Source: Chloroflexus aggregans DSM 9485 (GTDB taxonomy: Bacteria; Chloroflexota; Chloroflexia; Chloroflexales; Chloroflexaceae). Taken from it: DNA of 64,000 bases. Location: assembly GCF_000021945.1 (NCBI RefSeq), contig NC_011831.1:4229353-4293352 (forward strand), in the 5' to 3' direction. Position 1 is the first letter of the stretch; each line of letters starts with the position of its first letter. A model generated the notes under the pieces. It was not told where the DNA came from, ran no database searches, and worked only from the letters and a program-made list of their open reading frames with translations. The position numbers were made by a program, and so were the translations under genes. This document shows positions 1-64,000 of the stretch, in pieces.

Positions 1-115
1 ACGTGTCTGGTGTTCGAGCGGATGGAGCGGCAAATTCATTTTGTCGATGGTGCTGATGGCGGTTTTACCCTTGCTGCTCAAGATTTGAAACAGCGTCAGC
101 AGCAGTACACGTTCG
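1..115. other. Window-edge stretch downstream of ppk
   Basis: These bases lie 3' of ppk and hold no gene I can support. On the minus strand one frame stays open from inside the ppk 3' end to base 1, reading through residues such as LLLTLFQILSSKGKTA. It could be the start of the next gene overlapping ppk. No family motif or convincing start codon with a ribosome binding site is visible, and the frame is cut by the window edge. Confidence 0.3.
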
Positions 116-2218
116 TTAACAGCCGGGAATAATGCGGGCAGGGTCTTGGCTGTCGATAACCTCGTGACCGTCGGGATGGACGCGCACATAACGACCATCA
201 GGTTGGAGTTCACGGGCGCGTAAGTTATCGGCCAGATAGGTAGGAAGTAGCCGCTCGGTGACGTATTGGATTGCGATTGGGTCGGAGAGGGGGAAGAGTT
301 CTTCAACGCGCCGGTCGAGGTTTCGTTCCATCATATCGGCGCTCCCGATATACACTTTAGGCTTACCACCGTGGGAGAAGTAGTAGATCCGGCTATGTTC
401 GAGATAGCGACCGACAATCGAGCGCACCCGAATATTGTCGGAGAGGCCGGGAACTTGTGGGCGCAATGAACACATCCCTCGCACGATCAGATCGATCTGT
501 ACCCCGGCTTGTGAGGCAGCGTAGAGCGCATCAATCATCTTGCGGTCGACCAATGCGTTCATTTTGAAGATGAGTCGCCCATTACCGTACAAGCGGTGAA
601 GTGCGATCTCTTCCTCGATCAACTCGATCATGCGGTGACGCAGATTAACCGGTGCAACCAGTAAGCTGCGATACTCTTTTTGCCGGCTGTACGCGGTGAG
701 ATAATTGAACAGATCGACCACATCGGCAGCAATCTCGGGTCGGCATGTCAGTAATCCGAGATCGGTATAGACACGTGCAGTCACCGCGTTGTAGTTACCG
801 GTACCAAGGTGGACATAACACTGAATACCGTCACTCTCTTGCCGAACGACCAGTGCGAGTTTGGCATGCACCTTCAGACCGACCAGGCCATACACCACGT
901 GGACACCGGCTCGTTCCATTGCGCGGGCCCACGTAATATTGTTTTCTTCATCGAACCGAGCTTTTAACTCGACGACCACCGTCACCTGTTTGCCGTGCTC
1001 GCGGGCATGCATCAATGCCTGTACGATTGGCGAGTTACGCCCGACACGGTAGAGCGTCTGCTTAATTGCCAACACATTCGGATCTTCGGCGGCGGCTTGA
1101 ATAAAATCGATCACCGGGCTAAACGAGTGGTATGGGTGGTGTAATAAGATATCATTTTTCTTAATCGCCTCGAAGATCGTCCCACTATTCTTAAGGATAG
1201 CCGGTACACGCGGCACGTAGGGCGGGTCTTTCAGATCAGGCCGATCAAGATTGGTTAGTTGCATCAGATCGCTGAGGCCGAGCGGGCCACGCACGGTATA
1301 GATGTCATCGGAGCTAACTTTCAGATTGGCGGCTAACAGTTGGCAGATCCGTTCAGGCATGCCGCTATCGATAGCGAGGCGCACCACCTCGCCAAACCGG
1401 CGTTGACGCAATCCTTGTTCGATGGTAGCCAGCAAATCGTCGGCTTCATCCTCTTCGATCTCCACATCGGCATTGCGTGTTACACGGAAGGGGTAAACCT
1501 CAACCACATTCATGCCGGGGAAGAGCTGTTCGAGATGATCGGCGATCACCTGTTCGATCCAGACGAAGCAGTGGCAACGGCTCGGCGGCAATTCACCGAC
1601 CGGCGGGCAAAGTTCTTGCGGGAGTGGAATCAGGCGCGGCAAGACTTCGGGAACTTTAATGCGGGCAAAAAGTTCCCCCTTCGCCTGATCGCGAATGACT
1701 ACGGCGAGGTTGAGACTCAGGTTTGAGATGAAGGGAAACGGTCGGCTCGAATCGAACGCAAGTGGTGTAAGTACCGGAAAGATCTGACGACGAAAATAAT
1801 CGGCGACCCATGCTCGTTGTGCTGCGTTAAGGGCGACTGTATTGAGAATACTAATCCCCTGCTCGCGAAGAGCAGGGAGTAGCTCGTTGAGGAGCAAATC
1901 GCGCTCTTGATCGAGCAATGGAAGCAGGGCACGGCGGATAGCACTTAACTGTTCACTCGGTGTCTGACCGTCAGGTGAACGTTTTTGCACACCGGCTCGG
2001 ATTTGTTGTTTGATACCGCTCACCCGGATCATGAAAAATTCGTCGAGATTAGAGGCAAAGATCGCAAGAAACTTCACCCGTTCGAGCAACGGGTTTCGCG
2101 GATCCATCGCCTCTTCGAGTACGCGACGATTAAACTCGATCAGGCTCAATTCGCGATTAAAGTAACGCGACTCGGCGAGCGGTGGCGTATCGAGTATTGG
2201 TGATTCAGGTACTGTCAT
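116..2218 (-). CDS. ppk: Polyphosphate kinase 1
   Basis: PPK1 reversibly transfers the terminal phosphate of ATP to inorganic polyphosphate in the cytoplasm. The 700-residue length is normal for the family. An N-terminal helical domain (YFNRELSLIEFNRRVLEEA) is followed by the head domain and two phospholipase-D-like catalytic domains. The phosphorylated histidine is about residue 451 in VHAKLAL, and a second family motif, LEHSRIYYF, lies near residue 600. ATG is the only plausible start, although no strong Shine-Dalgarno precedes it. The gene is transcribed away from the tRNA-Val upstream. Polyphosphate storage fits a phototroph that also has a phosphonate operon, but nothing in the sequence links the two loci directly. 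Confidence 0.97.
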   Translation of the reverse strand: MTVPESPILDTPPLAESRYFNRELSLIEFNRRVLEEAMDPRNPLLERVKFLAIFASNLDEFFMIRVSGIKQQIRAGVQKRSPDGQTPSEQLSAIRRALLPLLDQERDLLLNELLPALREQGISILNTVALNAAQRAWVADYFRRQIFPVLTPLAFDSSRPFPFISNLSLNLAVVIRDQAKGELFARIKVPEVLPRLIPLPQELCPPVGELPPSRCHCFVWIEQVIADHLEQLFPGMNVVEVYPFRVTRNADVEIEEDEADDLLATIEQGLRQRRFGEVVRLAIDSGMPERICQLLAANLKVSSDDIYTVRGPLGLSDLMQLTNLDRPDLKDPPYVPRVPAILKNSGTIFEAIKKNDILLHHPYHSFSPVIDFIQAAAEDPNVLAIKQTLYRVGRNSPIVQALMHAREHGKQVTVVVELKARFDEENNITWARAMERAGVHVVYGLVGLKVHAKLALVVRQESDGIQCYVHLGTGNYNAVTARVYTDLGLLTCRPEIAADVVDLFNYLTAYSRQKEYRSLLVAPVNLRHRMIELIEEEIALHRLYGNGRLIFKMNALVDRKMIDALYAASQAGVQIDLIVRGMCSLRPQVPGLSDNIRVRSIVGRYLEHSRIYYFSHGGKPKVYIGSADMMERNLDRRVEELFPLSDPIAIQYVTERLLPTYLADNLRARELQPDGRYVRVHPDGHEVIDSQDPARIIPGC

Positions 2219-2262
2219 CGTAAGTAAATCGTCGGTCGTGCCTGGAACTGGAATCAGATGGC

Positions 2263-2291
2263 TGAATAGCGGGTATGAACGTATCTGTCAA
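2263..2291 (-). promoter_or_regulatory. Candidate sigma-70 promoter for ppk
   Basis: On the minus strand a perfect -35 hexamer TTGACA (2291-2286) is followed after 17 bases by TATTCA (2268-2263), which matches the -10 consensus only at its first three positions. The start codon is about 45 bases downstream. The -35 box and spacing are ideal and the -10 box is weak, so the call is moderate. Confidence 0.45.
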
Positions 2292-2334
2292 TGCCTGCTC
2301 TGTGTATGTGCATAGTATAGCCGGGACAGGCTAT

Positions 2335-2363
2335 TTGCACAAACCGTCCAGATGTGCTATACT
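2335..2363 (+). promoter_or_regulatory. Promoter of the tRNA-Val gene
   Basis: TTGCAC (2335-2340), a 17-base spacer and TATACT (2358-2363) form a strong housekeeping-type promoter. The mature tRNA 5' end lies 14 bases after the -10 box, so the expected transcript starts about seven bases before the tRNA, as is usual for a monocistronic tRNA. Confidence 0.8.
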
Positions 2364-2377
2364 CTTCGCCAGAACGC

Positions 2378-2454
2378 GGGCGATTAGCTCAGTTGGTTAG
2401 AGCGCATCGTTCACACCGATGAGGTCACTGGTTCGAGTCCAGTATCGCCCACCA
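2378..2454 (+). tRNA. tRNA-Val (anticodon CAC)
   Basis: The acceptor stem GGGCGAT pairs with ATCGCCC. The D stem is GCTC/GAGC. The anticodon stem CATCG/CGATG closes the seven-base loop TTCACAC, giving anticodon CAC, which reads GUG valine codons. The T arm is ACTGG-TTCGAGT-CCAGT. The discriminator is A and the CCA end is encoded, for 77 bases in total. The gene stands alone between ppk and an MFS gene with its own promoter and a hairpin downstream. Confidence 0.97.
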
Positions 2455-2461
2455 CCCCACC

Positions 2462-2490
2462 TGCGCGGCCAATTGGCCGCGCACTGATTT
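2462..2490 (+). terminator. Candidate terminator after tRNA-Val
   Basis: An eight-base GC-rich stem GCGCGGCC / GGCCGCGC with an AATT loop begins eight bases after the tRNA CCA end. A short T run (GATTTT) follows a few bases later. The stem is strong, but the T tract is short and displaced. The stem is almost symmetrical, so it could also act on the other strand. Confidence 0.5.
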
Positions 2491-2549
2491 TCACGCCTTT
2501 ATTCGGGTCACTCGCCACGTGTTGCGAGTTGAGCCAGGGCAGAATAGGT

Positions 2550-3800
2550 ATGCGACCGCTCATTTCGCGCGCCGAGGTACGCGCGCTTGTCCGCCCAACC
2601 AATGTCACCGAGCGCAACGTGCGTAATGTATTAATCGATGGCATTGGAGTTGGGATCGTGACGGGGGTGGGTGTCTTTCTTCCCGTCTTTTTGGCTCGTT
2701 TGGGCGCGTCGAGTCTGTTGGTCGGTTTGATTACCTCATTACCGGCGCTTACCGGTGCCTTATTCGCCTTACCGATCGGTCGTTTTCTCGAACGGCAGCG
2801 CAATATTGTAGCCTGGTATTCGGGGATGCGCTTTTGGGTGCTGGCCTCGTATGCTGTATTCGGCCTCTTGCCGTTTGTGCTCCCGCTTTCGGTAGTGCCG
2901 TGGACGATCATCGTCATTTGGGCGTTGGTAACGATCCCATCAACCTTTGTCAATGTCGCCTTCACCATTGTTATGGGTGAGGTTGCCGGACCACAGCGCC
3001 GTTATGCGCTGATGAGCATGCGTTGGTCGAGTCTGGGTTTGGCAACGGCAGTGACGGTAGCGGTGATCGGCGCACTGCTTGATCTGATCCCGTTTCCGCT
3101 CAATTATCAGGTGGTCTTTATCGGTTCGATGGCGGGTGGGTTGCTCAGTTTCTTGTTTTCACGGGCGATTACCTTGCCTGAGCGAACGTTCGTAGCAACG
3201 CAGCGACGTCAAGAGTCGCTGTTCGTGGCGTTACGCCAGGCTCCGCCGGCATTTATGCGGTATGCGTTGAGCGCCTTCGTGTTTCGCAGCGGTGTGGCCA
3301 TGGTGATACCCCTGATACCACTGTATTATGTGCGTGAAGCAGGTCTGAACGATGCATGGATTGGTTTGATTAGCACGGTGGGGAATGGAGTCTTGCTGGT
3401 GGCGTATGCGGTGTGGTCGGCAGGTGCGCCACGGTTGGGTAATCATGGAGTGTTGTTGCTGAGTAGCCTTGGGATGACGCTGTATCCGTTTGGCGTTGCG
3501 CTAACCGAGACGCCGTGGTTGTTGGCTATCCTGGCCGGCTTAGCAACGTTCTGTGTTGCCGGGAATGACCTGGTCAATTTTGATCTAGTACTGAGTTCAA
3601 TCCCACCCGAACGCCAGGCAACGTATATTGGGTTGTTTCAGACGTTACAGAACCTTGCGTTGTTTGTTATGCCGCTGGTAGCAACGGTATTGGCCGACGT
3701 AGTGGGAATTGTACCAATGCTCGTTATGGCCGGTGTGCTGCGATTTTTAGGGGTAGCACTCTTTGCCTGGCTGAAGGTAGGCAAACCTGCCAGTGCATAG
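2550..3800 (+). CDS. MFS transporter
   Basis: A 416-residue inner-membrane protein with about twelve hydrophobic segments in two halves and a basic loop after each early helix, as in the major facilitator superfamily. The N-terminal region VGIVTGVGVFLPVFLARLG and the loop IGRFLERQRN match the usual helix 1 and helix 2-3 layout. The substrate cannot be told. A TTG seven codons upstream (2529) is in frame. I prefer the ATG because AGGGCAG precedes it and nothing supports the TTG. The next small gene follows within about 25 bases, so the two are probably co-transcribed. Confidence 0.85.
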   Translation: MRPLISRAEVRALVRPTNVTERNVRNVLIDGIGVGIVTGVGVFLPVFLARLGASSLLVGLITSLPALTGALFALPIGRFLERQRNIVAWYSGMRFWVLASYAVFGLLPFVLPLSVVPWTIIVIWALVTIPSTFVNVAFTIVMGEVAGPQRRYALMSMRWSSLGLATAVTVAVIGALLDLIPFPLNYQVVFIGSMAGGLLSFLFSRAITLPERTFVATQRRQESLFVALRQAPPAFMRYALSAFVFRSGVAMVIPLIPLYYVREAGLNDAWIGLISTVGNGVLLVAYAVWSAGAPRLGNHGVLLLSSLGMTLYPFGVALTETPWLLAILAGLATFCVAGNDLVNFDLVLSSIPPERQATYIGLFQTLQNLALFVMPLVATVLADVVGIVPMLVMAGVLRFLGVALFAWLKVGKPASA

Positions 3801-3823
3801 TGCGGGGGAAATCATTGAAAACT

Positions 3824-4111
3824 ATGGCGCAATCTTCACTGCGAACAATCTCGGTACTCCGGCGCGGGTATGGCCGGCGCTATACCGATTTGCCGGTTGA
3901 CGAATTGACGCATCAGCGGATCGTGATTGACTGTAGCGGTGGTTATCTGCGTCCAGAGCTGATCGATCTCCGTCAAGGCGATATGGTGTATTGGCGCGAG
4001 CAGGAACGGTATGTAACGGGATCCATCGCACAGGTGCGCCGTGAGGGAATGCGATTGGTAGCACTGTTGAGCGATGTCACGTTGATGCCGGAGGATTTCT
4101 TTCCGTATTGA
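3824..4111 (+). CDS. Conserved-looking small hypothetical protein
   Basis: A 95-residue soluble protein that I do not recognise. It is basic at the N-terminus (LRRGYGRRYTDLP) and acidic at the C-terminus, has no membrane segment, and has a beta-rich middle (DMVYWREQERYVTGSIAQVRREG). It sits directly behind the MFS gene. A GTG overlapping the previous stop (TAGTG at 3800) and a TTG at 3815 are in frame. GGGGGAA lies 13 bases before the chosen ATG and could serve the TTG instead, so the start is uncertain. No function is proposed. Confidence 0.6.
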   Translation: MAQSSLRTISVLRRGYGRRYTDLPVDELTHQRIVIDCSGGYLRPELIDLRQGDMVYWREQERYVTGSIAQVRREGMRLVALLSDVTLMPEDFFPY

Positions 4112-4129
4112 GAAACGTCTAGCTTTCCC

Positions 4130-4158
4130 TTGCTACGCCTGTAGCGTTCGTGTACAAT
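4130..4158 (+). promoter_or_regulatory. Promoter of the Agl23-like gene
   Basis: TTGCTA (4130-4135), exactly 17 bases, then TACAAT (4153-4158). The -10 box overlaps an in-frame ATG at 4157, so a transcript from this promoter would begin near 4165 and could not use that ATG. This moves the likely translation start to the ATG cluster at 4196-4205. Confidence 0.55.
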
Positions 4159-4195
4159 GCCTGCGGTTTATCGAGATCGTTTGCAGCGCGAAAAG

Positions 4196-6649
4196 ATGAT
4201 GTCGATGTCTCAAGCCGTTCATCGGCGCTGGGTACCAACGGTTGAACAGCTTGTTTATGCCGGTATTGCCGTGCTGGCGATTATTAGTCGGCTGTGGGCG
4301 CTGGGTGACCGTGCCCTGCACCACGATGAAACGCTCCACGCCGCGTATTCGTGGTATTTGATGAGTGGTCGTGGCTATATGCACGACCCGCTCTTACACG
4401 GGCCACTCCTGTATCACTTGGGTGCCTTCTTCTTTTTTCTCTTCGGTGATAACGATACTACGGCACGGCTGAGCGCTGCCCTGTTTAGTATTGCCCTCAC
4501 ACTAAGCCCAATTCTATTGCGCCCGGTAATCGGACGGACGGCGGCGATCCTGGCAAGCCTGTACCTGCTGATTTCGCCAGTTGCACTTTACGTCGGGCGC
4601 TTTTTTCGCCACGATATCTATTCGGTGCTGTTCGAGCTGTTGGTGTTTGTGGCGATTGTGCGCTCTGCCGCCGATCCACGCCCGCGCTGGCTCTATCTCG
4701 GTGTTACCGCGTTGGCGTTGATGCTGACGAACCAAGAGACGACGTATCTTTATATATTGATCATCGCCGTACCGTTAGTGGCGATATTTTGCTGGCAGGT
4801 CTACCGTCCGGGGTTGGCACTGATCGCCGGTTTGGGCGTGGCCTTAGTGCTCCTGATCTTTGTGTTGCCCGGCACGGCAGTCGTTGATGGTGCGCATCAT
4901 GCGCGACGTGACGCTAACGGTGCGATTATCGTTGAACGACCGGGACCGATGTTTGGCTGGCCACCGCTAGAGATGGAAGATAACGGCTACGCCCTGTTGG
5001 TGCGTAACCGCAGTGATACGGATGGTGGACGGACGGTATGGGAAAACGCGGTACGCTATTTGGCCGATATTGGTCGTTTTGTATGGCATCCGGCGGTAAT
5101 CGGGGCGCTGATCGTCTTGACCGGTGTGGTATCTCTCTTGATCTGGCAGATCTGGTTTCGGCGTGATGCGAGTGGGAGAACGCGGTGGGAGCAAGCACTG
5201 GCCCGTGGTGAACCGGCTGCACTATTGGCCGATAGCCTTCGTCATCATCGGCGCTGGCAGGTAGCATTGGCGATCGCCGCGACCATCTATACGTTGCTGT
5301 TTACCGCCATGTTTACCAACGTGCTGGGCCTGATTTCCGGAGTGGCCGGTTCGTTGCTCTACTGGTTGGCCCAACACAACGTGCAGCGTGGAAGCCAACC
5401 GGCACATTATTACGCGGTGATATTGGCTATTTATGAACCACTCCTCATCGTAGGGGCAGCCGTTGGGTTGCCATTGGTAATACAAGCGGTCCGCCGGCGC
5501 TGGCCGGAGGCGCTGACCGTCGGCTTGATTGGGTGGTGGTCGGTAGCGGCGTTTGGTATCTACACGTGGGCCGGCGAGAAGATGCCGTGGTTGACCATCC
5601 ATATCACGCTGCCTCTGACCCTCTTGTCGGCGTGGGCGCTGGCGAAGGTGGTGGCCGTTGCACAACTACAGACAGTGTTGTGGCAAGAACGATGGATGAC
5701 GCAGATACTGCCAACGACCGCAACACCGACGGCGCTGGCCGACAATGAGGTGGCCGGGTCGGGTGATGTCGCTTCTCCGCCTGGCGGTGGTTGGCGTTGG
5801 ATCGAAGATTGGCAGTTGGGTGCTTTGGGTCTGCCTAAGGGATCGGTATGGAGTTTTGGTCTGCTCTGCGGCTTGATCATCGGTTTAGGTTATCTGTTGC
5901 TCTCAATTACTATTGCCGCCGGTCCGGCATCACCGATTCAACCGTGGATGGCCCTTCTCTTCGTCGTGATCTTGTTGACCCTCTTGGTCGTCGGTAGTGG
6001 ATTGCGGTGGGGGTGGCGGATTGCTGCTGCGATCACGGCGATCTGGTTGGCGGCGTTTATCGGCGTGTACACAGTACGAGGCAGTGTACGGTTGGCGTAT
6101 CAGACCGGTGACGTTGCCCGTGAGATGATGGTATACACTCAGACCTCGCCAGATGTGATGCGGGTCGTCCGACGGTTGGAAGAGGCAGCGATGCGGCGTG
6201 GGGGTGGCACACGTTTGCCAGTCCTGTACGACAATGAGACGGTTTGGCGTTGGTATTTTCGCGACTGGCCAGGTGCGGTGTATCTGCCGGATGGCCGCTT
6301 GAACGGTCCACCGTCTGAAGATATTCAGGCTGTGTTCTTGCTACAAGAAAATCTCGACCGTTATCCCGAAAATCGAGCGTATTTAGAGGGATTTGTCATC
6401 CAGCGCTACCCGTTGCGGTGGTGGTTCCCTGAAGATCAGGTCTACCGTCTCAATGGCGGATCGTTGCTTGATCGGTTGCTCCAGAACCCGTTTGCGTATG
6501 ACACAATGGCGCAAATGTGGAACTACCTCATGTTTCGTCAACCGCCGGCAGGGTTGGGTTCAACCGATTTTATCATTGCCGTGCGACCCGAGTTGGCGCG
6601 ACAGATCGGGATTGGTTTGGGTGGGTCACTGCGGATGTCGGGGCCGTAA
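4196..6649 (+). CDS. TIGR03663/Agl23-like GT39-type membrane protein
   Basis: A membrane protein of about 817 residues with some twelve hydrophobic segments. It resembles the TIGR03663 family, annotated elsewhere as Agl23-like flippase-activity-associated proteins, and the PMT/GT39 superfamily of lipid-sugar-dependent glycosyltransferases. The hallmark acidic loop after helix 1 is LHHDETLHAAYSWYL, followed by HDPLLHGPLLYHLG. A second family motif, TWAGEKMPWLTIHITLP, lies near residue 465. It probably handles a polyprenyl-linked sugar on the outer membrane face, although the substrate is unknown. Possible starts are 4157, 4196, 4199 and 4205. The promoter overlaps 4157, and GAAAAG lies before 4196. 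The paralogue downstream suggests a two-protein unit. Confidence 0.8.
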   Translation: MMSMSQAVHRRWVPTVEQLVYAGIAVLAIISRLWALGDRALHHDETLHAAYSWYLMSGRGYMHDPLLHGPLLYHLGAFFFFLFGDNDTTARLSAALFSIALTLSPILLRPVIGRTAAILASLYLLISPVALYVGRFFRHDIYSVLFELLVFVAIVRSAADPRPRWLYLGVTALALMLTNQETTYLYILIIAVPLVAIFCWQVYRPGLALIAGLGVALVLLIFVLPGTAVVDGAHHARRDANGAIIVERPGPMFGWPPLEMEDNGYALLVRNRSDTDGGRTVWENAVRYLADIGRFVWHPAVIGALIVLTGVVSLLIWQIWFRRDASGRTRWEQALARGEPAALLADSLRHHRRWQVALAIAATIYTLLFTAMFTNVLGLISGVAGSLLYWLAQHNVQRGSQPAHYYAVILAIYEPLLIVGAAVGLPLVIQAVRRRWPEALTVGLIGWWSVAAFGIYTWAGEKMPWLTIHITLPLTLLSAWALAKVVAVAQLQTVLWQERWMTQILPTTATPTALADNEVAGSGDVASPPGGGWRWIEDWQLGALGLPKGSVWSFGLLCGLIIGLGYLLLSITIAAGPASPIQPWMALLFVVILLTLLVVGSGLRWGWRIAAAITAIWLAAFIGVYTVRGSVRLAYQTGDVAREMMVYTQTSPDVMRVVRRLEEAAMRRGGGTRLPVLYDNETVWRWYFRDWPGAVYLPDGRLNGPPSEDIQAVFLLQENLDRYPENRAYLEGFVIQRYPLRWWFPEDQVYRLNGGSLLDRLLQNPFAYDTMAQMWNYLMFRQPPAGLGSTDFIIAVRPELARQIGIGLGGSLRMSGP

Positions 6650-6755
6650 GGTGAGCGAACGCTCGGCCTGAGCCTTAGTGCGAAGGGTTCTCGCTCGCTG
6701 ATTGGGCAATGAGAAGGTTCATGTAGGTCTGATCGAGACGCTGATCGGTATTGGT

Positions 6756-9700
6756 ATGGCCGTACAAACACTGACAACGGAAACTGTGCTCGACCGACGA
6801 TTACGGGCCGGCTGGCTAAGGTGGGAGACGGCACTCTACACCTTGATCGTGATTGCCAGCGTCCTGGCTCATCTGTGGGGGCTGGAGCGTATGGCTCTGC
6901 ATCACGATGAGTCCATCCATGCGTGGTCGAGTTGGCGGCTCTATAGTGGGGCGGGGTCGTTTTCGTGCTGGAATGGACTGGACGAGAACGGGAATGCACG
7001 GGGCGGCTTGTTTCACGAGACATATTGCTACGATCCGGTTTACCACGGCCCGTCGCTCTACTTTCTCACGGCTCTGATCTACTTTCTGTTTGGTGATGGC
7101 GATGCGCAAGCCCGTTTACCGATGGCGCTAGCCGGGATCGGTCTGGTGATGTCGGCGTGGTGGTTACGTCCATACCTTGGCCGTGCAGGAGCGTTGATTG
7201 CAGCAGTGTTGCTCGGTTTTTCACCGTCGTTGCTCTACTATACCCGTTTTGCCCGTCACGATGGCTTGATGGTGCTGTGGGAATTGTGGATGGTCATCGG
7301 GGCGCTGCGCTGGATCGATAGTGGGCAGCGACAGTGGCTCTATCTGACGGCGGTAGGGTTGGCGTTGGCGATTGCCACCCATGAGCTGTACTATATTTTG
7401 CTCTTTATTTTTGGTGTGTTTGTGCTGATGCGATTGTTGGCGGAAAGCCGGTTTGCTCGGTATCAAAACATTGTGCTGCCGGTGATCATCGGTATCTGTG
7501 TGGTGTTGATGATTGTCAACCCGCCGCTGCCGTTTGGTAGAGGGTTATACATCGGTGAGAAAGCCTTCTTGGTTGCTTCAGCCCTGACATTAGCATGGCT
7601 TTGCCAGCGCTTGTGGCCGCCGGAGCCGATCCTGATACCACGCCTGCAACACCTCTGGCGCAGCGAACGTTCGGTGCTCTGGACGGCGTTGGCGGTATTG
7701 GGTGGGATTTATCTGGTTCTATTCACGAGTTTCTTCACCTACCTGCCCGGTGCGATTGATGGTATCAGTGCCGGTTTGATTTACTGGCTGGGTAGTCAGC
7801 AAGAGTATGCGCGTGGCGACCAGCCGTGGTACTACTACCTCATCCTATTGCCGCTCTATGAGCCGCTGGCCGTACTAAGCGGGATTGGGGTTGTGGTGGC
7901 GATGATCGTGGCAGTTGTGCGACGCTGGCGGGCCGGTCGAACGGTACCACCGCCGGTCGCTGATGCGGCAACGTCGGATATGGACGATGTTGATGTGGCT
8001 GCCCGATTGAATGTCGCAAAGCCATGGCCGCTGTATCCCTTGTTGGTCGTATTTTGGTTTTTTACCGCGATCATTATCTTCTCGTGGGCCGGTGAAAAAA
8101 TGCCGTGGTTGGTAACGCATATGGCGTTGCCGGGCAATCTGTTGGCGGCGTGGGTCATCAGCCGTCTCAGTGACATGATCCAACGCGAGCAGACGTCGGC
8201 GCGAATCTGGCTTGTTCCATTACTCGTGATTTTGCTGCTGGTGGCGGTAGGGGTGACCTTTTGGCGGTTGGGAAGTGGTGGTACAACGGCATTCTTGCAG
8301 GCAATTGTCCCCTTGGCGATTGTGTTTGGTTTGATCTATGCCCTGTTGACGCTGATCGGTCAGTTGGGGATACGACGGACGAGTGCCGCGATTGGGTTGA
8401 CGGTTGCAGCACTCTTGGCGATGTATACGATACGGGCTACGTGGCTGGTTGTCTACGATCATCCCGATGTGCCGGTCGAGCCGTTGATCTACACCCAAAC
8501 CGCGCCCGATGTGCCACGCTACGCTGCCGATATTCGTGATTTGGCGATCAATTTGACCCGTGGCAATCGTAGTCCGCAAGATACCACCGGTGGCTTGACG
8601 ATGCCGATCATTCTTGATGGTGGTGATCGCACTGCCGAGGGATCGCTGGCGTGGCCGTTGCAGTGGTATCTGCGCGATTTTAAGAGTATCGTGTGGGTGA
8701 ACGGCAGTGAACTGGGACGGGTGCCGTCGGTTGAGCAATTGACCGTGACGATGCCTGATGGGAGCCGTGATTTGGCGCCGATGGTCATGCTCTACCGCCC
8801 GTATGTTACCGACCGGCTGCGCAATATCTTGCGCGAGTCGTATGTGCAGCCCTACGGTACAGCGGGGGTGTTTAACTGGTGGTTCCCTGAAGGCAACAAG
8901 TGCGCTCCGCAAAGCCCCGGCTACAAGAAGTTTTACTACAGTACGTGGTCGGCAGCGGCAGCCCAGGCCGCTTGTGGTCGCGATCTGAGCGGTGAGTTGC
9001 ACGGGCCGTTTGATGTGTTGTTGTGGCCATTGCAACGCGAGAACTGGCCGGCGTTAGGCCGCTATCTTCTCTTCCGTCAGTTGCCTGACCCACTCGTGCC
9101 CGGTGCACGTGAGGTGGAGGTCTGGTTGCGACGCGATTTAGCCGGTGGCGTTGGGCAGACAATGACGGCGACTACTACGCCGACGTTGCGGTTGGCTGCG
9201 CTAGCCGAGATTCGGCTGTCGAGCGGTGGGAATGGTGCTACCGGGATTGCCTTCGACCGGCAGGGAAATATCTATGTCGCCGATACGCTCAACCATCGGA
9301 TTGAAGTCTTTGCGGCGGACGGTACGCCGATACGCACGATTGGTACGCAAGGCAATGCGCTCGATCAGTTCTATGAGCCGCGGGGGTTGGCCTTCGATGC
9401 GCAAGGGAACCTCTACGTGGCCGATACGTGGAACGCACGGATTGTGAAGTACAGTCCCGATTTGCGGCCAATGACGAGTTGGGGTGGTGGCGATCTCGAT
9501 CTCGGCGATGGGCGACGAGCGACAATCACCGAAGGTGATCCGGCGCGGAACGCTGCGGCACCGCTTGGTTTCTTTGGACCACGCGGGGTAGCGGTTGATG
9601 CCGCCGGTAACGTCTATATTGCCGACACGGGTAATAAGCGGATCGTTGTGACCGATAGTAATGGGACGTTCCTGTACCAATTTGGTGGTGCAGGCAGTGC

Positions 9701-10124
9701 GCCCGGCCAGTTCAATGAGCCGACCAGCCTGGCGTTTGATGCTGCCGGTAACCTGTATGTGGCCGATACGTGGAATGGGCGGGTCCAAGTGTTTACCCGT
9801 ACCGCCGATGGTCGGATCGATCCGACTCCGCTGACAACGTGGCCGGTAGCGGGTTGGCAGCCCAATACCTATGACGATCCGATGTTGGCGGTTAGTCCTG
9901 ATGGTATGGTTTACGTAGCAGTACCGGCGCGCCAGTATATCCTTGTGGCGAGCACCGGTGGCGAGGCGCTGTTGCAATGGACCGGCTTTGGCAGGGATGG
10001 CGTCCCGATCACGAGTCCGAGTGGGTTGGCAGTTGCGACTAATGGAAGTATTTGGGTGGTGGACCGACTAGGTGGACGAGCAGCGCGCTTCGCGTTACCG
10101 GCACTGGCACCGACGCAACCATGA
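6756..10124 (+). CDS. TIGR03663/Agl23-like membrane protein fused to NHL repeats
   Basis: About 1,122 residues in two parts. Residues 1 to about 800 are a second GT39-like membrane protein with the acidic loop motif ALHHDESIHAWSSWRLY and the later SWAGEKMPWLVTHMALP. From about residue 815 the protein becomes a soluble beta-propeller of NHL repeats, with at least four units of the type GNIYVADTLNHRIEVF, GNLYVADTWNARIVKY and GNVYIADTGNKRIVV. The propeller probably lies outside the cytoplasmic membrane and may bind glycan or partner proteins. An in-frame TTG lies 18 codons upstream at 6702. ATG is chosen, though no clear ribosome binding site supports either. The stop overlaps the next ATG (ATGA), so the two are translationally coupled. 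Confidence 0.82.
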   Translation: MAVQTLTTETVLDRRLRAGWLRWETALYTLIVIASVLAHLWGLERMALHHDESIHAWSSWRLYSGAGSFSCWNGLDENGNARGGLFHETYCYDPVYHGPSLYFLTALIYFLFGDGDAQARLPMALAGIGLVMSAWWLRPYLGRAGALIAAVLLGFSPSLLYYTRFARHDGLMVLWELWMVIGALRWIDSGQRQWLYLTAVGLALAIATHELYYILLFIFGVFVLMRLLAESRFARYQNIVLPVIIGICVVLMIVNPPLPFGRGLYIGEKAFLVASALTLAWLCQRLWPPEPILIPRLQHLWRSERSVLWTALAVLGGIYLVLFTSFFTYLPGAIDGISAGLIYWLGSQQEYARGDQPWYYYLILLPLYEPLAVLSGIGVVVAMIVAVVRRWRAGRTVPPPVADAATSDMDDVDVAARLNVAKPWPLYPLLVVFWFFTAIIIFSWAGEKMPWLVTHMALPGNLLAAWVISRLSDMIQREQTSARIWLVPLLVILLLVAVGVTFWRLGSGGTTAFLQAIVPLAIVFGLIYALLTLIGQLGIRRTSAAIGLTVAALLAMYTIRATWLVVYDHPDVPVEPLIYTQTAPDVPRYAADIRDLAINLTRGNRSPQDTTGGLTMPIILDGGDRTAEGSLAWPLQWYLRDFKSIVWVNGSELGRVPSVEQLTVTMPDGSRDLAPMVMLYRPYVTDRLRNILRESYVQPYGTAGVFNWWFPEGNKCAPQSPGYKKFYYSTWSAAAAQAACGRDLSGELHGPFDVLLWPLQRENWPALGRYLLFRQLPDPLVPGAREVEVWLRRDLAGGVGQTMTATTTPTLRLAALAEIRLSSGGNGATGIAFDRQGNIYVADTLNHRIEVFAADGTPIRTIGTQGNALDQFYEPRGLAFDAQGNLYVADTWNARIVKYSPDLRPMTSWGGGDLDLGDGRRATITEGDPARNAAAPLGFFGPRGVAVDAAGNVYIADTGNKRIVVTDSNGTFLYQFGGAGSAPGQFNEPTSLAFDAAGNLYVADTWNGRVQVFTRTADGRIDPTPLTTWPVAGWQPNTYDDPMLAVSPDGMVYVAVPARQYILVASTGGEALLQWTGFGRDGVPITSPSGLAVATNGSIWVVDRLGGRAARFALPALAPTQP

Positions 10125-11128
10125 TCATCTCTGATTTTCGTCATCTCAACCAAACTGTTTCGCCCGCGGCTACAGAGTTGGGTGAGGCGTGGCAACGCAC
10201 GCTCAGTCGGTTAGGCGACTATACCGCTATTGTCGTGCGGGCACTTAACTTACGCCCACAAGCGGCAACGTTGTACCGGCAGACCGAGCGCCATGTGCTG
10301 GTGCGGTTGACGTTGCCGACGGAACACGTCGTGTTGCGCATATCGCCGGAAGACGATTTGGCAGCGCACGTCGCCTTTTTACGTGGGATGGCGTTGGAAG
10401 GTATTCCGGGCACGCGGATTATTCAGCGCGATTTGAGTAAAGCTGCGGTACCCTTCGCCTATACCCTAGAGAGCTTTGTTGCCGGACAAACGGCTGACAC
10501 CCTGCACGACGATCATCTGCTGCACAGCATTGCCCGCCAAGCAGGACGAGCACTACGGCGATTGCACCGGCAACGGATGCCGGGCGCAGGTCGACCGACG
10601 GTTAGTGGGCGCTGGCCGCGGCTTAGTTGGCGGCATGTGTTGATGGCGATTGGGCAGCGGCTGGCTAGTCCGCCAACCCCGCAATTGATTTTTCAGGCGG
10701 AAGAAGTTGCTGTGTTGCAAGCGATAGTGCATGATCGGCTGCTCGATTGCGCAACACCGGTGCTCATTCATGGCAACTTTGGCCCGCAGGCGGTACGCTG
10801 TACGGTGGGTGGTCAGTACGTTCATTTGGAGGCATTAGAGGAGCCGGGCTGGTTTATCAGCGGTGATGGTTTATTCGATGTGGCCTTGGGGATGTGTGCC
10901 CATCTCCCGACGGCGTGGCGCGAAGGTCTCTATGAAGGGTATTGTAGTGCTGGCGTGTTGAATGACAGCGAGCGTGAGCGGTTGCAGATGCTCCGTTTAC
11001 TGGCCTGTGCGTGGAGTGCCTGTGATCGCTATGCTCGTGGGTTGCCGCACGAAGCGGATCTGGAGGAAGCGCAGCGATTGATGCGGGCTATTATCGTGGC
11101 AGATGCGAAATATCTATCGGCGCAGTGA
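10121..11128 (+). CDS. Aminoglycoside-phosphotransferase-fold protein, probably catalytically altered
   Basis: A soluble protein of 335 residues with the layout of the APH/choline-kinase fold. The N lobe has a strand-rich segment (HVLVRLTLPTEHVVLRIS), followed by a hinge (ESFVAGQTAD) and a C lobe. The catalytic loop reads LIHGNFGPQAV, where kinases of this fold have HGD. The later metal-binding segment is LEALEEPGWF. Loss of the catalytic aspartate suggests a pseudokinase or a binding protein. The start is fixed by an ATGA overlap with the NHL-fusion gene. The link to that membrane protein hints at sugar or lipid-head-group binding, which is inference. Confidence 0.7.
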   Translation: MIISDFRHLNQTVSPAATELGEAWQRTLSRLGDYTAIVVRALNLRPQAATLYRQTERHVLVRLTLPTEHVVLRISPEDDLAAHVAFLRGMALEGIPGTRIIQRDLSKAAVPFAYTLESFVAGQTADTLHDDHLLHSIARQAGRALRRLHRQRMPGAGRPTVSGRWPRLSWRHVLMAIGQRLASPPTPQLIFQAEEVAVLQAIVHDRLLDCATPVLIHGNFGPQAVRCTVGGQYVHLEALEEPGWFISGDGLFDVALGMCAHLPTAWREGLYEGYCSAGVLNDSERERLQMLRLLACAWSACDRYARGLPHEADLEEAQRLMRAIIVADAKYLSAQ

Positions 11129-11187
11129 TGGAGCCACAGCTCATCGGCGGCCTGCATCAACCTCGCGGATGTGAAGGGAGGGAAGTT

Positions 11188-11928
11188 ATGCCGGTACAAC
11201 GAACGATCCGCGTCTATGATAGGGCTGAGGAACTCTACCAGGCGGCGGCGGCGTTAGTGTCCGAACAGTTGCAAACAGCGATCAACGAGCGTGGACGGGC
11301 GCTCGTTGCGTTTTCTGGGGGGAGTTTGACAGCCTACCTCTATCCCTTACTGGCCGGAACGCCATGGCGCGAGCAGATCGATTGGCCGCTGGTGAGCGTA
11401 CTCTTTGCCGATGAACGGTATGTGCCATTCGATGATGCCGAGAATACCTATCGGGCTACCCGCCAAACCCTGCTCGATCACGTACCGGTGCAGGCCGAGC
11501 AGGTTTTTCCGGTACCTACCTACTATCGTGAGCCTGAGCAAGCGGCAGCGATCTACCACCAGCAAACGGCAGCGCTCCTTGCTGCCCATGGCGGTAAATT
11601 TGATGTGGTCTTACTGGGAATCGGGCCTGATGGACATACTGCCTCGCTTTTTCCCCATCATCCGGCGTTAGCGACGCCAGCAGACAAATTAGCGGTCGTC
11701 GTCCGTGATGCACCAAAGCCGCCACCGGTCCGCCTCAGCTTGACACCGACAGCCTTCAATGCAGCCCGATCCGTTGTGTTTATCGCCAGCGGTGAAAGCA
11801 AAGCCGCAGCCGTTGCCGCCGCACTGACCGGGCCAGGTAATCCGCATGCGCAACCGACACGGCTGATTCAGCCGGAGGGTGGCTCACTCTATTGGTTAGT
11901 CGATCGGGCAGCAGGCAGGTTATTGTAG
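11188..11928 (+). CDS. pgl: 6-phosphogluconolactonase
   Basis: Hydrolyses 6-phosphoglucono-1,5-lactone to 6-phosphogluconate in the oxidative pentose phosphate pathway. The 246 residues are typical of the DevB/SOL family. The motifs are LVAFSGGSLTAYLYPLL, LFADERYVPF and the signature VLLGIGPDGHTASLFPHHPAL. The ATG at 11188 is preceded by AAGGGAGGGAAG, a very strong ribosome binding site, so the in-frame GTG at 11125 that overlaps the previous stop is rejected. It is the last gene of the plus-strand run and converges on bchL. Confidence 0.93.
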   Translation: MPVQRTIRVYDRAEELYQAAAALVSEQLQTAINERGRALVAFSGGSLTAYLYPLLAGTPWREQIDWPLVSVLFADERYVPFDDAENTYRATRQTLLDHVPVQAEQVFPVPTYYREPEQAAAIYHQQTAALLAAHGGKFDVVLLGIGPDGHTASLFPHHPALATPADKLAVVVRDAPKPPPVRLSLTPTAFNAARSVVFIASGESKAAAVAAALTGPGNPHAQPTRLIQPEGGSLYWLVDRAAGRLL

Positions 11929-11942
11929 CCACTGTGTCACGA

Positions 11943-11984
11943 CAGAGGAGCGGGTTGATGTAAGACGCACAAGCCGCTCCTCTG
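11943..11984. terminator. Bidirectional terminator-like hairpin between pgl and bchL
   Basis: A perfect 11-base inverted repeat, CAGAGGAGCGG at 11943-11953 and its complement at 11974-11984, encloses a 20-base loop between two convergent genes. No long T run follows on either strand, but position and symmetry fit a shared terminator. Confidence 0.5.
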
Positions 11985-11993
11985 ATAGTGTGA

Positions 11994-12815
11994 TCAGCGC
12001 CAACCACCGATAGCCTCGAAAATCGCGCGGTCGTGATAAGGATTGGGGATGGTCGCTTGGGGTTGGGCCAACAGATACTCGGCCATTTCTTCAAAGGGAC
12101 GGGTGCATTCCTCTTTGCCCGGCCCCTCCATCTCGAACAGCGTCTTCCCGGCGAGACGCGAACGGCGGATGAGATCGTGGTACGGCACTCGACCAATCAC
12201 CTTCGTGCCGACCTTCTCGGCAAACTGATCGAGGAGCGACGTCCCACCGCCATACTCATAATCGACGCGGTTCGCGATAATCCCGGCCAGTTTCACCTTA
12301 TGGCGCTGCGACTTCTGGGCAATTGCCAGACAAAGCCGGTTGGCGGCGAAAATGCTATCGAAATCGTTGCAGGCGATGATAAGACCGTAGTCGGCATAGT
12401 TCAACGGCGCTGAAAAGCCACCGCACACCACGTCGCCAAGCACGTCGAAGACAATTACATCATATTTGTCGTACAGCCCAAATTCTTTGAGTAACTTCAC
12501 CGTCTCACCTACGACATAGCCACCACAACCACTACCGGCCGGTGGACCACCCGACTCAAGGGTATCAACGCCGGCAAAGCCGGTGCGGATGACATCCTCT
12601 TTGCTCACATCTTCAAGGTGAAAATTCACACTGTCCAGCACATCGATCACGGTCGGCTGGAGATGACCGGTGAGAGGGAACGTGCTATCGTGCTTCGGAT
12701 CACAGCCGATCTGCAAGACTTTCGCCCCCTTGAGCGCCATTGCCGCCGAGAGATTAGCCGAGGTGGTCGATTTACCGATTCCACCTTTGCCATAGATCGC
12801 GAGGATTAGAGACAT
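11994..12815 (-). CDS. bchL: Light-independent protochlorophyllide reductase, iron protein BchL
   Basis: BchL is the NifH-like ATPase of dark-operative protochlorophyllide reductase. A homodimer with one [4Fe-4S] cluster passes electrons to BchN-BchB during bacteriochlorophyll synthesis. The 273 residues begin [17 protein letters not shown], carrying the P-loop. The two cluster cysteines lie in [13 protein letters not shown] and [13 protein letters not shown]. The ATG is preceded by AAGGAG with normal spacing, so the TTG two codons upstream is rejected. It is the last gene of bchN-bchB-bciB-bchL. A small GC hairpin (12835-12849) lies in the 106-base gap before it and may stabilise or process the mRNA. 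Confidence 0.97.
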
Positions 12816-12921
12816 GGACAACTCCTTGTCGTAGGCCGGCCTTGCCGGCGTGTGGATACCGATCTGCTATGTGAAGCGGAGGCGAAAAGGCGGCAACCTT
12901 CACGACTCCGCAGGTGTACCG

Positions 12922-14211
12922 TTAACGCGCCGGTGGCTGCAATTCACACCCAAACTCACGCCGATAGACATCGGCATAGCGAGCGAGAGCGCGATAGACA
13001 TAACCGGGGACGATCCGACGTTCGAGTCGACCGTGCCGTTCGCGGACAAATTGCAGATTACGCAGCAACTTCATCTCGATCACCGAGCGGGCAAACTCCA
13101 ATCCCTTCGGCCCACTCCGCCGCTGGATAAACGCGACCAATTGGCGGATCGGCCATGGCGGACGGCGGCGTGGTTTGCGCAACATCTGGATATAGGCCGG
13201 CATCCCGCGTGTGCGGTCACCACCACTGATCGGCGCGCGCTCTTCGATATAAGGACGCAACAGGTTGAACAGCTCAACCCCGCGCTCGGTGCGGACGAGC
13301 GTCCATTGCCAGCGTTCATCCGGTGGAAGTGGTGCGCCCATATAGCCGATGGTCAAGTCGGAGAGACCGTTTTGGTAATCAAAACAGCTCAGACAAGCGG
13401 GTGGAAAGACGCCTATCTCACCACCGAGCCTGGCTACATCAAGATCGACAAAATTGACCTTCTCGACCGAGCCATCTTCGTGTTTCAGCCAGATGCGAAA
13501 ATCCTGCATGAACTCGTGATGGACGACCGTATCCGGCGAGCGTGAGACGACTTGCAAAAAGCGTTGTAAATCGGGATAGGTCGTATTGTCGGTGCAGGGA
13601 ATCCCGATGACGTAGAGACGTTCGAGACCGAGCTGATCCTCAATCGCACGCAGCGCATGGACTTGACAACCGGTACCGATGTAAGCGATGCGGCGGAGAC
13701 CGGCCTGCCGTACCTGGGTGAGCACATCGAGGGTAGGGGCGAGACACGGTTTATTGCCACGGGTAGCTCGCACCTCATCGGGGGTGCGGGCAAGGATGGG
13801 TAACGGTGCGTAGCGAGTACCGGGCACTGCACCGGTGGTAATCACTCCTTCCACCAAACCGCGTTCGAGGAGCAATGCTCCAAGACTGGTCACCGCACCG
13901 CTCCATTGCGCACCGGGGACCGGTGGCTTCATACGAAACACGTGTAATTCACGGTAAATACCAAACAGCAGCTCATCACCATCGTGCCGATTGCGTCCGT
14001 GTAAACGACGCTCGATCTCCTCAGCGCGGTTATTGACGAAGACACAGCTCTGTGCCATCAAAGGACGCAGATCGCCGGTGCAGATTCCGCAATCGCTACA
14101 CAACTTCGGACGACCGGCCAACCGCTCTTCACGCGACAGGAGTGCGATTTCACTGAGCGGGCGCGGTGGTTGTAGACGGTGCGGTGCCTTAGACGGAAGA
14201 GCAGAATTCAT
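12922..14211 (-). CDS. bciB: Ferredoxin-dependent 3,8-divinyl (proto)chlorophyllide 8-vinyl reductase, BciB type
   Basis: BciB reduces the 8-vinyl group of divinyl (proto)chlorophyllide to ethyl using ferredoxin, FAD and [4Fe-4S] clusters. It belongs to the F420 hydrogenase/dehydrogenase beta-subunit superfamily and is often annotated only as such. The 429 residues show an N-terminal cysteine group ([14 protein letters not shown], then AQSC), the central [13 protein letters not shown] and [11 protein letters not shown], and [20 protein letters not shown]. Its start overlaps the bchB stop (ATGA), so the two are translationally coupled. An F420 hydrogenase subunit is the formal alternative, but the setting among bch genes argues strongly for the vinyl reductase. 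Confidence 0.88.
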
Positions 14212-15842
14212 GCGCCAAGCTCCTCTTTAGCTGCTAACAGCACTTGGGCCGTAATCACGGCATGGCCGTGCTGACGCGCGTATCTCTCGACATTCCCGCG
14301 TACCCGTCCACGGACAAAGAAGGGGACTTTCTTAAGCATTGCTTCGGCGTCAGCAGCCCACACCGGATCGACCGGGGCAGCAGGTGCCGGCGGGGCAGCG
14401 ACGGCCGGCGTCGGACCAGACACCGCGACGGTAGCGACAGCCGGTTCCTGCTCCGGTTTTGGACTCTCGACCGTAACCGCTGCCGGTGCCGGCTCGACAG
14501 CCTGAGCGGAGCCATTTTTCGCCTTCTCCGGCAGTTCAAGGCCGGCGTCGCCAAACAGATCGATCAGGTGCTTCTCCATACCGAGGGTACAAGTGGTATA
14601 CACCTCATCGGCGATCACATCGGCGCCATCGAAGCCGAGGAAGGGGCGATAGGCCAGCAAATGGTTTTCGATATGGGTTGGCGGTGAAATGACCATACAG
14701 TTCAGATCGTAGCGGCGCGACGTATGGCGTTCCATTTGGGTGCCGCAAACCAATTCGGGGCGTAGTGCGGCAATACGGGCGGCGACGGTTTGGAACTCAT
14801 CGGTTACCAGCACCTCATCAACATAACCGGCCAACTGTTCGCGCACCCAATCGGCTTGATGCTTAACATACGTCCCGGCACCGGCGATCGGCATACCCAA
14901 CTCATCGTGCAAGAAGCGGGTCACACCCACCACGTGGGTTGCATCGCCGAAGACAAACGCCGGCTTTCCGGAGAAGCTATCCATATCGGCGGTGCGGGCC
15001 AACCACGGCACAGCGGAAGGCGCCGACAGACCATCGAGCGAGAAGGCGGTCAGCGGTGGCATAGGAATATCGGCGCCGGCTTGCGCCAGTAATTCACGCA
15101 GTCGCTCGATCCAGCGAAGCGTTGGTTGCACGCCAATCGGCGCATCGAGCAGGGCCGGCACACCGAACTGTTCTTCAAGATAGGTAGCAGCGCGTAGGCC
15201 CAATTCGCGGTAGGGAGCGATCGTCAGCCAAGCCGCCGGCAAGCGCCGCAAGTCGGCAATACTGGCGCCCCAAGGTGCCACGACGTTAATCTCCACTCCT
15301 AGCGTCTTCAGCATACGGCGGAGGCTAATCAGATCGTGACGGGCGTGAAACCCAAGCGAGGCCGGGCCGAGGATATTAACGGTTGGTCGCTCGGTACGAG
15401 GCTGTGGTTTGGCAAACCGTTTTACCAAATCGGTGAAGAGGCTTTCGGCAGCGACGATCTCTTGCATGCGATACGGATTGGCATCGTAGACCATCACCTC
15501 GCACTGCAAACCGGCGTGCTGGGCGGCAATCTCCAGATTCTCTTGCAGCAAGATCGTCGAACACGAAGCCACCACGATGATCAAATCGGGATGGACGCGC
15601 TCTTCAACCTGTTTCAACGTATCGGGTAGGCGGATCGTACCGCGGGCGAGATCGGTCCCACTCACGACGCTCGTAGTCATTGCCGGAAAATTCGGCGAAC
15701 GTTCGAGCATCGCGAAAATCGCATTGACGTAATCATCACCCTGCGGCGCGTGGAAGACAGCGTGGACATTGCGCATGCTGTTTGCGATCCGACCAACGCC
15801 GTGATGGGCGGTACCCTCGTACATCCAATAAGCTAGACGCAT
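14208..15842 (-). CDS. bchB: Light-independent protochlorophyllide reductase subunit B
   Basis: BchB pairs with BchN in the NifDK-like catalytic core of dark-operative protochlorophyllide reductase. It reduces the D ring of protochlorophyllide without light. The protein has 544 residues. Asp36 (in [11 protein letters not shown]) lies where the unusual aspartate ligand of the intersubunit [4Fe-4S] cluster is known in this family. A proline/alanine-rich linker near residues 425-490 precedes the C-terminal [21 protein letters not shown] domain typical of BchB. The ATG is preceded by AGAGGAGC, so the TTG six codons upstream is rejected. The linker is long but in frame. Confidence 0.97.
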
Positions 15843-15895
15843 GGATCTGCTCCTCTGCAACTCGTGCGACAGGACAGCTTCTTGGTGTCAAGCGG

Positions 15896-17173
15896 CTACG
15901 ATTGCAACGAAATGACGCCGCCGGGAGCGCCTGGCATAATCCCGGTCAACCAAATCGGGTCGGAACCAAGTGGGTCAAGCTTCGCGTGACGTTCGAGCGC
16001 GCGCGTGAACGACGTAACTAATGCATTCACGCCGGCCCAGCCGTGAATAGGCAGGAAGCAATACTCTGTCCCCCACTTCGCGACCGTTCCCTGACCGACC
16101 AGTGGGTTGGTGGTAATAATGTTAGAGATAATCAGATCGGGCTTTGTTTCGGCAATAGTTTGCAACTGGCGGTGGAAATTGGCCTGTTCAACCAGCCGTA
16201 CTCCTTCGAGCGCAGCGAGTTCGGCAGCGTGGAAGCGACGGTTGATGTACGGGGTCGAGCACTCGACCACTTCAGCGCCGCAGGCTTTGAGGAAGCGGGC
16301 CAACGGCAATTCCATTAAGGTATCACTGGCAAAAAAGATCTTCTTACCGCGTAGGAGATCGGTATGGCGTTTAATCCGCTCCCATGCGGCAGCTTCGCGA
16401 TCACTCAGATCGACCTTAATATCGAAATGGGCGGCCAAATCCTCCCAGAAACGGCGTGTGCCGTCAGGGCCAAGTGGGAAGAGCGATGAGAGGATCGTAC
16501 AACCGCGCTCGTTGCGCAATTGAGTGGCCGTCTTGTGGAGATAGGGCTGGAGTGGCGCCACAATCGTTCCCGGCCCGATGGGTGGCAATTCGTGGAAATG
16601 GCTGGCGGGCAAGAAACCGGCAACCGGAATACCGAGACGGGCTGCTTCGAGAGAAAAGTCGTCGGCAATCGCATCGTTGACCGAACCGAGGAAGACGACG
16701 CGCTTATCTTCGGGCGGGGCAGGCGGACAGAAGGGGATGAGCGCTTGCAATACCGAGTCTTCGCTTTGTGAAAAGGTGTAGTCGAGACCGGAAGCGGGCA
16801 CAAATAGCACCGGCACTTCAGGTGTACTAACCGACGCTGCGAGACCTTCAAATTCCACCTTCATCACTTCAGGCGTACACGATGAAAGGAGGAAGATCAC
16901 AGAAGGGTGGTGCTCGCGCTTAATCTCTTCGATCTGAGCCGAAATGTCGGGCTGCGACGAGCTGAGATCCGATTCTTCGAGGAGCGATACGGCAAAGCGT
17001 GGACGGGCGAAGATCATCACTCCGAGCGTGTTTTGGAGTAGGTGGGCGCAGGTATGGGTACCGAGAATGAGGAAAAAGCTGTCTTTGATCTTCTGGTAGA
17101 GCCATCCGACGCTTACGAGACCGCAGAATGAGTGGTATAGTCCATCCTCTCGGATGGTGCTCGCCTTGTGCAT
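15896..17173 (-). CDS. bchN: Light-independent protochlorophyllide reductase subunit N
   Basis: The NifD-like subunit that forms the substrate pocket with BchB. The 425 residues from the chosen ATG begin [19 protein letters not shown]. Cys17, Cys42 ([11 protein letters not shown]) and Cys99 ([11 protein letters not shown]) match the three cysteine ligands of the N-B cluster, the fourth ligand coming from BchB. AGGAGG lies just before this ATG. A 30-codon upstream extension is in frame but overlaps the promoter region and is rejected. First gene of the operon, 53 bases before bchB. Confidence 0.97.
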
Positions 17174-17225
17174 AGCGCCTCCTAGCAAGCTGTAGTGCCT
17201 ATTTGGAACTACCGAGTTTAATAAC

Positions 17226-17253
17226 ATTGTAGCATAAAAAGCAAGAAGGTGAA
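17226..17253 (-). promoter_or_regulatory. Candidate promoter of the bchNB-bciB-bchL operon
   Basis: On the minus strand TTCACC (17253-17248), a 16-base spacer and TACAAT (17231-17226) precede the bchN ATG by about 52 bases. The -10 box is good and the -35 box matches four of six positions. The surrounding DNA is AT-rich compared with its neighbours. No known redox or light operator is evident. Confidence 0.5.
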
Positions 17254-17515
17254 GTATAAACAAATCCGGTGCAAAATTAGTGCATAAGGTGATAAAAGGT
17301 ATGTGAGGTGCGAGTGTGAGGCTCTAAACAGGCGAGCGCTGGCTGTTAAGACTATGACCGTACCTGGCAAAGACCTGAGGTGAATTGAGCAGAAAGGGCA
17401 GAACCAAGGCATCGATGGTTGGCGATACACACGGGTTGCACAGAATCTGGCCGACGTATATGCAACATCTGCCCTCGTTCGTGAGATGGTACGTTGCAGG
17501 CGTGTATATCTTGTG

Positions 17516-17598
17516 ACAACCGTTGACCGATTCAGGTGAGGTTGTGCGCGCTACAGTACAGCGCCTTGCAACACCCGTTGACCGGTTCGTGGGGTTGC
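17516..17598. repeat. Twin imperfect hairpins upstream of bchN
   Basis: Two units 55 bases apart share CCGTTGACCGRTTC (17520 and 17575), and each sits inside an inverted repeat. The first pairs ACAACC (17516-17521) with GGTTGT (17540-17545). The second pairs GCAAC plus CCC (17568-17576) with GGG plus GTTGC (17591-17598). They fill the gap between the zinc-ribbon gene and bchN, about 340-425 bases before the bchN start. They could be terminator-like structures for the upstream gene, protein-binding sites, or a small RNA. A third weak hairpin (ATCGGA/TCCGAT, 17617-17637) follows. The rest of the 17254-17640 gap holds nothing else I can support. Confidence 0.45.
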
Positions 17599-17642
17599 GA
17601 GCGGAACCAATAGGCAATCGGACCGCCGCAATCCGATCACGG

Positions 17643-18182
17643 TCACTTGCCTTTCCACAACCGAATGCCGATTAGCAACGCCAGACCAACCAATAGGATA
17701 AAGGCGGGAAAAGTTAGTTGACGTATGCGGAGCAGCAATCCTATCCCGAGTAGCCCAATCGCGTAGAGTATCGCAGTTCGGATTTTACCGATGCTGAAGT
17801 AGAAGATTATTTGGGCGATCCCGATAATGATCAGGATAGTGAGCCAAATCATGGGCGGAAAGCTAAAGATTACCGGGATGAGCAACGTGGCTCCGATCAA
17901 GAACAACACTGCGTTCCAATGAGATACCTGGTAGGTTGGATGGGGCTGGGGTGATGGCGGGGTGTGTACCACCGGCCCACTCGTCAACAATGACTGACCA
18001 CAGTGAACACAAAAACGGGCATAACGTGGATTGATCGAGCGGCAATGTGGGCAGGTAATGGTCGTATTACCTCTGCTCGACAACGGCACTGTTTCACCGG
18101 TTGCGATACGTACCGCGGTGCCACACTCGATACAGAAGCGAGCATCGTCAGGTAGTTCAGTATTGCAATGCGGGCAGTGCAT
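17643..18182 (-). CDS. Double zinc-ribbon membrane protein
   Basis: A 179-residue protein. Residues 1-70 contain two zinc ribbons, CPHCNTELPDDARFCIECG and CPHCRSINPRYARFCVHCG, giving eight cysteines for two Zn2+ ions. A proline-rich linker follows, and from about residue 90 there are three to four hydrophobic segments. The ribbon is likely cytosolic with the rest in the membrane. The role is unknown; such proteins are common in Chloroflexota. AAGGAT precedes the ATG. The gene lies between the orphan solute-binding gene and the bch operon, with no sign of a shared function. Confidence 0.75.
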   Translation of the reverse strand: MHCPHCNTELPDDARFCIECGTAVRIATGETVPLSSRGNTTITCPHCRSINPRYARFCVHCGQSLLTSGPVVHTPPSPQPHPTYQVSHWNAVLFLIGATLLIPVIFSFPPMIWLTILIIIGIAQIIFYFSIGKIRTAILYAIGLLGIGLLLRIRQLTFPAFILLVGLALLIGIRLWKGK

Positions 18183-18291
18183 AGCGCTATCCTTTTTCTA
18201 GCTCAGTCGTGAGCACCTGAGTTTGTTGATGTAGGATACTGCACGGTAGTCACAGCCCAAGCGTTTGTCGAATATGACGTTGCCGAGCCGG

Positions 18292-19605
18292 TTAGGGTTG
18301 CACAAATTGGCGCAAGCAGGCCAACGCTTCGCGTTGCATACGGAGAGGGGCTTCATTGATGGGGAGATCGCCGGTGGTGGCGCTGTACAGGTACGATTCA
18401 ACGCCGAAAATGGCGCAGCGGACGGCAGGTGTTGGGGGAAGGCCGGGGGCATCGGTCACTTGCATCGCGGCTATAGCACGGACTGGATCGGTTTGAATGC
18501 TGGCATCGGTTAGCAGCTCACGCCGGGCCGGTAGGCGGCCTAAAGCTGCGCTCAGCCGCAGTTGCACCTCTGGTTGATAGAGGGTTGTGATCAGTGTTGT
18601 CACATCCTCTGGTGTGGCTTGTCCATCCCGATGGCGCATCAACAGGCTGCCGCCGATCAGTGGGCGGGTCGGATTACCGTTGAACGAGGGGAGTGGTGCG
18701 ATCCCGATCTGGAACGTATCGCTGATGGCGCGATAGGTCGCCCAAGCCCAGTCACCATCGATTGCATAGGCGGCAAACCCTTGGGTCAGCAGACGTTGAC
18801 CGCGCGTATAACTATCGCCGTTGTGCGGCGCAGCCCGGTAGAGATCGCGAAGGAGGGTAAGGGTGGTCGTCATTGCCGGTGTGTCGAGGGTTGGCTCAGC
18901 GCCGTCGGGGGTGGTAAAGGCGCCGCCGGCAACGTAGAACCATGGCGCTAGCCAGCGCGCCGCCCCCCAGCCTTGCACAAATCCGGCCCGTTCGGATGTG
19001 CGGGCCGCTTGCGCTGCCGCCACCAAATCGGCAGCCGTCGCCGGCGGTGAGCAATCGAGCTGGTACAGCAGCAGCAGCATATCTTGGGCGGTGATCGGTG
19101 CTCCCCACAGCGTATTGTTGCTACTCGCCAGAGTACGCAAGCCGGGCAAGAGGTCAGCCGGCAGCTCGATGCCAATCGGTGCTAGCGCGTTATCGGCTAA
19201 CAACCCTACCAGTGCCTCTTGATCGGCCCAGATCAGGTCGGGCGGCGGCAGGCCGAGCAGGTGATCGGTGGCGAGACTAATGAGCAACCCATCAGGATCA
19301 CGGGGCACAATTGTTACGTGGAGATCGCCGATCTGTGCTGCTCGGTGTAGTTCGCTAGCAACTACCGCCTGTGCATCAGGGAGTTCGGCAACCCAAATGG
19401 TTAAATTACGGGTGACCGGTGTGGCCGTTGGCGGTGCTGTAGGCGTAGCAGCGGGCATTGCGGTCGCCGTAGGCGCTGTGGTCGTTGTGGGCGCTGCGGT
19501 CACGGTCACCGTCGGCGTTGGCGCGGGTGCCGGCGCAGCGCATGCAATGCAGATCAGCGCCGCAACGCCGATCAGCGCCGCGGCGCGGGCAATGCAAGCA
19601 ATCAC
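18292..19605 (-). CDS. Extracellular solute-binding protein (family 1), orphan
   Basis: A secreted binding protein of 437 residues resembling carbohydrate-type ABC substrate-binding proteins. An N-terminal hydrophobic signal (IARAAALIGVAALICIACAAP) ends in a cysteine that could be a lipidation site, though the lipobox is poor. A low-complexity Pro/Thr/Ala linker follows, then the binding domain (LTIWVAEL, LIWADQEALVGLL, AAYAIDGDWAWATY, IAPLPSF). GTG is chosen because CAGGGA precedes it and it starts just after the dps stop. A longer form would run into dps. No permease or ATPase genes are adjacent, so its transporter partner is elsewhere. Confidence 0.75.
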   Translation of the reverse strand: MIACIARAAALIGVAALICIACAAPAPAPTPTVTVTAAPTTTTAPTATAMPAATPTAPPTATPVTRNLTIWVAELPDAQAVVASELHRAAQIGDLHVTIVPRDPDGLLISLATDHLLGLPPPDLIWADQEALVGLLADNALAPIGIELPADLLPGLRTLASSNNTLWGAPITAQDMLLLLYQLDCSPPATAADLVAAAQAARTSERAGFVQGWGAARWLAPWFYVAGGAFTTPDGAEPTLDTPAMTTTLTLLRDLYRAAPHNGDSYTRGQRLLTQGFAAYAIDGDWAWATYRAISDTFQIGIAPLPSFNGNPTRPLIGGSLLMRHRDGQATPEDVTTLITTLYQPEVQLRLSAALGRLPARRELLTDASIQTDPVRAIAAMQVTDAPGLPPTPAVRCAIFGVESYLYSATTGDLPINEAPLRMQREALACLRQFVQP

Positions 19606-19609
19606 AAAG

Positions 19610-20101
19610 CTATCCCTGCAAATGGGCCTCGAGGAACCAGAGGTCCTTGTCAATCGTGCGGGCGATTTCGGTCAGCAGATCGGCGGTAGCCTGATCGCCC
19701 AGATCAGCGGCAGTCGTAATAGCTTGCCGGGTTGTATGAGCATAGGCAGCGAAGCGATCGGCCAGCGCAGCAACATGCGCCATACCATCGGTAATATCGG
19801 TTGGATATTCAGGCAGGCGTGATGTCGCAGCGGCCATGCGAACGGTTCCCATCGCCATACCGCCGAGTGCGGTTACACGTTCGGCCAGTGTGTCGACGAA
19901 GCCGCTCAAATGGCTGGCCAGTTCGTCAAAGAGTTCGTGGAGAGCGATAAACTGCGACCCTTTGACGTTCCAGTGCGCCTGTTTGGTCTGACTCATCAGA
20001 TCGAACGTATCGGCCAGTTGTTGATTGAGCATCGCGGTCAATGTCCGCCGCCGTTCAAGCGGCAGGTCAATCCGAGTTACAAATTCCGTGGTTTGAGTCA
20101 T
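19610..20101 (-). CDS. dps: Dps-family ferritin-like protein
   Basis: A 163-residue four-helix protein of the Dps/ferritin family, which stores iron with peroxide and shields DNA as a dodecamer. Motifs are QTKQAHWNVKG, FIALHELFDEL and DTLAERVTALGG, which carry the intersubunit ferroxidase ligands (His, Asp, Glu). The ATG is preceded by AAGGAGGG at ideal spacing. A 14-codon extension upstream is in frame but lacks a binding site. The solute-binding gene begins a few bases after its stop, so the two may be co-transcribed. Confidence 0.93.
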   Translation of the reverse strand: MTQTTEFVTRIDLPLERRRTLTAMLNQQLADTFDLMSQTKQAHWNVKGSQFIALHELFDELASHLSGFVDTLAERVTALGGMAMGTVRMAAATSRLPEYPTDITDGMAHVAALADRFAAYAHTTRQAITTAADLGDQATADLLTEIARTIDKDLWFLEAHLQG

Positions 20102-20297
20102 GGGTTCCCTCCTTGCATTGAGCTTCTCGACCGACTCTGTCAAGGCGATAAGCCTATGACACCGGCGATGACAGCAGACGAGGGTGTCATCCTGGTACTA
20201 TCATCATACCAAAGTCATGAAGATTGTGCCAATGGAGTGACGTTACACTGGTTATCATCGCCCACCGATGAAGTCTATTGTGAAGGAGTTGTACGAG

Positions 20298-21671
20298 ATG
20301 TGGTATCGATTAAGCCGGTGCTTCCACATAGTGGTGACTGTGATGCTCCTATCGATGTTGCCGGTGCAATCTGTACGAGCGCAGAACCGTATCTGCTTCA
20401 CCGAGGTGCCTGATTGTATTGAAGGCCGGTTTGCCGAATACTGGCAGCAGCACGGAGGCTTACCGGTGTTTGGGTTTCCGATCACGCCGGTGTTTGAGCA
20501 AGAGGTCGAAGGCCGGGTTTATAAGGTGCAAATCTTTGAACGCAATCGCTTTGAACTTCACCCAGAACTGGCGCGCCCGTATGATGTCTTGCTCGGTCGG
20601 TTAGGTGACGATCTGTTGCAACGGCGGGGGACACCGTGGCAAAACGAACCGAAAGCGCCGGTGATGCAGCAGGCCGGTTGTCGCTATTTCGCCGAGACCC
20701 AGCATCTCGTATGTGACGCATTTCTGCGGTATTGGCAATCGCATGGGCTTGAGTTTGATGGGCGGTCGGGGTTTAGTGAAGCGGAGAGTCTGGCACTTTT
20801 TGGTTTGCCGTTGACCGAACCGCGGATAGAGACAAACTCGTCGGGTGATACGGTCCTGACGCAGTGGTTTGAGCGGGCGCGGTTTGAGTTGCATCCCTAC
20901 CTTGGCCCTGAAGTGGTCTTACTCGGTTTGCTTGGTCGGGAAGCATTTAACGTAAGCACGCCATCGGTGGTTTTGCCGGACGATTGGTTAGGACGGCTCA
21001 ATGCCTATCGGGTATTGGCCGGTTTATCGCCGGTGCAAGAAGATGCGGTTCTGAATGAGCGTTGTTTTCAGCATGCCCGCTATATGGCCGAGAACAGTGA
21101 TCTGACGCATCAGCAAAATCCATCGCTTCCGTATGCTTCACCAGATGGACAAATCTGTGCGCAGCACGGTAATGTTTGGCTCGGTTGGGGCACAAGGTGG
21201 CAACCGGTGCATGCCATCGATGGGTGGATGGAGTCGGTTGGGCATCGGTTGTGGATGTTGTATCCAACGCTGCGGTTGGTTGGGTTCGGTTTCTACACGA
21301 CTGCGAGTGGCTTACAGAGTGCGGCAGCGCTCGATGTGTTGTCGAATTTTAATGAAGGTGTTGATTATCCCGGCTGGCCGGTGCGTTATCCGGGGGCCAA
21401 CCAACAAGGGGTGCCAGCGACCATCTATCCGATCACGCTGCACTGGCGCTATTTCGGTAATGCTCCAGTGGTCACGGCGACCGAGCTGCGGGTGGTGAGC
21501 GGCGCGACGTTGCCGCATACGGTTTCGACCGATTTGCCTGCTGGCCATAAGGGGATCATGATCATACCCGCACAGCCACTGCCGGCATTGGCAACGATTG
21601 AGGTGACAGTAGCCGGTAATTATGACGGACGCACGTTTACCTACACGTGGCGGTTTCAGACGGGGTGGTGA
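20298..21671 (+). CDS. Secreted CAP-domain protein with two Chloroflexota-type repeat modules
   Basis: About 457 residues, exported by an N-terminal signal (CFHIVVTVMLLSMLPVQSVRAQ). Two modules of about 75 residues follow. Each has the pattern YW..HG(G)...FG.P.T, then Q.FER.RFE.HP and ending V(L)LG.LG. The C-terminal part (about 230-390) is a CAP/SCP domain (LNAYRVLAGLSPVQ, CFQHARYMAENSDLTH, DGWMESVGHRLWML), followed by an Ig-like tail. CAP domains bind lipids or act as toxins or peptidases in other systems; here the role is unknown. ATG 20298 has AAGGAG nine bases upstream, better than the ATG at 20268. Confidence 0.8.
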   Translation: MWYRLSRCFHIVVTVMLLSMLPVQSVRAQNRICFTEVPDCIEGRFAEYWQQHGGLPVFGFPITPVFEQEVEGRVYKVQIFERNRFELHPELARPYDVLLGRLGDDLLQRRGTPWQNEPKAPVMQQAGCRYFAETQHLVCDAFLRYWQSHGLEFDGRSGFSEAESLALFGLPLTEPRIETNSSGDTVLTQWFERARFELHPYLGPEVVLLGLLGREAFNVSTPSVVLPDDWLGRLNAYRVLAGLSPVQEDAVLNERCFQHARYMAENSDLTHQQNPSLPYASPDGQICAQHGNVWLGWGTRWQPVHAIDGWMESVGHRLWMLYPTLRLVGFGFYTTASGLQSAAALDVLSNFNEGVDYPGWPVRYPGANQQGVPATIYPITLHWRYFGNAPVVTATELRVVSGATLPHTVSTDLPAGHKGIMIIPAQPLPALATIEVTVAGNYDGRTFTYTWRFQTGW

Positions 21672-21917
21672 GCGTTACCGGTTGATGTGAAATGATAACT
21701 GTGAAATGCAGCAGTTGCACTGCCGCACTCCATAATTGGGCGGTATGGATGGTTTGAGCGGGGCGGCAGTTAGACTGCCGCACTCCAGAACGTATCGTTG
21801 GATCAAGAGGTTGCTAACCGGTTTGTGTTGGACTACGCGTTTGGAGGAGATTGCTTGGGGCGAGATACAGCGGCGTGATCGCTTGCTGCGCTCTCACTGT
21901 AACGTAAGGTGTTTGGG
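21672..21917. other. Intergenic stretch between the CAP gene and the following secreted protein
   Basis: The only structure I see is the palindromic repeat pair listed separately. No promoter with good boxes and no extra gene is evident. Confidence 0.5.
21708..21787. repeat. Dispersed palindromic repeat, pair 1
   Basis: Two copies of a short repeat ending in the core ACTGCCGCACTCCA, at 21708-21733 and 21756-21787. In the second copy GGCGGCAGT pairs with ACTGCCGC to form a hairpin. Related copies occur at 23383-23463 and 54053-54083. It looks like a small REP- or MITE-like element. Confidence 0.65.
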
Positions 21918-23309
21918 ATGCGTCGATTTCTGCTCATTATCTCCTTGTTGTTCGTCGTTACACTCGCTTCCGTTCAAGCCCAAGCCAACCCGGTGACGTT
22001 GTGGGTACCGTTGGTGCAGGCTCCGCCACCTACGGTGGCCGGTTATCTGGGGAGTGCGCAAGATGATACGCTGGTCGCGGTGGGGTTTGACCCTGCCGGC
22101 GCATTGGTGCTCGCGGGGAATGTGCCGGCGCTGGCCGGTGCGCCAGAGACGATCGTACCGGGGGGCGGGGCCGGCGCGTTGATCCAAATTGCCGCCGATG
22201 GGCGGACGATCAGCAGGGTGGTGCGAGTCGCTGCGAAACTCAACCACGCGGCGTTAGCCGCCGATGGCAGCGCCGTCGCGTGCGGGCCGGATGGGGTGAT
22301 CGTGTTGGAACCTGATCTGGCGACGGTGCGGTGGCGGGCGACGCCGGGTGCGATTGCGCGTTGTGCGATTGGCGCTGATGGCCGGGTGGCGGCGTTGCGA
22401 GCCGTCGATCGAACGGTGCCGGTCTATCCGCCGGCTGGCGGCTCGCCATTGGCGATTGCCGTGGCCGGCACTGCGGTCGCCGATATTGCGCTCGATACGG
22501 CGAATGGGCTGCTGGTTGCCACTGGCTACACCCAAGCGGCTTCTGATCTGAAAGTGGCCTTTCTGCGCGCTTACCGTCTTACTGATGGCAGTGTGGCATG
22601 GCAGCGCTACGGTTTTAGCGCCGCGGCTGTTAAGGGTGCGAATCTGGCTGCCGACAGCGAAGGACGGCGTCTGGCGCTAGGGGCAGATGGTCTGCTCTAT
22701 TTCGCCGGCTTCACCGATGGCGGCAATTCCATCTTTGGCCGCGATCCTGCCAATCTGAGCCGCGTGCTGAGCACGAGCGAGTTGATCACGTTCGACCAAT
22801 ACAACAATCCGTTCAATCTCAGCGGCGCAAAATCGTTGGCGTGGTATGGCCGGTTCGATCCGGCGACCGGCGCGCTGTTGCGCGGGCAGTGGCTGCTCAC
22901 TCGCCTGAGTGATGGCAAGGGCAATTCGATCACGATCCGGGCGTTGGCAGCAGCGGCTGACGGGACGCTGCTGATTGTGGGTGATACCGCTTGCTGTCTG
23001 CAAGGCCGCAGCGCGATGCAACTCTTTGGCTACACCCTCGGCAATTACGAATTGGGCGAGCCGTTTGCATTAGTGGTTAGTCCTGACTTCGGCCAACGCC
23101 GGCTGTGGACGGCGCTAGCTGCGCCGGGGGCGACAGCGGGGAGTTCGCCAGCAATTGCAGTGGCGCTGACCAATGATCGGCTGGTGCTGGTGGTGAATGT
23201 GACGCCGAACACCGCCAACACGCGCGCTTTGGTGACAGTGGGCAATCCGGTGTTTACGGCCAGCAATGGCGGGCGCGAGGGCTACTATCTGCTGATGGCG
23301 CGGCCTTGA
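21918..23309 (+). CDS. Secreted hypothetical protein, probable beta-propeller
   Basis: A protein of 463 residues with a signal peptide (MRRFLLIISLLFVVTLASVQAQA). The rest is beta-rich with recurring short motifs such as ALAADGSAVACGPDGVIVLE, AIGADGRVAALRA and LAADSEGRRLALGADGLLYFAGF. These suggest a degenerate propeller, but no named family is certain. ATG is preferred over the TTG three codons upstream because GTAAGG lies at a suitable distance. It is flanked on both sides by the same palindromic repeat in the same orientation, and its sequence looks more GC-rich than its neighbours. Both could reflect acquisition as a unit. Confidence 0.65.
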   Translation: MRRFLLIISLLFVVTLASVQAQANPVTLWVPLVQAPPPTVAGYLGSAQDDTLVAVGFDPAGALVLAGNVPALAGAPETIVPGGGAGALIQIAADGRTISRVVRVAAKLNHAALAADGSAVACGPDGVIVLEPDLATVRWRATPGAIARCAIGADGRVAALRAVDRTVPVYPPAGGSPLAIAVAGTAVADIALDTANGLLVATGYTQAASDLKVAFLRAYRLTDGSVAWQRYGFSAAAVKGANLAADSEGRRLALGADGLLYFAGFTDGGNSIFGRDPANLSRVLSTSELITFDQYNNPFNLSGAKSLAWYGRFDPATGALLRGQWLLTRLSDGKGNSITIRALAAAADGTLLIVGDTACCLQGRSAMQLFGYTLGNYELGEPFALVVSPDFGQRRLWTALAAPGATAGSSPAIAVALTNDRLVLVVNVTPNTANTRALVTVGNPVFTASNGGREGYYLLMARP

Positions 23310-23382
23310 TATGGGGGTAATGTCGTTGGTTGACGGTTCGCTGCACCTTGTGTTCCAGCAATCACTGGCAGCAGTGAATATG

Positions 23383-23463
23383 TGGAGTGCGGCAGTGCAA
23401 CCGCCGCACTCCAGCATAGGGTGAAGGCATAGAGCGGGGCGGCAGTTCGACTGCCGCACTCCA
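23383..23463. repeat. Dispersed palindromic repeat, pair 2
   Basis: The first copy (23383-23413) is a palindrome with arms TGGAGTGCGGC and GCCGCACTCCA. The second (23432-23463) matches the second copy of pair 1 almost exactly. Pair spacing is the same as in pair 1, which suggests the pair moves or is copied as a unit. Confidence 0.65.
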
Positions 23464-23540
23464 TATCAACCGGCGCACCGGCGATGCTGGGATCGTGGTA
23501 CGATACCATTGAGAGCCTTTGACCGGCAAGGAGTTGCATC

Positions 23541-24515
23541 GTGTCCACCGTTTCGGAAACCGCCATTGCCGAGATTCACCGTGTCGCAACCGCCATTCGC
23601 GCGCGGATCGGCGAAATTATCGTTGGCAAAGAAACTATTATCGATTTGCTACTCGCAGCGCTGCTCTGCGAAGGGCATGTCTTGCTCGAGGACGTACCCG
23701 GTACCGGTAAAACCACGCTCGCCCGCGCCTTGGCCGGCGCTCTTGGTTGTACCTTTCAGCGCATTCAATTTACGCCCGACCTGTTACCCTCTGATATTAC
23801 CGGCTTATCATTCTTCAACCAAAAAATAGGCGAGTTTCAGTTTCGTCCCGGCCCGATCTTTGCCCAGATCGTGCTGACCGATGAGATCAACCGGGCCACG
23901 CCGCGTACCCAAAGTGCTCTCCTTGAAGCCATGCAAGAGCGGACGGTCTCAATCGACGGCGAGACGCGCTCGCTGCCGCGCCCGTTTCTAGTTATCGCCA
24001 CTCAGAATCCAATTGAGCTAGAAGGCACTTTTCCCTTACCGGAGGCCCAACTCGACCGATTCTTGATCAAAGTGGCGATGGGGTATCCGAGCGCGGCTGA
24101 GGAAGAGGAGATTGTGCGGCGCTCGTTAGTGCCGGCCAACTCAACCGTCGTATCGCCGGTTGTCAGCGCCGAAACCGTTCGCACGCTACAAGCAGCAGTA
24201 CGCACCGTCGCAATCAGCCCACCGGTACGGCAGTATTTGGTAGCAATTGCCCGTGCTACCCGCGGTCATCCCGACATCGAACTAGGTGCCAGCCCGCGCG
24301 GCTCGTTAGCATTGGCCCATTTGGCGCAGGCGTGGGCAGCTATGGCCGGGCGGAACTTTGTCTTACCCGATGATGTCAAAGTGATGGTGATCCCGGCTCT
24401 TAACCACCGCCTTATCCTTACTGCCGAAGCCCGCCTCCGCGGTCAGACGACGACAGTGATTCTCCAGCGTCTGCTCGATCAGATTCCGGTACCGGTGGAA
24501 GGTGAAGTTGCGTGA
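23541..24515 (+). CDS. MoxR-family AAA+ ATPase
   Basis: A cytosolic AAA+ chaperone-like ATPase of 324 residues. Walker A is [16 protein letters not shown] and Walker B is [23 protein letters not shown]. Sensor 1 is [26 protein letters not shown], which is the MoxR hallmark. The C-terminal lid is AAA_lid_2-like. GTG is the start, with AAGGAG eight bases before it. MoxR genes are usually followed by a DUF58 protein and often a transglutaminase gene. Here the next thing downstream is an unrelated pseudogene, so any partner is missing or elsewhere. Confidence 0.92.
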
Positions 24516-24524
24516 TAAAGAAGC

Positions 24525-25288
24525 ATGCCCGTGTATGACTTAGCCCATTCTGGAGGATGACTCATTGCCGAAGCCGTTATTGAGCCGACTGCCGTAATAA
24601 AGCTGCGCGAGTGTCCGAATACTGTGTCATATGCTTCTTTCGGGAAGTGATCGAGTGATCCGTGGTTGAACGACGCACTGTTCAGATCGCCGAGCTACAT
24701 TAGGACGACGGTCCGTATCCGGTCTTTGCGATGATACGCCGTGCGTAACAAGTGGTTTTCTTTTATTCCGGCGTAGGCGCACCAGTTGCTGCCGGGCTAT
24801 TGGAAGCGGTGATTGGGTTGGAGTGTCACAAGTTTATCGCGTGTGGCGGATGTGTTGTGTTGGAAAGGAATATTGCGGTTGGCGGCTTGATCATCGTTGC
24901 GGCAGTGCGTGATGAAGGTATTTCCTACCACTCATCTGTCCCCAAGCCGTGAAATAGAAGTCGACGCCGTGGGGTGGCAAGCGCTGGTGCAAACCCTCGA
25001 CCGTGAGCGGATACCTTGTCGCTTTGGTAAAACGTGGAGACCGATGCTCCCTACCGTGAAACCGTTCAGAAGGTTGAGCGCCGGCGGGCCGAAGGCTGCG
25101 TTGCAATCGAGATGGGAGCTGCCGGGATGATGGTAGTTGCGCAGTTTCGGGAAGTAGCGTTTGGGCAGATATTGTACGGTGGTGACGATATAAGCGGACT
25201 AACCCGTGATAGTCGAGCGGTACAATCGCGTGCTGCGATTCGTGAGCGTATCTTTTGGCTGAGTGCCGATGCTTTTTTGCGGATGTAA
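24525..25288 (+). pseudogene. Nucleoside (uridine) phosphorylase pseudogene, multiply frameshifted
   Basis: Pieces of one nucleoside phosphorylase can be read in order across all three frames. They are MPVYDLAH, then PILEDD, then EAVIEPTAVIKLRECPNTV, then FFYSGVGAPVAAGLLEAVIGL followed by KFIACGG and VAAVRDEGISYH. Next come SREIEVDAVGWQALVQTL and RFGKTW, then TDAPYRETVQKVERRRAEG followed by VAIEMGAAGMMVVAQFREV and LYGGDDISG. These match the PNP/UDP family motifs for phosphate, nucleoside and ribose binding. At least four frame changes and several stop codons (for example near 24653, 24701 and 24747) make it non-functional. In the family, EMEAAA binds ribose; here it is EMGAAG. Confidence 0.85.
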
Positions 25289-25294
25289 CCTGCC

Positions 25295-25381
25295 CCGATA
25301 GGGTAGGTGATTGCACGGTGCAGTGGTCGACGTGCCAGTTGCGTTGGCTGTCTTGTCTCTCCGATAGGGTAGGTGATTGCA
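25295..25381. repeat. Two-copy CRISPR-like direct repeat (possible array remnant)
   Basis: The 20-mer CGATAGGGTAGGTGATTGCA, with the base before it also conserved, occurs twice at 25295-25315 and 25361-25381. The period is 66 bases and the intervening sequence is unique. The second copy continues as ATTGCAAC, an ending common among CRISPR repeats. The flanks of the copies differ, which would fit decay. No cas genes are in the window. The remainder of the 25289-25585 gap holds nothing else I recognise. Confidence 0.4.
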
Positions 25382-25585
25382 ACAGCAATCCATCAGCGAG
25401 ATGCTGCTAGGTGGTTATAGTTTGAATCTGCATTGCCAGTCCATCGATACGGGATGGCACCAACAGCGTCAGGTATTGGTGGAACATATTCTTTCCCGGA
25501 CTACGACACCGGTGGATAGCAGAAGCAATCACGATCTCTCGCTGAAGTACCATAGCGATTTGGAACAACCGGTCAGCGAGCTTCG

Positions 25586-27412
25586 CTACGGCGTGATAGA
25601 GCTGAGGTTCCATACCGTTGGCATCACAATCAGCAAGGTAAGCAAACACATCACCGTCAATCCAAGACCCACGCGTAAAAAATCGCCGAAGCGATAATTA
25701 CCCGGCCCCATCATCAAGCTATTAACAGGATGGGCAATTGGGGTAAGAAAGGCTGTAGAACAACCGATGGCAACGGCGACAGCAATCGCTTGCGGATTCA
25801 CGTGGGCATTCAACGCAGCACTGATCGCGATGGGACCGATAATGAGTGGAGTTACTTGTCCGCCGACCAACTGGGTCATGAGGACAGTCGTTAAAAACAG
25901 GCCGGTTAGTAATGCCATTGGTCCATAAACCACTAGCTTACTTGTCAATAGCGTCCCTATTTTCGCGCCTAAACCGGTTTCGGTCAGGGCAATCCCTATT
26001 GGCAGCAGGCCAGCGATCATAGTTATCACCCGCCACTCGATGGCGCGATAGGCATCATCCATTGTAATGCAGCCGGATATGATCAACGCTGCGGCACCGG
26101 CCAACATTGCCTCGCCCGTGGCAATCCAGCCAGTTGTTGCCGCAAGCAGTACAACCAGTGTAATGACCCCTGCAATCACTGCTTGCCGCCCAACAAGTTG
26201 TTCGGCCGGTTGGGTATGTAGGACGATAAAACCGGGCTCCTCGGCCAATTGTTGAATACGGTCTAATGGGCCGGTAATTAGCAAAGCATCACCGGCGGCA
26301 AGCGGTATTGTACCGACGTTGGTACGATAACTGCGGCCTTCACGCCAGAGCGAGACAACGGTCAGTCCGAACTTTGTCCGAAAGCGGAGTTGTTGGAGTG
26401 TTTGGCCGGTAAACGATGCACGCGGGCCAACGATGACCTCAGCTAGCTCAATTGGTAAGTTTAGGCGATGCCCCGGCGTGCTATTGCGTCCGATGATGCA
26501 ACCAAACTGTTCGAGTTGGGTCACACGATCTTCCCGACCCAATACCAGCAAAATATCCTCACCTCTCAGTTGTTCGGTAGGTGTCGGATGGAAGATTGCG
26601 GTGTGACCACGCCAAATAGCGAGTACGGTCGTGCCGGTCAGAGCACTGATGTTAGCCTCGGCCAAGGTGTTTCCAACGATTTGGGCATCTGGTGGTAGCC
26701 GTACTTCCCATAAACGCTGATCGAGCTGATAGAGGCTACGAAGGTCAACTGCACCTGCACCAACCGCAGTGAGGCCGGTGGTTTCACGCGTAGGCAAGAG
26801 TTTACGCCCGATGAACAGCATGTAGAGCAGGCCGGTAATGACCATCGGCCCGCCCGAAACGAGAAAATCGGCCATTGTCAAACCGCGTTGACCTTGGGCG
26901 ATCAGATTTCCGCTGAGAATAATGTTAGCCGTGGTAAACAGCGTTGCCATACCGCCGAGGAGAGTGCCAAACGAAAGCGGCATTAAAATCTTTGAGGCTG
27001 GAATCTGAGCTTGGCGAGCAACCTGAACCGCTGCCGGCAAGAGGACGGCGCCGGCGGCAATGTTATTCATGACCAGGGAGAGAAGGGCACCAGCGATCAT
27101 AAAGAGGGCGATCATGCGCGTTTCGCTCTTGCCACTGAGACCGGCGAGGTGATGAGCAACCCAGCGCACGGCGCCAGTTTGTTCGAGGGCAGCCGTAATG
27201 ACCGACAGACCAATAATGGTGATTACCGCTGAATTGCTAAAACCGCTGAAGGCTTCTTGGGATGAGATGACACGAGTCACGCCAAGCGCGATTAAAACGA
27301 GCAGTGCGGCGAGATCGGGACGGAGGCGGCCACTGATGATGCAGCCGAGACCGGTTAGGGTAATGATGACCAAAAGGATTTCGGCCAAACTTAATGGAAA
27401 GAGTGACGTCAT
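25586..27412 (-). CDS. SLC13/ArsB-type permease with two RCK_C domains
   Basis: A 608-residue inner-membrane permease of the SLC13/CitMHS group. The N-terminal half carries five to six helices (EILLVIITLTGLGCIIS, VMNNIAAGAVLLPAAVQVA). The central cytosolic part, about residues 200-370, holds two TrkA-C/RCK_C modules (LPPDAQIVGNTLAEAN; VGPRASFTGQTLQQL). A C-terminal membrane half ends with the Pro/Asn-rich hairpin IGCSTAFLTPIAHPVN. Substrates in this family are carboxylates, sulfate or other anions; here it is not determined. The ATG at 27412 leaves 23 bases after the upstream EamA stop, while a longer form would overlap that gene. Last gene of a seven-gene minus-strand run. Confidence 0.85.
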   Translation of the reverse strand: MTSLFPLSLAEILLVIITLTGLGCIISGRLRPDLAALLVLIALGVTRVISSQEAFSGFSNSAVITIIGLSVITAALEQTGAVRWVAHHLAGLSGKSETRMIALFMIAGALLSLVMNNIAAGAVLLPAAVQVARQAQIPASKILMPLSFGTLLGGMATLFTTANIILSGNLIAQGQRGLTMADFLVSGGPMVITGLLYMLFIGRKLLPTRETTGLTAVGAGAVDLRSLYQLDQRLWEVRLPPDAQIVGNTLAEANISALTGTTVLAIWRGHTAIFHPTPTEQLRGEDILLVLGREDRVTQLEQFGCIIGRNSTPGHRLNLPIELAEVIVGPRASFTGQTLQQLRFRTKFGLTVVSLWREGRSYRTNVGTIPLAAGDALLITGPLDRIQQLAEEPGFIVLHTQPAEQLVGRQAVIAGVITLVVLLAATTGWIATGEAMLAGAAALIISGCITMDDAYRAIEWRVITMIAGLLPIGIALTETGLGAKIGTLLTSKLVVYGPMALLTGLFLTTVLMTQLVGGQVTPLIIGPIAISAALNAHVNPQAIAVAVAIGCSTAFLTPIAHPVNSLMMGPGNYRFGDFLRVGLGLTVMCLLTLLIVMPTVWNLSSITP

Positions 27413-27435
27413 AACAGTCTGGGCATCGTTTGCAA

Positions 27436-27867
27436 CTACTTCGCAAGTGCGATGATCACTACTCCGGCGCCGACTAACCCTATTCCCAACCATTCGCGCA
27501 ATGAAGGCCGTTCGGCCAAAAAGATAACGGCAAAGATAGCAACCAGCACCACACTTAATTTGTCAATTGGTGCGACTTTCGCCGCATCACCTTGTTGCAA
27601 TGCGCGAAAATAACAAACCCACGATGCACCGGTTGCCAATGCCGATAAAACAAGGAACCCGAGCGTTTTCGATCCTAACGTGAAAGGATTGGTCCATTTG
27701 CCGGTGAACCATACAAAACCTGTCAAAACTGCCACAATCACGATGGTACGGATTAGGGTTGCTAGATCGGAGTCAACGTCTTGAATACCGATTTTGGCCA
27801 AAATAGTCGTGAGGGCAGCAAACACGGCTGAGAGCAATGCCCATATGAGCCATCCATATGAGTCCAT
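27436..27867 (-). CDS. Single-domain EamA/DMT-type transporter
   Basis: A 143-residue membrane protein with five predicted helices, corresponding to one EamA domain (WALLSAVFAALTTILAKIGI; ASWVCYFRALQQGDAAKVAPIDKLSVVLVA). Single-domain members probably form dimers, unlike the usual ten-helix DMT proteins. The substrate is unknown. AGGAAG precedes the ATG. It lies in a dense run between the PRC-barrel-like gene (15 bases) and the SLC13 gene. Confidence 0.83.
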   Translation of the reverse strand: MDSYGWLIWALLSAVFAALTTILAKIGIQDVDSDLATLIRTIVIVAVLTGFVWFTGKWTNPFTLGSKTLGFLVLSALATGASWVCYFRALQQGDAAKVAPIDKLSVVLVAIFAVIFLAERPSLREWLGIGLVGAGVVIIALAK

Positions 27868-27882
27868 AACGTCTTCCTGCGA

Positions 27883-28401
27883 TTATTGCTTCGTTACCAA
27901 CGATGCGATCTCATCGCGGCGAACCGTCAGTGTGACCGCAAATTCGTTGATTGTAGCTACAAGATGAATCGGAATACTAATATCACAGTTTCCCCACCAA
28001 TGGCCGCGATGCAACAGGATAGCGACAATTTGCCAATCAGCGTCGAGGTGCAAAGCACTCAATCGACCGATAAAGCCATCACTGGCTAATACACGCGCGT
28101 GGTGACGGAGGAGCGGCAAGTCAGTGATGGTCGACAGTTCTGGAGTGAGATGATATAGCTCAATCGGTTCGCTAAAAGGATCACACTCGGTGAATTCATC
28201 ATCCGTTATCGTCAATGTGATGGTATTATCGGTGACGCTATCAATAGCCAATACCGGCACCAATCGCTCGGCTGCAAGTAGGCCTTGCTCTTGTACCAGA
28301 ATAGAAGTGAGGCGTAGTGATGGACGATCAAAGAATACACCACTCACAACTCCGCAAGGTGTTGTGTGGCAGTACACGGTGGCATGAAGTGACAGCAACA
28401 T
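27883..28401 (-). CDS. PRC-barrel-like protein
   Basis: A soluble beta-rich protein of 172 residues. Its two halves each resemble a PRC barrel: residues about 5-70 (GVVSGVFFDRPSLRL, LVPVLAIDSVTDNTITLTI) and about 95-165 (VLASDGFIGRLSALHLDADWQIVAILL, IPIHLVATINEFAVTLTV). PRC barrels occur in photosynthetic reaction centre H subunits and in RNA-processing or stress proteins, so a photosynthetic role cannot be read from the fold alone. GGGAGG precedes the ATG. It sits between the AI-2E and EamA genes. Confidence 0.6.
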   Translation of the reverse strand: MLLSLHATVYCHTTPCGVVSGVFFDRPSLRLTSILVQEQGLLAAERLVPVLAIDSVTDNTITLTITDDEFTECDPFSEPIELYHLTPELSTITDLPLLRHHARVLASDGFIGRLSALHLDADWQIVAILLHRGHWWGNCDISIPIHLVATINEFAVTLTVRRDEIASLVTKQ

Positions 28402-28410
28402 GATCCCTCC

Positions 28411-29457
28411 CTATGAATTGGTTGTCCGATTCGATATCGCAAAGCTATGCCGTAACTCTTGTCCGCATGCCAGGATAACCACCGTGACCGGAACAGCAAA
28501 AAACACCCCCAATACACCACCGGTTTTCGCCCCTACGAACAAGGCAAGCAACATGAGCGCAGGATGGACACCGATGATCCGTCCGTAGAGTGCAGGGGCG
28601 ATCACGTGTGATTCAAGTTCAACGACCACCACGTGAAAAACGATGACCCAGATCACCAACCATGGACTCACCGATAAGCTACTAATAACTGCTAATATGA
28701 GTGCGAAAGCACCACCCACATACGGTACGATCTCGAGTAAACCACCGACGATACCGATAGTGAGGGCGAAAGGGACGCCAAGTACGCTGAGCCCGATACT
28801 ATACACAACTACAAAATAGAGAGCGATCAAGATTTGGGCCCAGATCCAGCGAGTTAAGCGGCGACGCAACCGTTCGATGAAATCTTGCAGTCGCGGTTGA
28901 ACAGCGGCTGGAATCCAGCTTGCTATCAACCGTTTTGGCAAGCCGGGATCGGTAATGAACAAAAAGCTCAACACGGTCACGATGAGCAAATCGAGCAATA
29001 AACCACCGGTACCAAAAAGGATGCGAACCACTGAATCGATAACATTACCGAGTTGTTGACCGAGGTTGGGGATTGTACTCTGGTGCATGCTCAGTACTGT
29101 ACTACCGATCACCGGTAGACCGGACACCCATGCGGTTACTTGTTGGAACAGGTGTGGTCCTTGGCTACGTAATGCTTGTGCTTCGATGCGGATCACCGGG
29201 ATTAAAAGTTCGATCAGCGCGATCAACACTATACCACCGAGGATATACACGGCAAGAACGGTGATACCACGAGGCACATGCCAATGGGCCAATCGCTCGG
29301 CAATTGGAGCAATCGCCAAACTCAACAACGTAGCGCCAAAGAGGATACCAACCACTTCGAGCAACAGCGTCGCATAATGAATAATCAGCCAAGCAGCTAC
29401 CACGGCACTGAGTAAACCAATCCAGCCGGCAATATGACGAATGACAAATCGGCTCAT
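28411..29457 (-). CDS. AI-2E family transporter (PerM/TqsA-like)
   Basis: A 348-residue inner-membrane protein with about eight helices. The family pattern is visible: a first helical pair (VVAAWLIIHYATLLLEVVGILFGATLLSLAIAPI), a long central amphipathic region, and a conserved C-terminal part with LLEIVPYVGGAFALILA and GVHPALMLLALFVGAKTGGVLGVFFAVPV. Members export autoinducer-2 or act as Na+/H+ antiporters, and function cannot be chosen here. It is four bases from the glucoamylase stop and nine from the PRC-like gene start, so almost certainly co-transcribed. Confidence 0.88.
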   Translation of the reverse strand: MSRFVIRHIAGWIGLLSAVVAAWLIIHYATLLLEVVGILFGATLLSLAIAPIAERLAHWHVPRGITVLAVYILGGIVLIALIELLIPVIRIEAQALRSQGPHLFQQVTAWVSGLPVIGSTVLSMHQSTIPNLGQQLGNVIDSVVRILFGTGGLLLDLLIVTVLSFLFITDPGLPKRLIASWIPAAVQPRLQDFIERLRRRLTRWIWAQILIALYFVVVYSIGLSVLGVPFALTIGIVGGLLEIVPYVGGAFALILAVISSLSVSPWLVIWVIVFHVVVVELESHVIAPALYGRIIGVHPALMLLALFVGAKTGGVLGVFFAVPVTVVILACGQELRHSFAISNRTTNS

Positions 29458-29461
29458 ATCG

Positions 29462-31873
29462 TCAATACTCTCCGCGGACGCCGGATGCTTCGATCTGCAC
29501 TGTGTAATCGCGTCCTTCCCACTGCTGCTGTTCGATCCAGTACAGCGTAAACACGATCTCAGTCGCAGGCGCCAACGTTTCGGTCGGTAAATCAGCGAAA
29601 AAGGTCCCTAGTCCGCTAGCAGCCGTCGTGGTATCGTGAATCGTCTGCCAGTGATCGGCGCTCCAGTGGATCATTGCAGCGGCATTCAGATCGATGCGTA
29701 ACGTCATCCCTGCCACTATTCGTCGTCGTTTTTGGTTCGGACGCCAGATGGCAATTTTGCTCTGCACCTGCCGATCGAGATACCGCTGTGCGGTCACTCG
29801 TGGCATGTCAAACAGACGTTGGTCGGCAAGGGAACGACAAAGTTTAAGGTGTTCGGCATGAGCCCACGCGAGCGGCATGGCTGACCCCGCCGGCCGGCCC
29901 AAAAAAAGCTCTCGTTCGGGAATGTCGGCACTGTCCCAGACCTGTTCGGGAATGAAACCGCCTTCGTTCGCGAATGCTTCTAACGTTGTGAGCAGTCGTT
30001 TCGCCACTTCAACTCGTCCGGCTGCAAGTTCGTAGTGAGCGCGTTCACCGGTCAGTAACGGCCATCCACGACCGATACCGGTGCCGTCAAATGGAGCACC
30101 ATCTTGATGTTCACCGTAACCATCGTCGGTGTACCGTCGCCACACCGGTCCACACGGTGTATCGATCTTCAATAGTGCGTCGATGACCTGTACTGTATTT
30201 ACAATCCGTGGATCATGTGGGTCGCGCAAGCCGAAACGCACAAGGGCTAAAGCATCAGGACTGACGATATAGCTCAGCGGTGCATTGGCTTGATCGGGTG
30301 GACGATTCTTAATCGGCACGTAGCCTTGCATTGGTGAAGCCGCTTCGGCGACATCGGGTGGTGCAATCCGTACATAATACCCCGTTACTCCGACACGATG
30401 GGCAAGATCGGTTCCGGTCACGTAGCACCAGCGGTCAATATCGGCATTCCAGCTATCGGCTGTGGTGCGGAGATAGTCAGCGATAGTCGGTTCACCATAC
30501 TGTTCGGCCAGTTCGGCGGTCACGAGCAGGGCAGCAATTTCCACTGCTAGTGTAAAGGGTGAGTAGCCGGCGTTTTCCTCCCAGCGATCTTGGGCGGTAA
30601 CCGGTCCATTGCGAATAAGGAAACTCGCCGCGCGTCGAACCATTGACCAATAGCGGTAAACGGTAGCCGGATCAATCGCGCCAGTAGTGACTGCCAAGTC
30701 GAGGAGTAAGATAGGAAATGCCGTTTCGTCCATTTGAATACCGTTCCAGTACGGTATACCGTCGAGCCACATATTTTGCGGCCAGTGTCCATCGGGTTCT
30801 TGGGTAAGGGCAAGATAATTGAGAATACGCCGTGCATCATCATTGGCTCCGATTGCCAGTAGTCCACCACCAATTTCGACCAGATCGCGTGGCCACACCA
30901 GATGATAACCACCGAGGTCATCATCACCTTTGGCCATACCCCATGGAATAGAGAGGCTGGCGATACTTCCACCGGGAAATTGCTTCGATTCATGTACCCG
31001 TAACACCATCGCGCTCACCTGTTGATGAATGGTGGTCAGTGCAGTGAGCGTTTGTTGCCACGCTTGCCAAGCCTGGATGTAAGTAGCGCAGACGGAGTCG
31101 AAATCGTCGCTCAGAGCGGCACGGGCGTGCCACGCCGCTTCAGCCCATGTTTGACCGAAGCCAATCGCGATAGTAAACTGCCCGTGACATGCCATCACAT
31201 CGATCCCGCCGGTCAGGGCCACATTGCCGTTTTCTGCCCGTTCGTAAAGAGTTGTCAGTCGATAGTTACGGACCAAATCTTGCCAGCCATCAGAGCTGCC
31301 GACAAACCCGACCGAGCGTGCCGTCCACGAGGCCGAGCAAGCTACAGCCAAGGCAAGACCATACCGCTCGGCAAAGAGCATCGGCAATCCTTTGTAATCA
31401 CCGATCCATGCCGTATTCTCAGCACCACGATTACCGATATGCGGAGCCAGTAATACAAACACCGAATACTGATCAAGCGAACCTTGCAGTGGAGTAAAGG
31501 TAATCTGCTGCAACATCGCGTTGTACATTGGATGGGTGATAACCATTTTCTCGATCTGATAACGATGTTGTTGGCATCTGTTCACCAATCGGTAAGCCGG
31601 CACACCTACGGCCAGCATCGTAACGATGCTGGTGGTATGACGTTTCTCTTCAGAGAAAAACGAATGACCATCAGTGACAATCAAGCCACAATCGCGGGTG
31701 CAAGCTTGATCAATCCGCGGATAGTAGATCTCGTTGAGAATACCGTGGCTAATCGTAAACCAGACCCGGCTGGCCGGGTTTAACGCAGTTCCGATCCCGG
31801 TTTTGGCGCTCGAAGTCCAGCGTGCCGGAATACCGGGCCAACCGGGTGCATAGCGTACCGTTGTTTGTGTCAT
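29462..31873 (-). CDS. GH15 glucoamylase (glucan 1,4-alpha-glucosidase)
   Basis: Releases beta-D-glucose from the non-reducing ends of alpha-glucans. The 803 residues begin with the GH15 N-terminal beta-sandwich (about 1-270: NPASRVWFTISHGILNEIYYP). The (alpha/alpha)6 catalytic domain (about 290-680) contains WPRDLVEIGGGLLA, the general acid glutamate in RWEENAGYSPFTLA, and the general base glutamate in WPLLTGERAHYELAAGR. A short C-terminal beta module follows. There is no signal peptide, so it may act inside the cell on glycogen or imported dextrins. ATG at 31873 has GGGAGC before it and overlaps the stop of the glucose-dehydrogenase-like gene (ATGA), so the two are coupled. Confidence 0.92.
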   Translation of the reverse strand: MTQTTVRYAPGWPGIPARWTSSAKTGIGTALNPASRVWFTISHGILNEIYYPRIDQACTRDCGLIVTDGHSFFSEEKRHTTSIVTMLAVGVPAYRLVNRCQQHRYQIEKMVITHPMYNAMLQQITFTPLQGSLDQYSVFVLLAPHIGNRGAENTAWIGDYKGLPMLFAERYGLALAVACSASWTARSVGFVGSSDGWQDLVRNYRLTTLYERAENGNVALTGGIDVMACHGQFTIAIGFGQTWAEAAWHARAALSDDFDSVCATYIQAWQAWQQTLTALTTIHQQVSAMVLRVHESKQFPGGSIASLSIPWGMAKGDDDLGGYHLVWPRDLVEIGGGLLAIGANDDARRILNYLALTQEPDGHWPQNMWLDGIPYWNGIQMDETAFPILLLDLAVTTGAIDPATVYRYWSMVRRAASFLIRNGPVTAQDRWEENAGYSPFTLAVEIAALLVTAELAEQYGEPTIADYLRTTADSWNADIDRWCYVTGTDLAHRVGVTGYYVRIAPPDVAEAASPMQGYVPIKNRPPDQANAPLSYIVSPDALALVRFGLRDPHDPRIVNTVQVIDALLKIDTPCGPVWRRYTDDGYGEHQDGAPFDGTGIGRGWPLLTGERAHYELAAGRVEVAKRLLTTLEAFANEGGFIPEQVWDSADIPERELFLGRPAGSAMPLAWAHAEHLKLCRSLADQRLFDMPRVTAQRYLDRQVQSKIAIWRPNQKRRRIVAGMTLRIDLNAAAMIHWSADHWQTIHDTTTAASGLGTFFADLPTETLAPATEIVFTLYWIEQQQWEGRDYTVQIEASGVRGEY

Positions 31874-32982
31874 TGAGCTTGCTCCCATTCCAACACAATT
31901 TTGATGTCATGAGGGTCGTGCTGCTGAAAAGCATCGGGAAACGCAGTATACGGGTATCGATGGCTGATCAGGTCATTGAGGATCGAACCCCAACGGTAGT
32001 GGGCCTGGAGTAAATCATCAACAGCCAGTTGAAAATGGTCACGAGCGGCATTCACGCTGCCGACCATCACCTGATTGTTCAAGACAAGCCGACGCATCAA
32101 TTCAGCGCCGGCGACCTGGAGAGGGCGATCACCACCGGGGATACCGGTCAGGACGTACATACCATCAGGGGCCAGTGCGTCGAGAAGATTAAACTCAATC
32201 GCCGGTACACCGGTCGCTTCGAGGATGAGATCCATCATACCGGCGATCTGGGCGATCTGGCCGGGTGGAACTGTACGGCCATCAAGGTAGTGACCACCGA
32301 TTGTTGCTAACCAGCGTGGACGGGTAGTGTTAGCGTCGACAATATCGAGACCGTAAACTTCGGCGCCACGCAGACGGAGGGCAAGGGCAGCGAGCAGCCC
32401 AATCGGGCCGATACCGGCCACCAGACAGCGACGACCAAAAAGCCAGTTCGGGGTGGCCGGTGCATCAGGTAACCGGGCTTGTTGAATGCGGATCGCTTCG
32501 TCGATGGCTTTCTCAGCTACCGATAGTGGTTCGAGTAATACACCTACTGCCTCGAGTTCTGCCGGTACCTTCACGACATATGCTTCCGTATCGAGCACCA
32601 GTTCGGTTTGATACCCATCGAGACCCCAAATCCCTCGCTCACGATAATTCCCGGTGCGGCACATATCAGGACGGTTCATCAGACATGGCAAACACTGCGT
32701 GCAGCCGCGCCGCACAGTAAAGACGGCAAAATCGCCGACATGCACTCGTTGTACGGCCGAACCGACTGCCTCGACGCGGCCAAACATTTCGTGTCCAATT
32801 ACTAAGTCAGTCGCATGATCACTAGCTTTTGCCCTACCACCACTAACAATCTCGCGATCGGTGCCACAAATACCGACCCGTATGATTCGTACCAGCACCT
32901 CGTCGGGTCTGGTTATTTCCGGTTGGGGGCGCTGAACTAAGCGAATCCCTGCCGATCCGGGTTGCACCGCGAGCGCATCCAT
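31870..32982 (-). CDS. Glucose 1-dehydrogenase-like zinc alcohol dehydrogenase
   Basis: A 370-residue MDR-superfamily enzyme closest in look to archaeal glucose dehydrogenases. The catalytic zinc site is GICGTDREI with GHEMFG. The structural zinc site is GCTQCLPCLMNRPDMC. The nucleotide-binding motif is VAGIGPIGLLAALALR, and the C-terminal glucose-dehydrogenase domain includes LVLNNQVMVGSVNAARDHFQLA. It would oxidise glucose to gluconolactone with NAD(P)+. Direct coupling to a glucoamylase gene supports glucose as the substrate. Another sugar or polyol is possible. Confidence 0.85.
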   Translation of the reverse strand: MDALAVQPGSAGIRLVQRPQPEITRPDEVLVRIIRVGICGTDREIVSGGRAKASDHATDLVIGHEMFGRVEAVGSAVQRVHVGDFAVFTVRRGCTQCLPCLMNRPDMCRTGNYRERGIWGLDGYQTELVLDTEAYVVKVPAELEAVGVLLEPLSVAEKAIDEAIRIQQARLPDAPATPNWLFGRRCLVAGIGPIGLLAALALRLRGAEVYGLDIVDANTTRPRWLATIGGHYLDGRTVPPGQIAQIAGMMDLILEATGVPAIEFNLLDALAPDGMYVLTGIPGGDRPLQVAGAELMRRLVLNNQVMVGSVNAARDHFQLAVDDLLQAHYRWGSILNDLISHRYPYTAFPDAFQQHDPHDIKIVLEWEQAQ

Positions 32983-33000
32983 ATCCCATTCCTCCGTAGG

Positions 33001-34293
33001 TTAGGATGCCGCTTGAGGGGGAGGCCGCAGTATGTAAGTACCCGCTGCCCCACATGCGACCCCCAAAGCGGCCCATGCTATCACTGCCGGATACCCAAAT
33101 TGCACGGCAATCCAACCACCGAGGCTGGCGCCGATAATATTGGCGAGCGCCGATATAGCATTGAACAGTCCGATACTTTCACCGCCTTCAACCGGTGATA
33201 ATAGAGCTGTTAAATCGGTCGCGCTTACACTAATGAAAGACCATGAAAGCACAATGATGATAAATATGGTAATAACCGGAACAAATCCAACCGAAACATT
33301 CCCAATAAGCCACAGCAATGCACATGCACCGGCCCGCACAATCAACGCATACCGAACGACGGCAAGCGGTCCAATCCGATGCATGAGGTCGCCTGCCGGT
33401 GCGTACAGCAACAGCCCAAGAGCGGCTGCTACCGCGAAACCACCCGCCGCGATAGAGGGGGCGATGCTAAAGACTTGTTGCATCACAATCGGATACAACG
33501 CAAAGAATGACCCGGCGCCGCTGGCCGCCAGCAGCCATACTCCCAACCATACGCTCAATGGCGTCGTCAGTATTCCGTTCCTATTGCAGATGAGCGTTGG
33601 GTTCAGGTGGTGCAATAGCTGATATGGTGAGCTAAACATACCATCAGTATGCTTTGGGTGATGCCGAAGAAGCGGTATAGTCGGTCGCGCAGCCGACGGT
33701 GTGCGCACAAAGCGCCAGGCGATCCCCATGCCGATGAAGCAACACAGCGCAGTAATCCCGAACCCCATTCGGAGATCGGTTTGGCCGAGGAAAGCCGTGA
33801 TCAGCAAGCCGAACACTTGACCACCACCATACGCTGTCTGTAGCCAGCCAAGCCTCTCATCCCATTCGGTGCGCGGGAAGCGTTCGATGATGAGCAGATT
33901 GGCGATGGTTGCAGCAGCAATCGCACCCAGATTAAGCAGCAGCGCTATGACCGCCCATAGCACGGCGTTGGTGACGAACATGAAAATGGTTGTGCCAATA
34001 GCAGTTAACGCCATCCCACCAGCGATAATTTGTCGGTGCCAACGATACCGATCGGCAAGCCAGCTCCACAGCGGCGCGAGTAATCCGCTCGCATTTAACG
34101 CTGCCATGACCAGGCCCACTTCGGCTGCCGTTCCCTGTTGATGAACGAAGAGCGGGATCAGGATCGGCAGCAAACCGGCGCTAACGGCGCCGAGTAGCGC
34201 ATAAACAGCATACCACGGCTCGATCCATGCCCGCCACGATGGGGAAGTGCTTGATTGGTGCAATGTCGATTCGAATGGAGATTGTTCGGACAT
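33001..34293 (-). CDS. MFS transporter (MFS_1-like)
   Basis: A 430-residue membrane protein with twelve helices. The N half is WYAVYALLGAVSAGLLPILIPLFV and the helix 2-3 loop is SWLADRYRWHRQII. A long central loop near residues 190-225 is followed by the C half (SIAAGGFAVAAALGLLLYAPAGDLMHRIG). It heads the run that includes glucose dehydrogenase and glucoamylase, so a sugar or oligosaccharide substrate is plausible but inferred. ATG at 34293 starts MSEQSPFEST. A 41-codon extension is open upstream, but it looks non-coding and contains a TATAAT box (34424-34419). Confidence 0.85.
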   Translation of the reverse strand: MSEQSPFESTLHQSSTSPSWRAWIEPWYAVYALLGAVSAGLLPILIPLFVHQQGTAAEVGLVMAALNASGLLAPLWSWLADRYRWHRQIIAGGMALTAIGTTIFMFVTNAVLWAVIALLLNLGAIAAATIANLLIIERFPRTEWDERLGWLQTAYGGGQVFGLLITAFLGQTDLRMGFGITALCCFIGMGIAWRFVRTPSAARPTIPLLRHHPKHTDGMFSSPYQLLHHLNPTLICNRNGILTTPLSVWLGVWLLAASGAGSFFALYPIVMQQVFSIAPSIAAGGFAVAAALGLLLYAPAGDLMHRIGPLAVVRYALIVRAGACALLWLIGNVSVGFVPVITIFIIIVLSWSFISVSATDLTALLSPVEGGESIGLFNAISALANIIGASLGGWIAVQFGYPAVIAWAALGVACGAAGTYILRPPPQAAS

Positions 34294-35177
34294 AGGCGAT
34301 GCGATGTCACGGTTTCGCGGATTCGATCCGCCAAACCGGTGAAGTGCGTGACAATCGTGTGAAGGATCGACGAATCGTAGATGGTGGTACGGCAGTAATT
34401 TGGAATACGACGGCAATAATTATACCACGAGCAATTATGGCTAGTACATTAGTTGTCGTAGTTATTGAGGTGCTGCTGTTAGAGGGCAATATTACTCGAT
34501 TAAGCGTGTCAGAGCGGTTGCCGCATCCACAATGTAATTTTACCGGTTGCGAACGGGCGACATACTCGGTGCTGATCCAATCCTGTTCGACAGTAGCCGG
34601 TTCGTAGATGATCGGGAGATCTCCATGTCCAGCGGATACGGACGCACGTCGAAATGACTGACACCGATCAATGCAATTCGAGAAGACGATTGTCTTGGTG
34701 TATAGAACGGCAGTTACCGGTATTAGAGCATCTCAACGCCGGCCCGCAGCAACGCTTTGTAATGCGAGACTCGGGCATAGGTTTACAAACAGCGATCAAC
34801 AGCGGCAGCGTTGATGAACCTCACCTTGCATGTCCCAGAGCGTAGCACCGGTCATCAAGCGTATCAGACGAGCATCGCTGCGTAGTCGAAAATCCCGTTC
34901 CTGGCCCAGAGCGTAGCACCGGTCATCAAGCGTATCAGAGCCTCTCAACGGTCAAGTGATGAGCAATAGACAAGGTGTTGCTCCCTCTACCAGAACGTCT
35001 GGGAAGCTCGGTCGGTTACGGATCGAGCGGGTGTTTTCCTCGGCGGCAGAATTGCCATGATGAATCACTCCTTTATTTCCGCTTCATGCTCGTTTCATGT
35101 GTTCGTTGTATTGTGTGTTCACATCACTGATGGAGTGATGCAATGCGGTAAAGGACAACAACAAAGGAGGCAGAACA
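34294..35177. other. Long intergenic region between MFS and PepSY genes
   Basis: Nearly 900 bases between divergent genes. It is AT-richer near 34400-34480, where TATAAT on the minus strand (34424-34419) may be part of the MFS promoter. The middle holds the 35-base direct repeats listed separately. Close to the PepSY gene a hairpin CATCACT/AGTGATG (35122-35140) lies 37 bases before the start codon and could be an operator or leader structure. I find no supported gene. Confidence 0.5.
34834..34939. repeat. Perfect 35-base direct repeat with 36-base spacer (CRISPR-like)
   Basis: Copies at 34834-34868 and 34905-34939 are identical over 35 bases, beginning CCCAGAGCGTAGCACC and ending AGCGTATCAGA. 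They are separated by 36 unrelated bases, a period of 71. Repeat and spacer lengths are in the CRISPR range. There are only two copies, there is no cas gene nearby, and the repeat does not start with GTT or end with the common GAAAC, so a simple duplication is also possible. Confidence 0.45.
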
Positions 35178-35768
35178 ATGAAACGATGGATACGTATCTT
35201 CGCTCCGATGGTAGCGCTGGCGTTAGTGGTGGTGGCTGCGATTGCCGCGTTGGGCAATACCAATGTGCAAGCGCGACGTGCCGATCCGGTATCGGCTGTA
35301 GTCGTAGCTCAGGCACAGCCGCAAGCGCCGACAGTGACCGTTGAGCCGGATGAGGGTAGCGAGACGCCCGACGCCCAGGAAGGGCCGGAGACGCCCGACG
35401 CCCAGGAAGGGCCGGAGACGCCCGACGCCCAGGAAGGGCCGGAGACGCCCGACGCCCAGGAAGGGCCGGAGACGCCCGACGCTGATGAATCGGCTGAAGC
35501 GGCTGCCTTAGCAAGCAAAGTCGCGATTAGCGAGCAACAGGCGGTTGCCACAGCATTGGCTGCTAATCCCGGCGCGACGATGGTCAAGGTCTCGTTGGAC
35601 GATGAAAACGGGGTGATCGTCTACAGTGTCGAGTTGGACAACGGCACCGATGTGAAAGTTGATGCGATTACCGGACAGATCACCTCTGTTGATCAGGCGG
35701 GTGCAGAGGAAGAAGGGAACGATGTCGAGCATGTTGATGAAACGCCCACCGTTTCCGTTCAGCCATAA
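35178..35768 (+). CDS. Membrane-anchored or secreted PepSY-domain protein with ETPDAQEGP repeats
   Basis: A 196-residue protein. Residues 1-35 are a signal or anchor segment (MKRWIRIFAPMVALALVVV). An acidic linker with four perfect copies of a nine-residue repeat (ETPDAQEGP type) follows. The C-terminal PepSY domain reads ISEQQAVATALAANPGATMVKVSL, then GVIVYSVELDNGTDVKVDAITGQITS. PepSY domains are thought to inhibit peptidases or sense extracytoplasmic conditions. AAGGAGG lies at good distance before the ATG. The exact DNA repeats imply recent slippage, so linker length may vary between strains. Confidence 0.82.
   Translation: MKRWIRIFAPMVALALVVVAAIAALGNTNVQARRADPVSAVVVAQAQPQAPTVTVEPDEGSETPDAQEGPETPDAQEGPETPDAQEGPETPDAQEGPETPDADESAEAAALASKVAISEQQAVATALAANPGATMVKVSLDDENGVIVYSVELDNGTDVKVDAITGQITSVDQAGAEEEGNDVEHVDETPTVSVQP
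35361..35481 (+). repeat. 27-bp tandem repeat inside the PepSY gene
   Basis: Four full identical 27-base units (starting 35361, 35388, 35415 and 35442) and a 13-base partial fifth. The unit is a multiple of three, so copy-number change keeps the frame and alters only the linker length. Confidence 0.93.
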
Positions 35769-35852
35769 TTCGGTGATAATTTGCCGGGGAAGCCGAGTAC
35801 AACAAGGTTGAACAACGTGGATGGGTACGTACCGTATACCACGTAGACCGGA

Positions 35853-35880
35853 ATAGGGGGTCAATGCACTGACCCCCTAT
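35853..35880. terminator. Strong hairpin between convergent PepSY and DUF1003 genes
   Basis: ATAGGGGGTCA (35853-35863) pairs perfectly with TGACCCCCTAT (35870-35880) around a six-base loop. It lies 85 bases after the PepSY stop and 60 bases after the DUF1003 stop on the other strand. There is no T tract, but the 11-bp stem and location fit a bidirectional terminator. Confidence 0.55.
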
Positions 35881-35939
35881 GGAGCCGTGGCAGGTTCATC
35901 CATCATATAGTCCATCACGATGTGCGAAACCTCTAGAGG

Positions 35940-36464
35940 CTAGGACTGCTCGGTCTTGTTGGTGGTCTGAACGGTGAATACCGGTATAGGCGGCAGTTGA
36001 TCGTTCGGTATTCCGGCTTTGATAAGCAGAGCATGCAACAGCGCGTTTTGATATTCCAGATGCTGTAATATCGCATCAATTTCGCGTTCAGCGCGGAGAT
36101 TAACTTCATAATCGCTCTGAGCACGCAGTTCGGCATGGCGTCCTTGGAGATTTTGTCCGACCATTAACAACGGCATCAGCAAGATTTGAATCATGTTTGA
36201 AATAAAGAGCCAGAACACAAAAGCCATCGGTGGATCAAACTGGAGCGGTTTAGGTGCTAGTAAATTCCATCCTAGCCATACCACCGTCCAGGTAAAAATA
36301 GCCAAAAAGAAACCCATTGTGCCAACTCGCTCGGTGATAAATAATGCCAATCGATCAAGACGACCTATTTGTTCACTATGCTCGCGATTGACATCGCGTA
36401 TCGGTTGGCGTTGGCGACGTAATTCACTCAGCGCGTGAGGTGGTTGTGGGAGATGAAAATGCAT
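35940..36464 (-). CDS. DUF1003 membrane protein
   Basis: A 174-residue protein of the DUF1003 family. Residues 20-45 (REHSEQIGRLDRLALFITERVGTMGFF) lead into two transmembrane helices (FFLAIFTWTVVWLGWNLL; MAFVFWLFISNMIQILLMPLLMV). The signature NLQGRHAELRAQSDYEVNLRAEREI is followed by a coiled-coil-like tail. Function is unknown; family members are small inner-membrane proteins. Transcribed toward the PepSY gene and just downstream of the LPG-synthase-type gene, in the same direction. Confidence 0.88.
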   Translation of the reverse strand: MHFHLPQPPHALSELRRQRQPIRDVNREHSEQIGRLDRLALFITERVGTMGFFLAIFTWTVVWLGWNLLAPKPLQFDPPMAFVFWLFISNMIQILLMPLLMVGQNLQGRHAELRAQSDYEVNLRAEREIDAILQHLEYQNALLHALLIKAGIPNDQLPPIPVFTVQTTNKTEQS

Positions 36465-36495
36465 GGTTGGCTCCTTGACAATGAAACCATGGTAC

Positions 36496-37536
36496 TCACG
36501 TATGGGTCTGCGATGATGTCGGTTTGAGCAGACGGTACATAATAATGGTCAGCAAGCCGGGTAGCCAGAAGGTCAAAATCCGGTAGATGAGCGTCGCGCT
36601 TAACGAGACAGTGGGGGAAATGCCAAGACGTGATGCAACCAAGACAAGGGTTGCTTCAAACGAGCCACCGCCGCCGGGCAGGGGTGCCAGCGTCGCAAAA
36701 AGACTGGCGAGGCTATAACTCAGGATCACGACCGATAGGTGCGGGTCACTCCCAACCGTGCGAAAGGCACAGTAGAGCGTCAGGATATCGAGGCACAGAA
36801 CAGCAATCTGAATTCCCAGTAACCGTGAAAATGTTTTTGGTTGACGAGCGACAAGTGCCTTTCCACGGTACAATTCGTCAAGAAACTGTTCAACCTGATT
36901 TGGTCGCCACTGCCGGCGCAAAAGGCGGGCCAGCCATTGTTGAACAGCAATTGCTTTGCGGGTGAAATCGGCACGATCACGCTGTAATCCCCAGAGATAC
37001 ATTCCGGTGATAACGATGATTAGCGCAATGATCCCAACTTCGGTAATTTGACTCACGCTGAGATCGCGATGCATCAGAAGATAGGCCAGTCCAAAACCAA
37101 CTAAGCCAAAGAACGTCGTCTCATACGTCAGTGAATCGATGACGACGGCGATAGTGGTAATGCCCTCCGGTACACCTCGGCGGCGAAAGACGTGGAGGAG
37201 AAAGGCACTCATCGCCATCGGACCGGCCGGAAATGCCATGTTGATCACAATCGCCATTTGTGCAATCAACCAGAGACTGATCGCGCGGATGTGATGACCG
37301 AGCATGCGAAGGACGCCGGCATACAGCGTCGCCGTGCCTAACGGTGTAAGGACTTTACAGATGACGGCGGCTGTCAGCCACCATGGATTAGCAGTCGTCA
37401 GTACTTGATGCAGCTCGTGCAGGTCGATAGAGCTTAAGGCCAACCCTAAGACAATCCCTAAGCCGCAGATAGCAACGACATACTGAATCCAGTTCTGACG
37501 GACGGCTTTGTGTGCGTTGACAAATGGTTCTGCCAT
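36496..37536 (-). CDS. Lysylphosphatidylglycerol-synthase-type transmembrane protein (UPF0104)
   Basis: A 346-residue protein with eight or so helices, matching the flippase-like transmembrane half of MprF. Motifs are AVICKVLTPLGTATLYAGVLRMLG, NMAFPAGPMAMSAFLLHVFRRRG and LAPLPGGGGSFEATLVLVASRLGI. It lacks the cytosolic aminoacyl-transfer domain, so it cannot lysinylate lipids by itself. A role in lipid translocation or in glycosylation helper functions is inferred. An in-frame TTG lies six codons upstream, with weak evidence for either start. Confidence 0.85.
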   Translation of the reverse strand: MAEPFVNAHKAVRQNWIQYVVAICGLGIVLGLALSSIDLHELHQVLTTANPWWLTAAVICKVLTPLGTATLYAGVLRMLGHHIRAISLWLIAQMAIVINMAFPAGPMAMSAFLLHVFRRRGVPEGITTIAVVIDSLTYETTFFGLVGFGLAYLLMHRDLSVSQITEVGIIALIIVITGMYLWGLQRDRADFTRKAIAVQQWLARLLRRQWRPNQVEQFLDELYRGKALVARQPKTFSRLLGIQIAVLCLDILTLYCAFRTVGSDPHLSVVILSYSLASLFATLAPLPGGGGSFEATLVLVASRLGISPTVSLSATLIYRILTFWLPGLLTIIMYRLLKPTSSQTHT

Positions 37537-37603
37537 AATCACGGTTGGTGCCAAAGGGTAACGTTGTTACATGATACCATCTTGTGATGTACCAGGTTCA
37601 GCA

Positions 37604-39013
37604 TCAACCGGAACTGGTCGGAAGGTTCACAGTAAAGGTCGTGCCGTGGCCCAATTCACTCGTAACGGTGATCGTACCGTGATGGAGCCGCACGATCTCG
37701 CGGGCGATTGCGAGGCCAAGGCCGTTACCATTACCACTGCGGGCAGGATCAACACGATAAAAACGCTCGAAGATAAAGGGAAGATGTTCAGGCGCAATAC
37801 CGATACCGCTATCGGTTACTGTGACCGTGACCTGATCACCGGTACGAGAGGCGCGGAGGGTAATCGTACCGCGGGGCGTATATTTGATCGCGTTATCAAG
37901 TACATTGAGCCAGAGGCGAATAAGACTATCACTATCACCTACCACAACTAAGTTGGGACTAATCTCGGTAGCGATGACCAACCCACGCTCTTCGGCAAGA
38001 GGACGCATCGTTTCGGTAACATCTTCGAGCAGGAGTGATAGGTTGACCGGTGTGTGTGTAGAGCGATACCGGGTTTCACTACGTGTCAGTTGCAACAGAT
38101 CGTCGATCAAGCTGCGAAGACGGCGAGTTTGCACCAATAAATCATCGAGCGCTTGGGTATATTCGGTGACACTGCGTGGACGTTCACGGGTCACGGTAAT
38201 AATCGCTTCCATAGCGGCAACCGGTGTACGCAATTCGTGCGACGCATCGGCGGTAAATTGCCGTTCACGCCGAAACGCATCTTCTAGTCGGGCGAGCATA
38301 CTGTTGAACGTAGCTGCCAGCCGACCAACTTCATCGTCAGTTGGTGGTAAGGTGATGCGGGCATGTAAATCGGTGGCCGAAATCTGTTGGGCAGTACGGA
38401 TGATGTTGGTGATAGGCTGTAATGCCCGTGCAGCTAACCAGTAGCCCCCCAATCCGGCCAGTAAGGTTAGCGCAGGAATACCAATTGCGAACGCGGTTTG
38501 GAGTTGCTGCAATGTTTCGACTACCGGTTCAAGCGACTGTATAATCTGAATCAAGCCAACCGATTGGTCGTGTTCGTACACCGGTACAGTATAGACCCGC
38601 ACTGTCGTCCCATCGGCGAGGATCTGCGTATGCCACACAGGTGTCCCAGAGCGTGCTTGCAAACTAACCGGATCGACCGGTGCATGGTGATAAGCGCCGA
38701 CCGCTTGCCGAATCGCACCGGTGCGGTCGAGAACCCGGATCGTTAACCCTTGGGTTTGCAATTGCGCCAATAACGTCGGATCGGCCAGATGCTCATCGAG
38801 TGCGATCTGACCATCTTCGACATTGAGCTGCTCACCACTGAGACCGGCCGTGATTTGGAGAGCGCTGGCTTGGAGAGCAGTATCAAGTGACTCGGACAAG
38901 CCTTGAGCGGTTTGCCAATAAACAAACCCACTAAAGAGCAACAGTGTGACACAGAGCAACCCGCCCGTCCAGATGGCAAAGCGTACGCGTAATGTCGTAC
39001 TACGTTGGATCAT
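37604..39013 (-). CDS. Sensor histidine kinase
   Basis: A 469-residue membrane sensor. The N-terminal helix (VRFAIWTGGLLCVTLLLFSGFVYW), an extracytoplasmic domain of about 125 residues and the second helix (FAIGIPALTLLAGLGGYWLA) lead to a HAMP domain. HisKA carries the phospho-accepting histidine in FTADASHELRTPVAAME. The ATPase domain has NVLDNAIKYTPRG, DSGIGIAPEHLPFIFERFYR and GNGLGLAIA. It overlaps the end of the response regulator gene by 14 bases, so the pair is translated together. The signal is not known. Confidence 0.95.
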   Translation of the reverse strand: MIQRSTTLRVRFAIWTGGLLCVTLLLFSGFVYWQTAQGLSESLDTALQASALQITAGLSGEQLNVEDGQIALDEHLADPTLLAQLQTQGLTIRVLDRTGAIRQAVGAYHHAPVDPVSLQARSGTPVWHTQILADGTTVRVYTVPVYEHDQSVGLIQIIQSLEPVVETLQQLQTAFAIGIPALTLLAGLGGYWLAARALQPITNIIRTAQQISATDLHARITLPPTDDEVGRLAATFNSMLARLEDAFRRERQFTADASHELRTPVAAMEAIITVTRERPRSVTEYTQALDDLLVQTRRLRSLIDDLLQLTRSETRYRSTHTPVNLSLLLEDVTETMRPLAEERGLVIATEISPNLVVVGDSDSLIRLWLNVLDNAIKYTPRGTITLRASRTGDQVTVTVTDSGIGIAPEHLPFIFERFYRVDPARSGNGNGLGLAIAREIVRLHHGTITVTSELGHGTTFTVNLPTSSG

Positions 39014-39698
39014 GCTCGTGCTCGGCTTCGTACCATAACCGATATCCGGCCCCCCGTACCGTCTGAATGAGTTTCACCGGGAAGGGATCGTCAATTTTGC
39101 GACGCAGATTACGAATATAGACATCGATGACATTCGATTGATTAAATGTGTCGTAGTTCCAAACATGTTCGGCAATCATTGTCCGCGTCAGGAGTCGGCC
39201 TGATGCTCGCATTAAACACTCAAGTATGGCATACTCTTTAGCGGTCAATTCAATGTACTTTCCGCCACGACTGACACGACGGGTAGCAGTATCAAGCATC
39301 AGATCGGCAATGTGTAGCACCGGCGTTTTCGGCGCATCGGTACTCCGCCGCGCAAGCGCGCGTAGACGAGCTAACAACTCTTGGATCGCGAACGGTTTGA
39401 CCAGATAATCATCAGCGCCACTGTCAAGACCACGCACGCGGTCGTCAATCGAATCGCGGGCTGTTAGCATTAGCACGGGCATACGAAAACCACGAGCGCG
39501 CAATTCACGACAGACGGTGAGACCATCGATCTGAGGCAGCATCAAATCGAGGATCACCAGATCAAACGGCGCCGCATCCAGCCAGTCAAGTGCTTCCCGA
39601 CCATCATAAGCGACATCGACGGCATACCCTTGTTCTTCAAGACCTCGTTTGATATAACCGGCGATGGCACGTTCATCTTCAACAATCAATACGCGCAT
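39000..39698 (-). CDS. OmpR/PhoB-family response regulator
   Basis: A 232-residue two-domain regulator. The receiver (1-120) has acidic residues ED at 7-8, the phosphorylated Asp51 in LVILDLMLPQIDG, Thr in LMLTARD, and Lys in DYLVKPF. The winged-helix DNA-binding domain (about 130-225) has ELTAKEYAILECLMR, DVYIRNLRRKID and VRGAGYRLW. Partner of the adjacent histidine kinase. OmpR-type regulators bind tandem 11-bp direct repeats. Such a repeat lies before phnD in this window, but no evidence ties this regulator to it. Confidence 0.95.
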   Translation of the reverse strand: MRVLIVEDERAIAGYIKRGLEEQGYAVDVAYDGREALDWLDAAPFDLVILDLMLPQIDGLTVCRELRARGFRMPVLMLTARDSIDDRVRGLDSGADDYLVKPFAIQELLARLRALARRSTDAPKTPVLHIADLMLDTATRRVSRGGKYIELTAKEYAILECLMRASGRLLTRTMIAEHVWNYDTFNQSNVIDVYIRNLRRKIDDPFPVKLIQTVRGAGYRLWYEAEHEHDPT

Positions 39699-39793
39699 TG
39701 GGGTCTCGATGTTATCAGTCTACTTCCCTATTAGCTCAAGGATAGCACCCGAACATGAAACGGAGATGAAATGCGCGTGCATTGCCGACCCGC

Positions 39794-42700
39794 TCACTCC
39801 ATCAGTCGTTGCTGGTTATGCAGCCGTACAAGCATCGGCCAGACCTCGTCGGCGGGTAGTGGCTGGGAGATCAGGTAACCCTGCAACACGTCGCACCCCA
39901 TACTGAGCAACGCGGCCCGCTGCTCATCGGTTTCAACCCCTTCAGCGACGACGGCCAGTCCAAGGCTATGCGCCAAATTGATAATCGCGCGCAACAGAGC
40001 ACGGCTGTTCGTGACAACATTCTGTTGTTCGTCAATGGCGCGCACAAACGCTTGGTCAATCTTGAGCGCATCGAGGCGGAGCTGGCGCAAATAGGCGAGC
40101 GACGAATACCCGGTGCCGAAATCGTCGAGCGCAATCCGCACCCCCATGTGGCGCAACTGATCGATCTGGCGCGCCGCGTAGATCGGGTCATCAAGCATCA
40201 CGCCTTCGGTAATCTCTAGTTCGAGATACTGAGCCGGCAGACCGGTGGCGTGCAAGACCGCTGCCACTTCGGCCACAAACTCAGGCCGCAATAGTTGGCG
40301 GGCCGAGACGTTGACGCTGATGCGCAAGAGCGGATAGCCAGCCTGTTGCCATGCCATTGCTTGCCGGCAGGCTTCGCGCAGCACCCACGAACCAATCTCG
40401 ATAATCAGATCACTCTCTTCGGCAATCGGCACAAACTCGCCGGGAGCAATCGGGCCGCGTTGCGGATGGTGCCAGCGCACCAGCGCCTCGACGCCGGTGA
40501 TACCTTCGCTGACTAAATCGTATTGCGGTTGGTAGTACACCGCTAGTTCATGCCGTTCAAGCGCGCGGCGCAGTTGGGCTTCCAGCGCGAGGCGAGTATG
40601 AGCGCGTCGGCTATGTTCGGGCCGGTAATGCAGAAAACCGCTGCGTTTGAGTTCCTTGGCGCGGTGCATGGCACTGTCCGCATTCTTGAGCAAGGTCACC
40701 ACATCGACGCCATCGCGCGGAAAGAGGCTGATCCCGATGCTGGCGGTTAAGCGCAATTCATGCCCATCGTGAAGGAACGGCGTTTGCAACGCATCAAGCA
40801 AGCGTTGAGCGGCAATATCGGCTAATCGTGCATCAGGCAGATCAGGCATCAGCAACAGAAACTCATCGCCTCCCATACGGCCCAGCGTATCTTGGGGGCG
40901 GGCGCATGCAGCGAAGGCCTGGCTAACGTGTTTGAGAAAACGGTCCCCGATGGGATGCCCAAGCGAGTCATTCACCTGCTTAAAGCCATCGAGATCGATA
41001 AAGAGTAGTGCCACAATATGGCGCCGCTCGCGCGCATCGCGCAGGGCGAGATCGATCCGCTCTTGCAACAGATTGCGGTTTGGCAAGCCGGTCAGCGTGT
41101 CATAGCGCACTTGATAGTTGAGCTGCGCATTGAGGTTAGCGTGATCAGCGATCAAGTTGAAAAGTTCGGTTGCGACGCGCAATAGCATTTGATCGCTCTC
41201 GCTTACCCAATCGGTTTGTTGGTGGAAGATGGCGAGCGCGCCATGGGCTTTGGCCAGCGGCCAAATCCAGCCGCTGCTGACGCTCAAATGACGCAATTGA
41301 TCCCAATGAGTATGCAGATCCAGCACGATGGGCGCTTTTTGGTTATGCCGCGCGATCATCTGGCGCAAGCGTGGCCCAATCAGGTCGGCTTCACCGGCCA
41401 ATGGTTTGCTAGCGGCAGCGGGGTGCCCGTCCAATTCAGCCCACACCAGCCAGTTGGGTCGTTGCCGTTCGATGAGCGTTACCAGCCGGTTCAGCATGGC
41501 GGTGACTGGTGCGTGTTGGAGCAACAAGGCCAAAATCGCCGAGCGGTCGTGTTCGAGGAATGCCGCCAGCTTCTGCGCGCTGATGTCGCGGTGCAAGGCA
41601 ATAAAATGCGTTGCTTTGCCATATTCGTCAGTAACTGGTGACAAGCTGAGATCGACCCAAATCGGTTTGCCAGCGCGCGTGTAGTAGAGCAATGCAAAGC
41701 GAGCTGGCTGCTGTCGCTCCATCGCTTCCCACAGCCGGTTGAGTGTCACCGAATCGGTAGCCGGGCCGTGCAAGATGCGCAAGCTACGGCCAATCAGCTC
41801 ATTGGTGGCATAGCCGGTTAGTTGGCTACAGGCCGCGTTGGCATAGCGAATAAATGGGCCGGGTGCATGCAGCGGTTCAGCGTCGAGGATGATCACGGCG
41901 TCGTTGGTATGCACCACCACCGATTCGAGCAGGCGCAACCGTTCTTCAGCCTGTTTGCGCGCAGTGATATCGCGCACCACGATCAGCGCGCCGCCGTTGG
42001 CTAACTCGTCGTGGTAGAGCGGATCGATACGAACCTCCACCATCATGGCCCGCCCGTCTGGCAGGCGATGGATTAATTCACCGCGCCAACCTGTGCTGAA
42101 GCTCTGCACCGAAGGTTGCACCGGCTGGTACGGCAGCGGTTCAGCAGTAAACAGACGGCTCAGCGGCTGGCCGATGATCGCTTCCGGTTGAACAGCGTAG
42201 AGGTACGCCGCCATCTCGTTGAGATAGATAATCGCGCCGCTGCGGTCAGTCACGATCACCGCCTCGTTAATTTGCGACAGCACCCGCGCCCGCAAGTTTA
42301 ATTGCCGTTCCGCTTCCACCCGGTCGGTGACATCGTAACCGATCGTCAAGACCTGTATTTCGCCAGGGCCTTCGATCAACGTGCCTTGCACCTCTATCAC
42401 GCGCACAATCTGATCGCGGGCATAAATGTGATACCGGGCCGGTTGGAGGAGTTGGCCGTTGCGCAGTGCCTGACGGCGCTTGCGCATCAGGTCGTGATCT
42501 TCGCCAGAGAGAAATTCGGTCAGCGGTTGGTTGACCGGCTCGGCTGGATCGTCCACGCCAAAGATGCGTGCGCCGGCTGGGTTGCAGTAGCGGATAATTC
42601 CCTCTGGAAGGGTGCTGATGATGATCAGCAGCGGGGCCAATTCGAGCAGTTGGCGGTAGCGAAATTCGTTGTTGCGCAGCGCATAATCGGCGGCAAGCAA

Positions 42701-43099
42701 CGCCGTGACATCATAGCCGCTGAGAATGATCCCGCCGACTTCGGGTTGGTGCTGGCGGTTACAGCACCGCAGCTCGAAAATGTACCAGCCGCCCTCGGCG
42801 TGTTGTAGACGTACCCGGATTGGTTGGCGCCGGCATTGGCTATCGGCTAATTGAGCGAGATGGCGCTGCAACCGGTCGTGGTCGTCGACGTGAACGAAAT
42901 CATAGAGGGATCGGTTGACCACAAGGGCTTGCGGATGGCCGAGCAGGTTGGTCAGGGCTGGGCTGGCAAAGCGGATGGTCTGATCAGGTGCGAGAATGAT
43001 GACTATTTCGACGATACATTCTAGCAGCGTGTTGAGAGGCGCAGCTACGACATCACTGTTCAGAAAAGGAGAGGGTACAGATGCGGTATCGTCAATCAT
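39794..43099 (-). CDS. Multi-PAS, GAF, GGDEF-EAL cyclic-di-GMP enzyme
   Basis: About 1,101 residues, cytosolic. Four PAS domains occupy roughly residues 15-500. The last is LOV-like (GRSLRILHGPATD) but lacks the photoactive cysteine. A GAF-like domain spans about 515-655. The GGDEF domain has intact GRMGGDEFLLLMPD and an RxxD inhibitory site (RPQD) five residues before it. The EAL domain keeps EALVRW, ELEITEGVMLDD, LDDFGTGYSSL and VVAEGVET. Both synthase and phosphodiesterase sites look intact. ATG at 43099 is chosen. A 34-codon extension upstream is open but has no domain content. It lies 95 bases before the two-component pair in the same direction. Confidence 0.92.
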   Translation of the reverse strand: MIDDTASVPSPFLNSDVVAAPLNTLLECIVEIVIILAPDQTIRFASPALTNLLGHPQALVVNRSLYDFVHVDDHDRLQRHLAQLADSQCRRQPIRVRLQHAEGGWYIFELRCCNRQHQPEVGGIILSGYDVTALLAADYALRNNEFRYRQLLELAPLLIIISTLPEGIIRYCNPAGARIFGVDDPAEPVNQPLTEFLSGEDHDLMRKRRQALRNGQLLQPARYHIYARDQIVRVIEVQGTLIEGPGEIQVLTIGYDVTDRVEAERQLNLRARVLSQINEAVIVTDRSGAIIYLNEMAAYLYAVQPEAIIGQPLSRLFTAEPLPYQPVQPSVQSFSTGWRGELIHRLPDGRAMMVEVRIDPLYHDELANGGALIVVRDITARKQAEERLRLLESVVVHTNDAVIILDAEPLHAPGPFIRYANAACSQLTGYATNELIGRSLRILHGPATDSVTLNRLWEAMERQQPARFALLYYTRAGKPIWVDLSLSPVTDEYGKATHFIALHRDISAQKLAAFLEHDRSAILALLLQHAPVTAMLNRLVTLIERQRPNWLVWAELDGHPAAASKPLAGEADLIGPRLRQMIARHNQKAPIVLDLHTHWDQLRHLSVSSGWIWPLAKAHGALAIFHQQTDWVSESDQMLLRVATELFNLIADHANLNAQLNYQVRYDTLTGLPNRNLLQERIDLALRDARERRHIVALLFIDLDGFKQVNDSLGHPIGDRFLKHVSQAFAACARPQDTLGRMGGDEFLLLMPDLPDARLADIAAQRLLDALQTPFLHDGHELRLTASIGISLFPRDGVDVVTLLKNADSAMHRAKELKRSGFLHYRPEHSRRAHTRLALEAQLRRALERHELAVYYQPQYDLVSEGITGVEALVRWHHPQRGPIAPGEFVPIAEESDLIIEIGSWVLREACRQAMAWQQAGYPLLRISVNVSARQLLRPEFVAEVAAVLHATGLPAQYLELEITEGVMLDDPIYAARQIDQLRHMGVRIALDDFGTGYSSLAYLRQLRLDALKIDQAFVRAIDEQQNVVTNSRALLRAIINLAHSLGLAVVAEGVETDEQRAALLSMGCDVLQGYLISQPLPADEVWPMLVRLHNQQRLME

Positions 43100-43190
43100 A
43101 AGCGTTGTGTGCTCGGATGCCGTGTTGCCTATTCCGCTGCAGTCCGGTATACCGCGTTTACTACATTCCGTTGCAGCCGCGAAAGAAATA

Positions 43191-43229
43191 CCTGCCGACA
43201 TTCCTTTGTGGGAAAAGGCTGCCGGCAGG
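43191..43229 (-). terminator. Hairpin downstream of the 43.3-kb membrane protein gene
   Basis: CCTGCCG (43191-43197) pairs with CGGCAGG (43223-43229), and an inner TTCC/GGAA pair (43201-43214) extends the structure. It lies between the stop of the small membrane protein gene and the c-di-GMP gene and could end or attenuate transcription. No clear T run. Confidence 0.35.
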
Positions 43230-43255
43230 TGGCAATGTAGCCGGAGGGCATATGG

Positions 43256-43684
43256 TTACGTGAGTAATTGCCAAATATCAAAGCCTAACGAGAGGAAGAT
43301 AATGAACAGGATGACCAACGAGAGTGGCAACATATCGAACCGGCGCGGGTGCCGGGTTTGCCAGAAGTAGCGCAAACTGCGCACCAACATCGTGATTGCT
43401 AAGAGATCGAGCAGAATGACCAACGGCAATGAGATGTCGGTGGTGAGGCCGATCAGGGGCAGCGCGATAGGCAAGAGCACGTATTGCAGGGTGCAGCGGG
43501 TGGCCGAGATGAAGAGCGAGATGCTGAAGGCGCGCTCGCCCGGCGTCGCTGGCGGTGCGTCGTCAAGCTCTTCTTCATGAGTTTCATCAACCGTTTCTGT
43601 GAGCGGCGCCGGTAGTGCCGGTTGTGGCGGCAACAACAGCAGCCGGTCAAACACGCGATCGAGCGTTTCGGTGATAGCAGACAT
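43256..43684 (-). CDS. Small membrane protein of unknown function
   Basis: A 142-residue protein I do not recognise. Residues 1-55 are soluble and acidic/proline-rich (ETVDETHEEELDDAPPATPGE). Residues 60-140 form three hydrophobic segments (SISLFISATRCTLQYVLLPIALPLIG; LPLVILLDLLAITMLV; MLPLSLVILFIIFLSLGF), with a basic stretch RYFWQTRHPRRF between the last two. An ATG six codons upstream is also possible, and neither has a strong binding site. Possibly read with the downstream c-di-GMP gene. Confidence 0.6.
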   Translation of the reverse strand: MSAITETLDRVFDRLLLLPPQPALPAPLTETVDETHEEELDDAPPATPGERAFSISLFISATRCTLQYVLLPIALPLIGLTTDISLPLVILLDLLAITMLVRSLRYFWQTRHPRRFDMLPLSLVILFIIFLSLGFDIWQLLT

Positions 43685-43719
43685 AGGCAGCACACATCTC
43701 ATGGAAGAAAGTTAATTAA

Positions 43720-43756
43720 AGACGTTGCATTGCAACGTCTCTCTACCTATATTATA
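43720..43756 (-). promoter_or_regulatory. Putative -10 box and leader hairpin
   Basis: On the minus strand TATAAT (43756-43751) is followed by a hairpin with arms AGACGTTG and CAACGTCT (43720-43740). The small membrane protein's ATG is 36 bases after the hairpin. A -35 box at normal spacing is not clear. The hairpin resembles a dispersed palindrome seen in many bacterial genomes, so it may be a mobile repeat and not a regulator. The rest of 43757-43917 shows only a short TAA microsatellite near 43870. Confidence 0.35.
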
Positions 43757-43917
43757 ACAGCATCCGGTTCGGCTTTAAGCAACGCTGGGGTCAGCATGGG
43801 GAAAAGGTGGCACCTTGGTTGTGATATGCCAGACTTAGCTCGTATCCGCGCAATCTGCTACTTGCCCCTATAATAATAATAATTGAGTCGATTTTTACTC
43901 TTTATGAATGAACTACT

Positions 43918-44430
43918 ATGCGACATCTGAAATTGCTTCTGGCCCTTGCTGTGCTTCCCCTTGCCGGTTGGTGGTGGTTTGAGAGCAACGTGTTTACCAC
44001 CGAGTGGTTACTCGGCCATAGTGAGGGTTTTCAGCGGTTTGTGATCTGGATGATCTCGACGTTACAGAGCAGCGGTTACGTCACCATCCTTGTGCTGGGT
44101 ACCGTATATGTATTGGCTAGTCTGCTTGAGATCATCTTCTGGCCCACCGGTACCCTCACCCGGCGGTGGGGCGCTTCAGCGTTGATCTTTTGGCTGGCGG
44201 TGGTGGCGCTCGAAGCGATCGGGATTTTTAACGGCTACAGTATTCGTTATTTCGGCGTGTTTGCCGTTGATGGCCAACCGCCACCCGAATGGGGCCGCTG
44301 GCTGAGCGGCGTGCCGCTGGCGCTGCTCTTTGCCATTGGCCCCGAAGGGCTGCTTCGCTGGTCGTTGCTAACGATGCTCGCGTGGGGCCGGCAATTCTTC
44401 ACCCATCTGGTGGCGGTCGGGGAAGGGTAG
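43918..44430 (+). CDS. Four-helix membrane protein of unknown function
   Basis: A 170-residue membrane protein, not recognised. It has hydrophobic segments near 5-20, 42-70, 85-105 and 130-155 (LLLALAVLPLAGWWWF, GYVTILVLGTVYVLASLLEIIF, ALIFWLAVVALEAIGIF, PLALLFAIGPEGLLRW). The last 63 bases overlap the 3' end of phnM on the other strand. Both reading frames look genuine, so this is a convergent coding overlap. No ribosome binding site stands out before the ATG. Confidence 0.62.
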   Translation: MRHLKLLLALAVLPLAGWWWFESNVFTTEWLLGHSEGFQRFVIWMISTLQSSGYVTILVLGTVYVLASLLEIIFWPTGTLTRRWGASALIFWLAVVALEAIGIFNGYSIRYFGVFAVDGQPPPEWGRWLSGVPLALLFAIGPEGLLRWSLLTMLAWGRQFFTHLVAVGEG

Positions 44431-45588
44431 CGGTTCGTTCTGCTCCTGCAAGGTGTACACCGGCTTCCCGCTGACAAAGACCTGCTGCACCACCGGATCG
44501 GGCATCCGGCGCACGACGATCAGATCGGCGATCAGCCCCGGCTGGATACTGCCGATCAGATGGCCGATGCCGGCGGCGCAGGCCGGGTGATGGCTGACTA
44601 GCGCCACTGCGGCGGGCAAGCTAAGGGTACCGCGGTCGGCGAGGCGGAAGATGACCGGCAATAGCGAGGCCGGATAGTAGTCGGCGCACAGCCAGTCAAC
44701 AACGCCGGCCTCGATTGCGGTTAACGCGCTCAGGTTGCCGCCACTTGACTTGCCGCGCAGCACGTTCGGCGCTCCCATCCCCACCGCCATCCCGGCGGTA
44801 TGCGCCGTTTGGGCCGCGGTTAAGGTGGTGGGGAATTCGGCAAGTTTCACCCCCAACTCCACCCACTGCGCCACCCGTTCAGGTGTATCGTCATCGTGGC
44901 TGGCGACCGGCAAGCCATACTTCGTCGCCCATGCAATCACTTGCCGGATCCGGTTGGGCACATCGCTCTGCGCCGCTCGCTTGCGGGCCAACAATTCGTC
45001 GATCTCGGCATCGCTGCGCCCAGTGGTCTTGGCGACGTAATGGCGAAACGCAGCTTCGGTGGTATATTGCCCCTGCCCCGGACTGTGATCCATGATTGAG
45101 ACCAGCCGCAATAAGGGATGGCCCAGCATTGTCTTCAGCGCCTCAAGGCCGCGCTCACTGCTGACCTCGACCCGGGCATGCACGAGATGGCGTGCGCCGC
45201 AGTGCCGTTCGGCGCTGAGCTGGTGAAGGAAGTCGCTGACAAAGCGATCGCTGCGCACACCGAATTCGGCGTCGTCGAGCGATAAGGCGTGGAATTGGCA
45301 GGTCACGCCGCACCCTAGCAAGAGCCGGTCGGCAGCGTGCAATGCGATACCAACTTCAATCTCGACACCGGGCCGAGGTTGGACGAGTTTTTCGATAGCG
45401 TCACAGTGCAGATCGATCAGGCCGGGCAACAAATACGCCCCGTCGAGATCAAACTGCGGCATCGTTGCCGCATACGGGTGCTTGCCGCGTCCAATCGCCC
45501 CGATCCGGCCTCGGTCGATCACCACCCAACCCTCTTCAATGACTCGATCGGGTAAGACAACAGTCGCGTTGGTGAAGAGATATTGCAT
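44368..45588 (-). CDS. phnM: Alpha-D-ribose 1-methylphosphonate 5-triphosphate diphosphatase PhnM
   Basis: PhnM removes pyrophosphate from alpha-D-ribose 1-methylphosphonate 5-triphosphate, giving the 5-phosphate used by PhnJ. It is an amidohydrolase-fold metalloenzyme of about 406 residues. Motifs are LPGLIDLHCDAIEKLVQPRPGV (metal-binding histidine), MDHSPGQGQY, ASHDDDTPERVAQWV and WLCADYYPASLLP. ATG at 45588 is preceded by CGAGGCAAC, better than the ATG six codons upstream. It is the last gene of the phn operon. A 349-base repeat-bearing gap separates it from phnL, and its 3' end overlaps a plus-strand gene. Confidence 0.95.
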   Translation of the reverse strand: MQYLFTNATVVLPDRVIEEGWVVIDRGRIGAIGRGKHPYAATMPQFDLDGAYLLPGLIDLHCDAIEKLVQPRPGVEIEVGIALHAADRLLLGCGVTCQFHALSLDDAEFGVRSDRFVSDFLHQLSAERHCGARHLVHARVEVSSERGLEALKTMLGHPLLRLVSIMDHSPGQGQYTTEAAFRHYVAKTTGRSDAEIDELLARKRAAQSDVPNRIRQVIAWATKYGLPVASHDDDTPERVAQWVELGVKLAEFPTTLTAAQTAHTAGMAVGMGAPNVLRGKSSGGNLSALTAIEAGVVDWLCADYYPASLLPVIFRLADRGTLSLPAAVALVSHHPACAAGIGHLIGSIQPGLIADLIVVRRMPDPVVQQVFVSGKPVYTLQEQNEPLPFPDRHQMGEELPAPREHR

Positions 45589-45695
45589 AAGTTGCCTCGT
45601 GATCATGTGTTTGTGAATAATGGACTTGCCGGTGTTGGCAAGCCATTGCGCGCGGCGCTATCCCGTGATCCGTGCGCACCGCCGCTCCTCTCCGC

Positions 45696-45908
45696 TTGTC
45701 ATTGCGCGCCGCCGAAGGCGGCAACGCAATCTCCCACGAGTACGGGAGCGGCCCCTTTCCGCCGAAGGAGAAGATTAATGCGGGGAAGGGCACACTGCAA
45801 CCAGGACGCCTACGCGCCCGCGCAACGACAGAAACTCATCCCGTACAGCATTTGTAGGCGCTGCAGCGGGAGATTGCTTCGGGCGCTAGCGCGCCCGCGT
45901 AATGACAA
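45696..45908. repeat. Inverted-repeat element in the phnL-phnM gap
   Basis: A unit at 45696-45736 (TTGTCATTGCGCG... to ...GCAATCTCCCA) and its inverted counterpart at 45866-45908 (GCGGGAGATTGC... to ...TAATGACAA) face each other 213 bases apart end to end. They enclose about 130 bases with no gene. This is the form of a small non-autonomous element or paired dispersed repeat. Similar GGGAGATTGC...GCAATGACAA repeats are widespread in bacteria. Confidence 0.6.
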
Positions 45909-45937
45909 ACGCCCCCCCTCGCAATCGTACTCACACT

Positions 45938-46624
45938 CTACGCGAACGTCCATTGCCGGGTGGTGTGCGCCCCTAGCCCGGCCAAGTCGTGCGAGACGCT
46001 GATGATCGCGGCGCCTTCGGATTGGGCGGCCCGGATCATCGCAATCACCACCTGCTTAGTCGCTTCGTCGAGGCTGGCGGTTGGCTCGTCGAGCAGCAGC
46101 AGGCGCGGGCGAGCAATAAAGGCTCGCCCAAGATTGATCCGTTGTTGCTCTCCGCCGCTGAAGGTGAGCGGGCTGGCTTGCCACAGCGCCGGCGAGATGC
46201 TGAGCCGTTGCAGCCATTCCCGGCCAATCTCTTGCGCGGTTGCGCGATCCATCCCCTGCCGGTAGAGCGGTTCGCAGAGGGTATCGAGCGCCGAAACACG
46301 AGGCAGGACGCGCAGGAATTGCGAGCAGAAGCCGATCTCGCGCTCGCGCAGGCTGAGGATGACGCTCTCGGCAGCGCGGCTGAGGTCGATGCGGCCAAAT
46401 TGATGCGAGTCAAACCAGATCTGGCCGGAAGTTGGCAGGTAGGTGCGGTAGATGCACTTGAGAATGCTGGTCTTGCCCATGCCGCTGCGCCCGTAGATGA
46501 GCAGGTGTTCGCCGGCGGCGATGCTGAGGTTTACGTTGCGCACCGGCGTGATTTCGCGCCCATCGATCAGGTGCAGGGTGAAGGATTTATGCAGGTTACG
46601 GATTTCAAGCAGTGGATGGCTCAT
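45938..46624 (-). CDS. phnL: C-P lyase accessory ATP-binding protein PhnL
   Basis: An ABC-type ATPase of 228 residues that associates with the C-P lyase core. It acts in the PhnI-dependent ribosyl transfer step and not in transport. Walker A is LIYGRSGMGKTSILK, the signature is TFSGGEQQRINLGRAF, and Walker B is RLLLLDEPTASLD, followed by the H-loop ISVSHD. It begins 15 bases after phnK. Length and order (K then L) match the canonical operon. A lipoprotein-release ATPase (LolD-like) is the nearest look-alike, but context excludes it. Confidence 0.93.
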   Translation of the reverse strand: MSHPLLEIRNLHKSFTLHLIDGREITPVRNVNLSIAAGEHLLIYGRSGMGKTSILKCIYRTYLPTSGQIWFDSHQFGRIDLSRAAESVILSLREREIGFCSQFLRVLPRVSALDTLCEPLYRQGMDRATAQEIGREWLQRLSISPALWQASPLTFSGGEQQRINLGRAFIARPRLLLLDEPTASLDEATKQVVIAMIRAAQSEGAAIISVSHDLAGLGAHTTRQWTFA

Positions 46625-46639
46625 AGGGCGTAGCCTTGA

Positions 46640-47479
46640 TTACAATGCCGACGAGACCAGCAGTTGGGTGTACGGATGCTGCGGGTCTTCGAGGATTTGG
46701 TCGGTCAACCCCGCTTCGACAATGTGGCCGTTCTTCATCACAATCGTGCGGCGGGCCAGTTGGCGCACCACGCCGAGATCGTGCGATACCAGCAGCATGG
46801 TGATCCGGTCTTCCCATTGAATCCGGCGCAGCAGGTCGAGCACGCGGGCCTGTACCGAGACATCGAGCCCGCTGGTGATTTCATCGAGCAGCAATAGGCT
46901 GGGCCGGCTGGCGAGTGCTTTGGCGATCTGCACTCGCTGTAACATGCCGCCGCTGAAGGTCGGCGGTTCGTCGTCGATCCGTTCCGGCGGCAGTTCGGTT
47001 TTGACCATTAATTCGGCGGTGCGGGTGCGGATTCGGCCAAAGTGCCGCCATTCGGCCAGCAGCAGCTTTTCAGCGACGTTGCCTCCCACCGAAAAGCGCA
47101 TGTTTAAGCCCAGTTCGGGGCGCTGGTAAACGATGCCGAGTTTGGTGTTGCGGAACAGTCGCGCTTCGTAGCGGTCGAGGGTGGTGAGGTCGCACGGTGG
47201 CCCGCCGTTGTCTCGGTACCAGATGTGGCCGCTGTCGGGGCGCAAGGCCAGATAGATCATCTGCAACAGGGTGCTCTTGCCACTGCCGCTCTCGCCGACG
47301 ATGCCCAACACTTCACCTGCATTCAATTGCAAGTTCGCCTCAACGCAGGCCCAGACCGTCCCACAGCGCGGACACTGCGAGCGACCGGTGTCGGGGCCGG
47401 TCAGGCGGTGGCAATTGGGGCAGGTTGGCCCAAAGTGCTTCGAGAGCTGCTCGACCCGCAAAATCCAATCGTCGATCAT
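46640..47479 (-). CDS. phnK: C-P lyase ATP-binding protein PhnK with an N-terminal zinc-ribbon-like insertion
   Basis: An ABC-type ATPase that binds the PhnGHIJ core. The 279 residues exceed the roughly 250 of the E. coli protein because of an insertion at residues 18-46 with CPNC and CPRC (Cys20, 23, 36, 39) in the form of a zinc ribbon. Walker A (VGESGSGKSTLLQ), signature (TFSGGMLQRVQIAKAL), Walker B (LLLLDEITSGLD) and LLVSHD are intact. The ATG overlaps the phnJ stop (ATGA), which fixes the start. An in-frame extension upstream lies wholly within phnJ. Confidence 0.93.
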   Translation of the reverse strand: MIDDWILRVEQLSKHFGPTCPNCHRLTGPDTGRSQCPRCGTVWACVEANLQLNAGEVLGIVGESGSGKSTLLQMIYLALRPDSGHIWYRDNGGPPCDLTTLDRYEARLFRNTKLGIVYQRPELGLNMRFSVGGNVAEKLLLAEWRHFGRIRTRTAELMVKTELPPERIDDEPPTFSGGMLQRVQIAKALASRPSLLLLDEITSGLDVSVQARVLDLLRRIQWEDRITMLLVSHDLGVVRQLARRTIVMKNGHIVEAGLTDQILEDPQHPYTQLLVSSAL

Positions 47480-48342
47480 GCCGTCGCCTCCATCTGCGCC
47501 ACGCGCTTCGCGCAGTACGCTGCGTCGGAACAGGTGGTTTCCCACCGTCCGCCGTTGCTATCGCTGACGAAATGCTCGGTGAGAAAGGTGTGTTCGGCCC
47601 CGCAACGCGCGCAGCGCTGGCCGGGCCGGTACTCGGTGCGGAAGGGGTAATCCTCAAACTGGAGCGGCTCGACCACAGTGTAGGGCGGCACCGCGTAGAT
47701 GCGCTTCTCGCGCCCGGCCCCAAACAGGTAAAGGGTGTCAGCCATGTGCAGCTTCGGCACATCCCAGCGCGGGATGGGGGTGGTGTCCATCAGGTAGCGC
47801 CGGTTGACGATCACCGGATACTGGCTGGCGATGCGCAGATCACCGGCTCGCACCACGCTCTCGTACATATAGACCCACATCTTGCCGTAGTCGGCTTCGC
47901 TGTGCATGATCGTGGCCCGTTCGAGGTTCGGTTCCACCCAGCGCAGCGGATCAGCCATCGGCACCTGCAAGACCAGAATCTGATCGGCCCACATTGGCTC
48001 TTCGGGGATGCGGTGGCGGGTTTGGATGATCGTCGCCGCAGCGGTGTCGGTGGTGGTAGTGACGCCGGTAGTGCGGGTGATCAGCCGGCGCAAATTGACC
48101 GCATTGACGCTCTCGTCGTCGCCTTGATCGATCACCTTGAGCGTATCGTCTGGGGTGATGATCGACAGCGTAATCTGCAACCCGCCGGTACCCCAGCCGC
48201 GGGCAATCGGCAGATCGCGGCTAGCAAACGGCACGAGGTGGCCGGGAATGGCGACCGCCTTCAACAGCTTGCGCCGGATCTCGCGTTTGGCATCTTCATC
48301 GAGCAGGGCGAAATTGTAGAGCTGATCGGAAGTTTCGCTCAT
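47476..48342 (-). CDS. phnJ: Carbon-phosphorus lyase subunit PhnJ (radical SAM)
   Basis: The catalytic subunit that breaks the C-P bond of ribose 1-methylphosphonate 5-phosphate. It uses a [4Fe-4S] cluster and S-adenosylmethionine, giving methane and the cyclic phosphate. The 288 residues start MSETSDQLYNFALLDEDAKRE. The C-terminal cysteines 244, 247, 271 and 277 keep the Cx2C...Cx5C arrangement of the E. coli enzyme. The segment GWGTGGLQITLSII is also characteristic. It sits 66 bases after phnI and overlaps phnK by four. Confidence 0.97.
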   Translation of the reverse strand: MSETSDQLYNFALLDEDAKREIRRKLLKAVAIPGHLVPFASRDLPIARGWGTGGLQITLSIITPDDTLKVIDQGDDESVNAVNLRRLITRTTGVTTTTDTAAATIIQTRHRIPEEPMWADQILVLQVPMADPLRWVEPNLERATIMHSEADYGKMWVYMYESVVRAGDLRIASQYPVIVNRRYLMDTTPIPRWDVPKLHMADTLYLFGAGREKRIYAVPPYTVVEPLQFEDYPFRTEYRPGQRCARCGAEHTFLTEHFVSDSNGGRWETTCSDAAYCAKRVAQMEATA

Positions 48343-48408
48343 GGCGTGCTCTGTCCTTGTTTAGCGTGGAACACAGTGATTTGTTACCCTTATGTCTACA
48401 ACCCAACC

Positions 48409-49581
48409 TTAGCGTGCATCACTGGGGAGCGCCTGATCAACCAACTGGCCGAGCCGGCTCTGGCGTTGGGCGCGATGTTCGCGCGCCCGATCCAGCACGC
48501 TGAGGGCGGCGGCAAAGGTGACGTAATGCGGCAACTTATAATGAGCGACGAATCCGCTGGCCTCGATCCCATCGGTGTGGAGCAAGACAAACTCTTCATC
48601 CGCCGCCGGCCCCGACTCGCCGGCGAGGCTGCCGGCGCGGGCCTGCGTCAATACACTGTCGAGAATGGCCATACTCATCACCTTAAGCTCACTCTGGCCG
48701 AAGGCGAAGCCATAGCCGACGTTGAAGCGCGGCGGTTCGGCGTGACTCGTCACGCTATGCGCCTTCGAGGCGATTTCAGCCTCGGTTGCTTCAATTTCGC
48801 CAATCGTGACCGGTTCGCCGGTGAGCGGGTGCGCGACTTGCACCGGCAGGTAGCCGTAGCGTAGCTCGACCAGCGTCGGGTGGGCATCGCCGTAGCCGCG
48901 TGTGCTGCTATAGGCCAGACTCATCAGGCTGCCGGTATCGGCTTGGGCCATTGCTTGCAGACGGGCGCTGCGCGGGCAAGGGAAGGTAAGCGGTTCGCGG
49001 GTAATGTCAAACGGCTCTTCGTGCGCCGGTTCGGCAGGCACATCCACAATCATCTGCTCTTGCCGCATATACTCGGTCACTTTGGGGAAGCGGCCCCACG
49101 CGCCGGGTTGGGGTTTGCCGGCCTCAACCAGCGCCGCGTAGCGTTCGGCAGCAGCAATCACGGCCCGCACGTCTTCGTGGGCCAGCGCCGGCTGCAACAA
49201 GCGGATCAGGTAATCGGTGGCCGGCCCCAGCATCTGGCCGCCGGGAATATCTTTGAACGAAGCCGAAATCCGGCGCAGACAGAACATCTCGCGCCCCGAA
49301 ACCGGCAACGAGGCCATCACCCGCGGCAAGGTGGTACGGTAGGCGCGCAGCAAAAACGCCGCTTCAATACTATCGCCTTCAGCCTGCTTGATTGCCGGCG
49401 CCGCCAGCAACGGCGCATAGAGCGCACCCTCGTGCATAGCACGGCTCACGGCGTGGCGCAGTTGGTCGCGGATCTGCGGCAATCGCAGCGGCGTGCTGCC
49501 GCCAAGCAAGCGCAAACACTCGACTAACTCTTCGGCGCGAGCAACGGCTTCACTGCCCCCGCGCACCGCAACGTATCCCAT
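48409..49581 (-). CDS. phnI: C-P lyase core subunit PhnI
   Basis: PhnI, with G, H and L, displaces adenine from ATP by the phosphonate to form the ribose 1-phosphonate triphosphate; alone it acts as a nucleosidase. The 390 residues from the chosen ATG begin MGYVAVRGGSEAVARAEELVECLR. Family motifs include FLLRAYRTTLPR, RRISASFKDIPGGQMLGPATDYLIRLL, SLAYSSTRGYGDAHPTLVELRYGYLPV and YGFAFGQSELKVMSMAILD. AAAGGAGC precedes the ATG. An eight-codon extension is rejected. Confidence 0.96.
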   Translation of the reverse strand: MGYVAVRGGSEAVARAEELVECLRLLGGSTPLRLPQIRDQLRHAVSRAMHEGALYAPLLAAPAIKQAEGDSIEAAFLLRAYRTTLPRVMASLPVSGREMFCLRRISASFKDIPGGQMLGPATDYLIRLLQPALAHEDVRAVIAAAERYAALVEAGKPQPGAWGRFPKVTEYMRQEQMIVDVPAEPAHEEPFDITREPLTFPCPRSARLQAMAQADTGSLMSLAYSSTRGYGDAHPTLVELRYGYLPVQVAHPLTGEPVTIGEIEATEAEIASKAHSVTSHAEPPRFNVGYGFAFGQSELKVMSMAILDSVLTQARAGSLAGESGPAADEEFVLLHTDGIEASGFVAHYKLPHYVTFAAALSVLDRAREHRAQRQSRLGQLVDQALPSDAR

Positions 49582-49688
49582 ACCGGCTCCTTTATCTATA
49601 CGCATTATATGGTTGGAGAGCGTGGTTCACACCTTCATCCCTGCTCCCCATCCTCTGTCTCCTCCGCGCTCTCTGCGGTAAAAGTACC

Positions 49689-50315
49689 TCAGATGACCTC
49701 AATCTGCGTCGTGCGCGGCAACCCCAAGCACCGTCCCTGCTGATCGATCAGAAACAGATCGATCCCCAGCGGAAACCGACTTGGCCGTGATGCAATAGCG
49801 GCCAGCTCGGTCGGAGCCACGCCGCGCAAACCAACCGTGGCCGTCGTAGCAATCCCCGGCCCGCGCAGACGCAGCGTTTCACCGTTGAGTACAATCGCCG
49901 GTACGCTGAGAAAGACGGTGCAACTGCGTTCGGGGTAGAGCAACGATCCCGCCGCGAGTTCATCAAACAGCGCCGTCCCGGCTGGGTCGTGCAAGAGTGC
50001 AAAATCAGCGGTAGAAGGCTCTGCTGGGCGAGCGTTAGTGCGCAGGGCGATCCAGCGCGTCAGCGGATGATCGACCGGCAACCATTCTTCACCGGCGGCA
50101 TGGACGAAGCTTACCGTCTGGTCGAGCAGGCTCATACCGGCGGCAACGGCGGTTACATTGGGGAGCGTGCCGTCCGGCAGCGGCGGCAGATCGGCGAAGG
50201 TCGGCGGCGGCAAGTGGCTCACCTTACCGGGGCGGGCTAAGCAATCGAGCAGTACGCGGAAGGTAAGGCCGTTAAAGCGTTCGATCGGCGCGGGTGGTAT
50301 AGCGACGGTAGTCAT
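49689..50315 (-). CDS. phnH: C-P lyase core subunit PhnH
   Basis: A 208-residue structural subunit of the PhnGHIJ complex with a PLP-transferase-like fold but no cofactor lysine role. The N-terminal NGLTFRVLLDCLARPGKVSHLP matches the family motif FR.lL.alarPG. The C-terminal half has GPGIATTATVGLRGV and SRFPLGIDLFLIDQQGRCLGLPRTTQIEV, the latter close to the family ending. It follows phnG in the order expected for phnGHIJKL, but about 800 bases of repeat DNA separate the two. Confidence 0.94.
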   Translation of the reverse strand: MTTVAIPPAPIERFNGLTFRVLLDCLARPGKVSHLPPPTFADLPPLPDGTLPNVTAVAAGMSLLDQTVSFVHAAGEEWLPVDHPLTRWIALRTNARPAEPSTADFALLHDPAGTALFDELAAGSLLYPERSCTVFLSVPAIVLNGETLRLRGPGIATTATVGLRGVAPTELAAIASRPSRFPLGIDLFLIDQQGRCLGLPRTTQIEVI

Positions 50316-51110
50316 AGGGTATCCTCAGTAGATTATATGTCATCAGGAGCGCGAGGAGCACGGGCCGCCAGCCCGCAGCGTACACGAGTTGGGATGGGAA
50401 TGAACCCCATCCCCGGCTCCACCCACCGCTGGTGAAGGGGGTACCGTCGAGGACGTTGAGGGTAAACCCTATCCCCAAACCCTTTGTGCCCTCTGCGTCC
50501 TTGGCGTTGCCGGTCGCCCGTTCGTACCGGTTACGGGCGTTTCGCAATCCCAAAACCCTTTGCACCCTCTGTGTCCTTGTCCTTGGCGTTTAATGGTAAG
50601 GTTTTTGATGCCTGGGTAGTTCCAGAGATTCCCAAACCCTTTGCGCCCTCTGCGTCCTTGGCGTTGCCGGTCGCCCGTTCGTACCGGTTACGGGCGTTTC
50701 GCAATCCCAAAACCCTTTGCGCCCTCTGCGTCCTTGTCCTTGGCGTTTAATGGTAAGGTTTTTGATGCCTGGGTAGTTCCAGAGATTCCCAAACCCTTTG
50801 CGCCCTTTGCGTCCTTGGCGTTGCCGGTCGCCCGTTCGTACCGGTTACAGGCGTTTCGCAATCCCAAAACCCTTTGCGCCCTTTGCGTCCTTGGCGTTGC
50901 CGGTCGCCAGTCCGTACCGGTTACAGGCGTTTCGCAATCCCAAAACCCTTTGCGCCCTCTGCGTCCTTGGCGTCTTTGCGTGTGAATCCTCTGCGCCTTG
51001 GCTCGCTTTGCGCCTTTGTGTTCGGCCCTCGTTCCCAGCCCCTCCCCCGCTAGGGGAAGGGGTGAGATGAGTGTGCCTTTTACGTCTTTTCGTGGCTATT
51101 CGTCTCCCGT
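50316..51110. other. Repeat-filled gap between phnG and phnH
   Basis: Nearly 800 bases with no supported gene in the middle of the C-P lyase operon. Most is the tandem array listed next. The phnH-proximal flank (50316-50470) and the phnG-proximal flank (50974-51110, with CCCCTCCCCCGCTAGGGGAAGG near 51040) show further low-complexity sequence. Apparent open frames here encode only the repeat (PKPFAPSASLALPVARSYR type) and are not credible genes. Confidence 0.8.
50474..50973. repeat. Higher-order tandem repeat array with a 157-bp period
   Basis: Seven copies of a unit starting CCCAAA(A)CCCTTTGCGCCCT alternate with two different spacers. One contains GCCGGTCGCCCGTTCGTACC; the other contains GGTAAGGTTTTTGATGCC. 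The combined block repeats exactly every 157 bases (starts 50474, 50631 and 50788) with few changes, then decays into a single-spacer form. The near-identity of the copies points to recent amplification. Confidence 0.93.
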
Positions 51111-51530
51111 TCAAAACGTCTCAAACTCCACCCGCGTCGCTGCGGCGGCGGCAAAACGTCGTTCATAAGCGGCGCTCAGCGCCTGCCCTAGCTCGGCGAT
51201 GCGCGGGCGCAAATCGGCGTGCGGATCACCCGGCATGCGCAGCGCCGCGTCGAGTACGGCCAACGCTGTCGCGTGATCCGGGTCGCGCCCGATCACCATC
51301 CCAAACCCAAACTGACCGGCCAATTCCAACCGCGTCTCGGTGACGAGAATCTCGCCGCCGTTGAAGACCGTTTCGGCGACGCCCTCGATCATGCGCAACT
51401 GTACCAGCACGCAGCGCGGGCCGCTGATGAATGTCACAGCATCGCGGTCATACCGCGCGAGTACCTGCTCGGCCAACGCGCAGACGAGGTGGGGCGGACT
51501 GCAACTCAGAATATGCGAGGTCGTGAGCAT
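51111..51530 (-). CDS. phnG: C-P lyase core subunit PhnG
   Basis: A 139-residue subunit of the PhnGHIJ complex. Family residues are visible: VQLRMIEGVAETVFNGGEILVTETRLELAG followed by GFGMVIGRDPDHATALAVLDAAL. The C-terminal part is helical (PRIAELGQALSAAYERRFAAAAA). It begins 40 bases after phnE2, so transporter and lyase genes share one transcript, at least up to the repeat array that follows it. The nearest ATG has GGAG upstream. Confidence 0.93.
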   Translation of the reverse strand: MLTTSHILSCSPPHLVCALAEQVLARYDRDAVTFISGPRCVLVQLRMIEGVAETVFNGGEILVTETRLELAGQFGFGMVIGRDPDHATALAVLDAALRMPGDPHADLRPRIAELGQALSAAYERRFAAAAATRVEFETF

Positions 51531-51570
51531 CGTGATCTCCTTCTGCGCCGGCTGCGCGCTTCTATAGGCG

Positions 51571-52401
51571 TTACGCAGGTCGCTTCACACCAACCGTCTC
51601 TTTCAAGCGGGTAGCGCTCCATTCTAACAGAATGGCAAAAATCAGCACCGCGTATGTAAAGATGCCCAACTCGCGTAGATCGAGATAGAAGGCGCTGGCC
51701 ATAAACATGTTAAAACCGATCCCGCCGGCGCCGGCAGTTGCTCCCATCGCAATCGCCACTGAAAAGTTAATCTCAAACCGCACGAACGTCCACGAGAGCA
51801 GAGCCGAAGCCGACGAAGGCACGACCGCTTGAAACACCGTCTGCCACCAGTTGGCTCCGCTGGCGCGCAAGGCCTCTAACACCCCAGCATCTAGTTCCTC
51901 GAAGGTTTCGGCATAAGCCTTCACCAGATAGCCGACCGAGTGAAACGTCATCCCGATCACGGCGGCTACGCTGCCCAAACCGGCAGTGACCGCGAAAAAC
52001 AGCACCCAGAGCACGGTCGGTACCGCGCGGATTAAGGCCATAACGATCTTGACCGCATCATTGACCCGGCGCGGGGCCAGATTCTGAGCTGCGAGCAGGG
52101 CAAGGAAAAAGGCAATGATCGCGCCAAAGACGGTGGTCAACAGGCCAAGCGCAACCGTAATCATCAACTCGCGAAACAGATCAAGCCAACTCAAATTTTT
52201 CAACCGCGCTTCAAACAGCACGATGCGAAAATTGTTGAGCATGTCGCCAAAGGCGGTAACGACATTGATGTTGCGTGTGTCAATAGTGATCAGACCGTAG
52301 ACGGTCAGTAGCGCTAACACAATCAGCGTCGCCTGCAACACCGTATTGGCATGGCTGCGCGGGCGCACTCGAATCCGGCCAGAAGGCAGCGTCGTCTCCA
52401 T
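51571..52401 (-). CDS. phnE: Phosphonate ABC transporter permease PhnE (second copy)
   Basis: A 276-residue inner-membrane permease of the phosphonate ABC transporter. It has about six helices and the cytoplasmic coupling loop LEALRASGANWWQTVFQAVVPSSASALL, the EAA-type motif that contacts PhnC. Its start overlaps the first phnE stop by one base. Two tandem permease genes presumably form a heterodimer. Substrates are likely alkylphosphonates or phosphite/phosphate esters. Confidence 0.94.
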   Translation of the reverse strand: METTLPSGRIRVRPRSHANTVLQATLIVLALLTVYGLITIDTRNINVVTAFGDMLNNFRIVLFEARLKNLSWLDLFRELMITVALGLLTTVFGAIIAFFLALLAAQNLAPRRVNDAVKIVMALIRAVPTVLWVLFFAVTAGLGSVAAVIGMTFHSVGYLVKAYAETFEELDAGVLEALRASGANWWQTVFQAVVPSSASALLSWTFVRFEINFSVAIAMGATAGAGGIGFNMFMASAFYLDLRELGIFTYAVLIFAILLEWSATRLKETVGVKRPA

Positions 52402-53189
52402 CAGAGGATCGTCCTTCGGATATAGTTCGATACCGTTTCAATCAGCAAGACCACAGCGACCGTTGCCAGCACCACAAGGCTGGCCGAACCGTAGCTAAAG
52501 TTCTTGAAATAGAGGTCGAACAGAAACCCAATGCCAGTGCCGGTGAGAATGCCGACCAGCGTGGCGCTGCGGATATTGGTTTCGATCATGTACAGCACCC
52601 AGCTAATCAGTTGCGGCAGACAAGCCGGGATCACACTCTGGCTGATGATCGCAGTGTAGCCGGCACCGGTAGCGCGCAACGCCTCGACCGGCTCGATCCC
52701 TACTTCATCAATGGTTTCGACCATCACGCGGGTGATGAAGCCGAGGGTGACGAAAAAGAGGGCAAAAAAGCCGGTAAAGCCGCTTTGCCCGAACGAAAAG
52801 AGCAAGATCAGCGCCCACACCGACACGTCAATGTTGCGGAAGATGCTCGCAATAGCGCGGGCCGGCAGGCTAAACCACGGGTGCGGGCGAGTGGTGTTGG
52901 CGCCGAGCAAGGCTAACCCCAAGCCAAAGATCGAGGCGATAGTTGAGGAAGCTACGGCAATCAGCACCGTCTCTTGCAGCTTCTCAAGAATGCGCGGCAA
53001 ACGCGCCCATGCCCGCTCGTCGGGCACGAAATTGGCGATGCCCCATGCAAGCGCGCGCGGAATGACGCTCAACCCTTGCACGAGATCGAATTGAGTCAAC
53101 ACCATGCCGCCATAGGTAATAGCCACCATCGCGATAAAGAAGAGTGCAGACTGAATCCGGCGGCGGCGAAAAAAAGCATCAGGCTGCAT
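52401..53189 (-). CDS. phnE: Phosphonate ABC transporter permease PhnE (first copy)
   Basis: A 262-residue permease paired with the next gene. Helices are visible at FFIAMVAITYGGMVL, IASSTIASIFGLGLALLG, WALILLFSFGQSGFTGFFALFFV and LVVLATVAVVLLIE. The coupling loop is VEALRATGAGYTAIISQSVIPACLPQLISW. Its start overlaps the 3' end of phnC by 11 bases, so it is translated with the ATPase. Confidence 0.94.
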   Translation of the reverse strand: MQPDAFFRRRRIQSALFFIAMVAITYGGMVLTQFDLVQGLSVIPRALAWGIANFVPDERAWARLPRILEKLQETVLIAVASSTIASIFGLGLALLGANTTRPHPWFSLPARAIASIFRNIDVSVWALILLFSFGQSGFTGFFALFFVTLGFITRVMVETIDEVGIEPVEALRATGAGYTAIISQSVIPACLPQLISWVLYMIETNIRSATLVGILTGTGIGFLFDLYFKNFSYGSASLVVLATVAVVLLIETVSNYIRRTIL

Positions 53190-53964
53190 AGCGCTCCTTC
53201 AGATCGAGGATCAGTTCGCCCGCTTCCGAGCCGTAGATTTGGTAGATTTGGGCATTGCTCAGTGCGTGCGGCGGCCCGTCGTAAATCACCCGGCCCCGGT
53301 TGACGCCGATGATGCGTTCGGCATAGTGCAGTGCGACATCAACCTGATGCAGATTGACCAGCACCGTAATCCCGGTCGAACGATTAATCTCTTGCAGGGT
53401 GTCCATGATCACCTTGGCCGAGCTGGGGTCAAGCGAAGCGATCGGCTCGTCGCAGAGCAGCATCTTCGGTTGCTGCACCAGCGCGCGGGCGATGCCGACC
53501 CGCTGCTTCTGACCACCGCTGAGCTGGTCACAGCGCTTGTACATCTGCTCGCTCAAGCCGAGCGTTTCCAGAATGCGCATCGCCTCGCGCTTCTCTTGCT
53601 CACTGTAGAGGCCAAGTATGCCTTGGAACGTATTCTTATAGCCGAGCCGCCCATGCAACACATTCTCGATCACGCTCAGCCGGTTGACGAGATTGTAGTG
53701 CTGGAAGATCATCCCGATCTGGGTACGGTGGCGGCGCAGCGCTTGGCCACGCAACTGTGGCACGCTGACGCTATCGAACCGGATGTCGCCGCTGGTAATG
53801 TCAATTAAGCGGTTGATACTGCGCAGCAGGGTTGACTTCCCCGCCCCGGAAGGGCCAATAATCGCGACAAACTCGCCGGGTTGTACTGAAAAGGTGATCG
53901 AATCGAGCGCCAGCGTCTCGGCGCCGTACCGCTTGGTCACTTGATCAAGTTCGAGCAGGCTCAT
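53179..53964 (-). CDS. phnC: Phosphonate ABC transporter ATP-binding protein PhnC
   Basis: The 261-residue ATPase of the phosphonate importer. Walker A is IGPSGAGKSTLLRSINRL, the Q-loop IGMIFQHYNLVNRLSVIENVLHGRLG is characteristic of PhnC, the signature is LSGGQKQRVGIARALVQQ, and Walker B is LLCDEPIASLDP. NLHQVDVALHYAERIIGVNRGRVIYDG ends the family motif set. GAGGTTGC precedes the ATG. It is 181 bases after phnD, with a hairpin between them. Confidence 0.96.
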   Translation of the reverse strand: MSLLELDQVTKRYGAETLALDSITFSVQPGEFVAIIGPSGAGKSTLLRSINRLIDITSGDIRFDSVSVPQLRGQALRRHRTQIGMIFQHYNLVNRLSVIENVLHGRLGYKNTFQGILGLYSEQEKREAMRILETLGLSEQMYKRCDQLSGGQKQRVGIARALVQQPKMLLCDEPIASLDPSSAKVIMDTLQEINRSTGITVLVNLHQVDVALHYAERIIGVNRGRVIYDGPPHALSNAQIYQIYGSEAGELILDLKERYAA

Positions 53965-54052
53965 GCAACCTCATTTCTGTGATGGGCCTCTGATCGTGCG
54001 TTGCTATGGCAGGTGCGCACAGGAGTTGAACCATTGGAGCAATCGCTCTTAT

Positions 54053-54083
54053 GAAGAGCGGCTGTTGGACTGCGGCACTCCAT
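54053..54083. repeat. Dispersed palindromic repeat, single diverged copy
   Basis: GAAGAGCGGCTGTTGGACTG followed by CGGCACTCCAT matches the repeat family at 21.7 and 23.4 kb with a few changes. It lies in the phnD-phnC gap, beside the attenuator hairpin. Confidence 0.5.
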
Positions 54084-54091
54084 TCTGCAAA

Positions 54092-54125
54092 AGTGGAGCT
54101 GGTGAATGATACCGCCGGCTCCACT
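54092..54125 (-). terminator. Attenuator-like hairpin between phnD and phnC
   Basis: On the minus strand AGTGGAGC (54125-54118) pairs with GCTCCACT (54099-54092), with further CCGG/CCAG-type pairs inside. TTTGC follows the stem directly, giving a short U tract. Placed 20 bases after the phnD stop, it would let the binding protein be made in excess over the membrane components. Confidence 0.55.
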
Positions 54126-54145
54126 GCTGCTCTTCTCAGCTTGGT

Positions 54146-55204
54146 TTAACGCATTGCTCGGATCGGGTTGAAGAAGGCGTCATCAACCACCAAGAAGCGC
54201 TCGTCCTTCGTCTTGCGGAAGAGCGGCTTAAAGCCGGCGTCGATCTCAGCCTTAGTGGCAAAGATGCGCGGATTATTCGCCACTTCATCCGAGGTCAGCT
54301 TGTCTTGCAGCCGCTTGATCTCATCGGCGGTCAGCATGCCGCTGTTGACGACGAATGGTGCGTTAATCACCGGGGTAGCCGAGATGATCACAAACTCCGC
54401 GCCGGGGAACTTATCGAATGGTTCGGAGGCATTATTCAGCACGCGGTAGACCGCACCGGGCTTATTCTCTTCACCGGATACCAGTTCGACATAATTTTGC
54501 ACACAGGCATCACAGAAGGAAGCGACATCGACCGCGCCCGACAGCAAGGCCACCGCTGCCCCCTGATGCGAGCCGCCGAACTGCACTTCGCTGAAGAACT
54601 TGTTTGGGCCGCCTTCGATTAGCTCGTCGGCGGTCAAGTTCTTCCACTTCTCTTGCTGGCTGAAGTACTTGATGATATTGGCCGACGGCACGCGGAAGCC
54701 CGAGGTGGAGCTGCTCGAGACGAAGGCAAAGCGCTTGCCCTGAATGTTATCGATCTTGTAGATGCCGTTCTCTTGATAGTTACCCTCTTGGCCGCGCACC
54801 ACTGCCAGCCAGCTATAGTAGACTGCCGTTTCCAGCCGGCCATCTGAACCGCTAGGGATGACAAGCGGCACAACCTTGTTATTCTTATCGTGCGCTTGCA
54901 CATACGCCTCAGCGCCAAAGAAACCAAGATGGGCGGTATTGTTGACCAACGCTTCCACTGCGATCAAGTAGTCGGTGGTGGTACGATGTTCAACCGGGCG
55001 ACCAAGCACTTCGCTCACTACTGCGCCGATCGCGTCACGGGCATCTTTCAGTTCAGATCCCGACTCGTTAGGTAACCATGCGATAATAACCGGTGAATTG
55101 GCATTCGAGGTGGTGTTCCCACCGGTGTTGCCGCCGCTCGCGCCACAAGCCGCCAGCGCCAGTGTCACAATCGTCACGATCAACAAAAGCCGCAGAGACC
55201 GCAT
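54146..55204 (-). CDS. phnD: Phosphonate ABC transporter substrate-binding lipoprotein PhnD
   Basis: A 352-residue extracytoplasmic binding protein. The signal peptide MRSLRLLLIVTIVTLALAAC ends in a lipobox with Cys20, so it is lipid-anchored. A Gly/Asn/Thr linker leads to the PhnD-type domain (IIAWLPNESGSELKDARDAIG, EVLGRPVEHRTTTDYLIAVEAL, NTAHLGFFGAEAYVQA, FVSSSSTSGFRVPSANIIKYF, VALLSGAVDVASFCDACV). AGGAGG lies nine bases before this ATG, so the upstream ATG codons are rejected. First gene of the phn operon. Confidence 0.94.
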   Translation of the reverse strand: MRSLRLLLIVTIVTLALAACGASGGNTGGNTTSNANSPVIIAWLPNESGSELKDARDAIGAVVSEVLGRPVEHRTTTDYLIAVEALVNNTAHLGFFGAEAYVQAHDKNNKVVPLVIPSGSDGRLETAVYYSWLAVVRGQEGNYQENGIYKIDNIQGKRFAFVSSSSTSGFRVPSANIIKYFSQQEKWKNLTADELIEGGPNKFFSEVQFGGSHQGAAVALLSGAVDVASFCDACVQNYVELVSGEENKPGAVYRVLNNASEPFDKFPGAEFVIISATPVINAPFVVNSGMLTADEIKRLQDKLTSDEVANNPRIFATKAEIDAGFKPLFRKTKDERFLVVDDAFFNPIRAMR

Positions 55205-55252
55205 ACAGAGCATCCTCCTGAGCAGGCATTGCTGACGATGCCATTGCATCGC

Positions 55253-55297
55253 TGTATACAGTCTAAGCAGCTTTGATTATGAAAAGATTATGAGAAG
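55253..55297 (-). promoter_or_regulatory. Pho-box-like tandem 11-mer and promoter of the phn operon
   Basis: On the minus strand CTTCTCATAAT (55297-55287) and CTTTTCATAAT (55286-55276) are adjacent 11-base direct repeats, the arrangement bound by PhoB/OmpR-type regulators. Seventeen bases on is a weak -10 box, TATACA (55258-55253), so the repeat would overlap the -35 position as in activated Pho promoters. The phnD start is about 48 bases further down. The CATAA core resembles the E. coli Pho box, but the match is not exact. Confidence 0.5.
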
Positions 55298-55349
55298 ATT
55301 GTCGGTTGGCTAAGGCTGTATCAAAACCGTGCAAAATTGTGCAACATAA

Positions 55350-55862
55350 TCATACTGCCCCATCGGCGAGATTTTCGGTAATCAACCGTTCGACGATGAC
55401 TACATCGCGCCAGTGGCCATCAAGACGGGCATGCTTCTCGTAGATGCCGACCTCGCGGAAGCCGACCGAAGCCAACATCGCTCGGCTGGCGGTATTCTCG
55501 ACAAACACCCGTGAGAGCAGCTTCCAGAAGCCGGCGTGGGTGGCGGCTTCGATCAATGCCAGCATAGTGAGTCGGCCAATCCCGCGCCCACGCCATTCAC
55601 GTTCGACGTAGACCGAAAACTCGGCGATGCCGGCGTAGCAATCGCGGGGACGATAGGGAAAAGTGGCTGCGAAGGCAACGATCTGATCGTTGATGATGGT
55701 CACGACGATGGGAAACCGATCGCCGAACCAGCCTGCCACCTCTTCAGCGGTGCGTGGTCGTGTTTCAAAGGTAGCGATGCGATCGGCGATACCTTGATTG
55801 TAGATCGCGGCGATCGCCTCCGCATCGGCTACGGTTGCAGAACGGGTTAAGACGTTACTCAT
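55350..55862 (-). CDS. GNAT N-acetyltransferase, phosphinothricin acetyltransferase type
   Basis: A 170-residue acetyl-CoA-dependent transferase. The N-terminal TRSATVADAEAIAAIYNQGI, FETRPRTAEEVAGWF and the acetyl-CoA loop VEREWRGRGIGRLTMLALIEAA, with HARLDGHWRDVVIVERLI at the end, match the Pat/Bar group. These enzymes acetylate phosphinothricin or other amino acids. The position directly upstream of phnD is suggestive, because E. coli phn operons carry PhnO, an aminoalkylphosphonate acetyltransferase; this protein is not PhnO itself. Its ATG overlaps the acuI-like stop (ATGA). Confidence 0.85.
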   Translation of the reverse strand: MSNVLTRSATVADAEAIAAIYNQGIADRIATFETRPRTAEEVAGWFGDRFPIVVTIINDQIVAFAATFPYRPRDCYAGIAEFSVYVEREWRGRGIGRLTMLALIEAATHAGFWKLLSRVFVENTASRAMLASVGFREVGIYEKHARLDGHWRDVVIVERLITENLADGAV

Positions 55863-56851
55863 CGATTAATATCCACGACAATTCGCCCACGAGTTTGCGC
55901 ATTCGTAATTTGTTCGGCGTAAGTGGGCAGGTCGGCAAATGGGATGACCGTCGTCATCCGGTCGAGCAATTCGGGTGAAAGGTCACGGGCAAGCCGCTCC
56001 CAAGCGGCGAGTCGTTCCTCGCGCGGCACCATCACCGATTCGATGCCGATCATCGTCACACCACGCAAGATAAATGGGTACACGGTCGTAGTGAACTCGG
56101 CGCCGCCGGCATTACCGCAGATAGCGACTGCGCTACGCATCGCCATTGCCCGTAAGACACCGGATAGCACCGCGCCACCGACCGTATCAACCGCACCGCC
56201 CCACCGTTCGCTTTCGAGTGGGCGACCGGGCGCGGTGAGCGTATTGCGATCGAGGATACCACTTGCACCGAGTTCGCGCAGGTAGGCTTCTTCGTGCGGT
56301 CGTCCGGTAGCGGCAATGACGTTGTGGCCGGCCTTAGCTAGCAGCGCCACGGCCACGCTACCCACACCGCCGGCAGCACCTGTCACAAGCACTTCACGTC
56401 CGGGGATGAAGCCATGACGTTCGAGCGCGAGCACGCAGAGCATCGCGGTAAAACCGGCCGTCCCAATCGTCATAGCGTGGAGCAAACTCATCCCGGCAGG
56501 AAGTGGTACGAGCCACTCGCCTTTGACCCGCGTGTACTGACTAAAGCCTCCCCAGTGTCGTTCGCCGACCCCCCAGCCGGTCAGCACGACTTCATCACCC
56601 GGTTTGTACCGAGGATCGGACGACTCGACGACGGTACCGGCAAAGTCGATTCCCGGTGCGAGTGGGCTGGTGCGCAGGATTTTACCTTTGCCGGTGATTG
56701 CCAGGCCGTCTTTGTAGTTGAGTGTCGAGTAGGCGACTTTGACCAGTACCTCGCCGGGCGGTAATGCACTTAACGGTAATTCACGGAATTCAACCCGCCG
56801 GCCTTCGGCTCCTTCTTCTACCACCAGCGCGGTAAAGCGTTCTTCATTCAT
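55859..56851 (-). CDS. acuI: AcuI/YhdH-type NADPH-dependent acryloyl-CoA reductase
   Basis: A 330-residue zinc-free MDR oxidoreductase. Family features are YSTLNYKDGLAITGKGKI, PLAPGIDFAGTV, GWGVGERHWGGFSQYTRV, the NADPH motif LVTGAAGGVGSVAVALLAKAG, and IGIESVMVPREERLAAW. AcuI reduces acryloyl-CoA to propionyl-CoA and protects against acrylate. In Chloroflexus-type carbon fixation acrylyl-CoA reduction is part of a fused propionyl-CoA synthase, so this may be a detoxifying or alternative reductase. AAGGGAG precedes the ATG; a 26-codon extension is rejected because it covers the promoter. Confidence 0.87.
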   Translation of the reverse strand: MNEERFTALVVEEGAEGRRVEFRELPLSALPPGEVLVKVAYSTLNYKDGLAITGKGKILRTSPLAPGIDFAGTVVESSDPRYKPGDEVVLTGWGVGERHWGGFSQYTRVKGEWLVPLPAGMSLLHAMTIGTAGFTAMLCVLALERHGFIPGREVLVTGAAGGVGSVAVALLAKAGHNVIAATGRPHEEAYLRELGASGILDRNTLTAPGRPLESERWGGAVDTVGGAVLSGVLRAMAMRSAVAICGNAGGAEFTTTVYPFILRGVTMIGIESVMVPREERLAAWERLARDLSPELLDRMTTVIPFADLPTYAEQITNAQTRGRIVVDINR

Positions 56852-56897
56852 CGCTATGGCTCCCTTGCTCTGCTCACACACGATTCGTATACCGTCG

Positions 56898-56926
56898 ATT
56901 ATAATGAAGAAAGATACGGCTGCCAA
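56898..56926 (-). promoter_or_regulatory. Promoter of acuI-GNAT
   Basis: On the minus strand TTGGCA (56926-56921), exactly 17 bases, and a perfect TATAAT (56903-56898). Expected transcription starts about 40 bases before the acuI ATG. This is one of the best promoters in the window and may also feed read-through into phn. Confidence 0.75.
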
Positions 56927-57020
56927 CAACGGGTTCCCAGCTCTGCCAAAAATTGATCGGCTTGTTGGGATTAATATTGTTGATGTAGTTGTCGTTGTTG
57001 TTGATTCATATGAGGTTGCT

Positions 57021-57770
57021 ATGATTCATGCGCTTGATCACGTGGTGATCTTGGTGGAACAGTTGGCGTCGGCGATAGCAGCGTATACGGCAGCCGGTTT
57101 TGTTGTCGCTCCCGGCGGAGAACATGCCGATGGTGCAACGCATAATGCACTGATCAGTTTTCCCGATGGTACCTATCTTGAGCTGATCGCCTTTCGACGA
57201 CCGGCGCCGGAACACCGCTGGTGGCGGCATGTAGCGGCTGGGCCGGGGTTGATTGATTTTGCTCTGCTACCAACCAATACGACGATTGCCGTTGCTACGG
57301 CTGCCGACCGCGGGCTGATGATGAACGGGCCGGTCCCTGGTGGGCGGATCCGGCCAGACGGTATCAGCCTCGCGTGGGAGACAGCGTGGCCGCCAAGTCC
57401 TGATTTACCATTTCTCTGCGGTGATGTTACCGATCGGGCGTATCGGGTGCCTGATGCCGATTTCTGGGGGCACAGCAACGGTGCGAAAGGTATTGCTGAG
57501 GTGGTGGTCGCGGTGACCGATCTGGTCGCGAGTGTCGGGCGGTATGCCGCTTTGCTTGGTGTGACGCCACAAGCTTTTCCCGCCGAAGCGCGCATCCGGC
57601 TTGGCGAGAGTGAGATTGTGTTGCGCGGACCGGATTCGGGTGATCCGCACGTGCTCGACCGTCTGACCCGACGTGGTGAAGGTATTTGTGCGATCACACT
57701 AAAAGGTCTTCAATTTCCCGATCTCTCGCCGCAGCTTGGCGCAGCGATTATGGCTGCTCCGATAGCATAA
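57021..57770 (+). CDS. VOC-family (glyoxalase-like) protein
   Basis: A soluble protein of 249 residues. The N-terminal module IHALDHVVILVEQLASAIAAYTAAGFVVAPGGEH and FPDGTYLELIAF have the beta-alpha-beta-beta-beta pattern of the vicinal-oxygen-chelate fold with a His near residue 7 and Glu near 53. A second, weaker module starts near residue 155 (GIAEVVVAVTDLVASVGRYAALLG, RLGESEIVLRGP). This is the Glyoxalase_3-like form with unknown substrate. GAGG lies before the ATG; the open frame extends far upstream into the acuI promoter, but that part is not coding. Seven bases separate it from the GHMP-like gene. Confidence 0.78.
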   Translation: MIHALDHVVILVEQLASAIAAYTAAGFVVAPGGEHADGATHNALISFPDGTYLELIAFRRPAPEHRWWRHVAAGPGLIDFALLPTNTTIAVATAADRGLMMNGPVPGGRIRPDGISLAWETAWPPSPDLPFLCGDVTDRAYRVPDADFWGHSNGAKGIAEVVVAVTDLVASVGRYAALLGVTPQAFPAEARIRLGESEIVLRGPDSGDPHVLDRLTRRGEGICAITLKGLQFPDLSPQLGAAIMAAPIA

Positions 57771-57777
57771 CCCATCT

Positions 57778-59049
57778 ATGGTAGCCGACTTGGAACGATT
57801 TGCCCAACGAGTGCGTGCCGAGCGAGGCGGTTTTTTTGACCGCGATCGCTCGATCACGTTGGTACGTGCACCGGGTTGGGTTGATCTCTTCGGTGGGCTT
57901 GTCGCCGAGGCCGGGATGTTGTCGTTGCTCTGGCCTACCGGCGGTGGGGTAATGGTTGCGCTGCAACCCGATCCCGAACCGGTCATCCGGTTTCGATTGG
58001 AGACACGCATCGATTCAATCCCTTGCCCGGCCCTTTTCTTGCATAGTGGGCCGCGTGAATACGAAGACGTTGTAGCCGAGATTGACCGCTACCAACCTCC
58101 GCGTAGCCCGTGGTGGGGGCCGGCGCTGATGGCGTGGGTTGCCCTTATGCGCGAGGAGTTTGTGCGGTTTGGTGGCGGTGCGCGGGTGATGCTCCAGTTT
58201 AACCCGAATCTGCCCGGTCTGGCCGCAGCGGTGATAGCTGCCGTCGCACAAGCATTGGTGACGGCTTATGGCGTTCATTTATCGCCACGTGAACTTGCCA
58301 TCACTTGCACCGAAGGGTTGGTCCGGTTTGATCGGCGTGGGGGTGAGCTGATCGGTACGTTTGCTACCGTCTGCGCAGCGGCAAACGAGGTGTTGGCTGT
58401 TTGGCCTCACCGTGCGCAGCTCATGGGAAGCGTCCATCTCCCCGCCGGCTATGCGATTTGGACAATTCGCGTTGGTGATGAACCGCGCCAACCGCTGGCG
58501 CGGGTGCATGCGGCGTTTGCGAAGATCGACCGGTTGCTTGCCGAGGAGGCTACCGAACCCGGTGCGGCGTTGGTTGCGATGAGCCTTAACGACTTTCTGC
58601 GCGGAGGGCGCCAACGGTTATCGGCGACCGACTCTGCCGGCGAGGGTGCCGGTTCGTTGGCGGCTTTGGCGATGTTTGCCCTCGAAGAGCAGCAGCGTGG
58701 TCGTATTGCGCTGGCTTTGTTGCGTGCCGCTGCTCATCGCGCGCAGCGTGAAGATGACGTGCGGTTGATCGGTGAGTTGCTTACGCAGAGCCATTGGTCG
58801 CAGGCGGTATTGGGTTTGACCGATTCACATGCCGACGCACTGGCCGAGCGGCTCGTGGCACCGGCAATTTTCGGCGTTCGCCAACCGGTGGTTGCTAGCC
58901 GGGCTACGCTGGTGGTGTTTGGCCGTTCGGATGCCGAGGCTGAGGTGCAACGTGTGGTCGAGGCGTACCGCGCTGCTAGTGGTCTGCCGGTGAGTGTGAC
59001 CGGCGGAAGTTTGGCGGGTGTGCATAAAGCCGGTGCGCGAAATGGGTGA
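57778..59049 (+). CDS. Divergent GHMP-kinase-fold protein (galactokinase-like, altered active site)
   Basis: A 423-residue protein with the outline of a GHMP kinase. Motif 1 is TLVRAPGWVDLFGGLVAE, compared with APGRVNLIGEH in galactokinases. The phosphate-binding motif 2 is NPNLPGLAAAVIAAVAQAL, where active kinases have GLSSSA. A late segment, IGELLTQSHWSQAVLGLTDSHADALAERL, matches the galactokinase helix that precedes the substrate site. Motif 3 is SVTGGSLAGVHKAG, close to the usual GGGFGG. The loss of the serines suggests weak or no kinase activity. Substrate unknown. Confidence 0.65.
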   Translation: MVADLERFAQRVRAERGGFFDRDRSITLVRAPGWVDLFGGLVAEAGMLSLLWPTGGGVMVALQPDPEPVIRFRLETRIDSIPCPALFLHSGPREYEDVVAEIDRYQPPRSPWWGPALMAWVALMREEFVRFGGGARVMLQFNPNLPGLAAAVIAAVAQALVTAYGVHLSPRELAITCTEGLVRFDRRGGELIGTFATVCAAANEVLAVWPHRAQLMGSVHLPAGYAIWTIRVGDEPRQPLARVHAAFAKIDRLLAEEATEPGAALVAMSLNDFLRGGRQRLSATDSAGEGAGSLAALAMFALEEQQRGRIALALLRAAAHRAQREDDVRLIGELLTQSHWSQAVLGLTDSHADALAERLVAPAIFGVRQPVVASRATLVVFGRSDAEAEVQRVVEAYRAASGLPVSVTGGSLAGVHKAGARNG

Positions 59050-59152
59050 TAGGTGTCGCGAGAATGTGTTAGTGTAGTGATGCCGTCCACGGTTAGGCAG
59101 TGGGTGCATGGTTGCCAACTTTGTATCTAGCCACCAACGAAAGGATCATCAC

Positions 59153-59332
59153 GTGCTATCCTTCATTCGCTCGCATCCTTACATCACCGTCTTCGTAATC
59201 ATGTTTTGCATCATCTTCTTCGTCGCCGTCTTTGGATTGGGCTTTGCGTGGGGCGAATCGTTACTCGCTGCAGCGGTGATTTCTGCCGTAGGTGTGGCTG
59301 TTCAGTGGTGGCAGACGAATGGGTTGGGCTAG
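59153..59332 (+). CDS. Small membrane protein
   Basis: A 59-residue protein with two hydrophobic segments (HPYITVFVIMFCIIFFVAVFGLGFAW and SLLAAAVISAVGVAVQW). GTG is chosen because GAAAGGA lies nine bases before it. An ATG 15 codons upstream (59108) is possible. No known family. It stands alone between the GHMP-like gene and the zinc-ribbon gene. Confidence 0.5.
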   Translation: MLSFIRSHPYITVFVIMFCIIFFVAVFGLGFAWGESLLAAAVISAVGVAVQWWQTNGLG

Positions 59333-59447
59333 GCGACGGTTGATACCCTGTTGAGCTGTATCTTAAAAAGTGGTGTAAGATAGGCGGAGCGCCGCACGAT
59401 GATGAGCTGCTCTACCGCCTATTCTTGTTTGTATTGTTGACCTGACT

Positions 59448-60413
59448 ATGGCTTACCCTTACGTTTGCCCGCAATGCGGATCGCCGGCGACGACGCAGAA
59501 ACGATACTGTGCTGCGTGTGGTGCCCGGATGCCGGTATCGCGGGTATCGGCTACCACCAGGTCGTTCATTCTCTTGGTGGTGATCGCATCGGTGGTGGGT
59601 GGCGGTGGTGTTGGCTGTACGTTTACGCAGTCATCGTCGGTAGCCGGTTCACCATCACCGATTGCCTTAGCACCGGCAACAACTGCGACTATCACCGGTA
59701 TCTTACCCACGGCGACACCGGTTACCGGTATCGCTAGCCAACCTACCCCGCTTGAAGCCACAACGTTGGCCCGTACAGATCAGGCGCGTACTGCGCAGGT
59801 CATCCAGATCGCGACACAGACGATGCAGACGCTTGCGACGGAGGTTGCCGCGCTGTTTGCCGGTGCTCGTCGGGTGTTTTACGATGAGTTTGCCGATAAC
59901 CGGAATGCATGGTTTACCGGTGTGTTTCAAGAAGTCGAACTTGACGTTATCGAAGACGGTGTATTCAAAGTGTTCTGGACGGGGCGAGGAACATCGTATG
60001 AGTTGTACGAACTCAGCTCCTTTACCGATTTTATCGCCGAAGTTGATTGTCGGATCGCCCGTGGTGGTGATGGGAGCTGTGCGTTGGTGTTTGCGCACCA
60101 GAAAGATGTTGGCTTTTACAAATTCGAGTTGTTCATAGATTACTATCGGCTTTCTGTTATTGCAGCGGCGGGCGATCCGGTTGTACTGGCCGAAGGTGAT
60201 CCACGCCGGTTGACGACCGGTGATACCTTCAACCGGCTGCGCGTGATTCGGCAGGGTGAGCGGATTCGGGTGTTTATCAACGATGTGCTGGTTGCTGAGG
60301 TGAACGACACAACCTATCCGAGCGGACGGATCGGTGTTTCGACGGCGTGTTACCGTGCAGAGGGTGGGGTCGAGGTGCAGTTTGATAATTTTGCGATCTG
60401 GTCGTTGCCGTGA
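59448..60413 (+). CDS. Zinc-ribbon, membrane-anchored protein with LamG/DUF1080-like domain
   Basis: A 321-residue protein. Residues 5-30 form a zinc ribbon (CPQCGSPATTQKRYCAACG). Residues 38-58 are a transmembrane helix (SFILLVVIASVVGGGGVG). A Thr/Pro/Ala linker of about 70 residues leads to a C-terminal jelly-roll (about 145-320: FYDEFADNRNAWFTGVF, AEVDCRIARGGDGSCALVF, FNRLRVIRQGERIRVFINDVLVAEV, GRIGVSTACYRAEGGVEVQFDNFAIW), probably sugar-binding and outside the cell. The domain pairing is typical of Chloroflexota but uncharacterised. The next gene starts 16 bases later. Confidence 0.75.
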   Translation: MAYPYVCPQCGSPATTQKRYCAACGARMPVSRVSATTRSFILLVVIASVVGGGGVGCTFTQSSSVAGSPSPIALAPATTATITGILPTATPVTGIASQPTPLEATTLARTDQARTAQVIQIATQTMQTLATEVAALFAGARRVFYDEFADNRNAWFTGVFQEVELDVIEDGVFKVFWTGRGTSYELYELSSFTDFIAEVDCRIARGGDGSCALVFAHQKDVGFYKFELFIDYYRLSVIAAAGDPVVLAEGDPRRLTTGDTFNRLRVIRQGERIRVFINDVLVAEVNDTTYPSGRIGVSTACYRAEGGVEVQFDNFAIWSLP

Positions 60414-60429
60414 TGGGAAGGAACATCGC

Positions 60430-60891
60430 ATGCAATCGCCGTTTCCCTATCTGCTTGAGGAATTTGTGATCGTCAACGCGCCGATGGATCGGGTCGAGCG
60501 AGTGATGACTGAACAGGCGCTGATGGAACGTTGGATGTCGCCGGCGGTGCAATTTGCGCCACTCGACGGCTGGAGTTTTGCTACCGGAGCGCGTTGGCGA
60601 TTGCGTTTGACCGGGGTTGGGCCGCTGCTCGAAGCCGGTTACATAGTTGTCGAACGGCGACCGGGGTTGATCCTCTGGGCCTTTGATGGGTTTTGGGAAG
60701 GCTTTGATGCGTGGCAGTGGTTGCTGTGGCAGGATCGTACCGATCAGACGTTGATCCACAACCGGATCGAGTATCGGTTGAAGATTCCCGGTCTCGATAT
60801 TATTTGGCCTCTGACGATAGCTCCGTTTATGAAGCTTGACGCGCAGACACAAATGAAGCGGTTGCAGCAGGTCTGTGAGTCGGCTCATTAG
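60430..60891 (+). CDS. SRPBCC-superfamily protein
   Basis: A 153-residue single-domain protein. The pattern FVIVNAPMDRVERVMTEQALMERWMSP, WSFATGARWRLRLTGVG and YIVVERRPGLILWAFDGFWEGFDAWQWLLWQ fits the START/polyketide-cyclase fold with a hydrophobic cavity. The ligand is unknown. AAGGA precedes the ATG; a 32-codon extension into the previous gene is rejected. It ends 36 bases before the chloride channel gene. Confidence 0.75.
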   Translation: MQSPFPYLLEEFVIVNAPMDRVERVMTEQALMERWMSPAVQFAPLDGWSFATGARWRLRLTGVGPLLEAGYIVVERRPGLILWAFDGFWEGFDAWQWLLWQDRTDQTLIHNRIEYRLKIPGLDIIWPLTIAPFMKLDAQTQMKRLQQVCESAH

Positions 60892-60927
60892 GTATATCGA
60901 GCTATCCGTGGTCGGCGGGAGGTTGTC

Positions 60928-62529
60928 GTGAGTTCCTCTCCTACGGTGAAGGAGCAGGTTACTGCCGGTGAGTTGGCCGAATTTCTCGATTCGCGCCAGC
61001 AGCGGCGGCGTTTATTACCCATTGCCATTGGGGTTGGTGTTCTTGCCGGGAGCATTACCTTGCTGTTTCGCTGGCTCCTCAGCCTCGGTGATAGTTTGCG
61101 CACCGGGCTGATCGAGTGGAGTTGGCAAGCGCCGATGGTAGGGTGGTTGCTCCCGATTGTGTGGGCTATTACCGGTGCGACGTTGGCTGTCTGGCTGACT
61201 CGTCGTTATGCGCCGGAGGCATCGGGTAGTGGGATTCCTCACATTGAGGCAGTGTTGTACCGCTTACGCGATTTGCGTTGGCGACGAATTATTCCGGTCA
61301 AGATTATCGGTGGTGTGTTGGCAATCGGTGGTGGTTTGGCGTTAGGACGGGAAGGGCCAAGTGTGCAAATCGGTGGTGCGCTGGGCGGCGGGATGGCCGA
61401 ATTGTTGCGCAGCGGTCCGCGTGAGCGCTTGACCCTTATCGCAGCCGGTTCAGGGGCCGGCTTGGCGGCGGCGTTTAATGCACCACTGGCCGGTCTCGTG
61501 TTTGTGCTGGAAGAATTGCAGCGCGACTTTCGTCCGTCGGTGTTTGGTGCGGCTTTCGTGGCCGCAGTGGTGGCGAATGTCATTACGCGCTTATTTACCG
61601 GGCAATTGCCGGTCTTTGCGATACCTGATTATCCGATCCAGCCGCTCAGTACGTTGCCGGTGTTTATTGTGCTGGGAATAGTCTGTGGTGTAACCGGGGT
61701 CGTGTTCAACAAGGTGCTGCTGGCGATGCTTGAAGGGGTTGCTCAGCTCCGGCCACGCCAAAAACTCGTCTATACGATGCTAACCGGCTTGTGCGTTGGA
61801 TTGGTTGGTTGGTGGTATCCAACCCTGATCGGGGGTGGTCATCATTTTACCGAGGATGTCTTGCGCGGTCAGATTGATCTGACCCTGTTGCCCATCCTCC
61901 TGGCGATTCGGTTTGCGCTGACAATGCTGAGTTATGCGACCGGTGCGCCGGGTGGTATCTTTGCGCCGTTGCTGATTTTAGGTGCGCTCATCGGCTACGG
62001 TGTCGGTGAGACGACGCATCGCATTGCACCATTCTTAGCGCCACAGGCCGAAGTTTTTGGGGTGGTCGGGATGGCAGCTCTGTTTACCGGCATTGTGCGT
62101 GCTCCGCTCACCGGGATCGTCCTCATCGCGGAAATGACCGGTAACTACAATCAATTGCTCCCGTTGTTGTTGGCTTGTTTTTTTGCCTATGCTGTAGCTG
62201 AAGTATTGCGCGATCGACCGATCTACGAAGCACTCTTGCGCCGTGATCTGCGCCATACGTCATCTGCCCACGTGTTGGAGGAGCCGGTCGTGGTTGAGCT
62301 GACGGTAGCGCCAGAGGCGCCTTTCGTCGGGCGCACGATTCGCGAATTGGGCTTACCTCCCGGCTGCATTATTGTTCGTTGTCGAGATGGAAATCGTGAA
62401 TGGATTGCGACCGCCTATACTCGAATCGAGCCACATATGCAGCTCACCGTGTTGGTTGCGCCCGCGGCAGCCCATGGTTTAGCGATGTTGCAAGCCGGTT
62501 GTGCAGCTCCTGACCGAGCAACGCATTGA
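60928..62529 (+). CDS. ClC-family Cl-/H+ antiporter with C-terminal RCK_C domain
   Basis: A 533-residue membrane protein. The ion-binding motifs are GSGIPHIEAV, GREGPSVQIGGALG (gating glutamate present) and GAPGGIFAPLLILGA, so proton-coupled exchange is more likely than a plain channel. EMTGNYNQLLPLLLACFFAYAVAE is the late family motif. Residues 455-530 resemble a TrkA-C/RCK_C regulatory domain (VVELTVAPEAPFVGRTIRELGLPPGCIIV). GTG start with GGGAGG upstream. Confidence 0.92.
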   Translation: MSSSPTVKEQVTAGELAEFLDSRQQRRRLLPIAIGVGVLAGSITLLFRWLLSLGDSLRTGLIEWSWQAPMVGWLLPIVWAITGATLAVWLTRRYAPEASGSGIPHIEAVLYRLRDLRWRRIIPVKIIGGVLAIGGGLALGREGPSVQIGGALGGGMAELLRSGPRERLTLIAAGSGAGLAAAFNAPLAGLVFVLEELQRDFRPSVFGAAFVAAVVANVITRLFTGQLPVFAIPDYPIQPLSTLPVFIVLGIVCGVTGVVFNKVLLAMLEGVAQLRPRQKLVYTMLTGLCVGLVGWWYPTLIGGGHHFTEDVLRGQIDLTLLPILLAIRFALTMLSYATGAPGGIFAPLLILGALIGYGVGETTHRIAPFLAPQAEVFGVVGMAALFTGIVRAPLTGIVLIAEMTGNYNQLLPLLLACFFAYAVAEVLRDRPIYEALLRRDLRHTSSAHVLEEPVVVELTVAPEAPFVGRTIRELGLPPGCIIVRCRDGNREWIATAYTRIEPHMQLTVLVAPAAAHGLAMLQAGCAAPDRATH

Positions 62530-62569
62530 GCATACCGGTTATGATAATAGCATATCGAGAGGAGGCAAT

Positions 62570-63268
62570 ATGCTGCCATTAAAAGATACGATCCCCTCAC
62601 GCTCCTTTCCGGCGGTCAACTGGGCTTTGTTGGCAGCGAACGTGGTGGTCTTCTTATTGATGGCGCGTAACGTGCGGTTGGCCGAGTCGTGGATTAATGG
62701 CTTAGCCTTGGTACCGGTACGCTTTCTGAGCAACCCGCTCGATCCGACCGAGTGGCTTACCGTTTTTACCTCGATGTTCATGCATGGCGGCTGGTTTCAC
62801 CTCTTTAGCAATATGCTGGCGCTCTACATCTTCGGCGATAATGTCGAAGATCGAATGGGCAGTCAGCGCTACCTGATCTTCTACCTGCTCTGTGGTGTGG
62901 CGGCAGCATTGACCCATGTGTTCTTTAATCCAACGTCACCAATTCCGACGGTGGGGGCGAGTGGTGCGCTGAGTGGTGTGTTAGCAGCGTACCTGCTCTT
63001 CTTCCCCTCGGCTCGGATTATTACGCTTGTTCCAATCTTCTTCTTGCCTTGGTTTGTTGAAATCCCGGCAGTTGTGTATCTAGGATTTTGGTTTCTTTCG
63101 CAATTGGCGAATGGCGTCTTTTCGATTCTGATCGATGTGCAGGCGATGGGTGGTGTGGCATGGTGGGCACATATCGGCGGCTTTGCCGCCGGATTGGTGT
63201 TGGCCCCTATCTTTCGACAGCAGCGCTACATTCGGCGCTATTATCTTGATCAGTATTATCCATGGTGA
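62570..63268 (+). CDS. Rhomboid-family intramembrane serine protease
   Basis: A 232-residue protein with about six or seven helices. Family motifs are FTSMFMHGGWFHLFSNMLALYIFG, the catalytic GASGALSGVLAAYL (Ser131) and WWAHIGGFAAGLVLAP (His201), giving the Ser-His dyad. Rhomboids cleave transmembrane helices in the membrane. AGAGGAGG precedes this ATG; the frame is open into the ClC gene but the upstream part is not needed. The next gene encodes another serine protease of an unrelated class. Confidence 0.92.
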   Translation: MLPLKDTIPSRSFPAVNWALLAANVVVFLLMARNVRLAESWINGLALVPVRFLSNPLDPTEWLTVFTSMFMHGGWFHLFSNMLALYIFGDNVEDRMGSQRYLIFYLLCGVAAALTHVFFNPTSPIPTVGASGALSGVLAAYLLFFPSARIITLVPIFFLPWFVEIPAVVYLGFWFLSQLANGVFSILIDVQAMGGVAWWAHIGGFAAGLVLAPIFRQQRYIRRYYLDQYYPW

Positions 63269-63288
63269 TAGTTTGTCAGAGGTGAAGT

Positions 63289-64000
63289 ATGGATTTCTTC
63301 GCGCTGTTGTGGCTCTTTTTCATCATCTCGTCGTTGCAGCCGGTGATTAAGCAGCATATGCTCGATGCCGCGCGCCAGCGACTACTCGAACAGTTGGAAC
63401 GCAAGCGTAAAAGTCGGGTAATTGTGCTCATCCACCGCCAAGAGACGATGAGTCTTCTCGGTTTTCCGTTAGTGCGGTATATCAACATTGAAGACTCTGA
63501 AGCGGTGTTGCGCGCCATTAAGATGACCGATCGCGATATTCCGATTGACCTGATCCTACACACTCCCGGTGGCTTGGTGCTGGCTTCGGAACAGATTGCT
63601 CGCGCCCTCCGGCGCCATCCAGCTAAGGTGACGGTGTTTGTTCCCCATTATGCGATGTCGGGCGGTACGCTGATTGCGCTCGCCGCCGATGAGATTGTGA
63701 TGGACGAGAATGCCGTGCTAGGGCCGGTCGATCCGCAGTTGGGTCAGCATCCGGCGGCCTCGATTTTGCGCGTGCTTGAGCGGAAGCCGATCAGCGAAAT
63801 TGATGATGAGACACTGATGATGGCCGATATTGCCGAAAAGGCAATCCGACAGGTCAAGCATACGGTTTGTGAGTTGCTCAGTGATAAAATGTCGGTGGAA
63901 AAGGCGGAAGAGGTCGCGCATACACTCGCCAGTGGTGTTTGGACTCACGACTACCCGATTACGGTACGCGAAGCTCGTGAATTGGGTTTGCCGATTAGTA
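63289..64000 (+). CDS. SDH-type serine protease (ClpP/SppA fold), truncated by window end
   Basis: The first 237 or so residues of a protein that runs off the window. An N-terminal helix (LLWLFFIISSLQPVI) anchors it in the membrane. VIVLIHRQETMSLLGFPLVRYI starts the crotonase/ClpP-like domain. DLILHTPGGLVLASEQIARAL is the substrate-binding part, and the nucleophile is Ser124 in VPHYAMSGGTLIALAADEIVMD, followed by LGPVDPQLG. This is the SDH_sah family of signal-peptide-peptidase-like proteins. GAGGTG precedes the ATG. It follows rhomboid by 20 bases, so they form an operon. Confidence 0.9.
   Translation, partial: MDFFALLWLFFIISSLQPVIKQHMLDAARQRLLEQLERKRKSRVIVLIHRQETMSLLGFPLVRYINIEDSEAVLRAIKMTDRDIPIDLILHTPGGLVLASEQIARALRRHPAKVTVFVPHYAMSGGTLIALAADEIVMDENAVLGPVDPQLGQHPAASILRVLERKPISEIDDETLMMADIAEKAIRQVKHTVCELLSDKMSVEKAEEVAHTLASGVWTHDYPITVREARELGLPIS

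Follow-up and report, generated by a model that had tools for sequence, protein, structure and literature searches.

A tandem array of dispersed-core repeats between phnG and phnH in Chloroflexus aggregans as a probable tolerated repeat island of recent expansion

A repeat island lies between phnG and phnH

We analysed a window of 64,000 nucleotides from Chloroflexus aggregans DSM 9485 (bases 4229353–4293352 of a genome assembled as a single contig of 4,684,931 bp). A phn (C-P lyase) operon runs along the minus strand of the window, and Pfam searches identified PhnG, PhnH, PhnI, PhnJ and ABC ATPases together with an amidohydrolase in the PhnM position and a phosphonate-binding protein. The open frames of PhnG and PhnH are intact, and PhnG has a single match in the genome. 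A first-pass annotation of this DNA had placed a repeat array between phnG and phnH. Both genes were confirmed by Pfam, and the interval 50316–51110 is exactly the gap between them (Table 1).

Two further repeats were observed in the window. The gap between phnL and phnM (45607–45937) holds two copies of another small repeat, GTCATTGCG...AATCTCCC, in opposite orientation, so that repeats have enlarged another junction of the operon as well. A perfect 27-bp tandem repeat of 4.5 copies (35361–35482) may lie in a coding frame since its period is a multiple of 3.

Table 1. Features of the phnG–phnH region, in window coordinates. The core strand (CTTTGCG) of the array is antisense to the phn operon.
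Feature	Position	Strand	Evidence or remark
phnH	49689–50315	-	Pfam PF05845, 3.4e-36
phnG–phnH gap, 795 bp, repeat island	50316–51110		6–21 bp in four relatives
phnH leader, TATAAT-like box and GAGGA, outside the array	50316–50345	-	sequence; no promoter called
Gap segment common to C. islandicus (80% identity), predates the array	50321–50440		alignment
Tandem array A B A B A A + partial	50474–50973	+	core strand antisense to operon
Monomer A1, 76 bp, core + spacer A	50474–50549	+	monomer alignment
Monomer B1, 81 bp, core with 6-bp internal duplication + spacer B	50550–50630	+	monomer alignment
Monomer A2, 99% identity to A1	50631–50706	+	monomer alignment
Monomer B2, 98% identity to B1	50707–50787	+	monomer alignment
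Monomer A3, 97% identity to A2	50788–50863	+	monomer alignment
Monomer A4, 96% identity to A3, 93% to A2	50864–50939	+	monomer alignment
Partial last monomer, core alone	50940–50973	+	Tandem Repeats Finder, monomer alignment
Gap segment common to C. islandicus (91%) and G001 (90%), predates the array	51077–51110		alignment
phnG	51111–51530	-	Pfam PF06754, 1.2e-22

The array is built from two monomers that share a core

Tandem Repeats Finder detected a period of 157 bp at 50474–50893 (2.7 copies, 97% matches, no indels) with nested periods of 76 and 81 bp spanning 50471–50973, while an ungapped repeat search placed copies starting at 50471, 50628 and 50785 and another start 76 bp further. Alignment of the monomers resolves the array into the order A B A B A A followed by a partial copy, with A measuring 76 bp, B 81 bp and the A+B pair 157 bp. 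The array had been described as three units with a period of 157; the period and the near identity of the copies (97–98% mutually) hold, but the third block is not a full unit and the array proceeds there with a 76-bp step. The 25-base core consensus is matched six times in the window, compared to zero times in 100 shuffles (up to 3 mismatches). As in minisatellites and satellites, the copies stand head to tail and the unit is longer than about 10 bp. The repeat number is six and a part if 76/81-bp monomers are counted, or 2.7 for the 157-bp period, set against a satellite threshold of at least 4 in passages of PMC6749651.

Near-identical short tandem units are error-prone in assembly. We nevertheless think it very unlikely that the array is an assembly artefact, given that the monomers can be told apart, the array spans only ~500 bp within a single-contig genome, and the same gap carries a different duplication in another assembly.

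The spacers are private to the locus whereas the core is dispersed

A BLAST search of the whole genome with the 157-bp unit, suggested earlier as a check on copy number, gave matches at the phn locus of 98%, 100%, 95% (115/157 bases) and 92% (116/157); elsewhere only core-sized matches were returned, with the exception of one 70% match at 143439–143557. The core is multicopy, with 88 matches across the C. aggregans genome and none for a reversed control (up to 3 mismatches). In searches allowing 3 mismatches, spacer A occurs four times and spacer B twice in the genome, all within the phn array, and neither was matched in seven other Chloroflexus genomes. Because a transposing unit would have brought its spacers along, these private spacers indicate local duplication. 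For the small core family the idea of a neutral invader may hold, but the 157-bp block, with its private spacers, does not match it. We give almost no credence to the arrival of the whole block as a mobile unit and its subsequent multiplication at the locus: the dispersal of the core over the genome would be in keeping with this, but both spacers are restricted to the phn array in eight Chloroflexus genomes and other arrays carry different ones. Nor does the block occur as one unit at several sites, as a MITE or REPIN does; it is the core alone that is found in many places.

Matches to the 18-mer core are mostly intergenic, with 24 of 280 falling in coding calls (made with a simple codon-usage model, not taken from annotation) that cover 77% of the 336 kb read. 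Core-containing arrays with periods of at least 60 bp were present at 24 loci, a count for regions that were selected for core presence and not an unbiased rate; their units differ, and several have nested periods. The phn array is thus ordinary, since the same copying has taken place at about two dozen other places in the genome. Across 80 relatives, high counts of the 18-base core were confined to C. aggregans (57), C. islandicus (34) and G005 (16). Head-to-head core pairs were found at 11 sites in the C. aggregans genome and tail-to-tail pairs at one, the two counts being made with slightly different degenerate patterns. Genome G000 has core-containing arrays at 3057898–3059197, 2389522–2390569 and 2646176–2647485 that are far larger than the phn array; the periods of these larger arrays are 98, 210 and 311 bp, and many contain a palindrome of the type GGGGCACGGC...GCCGTGCCCC.

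The gap probably predates the split from C. islandicus and the array probably follows it

The coding ends of phnG and phnH, excluding the stop codon, are 6–21 bp apart in four relatives (G003, G004, G006 and G024), and the junction reads TGA-ACT-ATG in two of them. This nearly seamless arrangement upholds the view that the two genes are normally adjacent. The gap is 437 bp in G001 and ~850 bp in C. islandicus (G007), as compared to 795 bp in C. aggregans. We take G007 to be C. islandicus because its motif positions coincide with those of G088, to which the named locus L089 belongs. In these two, which are the nearest relatives, it is filled with other small repeats, and in C. islandicus (locus L040) it contains a separate tandem duplication of such repeats (295 bp × 2.1, 95% identity). 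The 157-bp array was not found in the C. islandicus gap (one genome per species compared).

Both ends of the C. aggregans gap align with that of C. islandicus at 80–91% identity, and the middle is wholly different in content. It follows that the gap itself is older than the split between the two species, while the array, being absent from C. islandicus, is younger. The 157-bp units are 98% identical to each other, whereas identity between the species is 93–95% for phnG and phnH DNA and 80–91% for the shared gap DNA; this fits a recent expansion. The claim that amplification was recent is thus supported by the identity of the units and by the restriction of the array to one species.

The array adds no detectable promoter or terminator to the operon

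The first-pass annotation had suggested that the array might insulate transcription or supply an internal promoter. Neither role is supported by the results: a search for sigma-70-type promoters gave none in the array or the gap, no terminator was detected in the array (the only site resembling one is within phnG), and the 157-bp unit folds no better than shuffled sequence (z -0.38). The alternative suggestion, that the operon tolerates the array, agrees with the intact state of phnG and phnH around it.

Several other candidate functions were tried and rejected. A structured RNA was discarded because the four Rfam matches are at noise level (E 0.08–0.49, all under the gathering scores) and the unit has the unremarkable fold score given above. 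Plus-strand reading frames cross parts of the array (for example 50641–50985) but oppose the operon, and the frame shifts from unit to unit because neither 157 nor 76 is divisible by 3. A pseudoknot-like pairing in spacer A (CCGGT/ACCGG interleaved with CGCCCGT/ACGGGCG) is not maintained, since its second stem is mismatched in A3 and A4.

It is also conceivable that the gap, as distinct from the array, is functional, either uncoupling phnH from phnG by means of a new transcription or translation start or tuning the PhnG:PhnH ratio. In the gapless relatives only a few bases separate the phnG stop from the phnH start, and the phnH leader of the three gap-bearing species has a partly conserved TATAAT-like box and GAG(G/A) before the ATG. 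The whole gap is also somewhat more stably folded than 20 shuffles, albeit weakly so (z -1.99). The leader features are outside the array, however, and the promoter search made no call on them; the repeated unit does not share the folding signal, the middle contents differ entirely between species, and similar arrays occur at many unrelated loci. On balance we regard a functional gap as unlikely, and as far as sequence features can indicate, the phnH leader is the one feature that appears worth testing for function.

The mRNA strand of the array has a YC content of 0.070, compared to 0.126–0.150 in phnI and phnH, and placing this purine-rich, YC-poor strand in the message should limit Rho-dependent polarity. 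At 24 of 32 codirectional gaps in C. aggregans (24:8; p = 0.007) the core strand runs antisense to the genes on both sides, and a weak bias of the same kind is seen in C. islandicus (11 of 15; 11:4; p = 0.12). A general rule of antisense orientation was rejected, as the bias, seen in Chloroflexus, did not recur in a Bacteroidota bin (6:7) or Nostocales (7:14). The bias was spotted post hoc and sites in the two Chloroflexus species may be shared by descent, for which reasons we put forward Rho-based tolerance as a suggestion.

A model for the origin of the array

We consider it probable (at about 0.8) that the phn array is a tolerated repeat island, recently expanded, in which local DNA was duplicated around copies of a dispersed core (CTTTGCGYCYTYTGCGTCCTTGGCG). 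We infer the following route and order of events. Small dispersed intergenic repeats would have entered a near-seamless phnG–phnH junction before C. aggregans and C. islandicus separated, one of them being the core of degenerate 9-bp phrases, CTTTGCGYC CTYTGCGTC CTTGGCG. In C. aggregans, three closely placed cores would then have come to flank two unrelated spacers of ~40 bp each. Exchange or slippage between the outer cores, 157 bp apart, would duplicate the A+B pair, while exchange between neighbouring cores would duplicate A alone, and together these two steps would explain why the monomers succeed one another as A B A B A A. The alternation of two spacers, which had been thought unusual for slippage, thus calls for no particular explanation; an A+B pair results when the outer of three homologous cores, with different spacers between them, exchange. 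Replication slippage would give the same pattern as recombination between cores. Lying between intact genes and adding no detectable promoter or terminator, the array would have been tolerated and is presumably neutral.

The phn array is genuine, of recent origin and specific to its species, and it adds one more case to a known kind. A survey of bacterial satellites, PMC6749651, has C. aurantiacus with 76 satellites as the first bacterium in its table, and on the strength of that entry tandem arrays in Chloroflexus are known in kind; C. aggregans is not mentioned in the passages of the survey on which we draw. Like the satellites described in those passages, the phn array is tandem, intergenic and made of long units, but the many C. 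aggregans arrays differ from them in sharing one dispersed core while keeping private spacers. The same passages name Leptospira interrogans as the only bacterium with transposed families of non-coding long repeats. The phn array demonstrates that two genes for a single enzyme complex can come to be separated by ~800 bp of repeat DNA inside a bacterial operon, and it offers a simple account of how higher-order arrays originate where dispersed repeats flank private spacers.

Matches to the core beyond Chloroflexus

The cross-phylum core merits more attention than the phn array itself, and the importance of the core family, which is matched over 25 exact bases in about nine phyla, would grow if horizontal spread were established. 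The exact 25-base core was found in 54 stretches of a genome collection (loci L053–L106), mostly from Nostocales, against a chance expectation of ~0.007 in 257 Gb, estimated for equal base frequencies. Other hosts are Bacteroidota, a Pyrinomonadaceae (Acidobacteriota), Lentisphaerota, Beta- and Gammaproteobacteria, Verrucomicrobiota, other Chloroflexota, a Desulfovibrio, in which the match may be a coding coincidence, and a Cloacimonadota bin; many of the core-bearing genomes are metagenome bins, so that faulty binning could account for some of the matches. In one Bacteroidota bin the 18-base core is present in 87 copies, many closely spaced. A phage origin was also considered, and this shorter core is present in 108 stretches among 2.9 million viral contigs. 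A search of the open-licence literature with core-type strings and the string of one other repeat found no paper, which is not proof that the family is undescribed.

Like REP/REPIN elements and MITEs, the core is short, multicopy and mostly intergenic, and its head-to-head inverted copies are enriched in C. aggregans and occur near several of the copies in other phyla; it differs from them in being built of 9-bp phrases. Elements of the REP and MITE types have a transposase or RAYT partner, a defined terminal inverted repeat and a target duplication; of defined ends, the core shows a GTT edge in other phyla. We offer as a tentative and somewhat doubtful proposal that the core is a homologous, mobile, hairpin-capable element of 9-bp phrases (CTTTGCGYC...CTTGGCGGTT) that has spread across phyla by an undescribed mechanism, and that in C. 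aggregans, C. islandicus and the Bacteroidota bin it has multiplied to dozens of copies and serves as a homology seed from which intergenic DNA becomes satellite arrays. The trinucleotide GTT, outside the searched pattern, follows the core in 33 of 38 cases from cyanobacteria and in 7 of 15 from other groups. At 7 of 16 non-cyanobacterial loci, at least two inverted phrases occur within 80 bp upstream, as compared to ~1% of random stretches. Copies in other phyla often have a GGTT edge and an inverted partner (L053–L106; genome G091).
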